Source: Bacteroidales bacterium UBA1733 | GTDB lineage: Bacteria; Bacteroidota; Bacteroidia; Bacteroidales; UBA3663 | DNA length: 14,962 nucleotides | NCBI GenBank assembly: GCA_002315795.1 | Contig: DCIF01000017.1 | Coordinates: 1,218-16,179, forward strand | Direction of reading: 5' to 3' | Part shown: one piece after another, positions 1-14,962 of the stretch | Layout of the letters: the number at the start of each line of letters is the position of its first letter | Numbering within the stretch: position 1 is the first letter of the stretch | The notes under the pieces: model-generated | Told to the model about the DNA's origin: nothing | Database searches by the model: none | What the model saw: only the letters and a program-made list of their open reading frames with translations | Translations under genes and position numbers: made by a program

Positions 1-2
1 AT

Positions 3-656
3 GGTTACTTTACCATCAGCAAAGAGGCTACAGGTTACACCCTTTATCAGGACCATGGTGGCGTTGTCCGCTGCAGTCTCAGCGAGTTAAAGGATGTTGC
101 CTCAGGAACACGCGGCTACTTGCTTTATACTTACACTGATGATAATATCAAGGAAGAAGCAGGCAAAGGCTATTACATTGACAATGCCGAGATCAACGAT
201 GGCTATTTCTTCAACGAGATCTCATCGTTCACCCGCAAGGCCGATGCCGAGGCCAAGAACATGCTCGATACCGACAGTGTAAAAGAAATAATTCCTCTCA
301 ATGCCAGCAATGGCGATTTCGTAAGCATCTATCGCGGCTATCTCACCATTCAGTGCCGTGCATACTGTGGCACCTCAGTTGCTCCATCGTTCAACATCAT
401 CTACGATCCGGAGGAGAACACCTCTTCAAGCGCTCTTAAGCTCAATCTGTGCTACAATCCACATGTGTCGTCTGATAAGCTCACGGGTATCGGACAGGTC
501 ATCAAGACCTTTGCCCTGTCGAGCTTAGGCGTGACTCCTCTCACCGATGAGAACATCACCGTCGTAGTCGATGGTCTTGGTATGTCGGAGCCACTTTCTA
601 TCAAGATTACTCACGACGATCTGACCCCAGGTAATTACATTTATTTCCAAAAATAA
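3..656 (+). CDS. C-terminal part of a probable NigD-like lipoprotein (5' end outside window)
   Basis: The reading frame is open from base 3 to the TAA at 654-656, so the gene begins before the window and about 217 residues are visible. There is no convincing internal start: the frame runs unbroken through the first 120 bases. The visible part is rich in beta-strand-like segments. Its second half (GDFVSIYRGYLTIQ, then FNIIYD, LKLNLCYNP and FALSSL) resembles the C-terminal beta-sandwich of NigD-like proteins of Bacteroidales, which are usually outer-surface lipoproteins of unclear function. The lipoprotein signal would lie in the missing N-terminus, so cell location is inferred only. The next gene starts 3 nt after the stop, suggesting co-transcription. 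The family call rests on the pattern of the last 100 residues and is tentative; another Bacteroidales surface beta-sandwich protein is possible. Confidence 0.6.
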   Translation, partial: GYFTISKEATGYTLYQDHGGVVRCSLSELKDVASGTRGYLLYTYTDDNIKEEAGKGYYIDNAEINDGYFFNEISSFTRKADAEAKNMLDTDSVKEIIPLNASNGDFVSIYRGYLTIQCRAYCGTSVAPSFNIIYDPEENTSSSALKLNLCYNPHVSSDKLTGIGQVIKTFALSSLGVTPLTDENITVVVDGLGMSEPLSIKITHDDLTPGNYIYFQK

Positions 657-659
657 TTT

Positions 660-965
660 ATGGTTAAGCATGTCATTCTCTGGACACTAAATCCAGAACT
701 CACCGAAGAGCAGAAGCAGGAGGTAAAGCAAGGTATCAAGGCCGGACTTGAAGGCCTCGTAGGTAAAGTCCCTGGCCTCATTGAGGTCATCGTCAATGTC
801 GATGGCCGACTGGCTTCGAGCAACTGCGACGTCATGCTCGATTCCACCCTCGAGAGCCCAGAGGCCCTCAAGGCCTATGCCACCCACCCTGAGCATGTCG
901 CCGTCGCCGATGGCAAGGTACGTCCTTACACCGTGCAGCGCACCTGTCTCGATTACGAATTCTAA
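660..965 (+). CDS. Dabb (stress-responsive A/B barrel) domain protein
   Basis: This 101-residue protein consists of a single Dabb domain, the dimeric alpha/beta-barrel ferredoxin-like fold. Visible hallmarks are the opening MVKHVILWTL strand, the helix TEEQKQEVKQGIKAGLEGL, the central VPGLIEVIVNVD strand, the S-x-x-x-C-D-V-M-L-D strand, and the late EALKAYATHPEHVAV segment with a conserved His. Length is normal for stand-alone Dabb proteins. Such proteins are cytoplasmic; some are stress-induced and a few act as small cyclases or decarboxylases, but no catalytic role can be assigned here. The ATG lies 3 nt after the preceding stop and there is no earlier in-frame start, so it is probably translated from the same message as its neighbour. 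The stop is followed directly by the palindromic repeat zone. Confidence 0.88.
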   Translation: MVKHVILWTLNPELTEEQKQEVKQGIKAGLEGLVGKVPGLIEVIVNVDGRLASSNCDVMLDSTLESPEALKAYATHPEHVAVADGKVRPYTVQRTCLDYEF

Positions 966-971
966 CGTCCC

Positions 972-1155
972 TTTCAAGGCCTTGAAAACCCCATTTGACT
1001 TTTCCGATGGAGCTTTCAAGGCCTTGAAAAGCTCTTCAGGAAATCCAAATGAAGCCTTCCAGGCCTTGAAAGGTTCTTCAGAAAATCCTAATGAGACTTT
1101 CAAGTATTTGGAAGGTATTTTCTGCATTTCAGAAGACCATTTCAAGAGGCTTCAG
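972..1155. repeat. Five-copy 42-bp-period repeat with palindromic core TTTCAAGGCCTTGAAA
   Basis: Copies of a 16-bp core begin at 972, 1014, 1056, 1098 and 1140, exactly 42 bp apart. The first two cores are the perfect palindrome TTTCAAGGCCTTGAAA. The third is CTTCCAGGCCTTGAAA, the fourth TTTCAAGTATTTGGAA and the fifth TTTCAAGAGGCTTCAG, so the array decays to the right. The 26-bp spacers are partly conserved: copies 2 and 3 share a TTCAG-AAATCC-AATGA pattern. Because the period is 14 codons, the array stays open in one plus-strand frame, reading F-K-A-L-K per unit. Because the core is its own complement, a minus-strand frame also reads F-K-A-L-K. Neither frame has a convincing start, so I treat the array as a non-coding repeat. 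The last copy runs 3 bp into the next palindrome. Confidence 0.85.
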
Positions 1156-1256
1156 CAGGGGTCTTTTCCAGGCTCTATATTCGTAATTCCAGGGACCCCC
1201 TTATAGGGGTCCCGAATTACCGGAATATAAAGGAGCCGGAGATAAGCCCCCTGCTG
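1153..1256. repeat. 104-bp imperfect palindrome, copy 1 of a tandem pair
   Basis: CAGCAGGGG (1153-1161) pairs with CCCCTGCTG (1248-1256). Further in, GGCTC (1171-1175) pairs with GAGCC, ATATTC (1177-1182) with GAATAT, GTAATTC (1183-1189) with GAATTAC, and GGGACCCC (1192-1199) with GGGGTCCC, closing on a CTTATA hexaloop. Small asymmetric internal loops separate the stems. The element could form a cruciform in DNA or a long hairpin in RNA, and could end transcription of the Dabb gene, although no U-tract follows the apical stem. The bases before it (CATTTC, then GAGGCTTCA) resemble the same position of copy 2. Confidence 0.88.
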
Positions 1257-1276
1257 TTTTCATTTCTATGAGGTTT

Positions 1277-1380
1277 CAATTAGGGGTAATTTTACACCCC
1301 AGTATTGATAATCATAGTAACCCCCTTATAGGGGTTACGATTATCGATAATACTGAGGGGGTTCCAAATACCCCTAATTG
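1277..1380. repeat. 104-bp imperfect palindrome, copy 2 of a tandem pair
   Basis: This element has the same length and plan as the palindrome 20 bp to its left but largely different stem bases. The outer stem is a perfect 12-bp pair: CAATTAGGGGTA (1277-1288) with TACCCCTAATTG (1369-1380). The middle stem pairs CAGTATT (1300-1306) with AATACTG. The next pairs ATAATC (1308-1313) with GATTAT. The apical stem GTAACCCC (1317-1324) pairs with GGGGTTAC around CTTATA. The 16 bases around the loop, ACCCCCTTATAGGGGT, are identical in both copies (1195-1210 and 1320-1335). The upstream flank CATTTC plus GAGGTTTCA (1261-1278) also matches that of copy 1, so the two are diverged tandem copies of about 120 bp. 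Confidence 0.88.
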
Positions 1381-1644
1381 GCTCTTTCGTGTATCAAATA
1401 TCGTTATTTTACTATTCAAATTCTAGTAGTAGATTCTAACAGCAGAGCGAAAAGATTTGTAAAATGGCTCTAAAACGCAATAGGAGCGTTTCTGAGCGCA
1501 CTTCTCCTATCGGATGGGTAATTGTTCATTCGAGTGAAGAAAGTGGCTCAGAAGAGAAAAAAACAATATGATGCACAATCTCCTCATGCAGACTGGCAGG
1601 CTCCACAGTCGGCAGGCAAAGGGAAGTGGCTCTCAGCAACGGTG
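1381..1644. other. Intergenic stretch without a recognised gene
   Basis: I see no convincing gene in this part of the gap between the palindromes and the antiporter promoter. All frames are short and lack a plausible start. The only structure I noticed is a weak inverted repeat, ATAGGAG and CTCCTAT, around 1480-1512 with a loop of about 17 nt. I do not assign it a role. Confidence 0.6.
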
Positions 1645-1659
1645 AAAAATGACATTTTT
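1645..1659. promoter_or_regulatory. Palindrome AAAAATG-A-CATTTTT just upstream of the antiporter promoter
   Basis: A perfect 7-bp inverted repeat with a single central base ends 9 bp before the -33 element of the antiporter promoter. Its position fits an operator or an upstream binding site, but it could also be a weak hairpin followed by a T-rich tract. No regulator can be named from sequence. Confidence 0.35.
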
Positions 1660-1668
1660 TGCTTTTTA

Positions 1669-1700
1669 TTTGGTTATTCGGAAAAATAATCATACCTTTG
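1669..1700 (+). promoter_or_regulatory. Bacteroidetes-type promoter of the antiporter gene
   Basis: TTTG at 1669-1672 and TACCTTTG at 1693-1700 match the Bacteroidetes housekeeping sigma consensus (TTTG at -33, TAnnTTTG at -7) with a 20-nt spacer, within the usual 19-21. Transcription would start near 1706-1708, giving a leader of about 22 nt before the ATG at 1730. No G-rich Shine-Dalgarno sequence is present, as is usual in this phylum. Confidence 0.8.
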
Positions 1701-1729
1701 TGGCTGGAAATGATTATAAATGATTCTCA

Positions 1730-3193
1730 ATGGCTTTATCTTTCACCTCTGGTAATTTTATGTTGGTCGGTGCCATCCTGATGATGGCTGGTGTGCTGAT
1801 TCAGAAACCTGGTTATCGCTATGGGTTGCCGGCTTTGCTCTTGTTCCTGGTTGTGGGTATGCTCTTCGGCAGTGACGGTCTGGGATTGGAGTTCGACGAC
1901 GTGGAGAGTGCTCAGCTCATCGGTATGGTGGGGCTTTCAGTCATCCTGTTCTCTGGTGGCCTGAACACGAAGATCAGGGATATACAACCGGTATTAGGGC
2001 CAGGTCTGGTGTTGAGTACATTCGGCGTGCTGCTGACTACGCTGTTCACGGGTTTCTTTGTCTGGTGGATCTCTGGCTTCTCATGGACTACGATTCACTT
2101 CGCGCTACTTCCGTCGATCCTGTTGGCTTCTACGATGTCAAGTACCGACTCGGCTTCGGTCTTCGGTATTCTGGGTACGCAGAAGATGGGTCTGAAGCAT
2201 CATCTCAGGCCGATCCTGGAACTTGAGTCTGGCTCTAACGATCCGATGGCCTATCTGATTACGGTGATGCTGGTGGCTGTTCTCTCTACGGGTGAGAACC
2301 TGTCGGTCATGCATCTGGTCAAGACGCTGATCGTGCAGCTGTCTGTGGGTTCAATGCTTGGTTTTGGCTTCGGAAAGGCGGGTACGTGGATGATCAATCA
2401 TCTGCGCCTCGATAATCGTGCGCTCTATCCGATACTCCTCGTTTCGGTCTGCTTCCTCACTTTCGCCATGACCGATACGATAGGAGGCAATGGCTATCTG
2501 GCTATCTATGTGGCTGGTATCGTCATTGGCAACAGCGAGTTGAGTTACCGACGCGAGACGATCACATTTATCGATGGTCTGTCCTGGCTGTCGCAGATCG
2601 TGATGTTCCTGATGCTGGGTCTGCTGGTCAATCCGAAAGAGATGTTCGGCATGGCTGGTATGGCTTTGCTTATCGGTGTGTTTATGATCCTGGTGGGCCG
2701 TCCTTTGGCCGTCTTCCTGTGTCTGATACCGTTTAAGGAGATTCCGTTCCGTGCAAAGGTCTTTACCTCATGGGTAGGCCTGCGTGGTGCTGTACCTATC
2801 CTGTTTGCTACCTATCCGGTGGTTGCTGGTCTGGAGGATCATCACACCATCTTTAATATCGTCTTCTTTATCACGATCCTGTCACTGTTGCTGCAGGGTA
2901 CGACCATTACTTTCTTTGCTCATAAACTCGGTCTGGCAGAGCCTTTGGCCAACGATGTGTCTGATTTCGGTGTCGAACTGCCTGAAGATATTGATTCGAA
3001 TCTGACCGAAATTGATGTCACGCCTGAGTTACTGGCACATGGCAATACGCTTCGTGACTTGCGCCTGCCTGCCGGTAAGCTGGTCATGATGGTGAAGCGT
3101 GGCGACGAACTCCTGATTCCTAACGGCACGTATCGGATGCAGGAGGGTGACCGTCTGCTGGTGATCTCTAATAACACCACCGATTCCATCTGA
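1730..3193 (+). CDS. K+/H+ antiporter, CvrA/NhaP2 family (CPA1) with TrkA-C domain
   Basis: A 487-residue inner-membrane antiporter that exchanges monovalent cations, probably K+, for protons; in this family it serves ion and volume balance. Residues about 8-395 form a run of hydrophobic segments. Family motifs are visible: FSGGLNTK (74-81), the SSTDSASVFGIL block (137-148) and LELESGSNDPMAYL (163-176), which carries the acidic residues of the ion-binding core. GLRGAVPI lies in a later helix. A soluble tail of about 70 residues (roughly 418-484, ending GDRLLVISN) is a TrkA-C/RCK_C regulatory domain expected to bind a ligand such as a nucleotide. Length is typical and nothing is missing. The gene has its own promoter and appears monocistronic. 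CvrA/NhaP2 is preferred over Kef because of the TrkA-C tail without a TrkA-N domain. The exact cation cannot be read from sequence. Confidence 0.92.
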   Translation: MALSFTSGNFMLVGAILMMAGVLIQKPGYRYGLPALLLFLVVGMLFGSDGLGLEFDDVESAQLIGMVGLSVILFSGGLNTKIRDIQPVLGPGLVLSTFGVLLTTLFTGFFVWWISGFSWTTIHFALLPSILLASTMSSTDSASVFGILGTQKMGLKHHLRPILELESGSNDPMAYLITVMLVAVLSTGENLSVMHLVKTLIVQLSVGSMLGFGFGKAGTWMINHLRLDNRALYPILLVSVCFLTFAMTDTIGGNGYLAIYVAGIVIGNSELSYRRETITFIDGLSWLSQIVMFLMLGLLVNPKEMFGMAGMALLIGVFMILVGRPLAVFLCLIPFKEIPFRAKVFTSWVGLRGAVPILFATYPVVAGLEDHHTIFNIVFFITILSLLLQGTTITFFAHKLGLAEPLANDVSDFGVELPEDIDSNLTEIDVTPELLAHGNTLRDLRLPAGKLVMMVKRGDELLIPNGTYRMQEGDRLLVISNNTTDSI

Positions 3194-3258
3194 AGCAGTG
3201 AATGATGAAGAATAATGTCCTTGCAATAGAGCCGTCAATGTGATAAAAACAATACCTT

Positions 3259-3576
3259 ATGAAATGTAAACTGATTTGTGCAATAGCCATTCTTTTACTG
3301 GCAATGAATGCTGAGGCTCAGCGAAAGCAGAGTTTTGAAACGGGATGGAAATTCCATCGCAATGGTGTGATTAACGCAGAGTTGCCCGATTGCGATGACT
3401 CCAAATGGCGCGATGTGACTCTTCCCCATGACTTCAGCATCGAGCCTTCGATGACAATCACTGATGGCAGAACTGACTCGGAAGGATGGGACGCCGTACA
3501 GGTGGGCCCTTTCACAAGACTGAACCTTGGTAACTCAGATCAGGGACACCTGCCTAGAAACTCTCGCCACTGGTGA
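3259..3576 (+). pseudogene. Truncated GH2 beta-galactosidase, N-terminal remnant
   Basis: The start is intact: a signal peptide of about 21 residues (MKCKLICAIAILLLAMNAEA, then Q) is followed by the N-terminal jelly-roll typical of secreted Bacteroidales GH2 glycosidases, with SFETGWKFHRNG, DDSKWRDVTLPHDFSIE and VGPFTRLNLGNSDQGH. Normal GH2 enzymes run 700-1100 residues; this frame stops at codon 106, just where the GGxGWYRK segment is expected. No later frame in the gap restores it, and the catalytic TIM-barrel with its glutamates is absent. No function is expected. The break near 3545-3560 lies just upstream of the defence operon, so it may mark the edge of an insertion or deletion. The last residues (LPRNSRHW) are probably not native. 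Confidence 0.82.
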
Positions 3577-3636
3577 GACAAATCAGTTGGACGGTAACTC
3601 CTAATTGCCAAATTTAAAAACGAGACCGCAACAATA

Positions 3637-5397
3637 ATGAATAAATTCACCATACAGCAGCTCCAACAGATGCGAGAATCCGAAGACCGTGTTGAGTTCA
3701 AGGCGGGCGAAGGTGGCAACGTTTCCTACGATGGTCGTGGCAAGACCAACCCGAAGGATCGTCGCCGTTGCATACTTGGCTATGTCATCGCCCTCTGCAA
3801 TGAAGGTGGCGGTCGACTTGTGATTGGTATGCACGATAACTATCCACATCGCGTCACCGGTACTCGCCAGGAGCAAGATGCCATCGGACAGTTGGAGTCG
3901 GACATCTATCGTGACACAACGATTCGTCCTGAGATATACGAACTCTATGACGAAGAGAATCGTCGTGTATTGGTGATTGAGGTGCCTTCACGTCCTATTG
4001 GTAAAGTTTTCAAGTTTGAGGATGTGCCATTGATGCGTGTCGGCGAAGAACTCAAGCCAATGTCCGATGCCATGTATCTCAAGATATTGCAGGAGTCAGA
4101 ACCAGACTTCTCGGAAAAGATTTGTGAAGGCCTTACCCTTGAAGATCTTGACGAAGAGGCAATCCGTGTGATGAAGCAAGGATATGCGCAGCGTTGGAAC
4201 AAGCCTGAGTTTGATAGCACACCTACGTTGCAGGTTCTCCATGACTTTGCCCTCATGAATAAAGACGGGCAGTTGACCAATGCCGCCCTCATCCTTCTTG
4301 GAAAGTCGGAGGCAATCCGAAAACATCTGTATTGCAACCGTGTGACCGTTGAGTATCGTCTCTATCACTCCATGATTGAATACACGGCACGTCAGGAGTT
4401 CCAGCAGCCATTGGTACTGATGGTAGATTCTGTATGGAACTATATTAACCAACCTGCCAGTAACCCATTGCAGCACTACAATGACGGCTTCCGCATTGGT
4501 GACATTCCTACATTCAATCGTGATGTTGTGCGAGAAGCTATCCTCAATGCTTGTTGTCATCGTGTGATGTACATCCAGAGTGATGTTGTTATCAAGCAGT
4601 ACCCAGACCAACTCGTCATCACCAATGCCGGTGGTTTCCCTGTTGGCGTTGATGTTGACAATATACTTACGGTCAATAGCATGCCTCGTTGCAAACTCAT
4701 CACAGAGGTATTGCAGAAGGCTGGCTTCATCGAGAAGAGCGGACAAGGCGTTGATAAGATGTTCTATCATTGCCTGTTGGATGGCAAACGTCTGCCAGAT
4801 TATTCGTTGACTGACGATTGGCAGGTATGCCTGCGTCTTCCTGGCGAAATCAAGTACCCTGCCTTCATGCTCTATGCTCGTGAGCTGCAGAATGCTCGAC
4901 CAGCAAACAACAAGCTCAACGTATTTGATCTCCTTGCTCTCTTCCGTGCTTCGCAAGGAGAAAGTCAGCGGCATACTGACGAGGTGACATTACACAAACT
5001 CACAACAGAAGGATTGCTCATCTCGGCACAAGACGGCTACAAGTTGTCTGACAGGTATTATGAGATTGCCAAAAATGTTGGAACTGTCGAAAATCCTCAG
5101 AATAATGACACAATAAATGTCCCTGTAAATGATACTGCAAAATTATCACAACTGACTGAAAGACAATGCAAGATTTACGATAAAATAAAAAATGTCCAGT
5201 CAAATATCCAGTCAAATGTCCAAGTAAATGTCCAAGTAAATGTCCAAGTAAATATCCAAGTAAACATTCCTGATTTAGCAACAATGTTTAATGTGTCAGA
5301 GAAGACCATCAGACGTGATTTATATGCCCTCCGTGATTTGAACCTCATTAAATATGTAGGCAGTGATAAGACTGGTCATTGGGAAGTGATTAACTAA
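3637..5397 (+). CDS. AlbA_2 (Schlafen-type) / HATPase_c_4 / winged-helix putative regulator
   Basis: A 586-residue protein of the COG2865 type. Residues about 15-140 form the AlbA_2/Schlafen-like domain, with the opening E-D-R-V-E-F-K, then CNEGGGRLVIGMHD and the VLVIEVPS strand. Residues about 290-400 match the GHKL-type ATPase fold (HATPase_c_4): REAILNACCHR from Arg299 holds the N-box Asn, and a later IEKSGQGVDKM supplies a glycine turn. The last 45 residues are a winged helix (DLATMFNVSEKTIRRDLYALRDLNLI). A low-complexity Asn-Val-Gln linker (519-542) joins the two. The family is usually called transcriptional regulator or nucleic-acid-binding protein, and some members occur in defence loci. 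Its stop lies 10 nt before jetA, same strand, so it probably shares the Wadjet transcript as regulator or accessory. An in-frame TAA at 3595-3597 limits the start. Activity is unproven. Confidence 0.85.
   Translation: MNKFTIQQLQQMRESEDRVEFKAGEGGNVSYDGRGKTNPKDRRRCILGYVIALCNEGGGRLVIGMHDNYPHRVTGTRQEQDAIGQLESDIYRDTTIRPEIYELYDEENRRVLVIEVPSRPIGKVFKFEDVPLMRVGEELKPMSDAMYLKILQESEPDFSEKICEGLTLEDLDEEAIRVMKQGYAQRWNKPEFDSTPTLQVLHDFALMNKDGQLTNAALILLGKSEAIRKHLYCNRVTVEYRLYHSMIEYTARQEFQQPLVLMVDSVWNYINQPASNPLQHYNDGFRIGDIPTFNRDVVREAILNACCHRVMYIQSDVVIKQYPDQLVITNAGGFPVGVDVDNILTVNSMPRCKLITEVLQKAGFIEKSGQGVDKMFYHCLLDGKRLPDYSLTDDWQVCLRLPGEIKYPAFMLYARELQNARPANNKLNVFDLLALFRASQGESQRHTDEVTLHKLTTEGLLISAQDGYKLSDRYYEIAKNVGTVENPQNNDTINVPVNDTAKLSQLTERQCKIYDKIKNVQSNIQSNVQVNVQVNVQVNIQVNIPDLATMFNVSEKTIRRDLYALRDLNLIKYVGSDKTGHWEVIN
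5191..5262 (+). repeat. Six 12-bp tandem repeats inside the AlbA_2 gene
   Basis: Six consecutive 12-bp units, AATGTCCAAGTA or close variants (AATATCCAGTCA and similar), encode N-[VI]-Q-[SV] four residues at a time, residues 519-542. Three units in a row (5215-5250) are identical. A related lone unit, AATGTCCCTGTA, sits at 5117-5128. Since 12 is a multiple of three, gain or loss of units would change linker length without a frameshift. Confidence 0.93.
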
Positions 5398-5407
5398 CAA
5401 ATGTAGC

Positions 5408-6631
5408 ATGGATACCATTTCACATTTCCATTCGTTGGAGGAACTGATACGCGCCTTGGATAGGGAGCGGAGGTTGCTGCATGCGTTGTTTCAGGACAGG
5501 AAGAGGTTGTCGTTCAGATATGACTTGGCACGGGAGGTGGCGAGCAAGAAGGATGAGAGTCTGGAGTTCCTGAGGCGGTATGGGGTGATCAGGGAGAATG
5601 CGGATTTTGTGGAGCTGGAGGATGTGTATCTGAAGTTCTTCGAGGATGTGCTGGAGGTGAATGAGGAGATCAATGTGGCGAGTGTGAAGGAGAGCATCGG
5701 CAACCTGAACAATGCCATTGAGTACTACCTGAGCGAGAATAATCCGAGCAGGAAGTACGGGTATCTGAGGGATGTGAAGAGGATACTGAGGAACATCGCT
5801 TTGACGACTCTGAGGAATGTGATTGACCTGAAGAGGAATATCGACAATACGTACAAGAACGAGCCTACTTTTGCCATCAAGAAGAAGAAACTGGTGCATC
5901 TGGATGAGAAGCGAAGGGATATTGCGGCATTGATAAACGAGTGCGAGAGGGTGATTGATGAGAAGCAGTCGACATTCTTCATGGTGGCGATGGATGTGCA
6001 GCTGAAGGACATTGTGACGGATGTGAAACTGCAGTTGAGGGAGGTGTATCACAACCTGCTGGAGTTGGATAGGCAGATTATCAATTACTTGAATTTGATA
6101 GAATACCAGAGCCGTTTGTTGGAGAAGGTGCAGAAGCTGAAGTATCTGAGGGATCAGTTGTTGTTGGACACGAATACAGACGTGAGGGCGAAGCTGTCGG
6201 TAAAGAATCCAGTGTGGATGGAACCTCGTCCGAGATATACGTTGAAGGTATCGCTCTCGATGCTGAGGAATTCGGATGAAGGACTGAAGATTCTGCAGGA
6301 ACTGGCAAAGGGAAAGAAGAACAACCGACTAAGAAAAGGCAATCTTGCAGAACCATTGACAGAAGACGAGCTGACGGAGAAGAAGCAGGTGCTGCAGACG
6401 GTGGATATCAGCGAAGTGAAGAATGCGTTCATGGCTTCGGGCGACAATCTGTTCCACTTTGTGATGAACTATTCGGGTTATCACATTCCGATGGACAATG
6501 AAGCAAAACTGGTGCTGTTCTGCCAGATTGCCACACAGTATCTGGACGAGTTGAATGTGAGTGAGGAGTATCGCTCCTTCGATAACATTGAATACCCAAT
6601 CATCTATCCCCATAACCTCACAACCTCATAA
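5408..6631 (+). CDS. jetA: Wadjet protein JetA (putative kleisin, MksF-like)
   Basis: A 407-residue, mostly alpha-helical protein. In Wadjet complexes JetA is the kleisin-like subunit that bridges the two JetC heads and carries JetB. The N-terminal part (about 1-95) looks like a winged-helix region (HALFQDRKRLSFRYDLA, then RRYGVIRENADFVELEDVYL). It is followed by long amphipathic helices with many charged residues, as in MukF/MksF relatives. I see no catalytic motif, and the assignment depends strongly on context: it is the first of four genes in the order expected for jetABCD, with the ATPase and Toprim genes downstream. The start at 5408 lies 10 nt after the previous stop; the ATG at 5401 reads directly into a stop. 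The gene is unusually rich in G-ending codons (GAG, GTG, CTG, AGG), which leaves long shadow frames on the other strand. Confidence 0.8.
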   Translation: MDTISHFHSLEELIRALDRERRLLHALFQDRKRLSFRYDLAREVASKKDESLEFLRRYGVIRENADFVELEDVYLKFFEDVLEVNEEINVASVKESIGNLNNAIEYYLSENNPSRKYGYLRDVKRILRNIALTTLRNVIDLKRNIDNTYKNEPTFAIKKKKLVHLDEKRRDIAALINECERVIDEKQSTFFMVAMDVQLKDIVTDVKLQLREVYHNLLELDRQIINYLNLIEYQSRLLEKVQKLKYLRDQLLLDTNTDVRAKLSVKNPVWMEPRPRYTLKVSLSMLRNSDEGLKILQELAKGKKNNRLRKGNLAEPLTEDELTEKKQVLQTVDISEVKNAFMASGDNLFHFVMNYSGYHIPMDNEAKLVLFCQIATQYLDELNVSEEYRSFDNIEYPIIYPHNLTTS

Positions 6632-6639
6632 CCCAATTT

Positions 6640-7179
6640 ATGCGCTATACAAAGGAAATATTCGACATACTAAGCAAAGGTGGATTCATCTCGCAGAACT
6701 CCATCTCGCAGCAACGTGCACATCTGTATGATGCCATTGAGGATGATTTTCAGGACTATCAGGAGTACTATCGTGGGATAGGTTTCCTGCTGGAGGGAGG
6801 CAATGGCTACTATTATTTTTCAAGAACGGAGAGCAAGGTGGATCTGGCGGATAAGATTCAGCGTCTGGCTTTGTGGATAGACAGACTGGATTTTCTGAAG
6901 ACCTTCAACAATACCTTTGGTTCGGGATTTACGTTCAGGAAATCGAATGTCCTGGAGAAATTCTCGAGTGATATCGAACTGAAGGAAAAGGTCCGCGGAC
7001 TCTATCAGGACGTTAAAACGAACGAGGAGAAGATAGAAAAACTGATAAACGACATGGAGCGCCAGGGCTTTGTGGAACTTGAGAACGAGTTAGACGGAAC
7101 GTACAAGGTGACGGCAGCCTTCCACTATATCGAGGAACTCATTGATTGTCTTACCATAATTGATACGAACGAAGCATGA
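6640..7179 (+). CDS. jetB: Wadjet protein JetB (putative KITE subunit, MksE-like)
   Basis: A 179-residue protein between the presumed kleisin and the SMC-like gene, the expected place and size for JetB, the KITE (kleisin-interacting tandem winged-helix) subunit. The N-terminal half has helix-turn-helix-like segments (TKEIFDILSKGGFISQ) and a beta-wing-like GGNGYYYFSR. The C-terminal half has a second winged-helix-like unit (INDMERQGFVELENELDGTYKVTAAFHYIEELI). JetB binds JetA and helps assemble the loop-extruding motor. The start lies 8 nt after the jetA stop, and the gene ends in an ATGA overlap with jetC (7176-7179), indicating coupled translation. Sequence similarity among JetB proteins is low, so the call relies on order, size and the neighbouring ATPase. 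Confidence 0.8.
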   Translation: MRYTKEIFDILSKGGFISQNSISQQRAHLYDAIEDDFQDYQEYYRGIGFLLEGGNGYYYFSRTESKVDLADKIQRLALWIDRLDFLKTFNNTFGSGFTFRKSNVLEKFSSDIELKEKVRGLYQDVKTNEEKIEKLINDMERQGFVELENELDGTYKVTAAFHYIEELIDCLTIIDTNEA

Positions 7180-10100
7180 GAGCACTTAGGAAGATAGTTT
7201 TTGTGAACAGTGCCAACATCCGTTATGCCGAGGTGAGGCTGGATGGTAATGTGCATTTCATTGGTACGCAGGGTGTGGGCAAGAGCACTTTGTTGAGGGC
7301 TATTTTGTTCTTCTATAATGCCGACAAACTGCACTTAGGCATTCCTAAGGAGATGAAGTCGTTTGACGAGTTTTATCTGCCTCATGCCAATTCGTACATC
7401 GTCTATGAGGTGGAGCACGAGCATGGACCTTTCTCGATTATCACCTTCCGTTCGTCGGGAAGAGCATGCTACAGGTTTGTGGATGCACCATACGACAAGC
7501 GCTGGCTGGTGGATGAAAGAGGAGAGGTGACTGCCGAGGGTAAGGTGATTCGTGAGCGATTGGGTGGCGTGTATATGAGCAAGATTATCGACCGATACGA
7601 GCAGTATCGCGACATATTGTATGGCAACCGTCAGGCAGTGGGCAAGGAGTTTGCACGCTTCCAGTTGCTTGAGACCAACCGCTATCAGAATATTCCGAGA
7701 AGCATACAGAATGTGTTCCTCAATTCGAGGTTGGATGCCAACTTCATCAAGGACATCATCATCCGTTCGATGAGCGATGAGGAGGCGAATATCGACCTTG
7801 GGTATTTCCGCAGACAGGTGGCTGATTTTGAGCAGGAGTACAAGGATATCTCGTGCTGGTATAAGCTGAATCAGAAGGGCGAGTCGATGGTGAGGAAGCA
7901 GGCTGATGCTGTGGTGACAGCTTACCACGAACTGCTGTATATGCGGCAGCAGATAACGGATTTGTGTGGTGAGTTGAAGTATTCCGAAAGGGTGTCGCGC
8001 GAGAAGTTGCCTTTGCTTGAAGCAAAGATAACGGAACTGACTGAGGAACTGGAGACGCAGAAGCGACTACTGACGGAACTGCAGCAGAAATATGATGCTG
8101 AGAAGTCAACGCTCAATCAAGAGCAGGGTGTGGTAAATGCCAATCTGAAGCGACTGAAGGAGCGCAAGGAGTATTATGCCACTCAGCAGATAGAAAGCGT
8201 GATGCAGAGATGCAGCAAGGAAGCGGCATTGAAGGTGGAGTTGGAGAATCTGAAGGAAAGGCTGCAGGAGTTGACGGCTCAGTTCAATGACGTGACGAGC
8301 AAGTTTAAGGCTCTCTATCAGAATATTCAGAACCGGTTGGAGGCATTCCGTCAGGTGCAGAAGGAGCGCATACTCCAGGCAGGAGCTGAAAAGCAGAAGA
8401 GAGGCGAACGACTCTTGCAGGAATACAACACGCAGAAGACAGAAACGGAAGAGGCATTTGCAGAGAAGATAGCTTGTGCTCTTGGACGTATTGATGCGTT
8501 GAAGACGGAGCAGTCGGATGTGGAGAAGGAGTTGTTGAAACTGAAGTATCTGGAGCCTTATAAAGAGGAGAAGGAGGCTTTGCAGAAGCAGTTGAATGAG
8601 TTACAACTGAAGGAAAAGGAACTTCAGGGAACGGTTGGTACTCTTGGTTCAGAAATCAGTCGTGTGCAAGCAGAATATGACAAACGTGAGGCTGAGGTAA
8701 AGGCGGAATACAAGCTGCAGTTGGATGAGAAGCAGAAAGATATTGATGGGCTCGTTCAGCAGATAGCAGATATTGACCGTTTGCTTGAGCGAACTAAGGG
8801 TTCTTTGTATGAGTGGCTGGAGGATAACAAGAAGGATTGGGAGCATAATATAGGTAAGGTAATCAACGAGGAGAAGGTGCTTTACCAGACAGGTCTGCAT
8901 CCACAGAAAACGGATGGCAGTTCGTTGTTTGGAGTAAAGTTAGATTTGACGGATCTGCCTCTGAATGTAAGGAAGCCAAAACAACTTCAGAAGGAGAAGT
9001 CGGCTCTGGAGAAGCAACTCAAAAAGCTTAAAGATGAGAGATTAGTGCTTATAGATGAGCAGACAGAGACTATTGAAGACTTGAAACGACGATACAGTCC
9101 TAAGATGAAGGAATTGCGTCAGCAGAAGTCGATGGCAGAGACAGAACTTGGGATGATTCCTCAAAGGCGGAAGTCGCTAATCGTGAAGGTTGAGGAGTTT
9201 GAGGCAAAGGCGAAGCTGGTTATAGAGGAACGTCACAACGAATTGATTGTTCGTCAGCAGGATGTAGCTCACAGAATGACGTCTGCCAATGCAGAACAGG
9301 AGAAGTTACTGGCAGACAAACAGAAGCAGTTGAAGCGTGTAGAGAAGCAGTATGCAGATGGTAAAGTTGAGGCAGAAAGGCACTACATGCAGCAGGTGGC
9401 TGACGTGAATGCAGAAACGAAAGTTCGAGAGCAGGAGACGGAGAATGAGATACAGACGTTGAAGCGGCAGGAGGCAGACGAACTGAAAGGTCGTGGTGCA
9501 GATGTAGCTCTTGTGAATGACTGCAAGGCTAAGATTAAGGCGACGGAAGATGAACTCAGATATATTGAGGAGCATCGCAAGTTAGTGTATGATTATCAGC
9601 GTGACAAAGAGGAGTTGTTTGACAATGAGGAGTCGCTGAAGAACCAGAAGAAGACGATTGCTGACAAGTTGCAGCAGTTGGGTGAGAAGTATGCTCAAAG
9701 AAGGCAGAAGCATGACCTGCAGGTGGCATGTATTGGTAAGGAGTTGGGCGAGCGAAGGGATGAGCAGAAGCGTATTCAGGACGACCTTCAGAAGGCAGAA
9801 CGCTTTGCACATGACGAGAATCTTTGTCCACCGATGCTTGCAGATGCCCGTGAGAAACAGACACTTCGCACCCCGGGACAGGCTGTGGATGAGTTGACAG
9901 GTATTATCGTTTCACGTCAATCGCGCCAGAACCAGTTTAAGCAGAGTGTGAATGTGTTCAAGGGTAATTTCTCGGTGAAGAATACCTTCAATTTCCGCAT
10001 GAAACTGACGTTGGACGAGGACTATCTTGACTTTGCCAACAATCTGGACGACTTCCTCATCAACAATAAACTGGAGGAGTATCGTCGCAGAACGAGCGAG

Positions 10101-10823
10101 AGGTATGTGGACATTCTTGCACGAGTGTCGAAGGAGATGGGTGAACTGACCCGCCATGAGTCGGATGTGGATAAGATAATCCATGACATCAACAGCGACT
10201 TCAAGGAGAGGAATTTCGTGGGAGTGATAAAACTCATTGCCTTGCAGTCGGTGGCTTCGGCAGACAAGATGGTGCAGCTGATGAAACGCATCAAGGAGTT
10301 CAATGATGAGAATCAGTTTGCTATGGGCGAGTTGAATCTGTTCTCGTCAACTAACCGTGATGAGGTGAACCAGAAGGCTGTGGGGCATCTGCTGGACTTC
10401 ATGAAGTCGCTGGTGGACAATCCTCAGAGGCAGTATCTCACTCTCTCGGATTTGTTCCAGTTGCAGTTCCGCATTGTGGAGAATGATAACGATACGGGTT
10501 GGGCAGACAAGCTGTCGCATGTGGGTAGCGAAGGAACGGACACCTTGGTGAAGGCAATGATAAACATCATGCTGATCAATGTGTTCAAGGAGAAAGTAAG
10601 CCGGAGGTTTGGCGACTTCCGCATCCATTGTATGATGGACGAGATAGGAAAGCTCCATCCGCAGAACATCAAGGGGATCCTTGATTTCGCCAACGCTCGT
10701 AACATCCTGCTTATTAACTCTTCGCCAACAACATATAATGTGACGGATTACCGATACACTTACCTGTTGAGTAAGGATAGTAATTCGAAGACTGTTGTTC
10801 ACCCACTTATCTCTCAGCAATAA
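7176..10823 (+). CDS. jetC: Wadjet protein JetC (SMC/MukB-like ATPase)
   Basis: A 1215-residue SMC-like ATPase, the motor of Wadjet, which extrudes DNA loops and lets the complex recognise small circular plasmids. Walker A is GTQGVGKST at 30-38. Long coiled coils run from about 240 to 540 and 610 to 900, with heptad-rich Glu/Lys/Gln/Leu sequence. Between them lies a compact non-coiled segment (about 540-610, from EWLEDNKKDW to LFGVKLDLTDLPL) that fits the short hinge of MukB/JetC proteins. The C-terminal head has a signature-like GSEGTDTLVKAM (from Gly1117) and Walker B HCMMDEIG, with Asp1155 and catalytic Glu1156, followed by ILLINSSP. All ATPase motifs look intact, so the protein should be active. 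It overlaps jetB by 4 nt and touches jetD through TAATG. General SMC or SbcC is less likely given the neighbours. Confidence 0.93.
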   Translation: MRALRKIVFVNSANIRYAEVRLDGNVHFIGTQGVGKSTLLRAILFFYNADKLHLGIPKEMKSFDEFYLPHANSYIVYEVEHEHGPFSIITFRSSGRACYRFVDAPYDKRWLVDERGEVTAEGKVIRERLGGVYMSKIIDRYEQYRDILYGNRQAVGKEFARFQLLETNRYQNIPRSIQNVFLNSRLDANFIKDIIIRSMSDEEANIDLGYFRRQVADFEQEYKDISCWYKLNQKGESMVRKQADAVVTAYHELLYMRQQITDLCGELKYSERVSREKLPLLEAKITELTEELETQKRLLTELQQKYDAEKSTLNQEQGVVNANLKRLKERKEYYATQQIESVMQRCSKEAALKVELENLKERLQELTAQFNDVTSKFKALYQNIQNRLEAFRQVQKERILQAGAEKQKRGERLLQEYNTQKTETEEAFAEKIACALGRIDALKTEQSDVEKELLKLKYLEPYKEEKEALQKQLNELQLKEKELQGTVGTLGSEISRVQAEYDKREAEVKAEYKLQLDEKQKDIDGLVQQIADIDRLLERTKGSLYEWLEDNKKDWEHNIGKVINEEKVLYQTGLHPQKTDGSSLFGVKLDLTDLPLNVRKPKQLQKEKSALEKQLKKLKDERLVLIDEQTETIEDLKRRYSPKMKELRQQKSMAETELGMIPQRRKSLIVKVEEFEAKAKLVIEERHNELIVRQQDVAHRMTSANAEQEKLLADKQKQLKRVEKQYADGKVEAERHYMQQVADVNAETKVREQETENEIQTLKRQEADELKGRGADVALVNDCKAKIKATEDELRYIEEHRKLVYDYQRDKEELFDNEESLKNQKKTIADKLQQLGEKYAQRRQKHDLQVACIGKELGERRDEQKRIQDDLQKAERFAHDENLCPPMLADAREKQTLRTPGQAVDELTGIIVSRQSRQNQFKQSVNVFKGNFSVKNTFNFRMKLTLDEDYLDFANNLDDFLINNKLEEYRRRTSERYVDILARVSKEMGELTRHESDVDKIIHDINSDFKERNFVGVIKLIALQSVASADKMVQLMKRIKEFNDENQFAMGELNLFSSTNRDEVNQKAVGHLLDFMKSLVDNPQRQYLTLSDLFQLQFRIVENDNDTGWADKLSHVGSEGTDTLVKAMINIMLINVFKEKVSRRFGDFRIHCMMDEIGKLHPQNIKGILDFANARNILLINSSPTTYNVTDYRYTYLLSKDSNSKTVVHPLISQQ

Positions 10824-11731
10824 TGAACATTACCGTTGCACTCATAGACAAGCTCCTTCGTCTCAGGAATGGCGAGAGTCTTCCATCCAGTAGCCTCCGT
10901 GGTGAATGGGTGGAGGAACTGTTGCGTGAAGGAGTGTTGGTAAGTCGATCACATGGAAGCAGACGAGTGCTGATGGCATCTTCTGGTGCTTCTCTTGAGC
11001 AAGCATTGGCATCCGTTGACGAACGTCTTGGGGATTTGGAGAGAATGAGTAGTCTGCTTACCGATGAAGCCTCTCGTGCTACTATGGCTTCGGTAACGGG
11101 TAATTCGAAGTTGGTTGCTGTTCGCTCGTGTCCAGGGTTTATGGTGAATAGTTACGAGCTTATTCCTTGCAAACTGAATGGTAGTGACTTTGTGGTTAAT
11201 CCTGTAGAAGGAAGCATGGTGTTTGTGGCAGATTGGGAGCGTTTTGAGATACCAGAAGACGTGATTGTAGTGGGTATCGAAAACATGGAGAACTTCAGAA
11301 AGATTAGGCAGCAGAGAGCATTTTTTGAGAAGGAGATAGATTGTCGTTATGGTTGTGAGGACTCACATTCAAAACTGCTTTTTGTCTCCCGCTATCCACA
11401 ATCCACAGACCTGCGCCAATGGCTATCACGCATCTCCAACCGTTACGTTCATTTCGGAGACTTTGACTTGGCCGGAATCCATATCTTCCTCACTGAATTT
11501 CATCAGTATTTAGACGACAGAGCATCCTTCCTGATACCTTCCGATATTGAAGAACGTCTGCAAAATGGTTCAACAGAGAGATATTACAATCAATATGCCC
11601 GTTTCAAGGAACTGCACTCAAATGTTGTAGAGGTGCAATCGCTTATTGACATGATTAACAAATATAGAAGGGGATATGATCAGGAGGGATATATATACTG
11701 CTTGATATTGTTGGATGAGAATAACAGTTAA
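10823..11731 (+). CDS. jetD: Wadjet protein JetD (Toprim-domain nuclease subunit)
   Basis: A 302-residue protein whose C-terminal half carries a Toprim-type core: VVVGIENMENF with the conserved Glu (about 153), and HFGDFDLAGIHIF with the D-x-D pair (Asp213, Asp215). These residues bind divalent metal for DNA cleavage. In Wadjet, JetD cuts plasmid DNA once the SMC motor has extruded it. The N-terminal part (1-95) looks like a winged-helix module (LLRLRNGESLPSSSL, then WVEELLREGVLV) followed by a short helical arm, the expected arm domain of JetD. The protein is somewhat short compared with JetD proteins of other subtypes, mainly in the N-terminal part, but the catalytic core seems complete. 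The start overlaps the jetC stop (TAATG), so translation is coupled. Confidence 0.9.
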   Translation: MNITVALIDKLLRLRNGESLPSSSLRGEWVEELLREGVLVSRSHGSRRVLMASSGASLEQALASVDERLGDLERMSSLLTDEASRATMASVTGNSKLVAVRSCPGFMVNSYELIPCKLNGSDFVVNPVEGSMVFVADWERFEIPEDVIVVGIENMENFRKIRQQRAFFEKEIDCRYGCEDSHSKLLFVSRYPQSTDLRQWLSRISNRYVHFGDFDLAGIHIFLTEFHQYLDDRASFLIPSDIEERLQNGSTERYYNQYARFKELHSNVVEVQSLIDMINKYRRGYDQEGYIYCLILLDENNS

Positions 11732-11762
11732 GGATCAATAATCAAAATAAGAAGTTAGGTAC

Positions 11763-12488
11763 ATGGCAAATTACTTAATAACAGCAACCTGTAAGCAAGT
11801 TGAACTACTTGCTTTGGCTTGTAATCAAGCTATGAGGATTCATATAGGCCAGTTGGCAGATCCATTGACTGTACAACTCAATTTTGAGATTGGTTATCTT
11901 CGTCACCATGATGGAGAACCTGCTCCTATGGAAATCCAAGAGAAATTGGAATATCTGTCGAGATTGTGTTGGCATAACCAATCTTATGGCTATGGCTATG
12001 ATAATATCTCAAAGGAATATTGGATACTCTATCAGATGTTCAAAAAAGAAGAATCCCCATTGTCTGGTTGTACTCTCCTGGTAACGGCACACCAGTTGGA
12101 ACTCTTAAGGAATGTATGCGAGCAAGCTGCTAGAATTCGTGCTGGTCAGCTGGATTATTGTTTTATTGACGAACTTGTAGATGCTTATCATAAAGGAGAT
12201 AAAGAAAACGCTGATTTCCCGATGAGCATAAGAAAGGATGTTACTCAAGTTTGTAATTATCTCCATACGCTATGTTGGGATCTTCCTGCAAATGCTGACC
12301 ATGGAATAAACTATGATGACGATTCTGATATCTGGTGGGACATGTACCAAGTATTTCGTTATCAATTATGGGCAGATAGATACCCTAATCCCTCAAGCAA
12401 AGATATGTTGACAGTAGAAAGCAACGAGCCCATGCATACTGGCAGAGAACCGTTGATAAAGGTGGAATTACACAAAATCAAAAAATAG
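11763..12488 (+). CDS. Unrecognised protein with an internally duplicated ~95-residue domain
   Basis: I do not recognise the family. The 241-residue protein has two copies of one domain, residues about 5-93 and 105-198. The copies share LITATCKQVELL/LLVTAHQLELL, a following (C/N)-Q-A-x-R-I-x-x-GQL block, a late LCW (68-70 and 170-172) and a closing W-x-x-YQ[MV]F. The tail (200-241) is polar and Lys-rich at the end. No signal peptide, membrane segment or catalytic motif is visible, so it is probably a soluble, mostly helical cytoplasmic protein. It starts 31 nt after jetD on the same strand with no clear promoter between, so it may belong to the defence transcript. The next gene begins 1 nt after its stop. 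An accessory defence role is only inference. Confidence 0.82.
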   Translation: MANYLITATCKQVELLALACNQAMRIHIGQLADPLTVQLNFEIGYLRHHDGEPAPMEIQEKLEYLSRLCWHNQSYGYGYDNISKEYWILYQMFKKEESPLSGCTLLVTAHQLELLRNVCEQAARIRAGQLDYCFIDELVDAYHKGDKENADFPMSIRKDVTQVCNYLHTLCWDLPANADHGINYDDDSDIWWDMYQVFRYQLWADRYPNPSSKDMLTVESNEPMHTGREPLIKVELHKIKK

Positions 12489-12489
12489 C

Positions 12490-13017
12490 ATGTCAAAAGC
12501 AACAATAAAGAAATTACTTCAGTCCATGCCTAAGGAAGAGATTATCGGCATGGTATTGGAAATGTATGATGCTCGTAAGGAAGCAAAGGAGTATCTGGAA
12601 TTCTATGCGAATCCTGACGAAGATGGGAAACTGGAAGAATACAAGAAGATCATCACAGAGGAATTCTATCCTTCGAAAGGACGCCAGGAGCCAAAGACTC
12701 GTTTTGCAGTTTGCCGTAAAGCGGTCTCTGACTATAAAAAGCTGAAGCCATCTGCTGATAAATTAGCAGACTTGATGCTCTGTTATGTTGAGAATGCTTG
12801 CCAATTTACCTACGACTATGGTGACATGTGGGAACAATATTATACTTCTGTAGAGAATAACTTCGAAAAGACATTGGCATTTATGGCTAAGAACAATCTG
12901 TTGGAGCAATTCAAACCACGTTTGCAGATGTGTGTTAGATGGGCTTCACCATGCGGATGGGGCTTTGCTGATACCATTGCTGATATTTACTATGAACATT
13001 TTTCAGAGGAGGGGTAA
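12490..13017 (+). CDS. DUF6155-like protein
   Basis: A 175-residue protein resembling the DUF6155 family of uncharacterised Bacteroidetes proteins. Visible hallmarks are the opening MSKATIKKLLQSMPKEEIIGMVLEMYD, the K-E-A-K-E-Y-L-E-F-Y-x-N-P block, EEFYPSKGR, and the later LADLMLCYVENACQF and FEKTLAFM helices. It looks all-helical and cytoplasmic, with no catalytic motif. The start is 1 nt after the preceding stop, and the next gene follows after 2 nt, so the three genes behave as one unit. Function is unknown. Members of this family often appear as lone genes, so its place in a tight cassette behind Wadjet is notable. Confidence 0.75.
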   Translation: MSKATIKKLLQSMPKEEIIGMVLEMYDARKEAKEYLEFYANPDEDGKLEEYKKIITEEFYPSKGRQEPKTRFAVCRKAVSDYKKLKPSADKLADLMLCYVENACQFTYDYGDMWEQYYTSVENNFEKTLAFMAKNNLLEQFKPRLQMCVRWASPCGWGFADTIADIYYEHFSEEG

Positions 13018-13019
13018 TA

Positions 13020-13265
13020 ATGAAGTTATATATATTTGTTTGCGCTTTTGACGACGGCGGTTTAGATGTCGATATTCAAGGTGTATATAAGAGTGAAGAA
13101 AAGACCATTAAAGGAATGATGGACTATTTCGAGAATACATGCAATTATACCGAAGATGATGCAAAAGATGTTGTTGATGAATTAATGTCTGAGCATTATT
13201 ATGAGGAAATAGGTGAAGAATTTGAAGTGAATTCCGTTTATAGGCTTGAAGTGGTTAATGTATGA
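13020..13265 (+). CDS. Small acidic protein of unknown function
   Basis: An 81-residue, strongly acidic protein (many Asp and Glu, for example EDDAKDVVDELMSEHYYEEIGEEFE). It begins with a beta-strand-like MKLYIFVCAF and ends with a strand-like VYRLEVVNV, suggesting a small alpha/beta fold. I do not recognise the family. Translation is well supported: an unusually clear purine-rich AGAGGAGGGG lies just upstream at 13005-13014, overlapping the end of the preceding gene, and the gap from its stop is 2 nt. A hairpin terminator follows 8 nt after the stop, so it is the last gene of the unit. Its acidity would suit a DNA-mimic or inhibitor, but that is speculation. Confidence 0.72.
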   Translation: MKLYIFVCAFDDGGLDVDIQGVYKSEEKTIKGMMDYFENTCNYTEDDAKDVVDELMSEHYYEEIGEEFEVNSVYRLEVVNV

Positions 13266-13273
13266 GAGGATAA

Positions 13274-13312
13274 AATGAGTGGGCAAATCCATAATGATAT
13301 TGCCCACTCATT
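13274..13312 (+). terminator. Strong hairpin between convergent genes, probable terminator
   Basis: AATGAGTGGGCAA (13274-13286) and TTGCCCACTCATT (13300-13312) form a perfect 13-bp stem with a 13-nt loop. It lies between the last plus-strand gene (stop at 13265) and the minus-strand relaxase gene (stop at 13336). A-rich bases flank the left arm (GATAAAA), giving a U-run on the minus-strand transcript; on the plus side the tail is only weakly T-rich. It could end transcription from both directions. Confidence 0.8.
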
Positions 13313-13335
13313 ATCATAAATACGCACGCGCGAGA

Positions 13336-14766
13336 CTAATAGCCTTTGCTCTTTTTGAGTTTATTGCCAGGATAGTGCCTGGCGTGAGCGTATTGCATAG
13401 CACGCCAAGCCCAGTGAAGAGGGTCTTCGTCCTTGTCTCGCCAAGGCATGTCGCTTGTCGTACCGCCAACACCAGAGACTTGTGCGACACCAGTAGCACC
13501 ATCCATACCGGCAAGGAAGACTCGGCGTCCAGTCTCTAATACATCATTCCAACGCTGAAAGTTGCGATCATCAATGAAGGTGTCTTCTGCTAACGCGGTA
13601 GCATCTTGAGACTCACGACAAATTCTTGCTGCATCAGTCAACACTTGATCCAAGATAGATGCTTTGAGCATGATGGAAACATGGTGATTGAGATAGTTCG
13701 TTATCAACTTGTCTGACTCTATAGCATCGTTCACCATCTCTATCCGTGAATCATAGGTATCCTTCAGATTGTCTATTTCTTGATTGACCGTGTTCAGCTT
13801 GTTATGCTTCTCTTCCAGCTTCTCATTGACAGTTGCAAGTTTCATGTGAAGTGCGAAGATCTCCTGTGCAATTTGTGCTTTATCGGAATCAGATTTCTGA
13901 AGTTGAGCTTCAAGTTTTGCAATCTCAGCCTCAATATCTTTCTGCTGACGAGTAAGATTCTCGATCATGGTAGTGAGACCTTTGACGGCATTACGTTTAG
14001 TCGAGAGTTCTTCTTCAAGAGATTTGTTCTCACGGTGAAGTTCACGGTTATGCTCTTCGAGCGACTTGTGACGTGCACCAGTCTCATGAATATCATCACC
14101 ACGCTCAAGTCCCCACTTTGCATTGACGGCGGCATACCAGTCATGCCATTCTTTCATTTTACCGCGTGCGGCATCTATTGATCCTCCGCCAAACATGTCC
14201 TTTGCTGATAATCGACCATCCTCTAAGATAGGGGTAATGGTAGCATGGAGATGGCAACCTTTCTCATCACAGTGTACGATGAAGGAAATGATGTTCTTCT
14301 CACCGATACGTTTTGCAAGAGCTTTGTAATTGTCGAGAGCGAACTGTTCAATCTCAGGCATACGCCTGATGTGAGCATTGTGTTCTCGTTCCTGAAGTTC
14401 CTGATTACCGAATGCAAGTTCATTCATACGCTCACTATTTCCTCCCATGACAAGACAAACAGAGAGGTGCTGAGTGCTTCGAACTTTCGGTTCCACACCA
14501 GTTACTGCAAGTCTTTCTGCTTTCCATTCGGCAATACGTGCATCTACTTTTTCTTTGATGCAAACATATTTGTCGACAGGAGCTATGACGCCTCCCTTAC
14601 GTATTTCAAAGTTGAGATGTTCTCGACTTGGATCATAATTTCTTTCGGGATCATCAAGTTTACACTCCCATTGTGACTGATCCCATTTGCGCTGATGTTC
14701 TGCGCTTAGTGCTGGAGTCATCTTCATCTTTGTGATTTCCAGCATTGCTTTTTTACCTGTAGCCAT
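13336..14766 (-). CDS. MobV-family relaxase (Mob_Pre)
   Basis: A 476-residue mobilization relaxase that nicks one strand at oriT and stays bound to the DNA end to start conjugative transfer of small plasmids or mobilizable elements. The catalytic domain is residues 1 to about 225. Motif I has AEHQRK with His24 in the place of the catalytic His of the pMV158 relaxase MobM, followed by YDPSREHLNFE (44-54). The metal-binding motif is HCDEKGCHLH (165-174), then TPILEDGRLSAKDMF as in MobM. Residues about 235-345 form a coiled coil, and the tail is basic (NKLKKSKGY). All motifs look intact. The gene converges on the plus-strand cassette and shares the hairpin between them. It carries no transfer pore genes, so it would need a helper conjugative element. 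A coupled replication gene is not in the window. Confidence 0.93.
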   Translation of the reverse strand: MATGKKAMLEITKMKMTPALSAEHQRKWDQSQWECKLDDPERNYDPSREHLNFEIRKGGVIAPVDKYVCIKEKVDARIAEWKAERLAVTGVEPKVRSTQHLSVCLVMGGNSERMNELAFGNQELQEREHNAHIRRMPEIEQFALDNYKALAKRIGEKNIISFIVHCDEKGCHLHATITPILEDGRLSAKDMFGGGSIDAARGKMKEWHDWYAAVNAKWGLERGDDIHETGARHKSLEEHNRELHRENKSLEEELSTKRNAVKGLTTMIENLTRQQKDIEAEIAKLEAQLQKSDSDKAQIAQEIFALHMKLATVNEKLEEKHNKLNTVNQEIDNLKDTYDSRIEMVNDAIESDKLITNYLNHHVSIMLKASILDQVLTDAARICRESQDATALAEDTFIDDRNFQRWNDVLETGRRVFLAGMDGATGVAQVSGVGGTTSDMPWRDKDEDPLHWAWRAMQYAHARHYPGNKLKKSKGY

Positions 14767-14767
14767 A

Positions 14768-14790
14768 ATAATCTTCTGATTAAAGATTAT
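14768..14790 (-). promoter_or_regulatory. Leader hairpin directly before the relaxase start
   Basis: ATAATCTT (14768-14775) and AAGATTAT (14783-14790) form an 8-bp inverted repeat with a 7-nt loop, ending 1 bp before the relaxase ATG (complement of 14764-14766). It covers the ribosome-binding region on the minus strand, so it could limit translation or serve as an operator for autoregulation. The related relaxase MobM is known to repress its own promoter; the link here is inference. Confidence 0.45.
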
Positions 14791-14812
14791 ACAATGATTG
14801 ATGATTAATGCC

Positions 14813-14888
14813 AGAGCTTGCTCTTCAAAAGGCAGACAAGAAACCCCTCGGAGAGCCTATCAACCAAGTGTGCTTGGTGTATTAGGCT
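14813..14888. other. Candidate oriT with nested inverted repeats
   Basis: Upstream of the relaxase gene, AGCCTA (14854-14859) pairs with TAGGCT (14883-14888). Inside it, ACCAAG (14863-14868) pairs with CTTGGT (14873-14878) around a TGTG loop. The resulting AAGTGTG/CTT resembles the MobV nick context TAGTGTG/TTA of pMV158, where the nick also lies in a hairpin loop. A second small inverted repeat, AGAGC-TT-GCTCT, lies at 14813-14824. Location, stem-loop shape and GTGTG all fit an oriT. The exact nick position is not proven, and GTGTG is on the strand opposite to the relaxase coding strand. Confidence 0.62.
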
Positions 14889-14910
14889 TTTACCCTACAC
14901 TATGATATTA

Positions 14911-14952
14911 TACTATTGTAATATAGTAATTTAGATATACTTTGTACATTTG
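14911..14952 (+). promoter_or_regulatory. Possible promoter facing out of the window
   Basis: TTG at 14916-14918 followed after 19 nt by TACTTTG (14938-14944) weakly fits the Bacteroidetes promoter; an overlapping TACATTTG (14945-14952) matches the -7 element better but has no -33 partner at the right distance. The inverted repeat TACTAT-N6-ATAGTA (14911-14928) overlaps the -33 region and could be an operator. Any gene it serves begins beyond the window. Confidence 0.35.
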
Positions 14953-14962
14953 CGAGTAACAT

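Follow-up and report, generated by a model that had tools for sequence, protein, structure and literature searches.

Two tandem 104-nt stem-loops between ordinary chromosomal genes share the tip of hairpins found behind phage replication genes: possible orphaned replication start sites

The 764-bp gap between a Dabb-domain protein gene and a Na+/H+ exchanger gene in this Bacteroidales DNA contains two large palindromes, E1 and E2, lying side by side and 188 bp beyond the Dabb stop codon. What kind of element are they, if they are an element at all? We examined the whole stretch of 14,962 nucleotides (the window) and the relatives of its palindromes elsewhere. As the tip shared by E1 and E2 matches that of hairpins located directly behind phage replication genes, they may be orphaned phage-type replication start sites, a tentative reading to which we give a probability of roughly 0.38.

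Structure and divergence of E1 and E2

A sequence-only reading had described two tandem palindromes of exactly 104 nt with a common fold plan. Folding bore out the positions and the lengths (Table 1), and also the plan: in each element a CTTATA loop is followed by an 8-bp apical stem, a bulge, a middle stem and an outer stem. The bulge sits on the 5' arm (2 nt in E1, 3 nt in E2), the middle stem is 7 bp in both, and the outer stem is 9 bp in E1 and 12 bp in E2. With a few flanking bases (111 nt each), the RNA folds have energies of -62.2 kcal/mol (E1) and -51.6 kcal/mol (E2) and 43 and 39 pairs in total; RNA folding is strong on both strands. The DNA values in Table 1 are for the bare 104 nt. 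None of the shuffled sequences folded as well as E1 or E2 and, when the 14,962 bases were folded in 110-nt segments at 10-nt steps, the five segments of lowest energy all overlapped one or the other. Both hairpins are real.

Table 1. Positions of the palindromes, their parts and their neighbours in the window
Feature	Position	Strand	Remarks
E1, 104-nt interrupted palindrome (stem-loop)	1153..1256		RNA fold z -9.1, DNA fold z -7.8
E2, 104-nt interrupted palindrome, diverged tandem copy of E1	1277..1380		RNA fold z -8.8, DNA fold z -7.8; 73/96 identity
E1 tip, ACCCC-CTTATA-GGGGT	1195..1210	+	exact match to phage hairpin tip
E2 tip, 16-mer identical to E1 tip	1320..1335	+	exact match to phage hairpin tip
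E1 outer stem, CAGCAGGGG	1153..1161		paired with 1248-1256
E2 outer stem, CAATTAGGGGTA	1277..1288		paired with 1369-1380
Duplicated ~124-bp unit, first copy (flank CATTTC..GAGGCTTCA and E1)	1138..1261		ends by eye
Duplicated ~124-bp unit, second copy (flank CATTTC..GAGGTTTCA and E2)	1262..1385		ends by eye
Dabb-domain protein gene, upstream neighbour	660..965	+	
Na+/H+ exchanger with TrkA-C (potassium/proton antiporter), downstream neighbour	1730..3193	+	
42-bp tandem repeats	958..1139		units at 972, 1014, 1056, 1098

That the two are diverged tandem copies, as had been proposed, is supported by the 73 identical bases among 96 aligned globally and by the flank CATTTC...GAGGYTTCA common to both elements, whose starts are 124 bp apart. 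Not one of 500 hairpin-preserving shuffles of E2 reached the E1-E2 alignment score, with the tip either fixed or free. The tip itself, the 16-mer ACCCCCTTATAGGGGT, occurs twice in the window where 0.03 occurrences are expected (up to three mismatches allowed). Since tip and flank are both shared, we treat E1 and E2 as copies of a unit of ~124 bp.

The pairing was compared in a hand-made structural alignment of 30 stem pairs (8 apical, 7 middle, 6 second middle and 9 outer), which left out 13 of the 43 E1 pairs and 9 of the 39 E2 pairs of the RNA folds and which took the second middle stem of E2 in the register of the DNA fold, different there from the RNA fold. In this alignment 21 pairs are unchanged, nine are changed on both sides, and none is changed on one side or broken. 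The 18 changed stem positions make up nine complete pairs; 200,000 random placements gave at most eight double changes, with a mean of 2.6. A MAFFT alignment made without regard to structure puts the helices out of register: just 12 pairs coincide, and 12 of 43 pairs (E1) and 14 of 38 comparable pairs (E2) then appear broken. The sequence-only reading had most paired bases differing between the copies, which is wrong given that 21 of the 30 comparable pairs are identical. Its claim that pairing is kept while sequence changes does hold in the hand-fitted alignment (9 of 30 double changes, none broken). Its attribution of this to selection does not follow from two copies, where arm-to-arm correction of a palindrome explains the kept pairing as well as selection does.

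It is here that the chief rival to an origin reading arises. E1 and E2 may be functionless local palindromes of a repeat-rich intergenic region, in which slippage made the hairpins and correction between the arms, by template switching across a cruciform, keeps them complementary. Double changes without single ones are also expected from such correction. E1 lies at the degenerate end of the 42-bp array, a degenerate fifth unit at 1140 running into it, and is itself tandemly duplicated; E1 and E2 would then share a tip because each copies the other. There are also only these two copies: no other was found in the window, even with three tip mismatches allowed, or by the limited searches outside it.

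The CTTATA tip in viral contigs

The tip of E1 and E2 matches a class of phage hairpins, C4-(C)TTATA-G4, and E1 and E2 both carry CCCC-CTTATA-GGGG on a long interrupted stem, as expected of that class. In IMG/VR, the 14-mer CCCCCTTATAGGGG is present in at least 120 stretches and the full 16-mer in 21. At least two further contiguous Watson-Crick pairs extend the 16-mer in 17 of these 21, with arms that vary between families; E1 and E2 have three each. Neither a changed loop (CATTTA, 0/8) nor a reversed loop (ATATTC, 0/5) showed two or more further pairs. When stretches were collapsed to families, the tip scored 11/14 against 0/6 for the two changed loops (Fisher p 0.002), the 13 control stretches amounting to six families, with the loop-reversed control a single family whose own fold has 19 loop-spanning pairs. 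Scored more loosely, by a fold with at least 15 such pairs, 10/14 test and 2/6 control families passed (p 0.16), and the fold energies of test and control families differed modestly (p 0.04). As the looser measure fails to separate the controls, the tip test is supportive, not strong. A replication-family gene was found at none of the 13 control loci.

We then considered the genes beside 143 loci with the 14-mer (at least 120, 8 and 15 from three scans), counting as long any hairpin with at least 15 loop-spanning pairs. Among the matches listed, a gene of the AAA_25/Prim-Pol family (RepA-like or Prim-Pol) lay within 500 bp of 50 of 99 long hairpins, a class resting on the kind of measure that left the controls unseparated, with a neighbour family whose HMM was both built and iterated on these loci; the corresponding counts were 0 of 36 short and 1 of 8 intermediate hairpins. 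In 48 of 51 gene-hairpin pairs among the matches listed, the hairpin is at the 3' end of the replication gene: 28-105 bp past it in 39, 194-408 bp past it in four, and just inside the end of the reading frame in five. Of these 48 hairpins, 36 have CTTATA on the strand opposite to the gene and 12 on the gene's own strand. Pfam identified AAA_25 (RecA/RepA-type ATPase) in all ten neighbours tested and also at locus L035, and some of these proteins carry Prim-Pol, PriCT-1 or PriCT-2 domains as well. The 48 adjoining replication genes among the matches listed fall into 8 clusters at 30% identity and 20 at 50%, and thus represent more than one phage lineage.

The association is not exclusive. Among the matches listed, neither kind of gene, replication or terminase, lies within 500 bp of 40 of the 99 long viral hairpins (10 of these 40 being less than 400 bp from the end of a contig), and 9 of the 99 are near a terminase small-subunit gene; the tip is therefore not confined to replication modules. 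Counting hairpins of every length among the matches listed, there are 30 loci (e.g. L117, L059 and L022) at which the 14-mer lies no more than 500 bp from a terminase small-subunit gene, on its 5' side; several of these loci have an adjoining G-run/C-run. These terminase genes form one cluster at 50% identity, and 19 of the 30 loci have short hairpins. The 14-mer is possibly a packaging or regulatory site there.

Loci fetched by protein similarity were read around the gene stop, from -120 to +280. Because the query proteins came from hairpin-bearing contigs, this test gauges how common the tip is among their relatives. The first helicase alignment (A1) was too diverse for scanning, so two closer sets were used: A2 (80 of 253 loci kept, 75 long enough) and A5 (80 of 95 kept, 77 long enough). 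The tip, or a TATA or TTTA variant, was found near the gene stop in 72 of 75 A2 loci and in 29 of 77 A5 loci. The A2 loci comprise 41 with the exact 14-mer (at least nine of them on contigs already known from the motif scans), one TATA variant, 30 with the C-run/TTTA/G-run form and three with none. The A5 loci comprise six with the exact 14-mer (at least four on known contigs), eight TATA variants, 15 of the TTTA form and 48 with none of these tips, several of which have other strong hairpins near the stop. In the control stretch 1,000-1,400 nt before the stop, neither set had the tip or its variants. In a phages collection, 103 records matched and 13 loci with related helicases or Prim-Pols were read; all 13 lack the CTTATA tip. 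They are six annotated phages (of Arthrobacter, Cellulophaga, Flavobacterium, Olleya and Microbacterium) and seven unannotated human fecal records. One of the fecal records has CCC-ATTTAT-GGG ~1.3 kb past its helicase/Prim-Pol match.

The tandem arrangement has one viral counterpart, as the tandem-tip pattern matched viral contigs only at L031. This AT-rich phage contig has three C4/G4-tip hairpins in a row (8396-8610) with the loops CTAAA, TTATA and TTATAG and different arms; they occupy a gap between genes, and no gene of the replication family was detected nearby. None of 177 viral hairpins is a clear match to the arms of E1 and E2 in sequence; the best local score, 25.5 (mean 15.9, sd 2.1; E1-E2 scores 29.5; all raw scores), is that of one L031 hairpin against E2. 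By one measure, viral hairpins span a median of 48 (quartiles 39-85; n = 33, chosen out of 48 loci) against 116 for E1 and 125 for E2.

Relatives in cellular genomes and known stem-loop origins

Further copies had been predicted in Prevotella or Bacteroides genomes and, where this could be tested, none appeared. A single scan of genome contigs with the strict pattern GGGG-N16-46-CCCCCTTATAGGGG-N16-46-CCCC returned 22 stretches, none titled Bacteroidota and one titled merely 'uncultured bacterium'; this absence holds for the exact tip on an outer stem of G4/C4. Using blastn, positions 900-1700 matched no plasmid, and among phages gave two weak 33-base matches to Rhizobium phage, both to the 42-bp repeats. 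CCCTTATAGGG was absent from two Prevotellaceae plasmids searched end to end. The neighbouring antiporter was no better guide: a protein scan of genome contigs gave 16 pattern stretches with none confirmed, six genomes reached through strict-pattern loci all lacked the antiporter, and a search in the phylum of one genome (G002) found a weak match in 1 of 39 genomes, 38 of which are at most 1.1 Mb. Antiporter loci of Bacteroides, Phocaeicola and Parabacteroides had no comparable hairpin within 300-700 bp upstream.

Two of the 22 genome-contig pattern loci also carry a replication-family gene on their stretch. At L130, the hairpin is ~590 bp past the main replication-gene match; counted from a second match, which is weak, the distance is 434 bp. 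At the other, L139, a cellular genome contig of Rubellimicrobium, the CTTATA hairpin (within 1622-3715) lies 75 bp past a Prim-Pol/AAA_25-family gene.

The sequence-only reading knew of no named element of this form. That stands in part: the form resembles a stem-loop origin described for the Sulfolobus plasmid pRN1 (PMC4234260), and the tip matches the phage hairpin class. In the published account, pRN1 replication needs a ~100-nt stem-loop located 54 bp past the Prim-Pol gene orf904 (PMC4234260), the stem-loop structure is kept among its relatives while the sequence is not conserved (PMC4234260, Berkner et al. 2014), and phage BIP-1 also has a stem-loop 3' of its replication gene (PMC4234260). 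As described there, the likeness is twofold: E1 and E2 are interrupted stem-loops of ~100 nt whose structure is conserved and sequence variable (between two copies, in the hand alignment), and the phage hairpins are placed just 3' of a Prim-Pol gene. There are also differences. When folded, the 104-nt region of pRN1 has an outer stem of 22 bp and lacks the CTTATA loop; pRN1 has an SF3 helicase (PMC4234260); and, unlike the pRN1 origin, E1 and E2 have no replication protein gene beside them.

Other published accounts describe related sites. The RSF1010 primase RepB' recognises the hairpins ssiA and ssiB (PMC4434180), which are exposed by RepA (PMC4234260); compared by description, ssiA and ssiB are 40-nt sites, one per strand, whereas E1 and E2 are in tandem on one strand. 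The Prim-Pol of NrS-1 is described as having short recognition sites (PMC7102993, PMC8718748), and mobile elements are known to carry fusions of primases to RepA-type helicases (PMC5862659). By analogy, the phage hairpins appear to fit this pRN1/RSF1010/NrS-1 kind of replication site. As far as our searches go, work on these three systems provides the only recognised precedents in the literature searched, in which we found no description of a CTTATA tip common across helicase clusters. The Prevotella intermedia/nigrescens repeat PINSR is likewise intergenic (188 bp) and judged non-coding but, compared by its published description, differs in having 177-184 copies and no terminal inverted repeats (PMC4755523).

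Possible origins of E1 and E2 and their setting

On our preferred reading, E1 and E2 would be a tandemly duplicated pair of DNA stem-loops of the origin type, left as orphans amid chromosomal genes. Elements of their kind would provide an origin or a site for priming to replication modules of the RepA-like/primase type, as carried by phages and small plasmids. The stem, a C-run paired with a G-run and capped by an A/T loop, may extrude as a cruciform or form where the DNA is single-stranded; an AAA_25 (RepA) ring helicase and a primase would load at the stem-loop, and synthesis would start from the exposed loop or the base of the stem. The stem sequence would be free to change as long as pairing holds. 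We take the RepA of RSF1010 to be of the AAA_25 kind. The folds of E1 and E2, their common descent, their kept pairing (between two copies, in the hand alignment), their exact tip and the position of such hairpins in phages directly after replication genes are observed. Three further steps are inferred: that the phage hairpins are origins, that E1 and E2 functionally belong with them, and that E1 and E2 derive from such an element.

The setting counts against this reading, as the neighbours of E1 and E2 are ordinary genes. No AAA_25/Prim-Pol gene or remnant was found in the 15-kb window (lowest E 0.53; a second HMM for the remnant search was built on 18 chosen of the 80 A5 loci, with stop-containing loci dropped), which places E1 and E2 outside the phage class as judged by its replication neighbour. 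If the orphaned-origin reading is nonetheless true, one short hairpin tip would flag where replication probably starts in several lineages of phage. Metagenomic phage origins could then be predicted from sequence, and priming from hairpins by RepA/Prim-Pol modules would be open to direct test. Orphan chromosomal copies would in turn show origin capture and possible use as decoys or satellite elements.

The local palindromes set out above, which would make E1 and E2 functionless, are a possible though somewhat doubtful account: they leave unexplained why an exact 6-nt loop with C4/G4 recurs behind the replication genes of several phage lineages.

Next among the rivals, and unlikely in our estimation, is a role in RNA or termination. 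E1 and E2 could be extended 3'-UTR hairpins, bidirectional terminators or RNA stabilisers in the Dabb-antiporter gap, or a structured small RNA, consistent with their intergenic position shortly past the Dabb stop, with the strong RNA fold on both strands and with the three similar intergenic hairpins of L031, which have no detected replication-family gene. Against this, a scan for Rho-independent terminators (a GC stem followed by a T-run) found no such site at E1 or E2, both of which are longer than ordinary terminators are generally known to be, and no Rfam family came near its threshold. The 14 Rfam matches were all far below gathering scores: 13 lie in the repeats upstream of E1 or just reach it, and the remaining one, RUF1, crosses part of E1/E2 with 17.9 bits against a threshold of 70.

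In Lactococcus, plasmid-borne phage origins are known to titrate phage replication. It is conceivable, if quite improbable, that E1 and E2 were captured as a pair of phage-type origins and continue to bind the replication proteins of phages, whether as a decoy titrating the RepA/primase of an infecting phage or as the minimal cis-element by which a satellite has its locus amplified by phage. Least probable is a non-autonomous mobile palindrome of the MITE or REP kind, for although E1 and E2 are palindromic, intergenic and present in two copies, these are tandem rather than dispersed within the window, no further copy with up to three tip mismatches was found there, and no target duplication or known REP tag was noticed by eye. 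Integron attC sites, IS200/IS605 ends and DnaA boxes were also considered and dropped on general knowledge.

Several other features of the window were recorded. The core of the 42-bp repeat, TTTCAAGGCCTTGAAA, is perfectly palindromic in units one and two, and the array is open in frame on both strands with 14-residue units. The antiporter shares 60% identity with a protein of Bacteroides finegoldii. Beyond it lies a short secreted-type ORF (3259-3576), apparently truncated, with a glycoside-hydrolase-like start by eye and no Pfam match. A four-gene operon (5408-11731) resembles the Wadjet (Jet) anti-plasmid system: Pfam finds the second gene MksE-like and the third DUF3584 SMC-like, and PADLOC gives weak matches of the third gene to JetC and the fourth to JetD. 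Adjoining this operon is an SLFN_AlbA_2 ATPase gene (3637-5397), in which an in-frame 12-bp tandem repeat (5190-5264; 6.2 copies) encodes a VQVN-type run. A MobV relaxase gene follows the defence genes on the minus strand (13336-14766), its best-ranked plasmid match being from Segatella hominis (37%). Together with that of the antiporter, this match suggests that the Bacteroidales DNA is probably from Prevotellaceae. The truncated ORF, the defence genes and the relaxase are possibly a mobilizable island inserted beside the antiporter gene.
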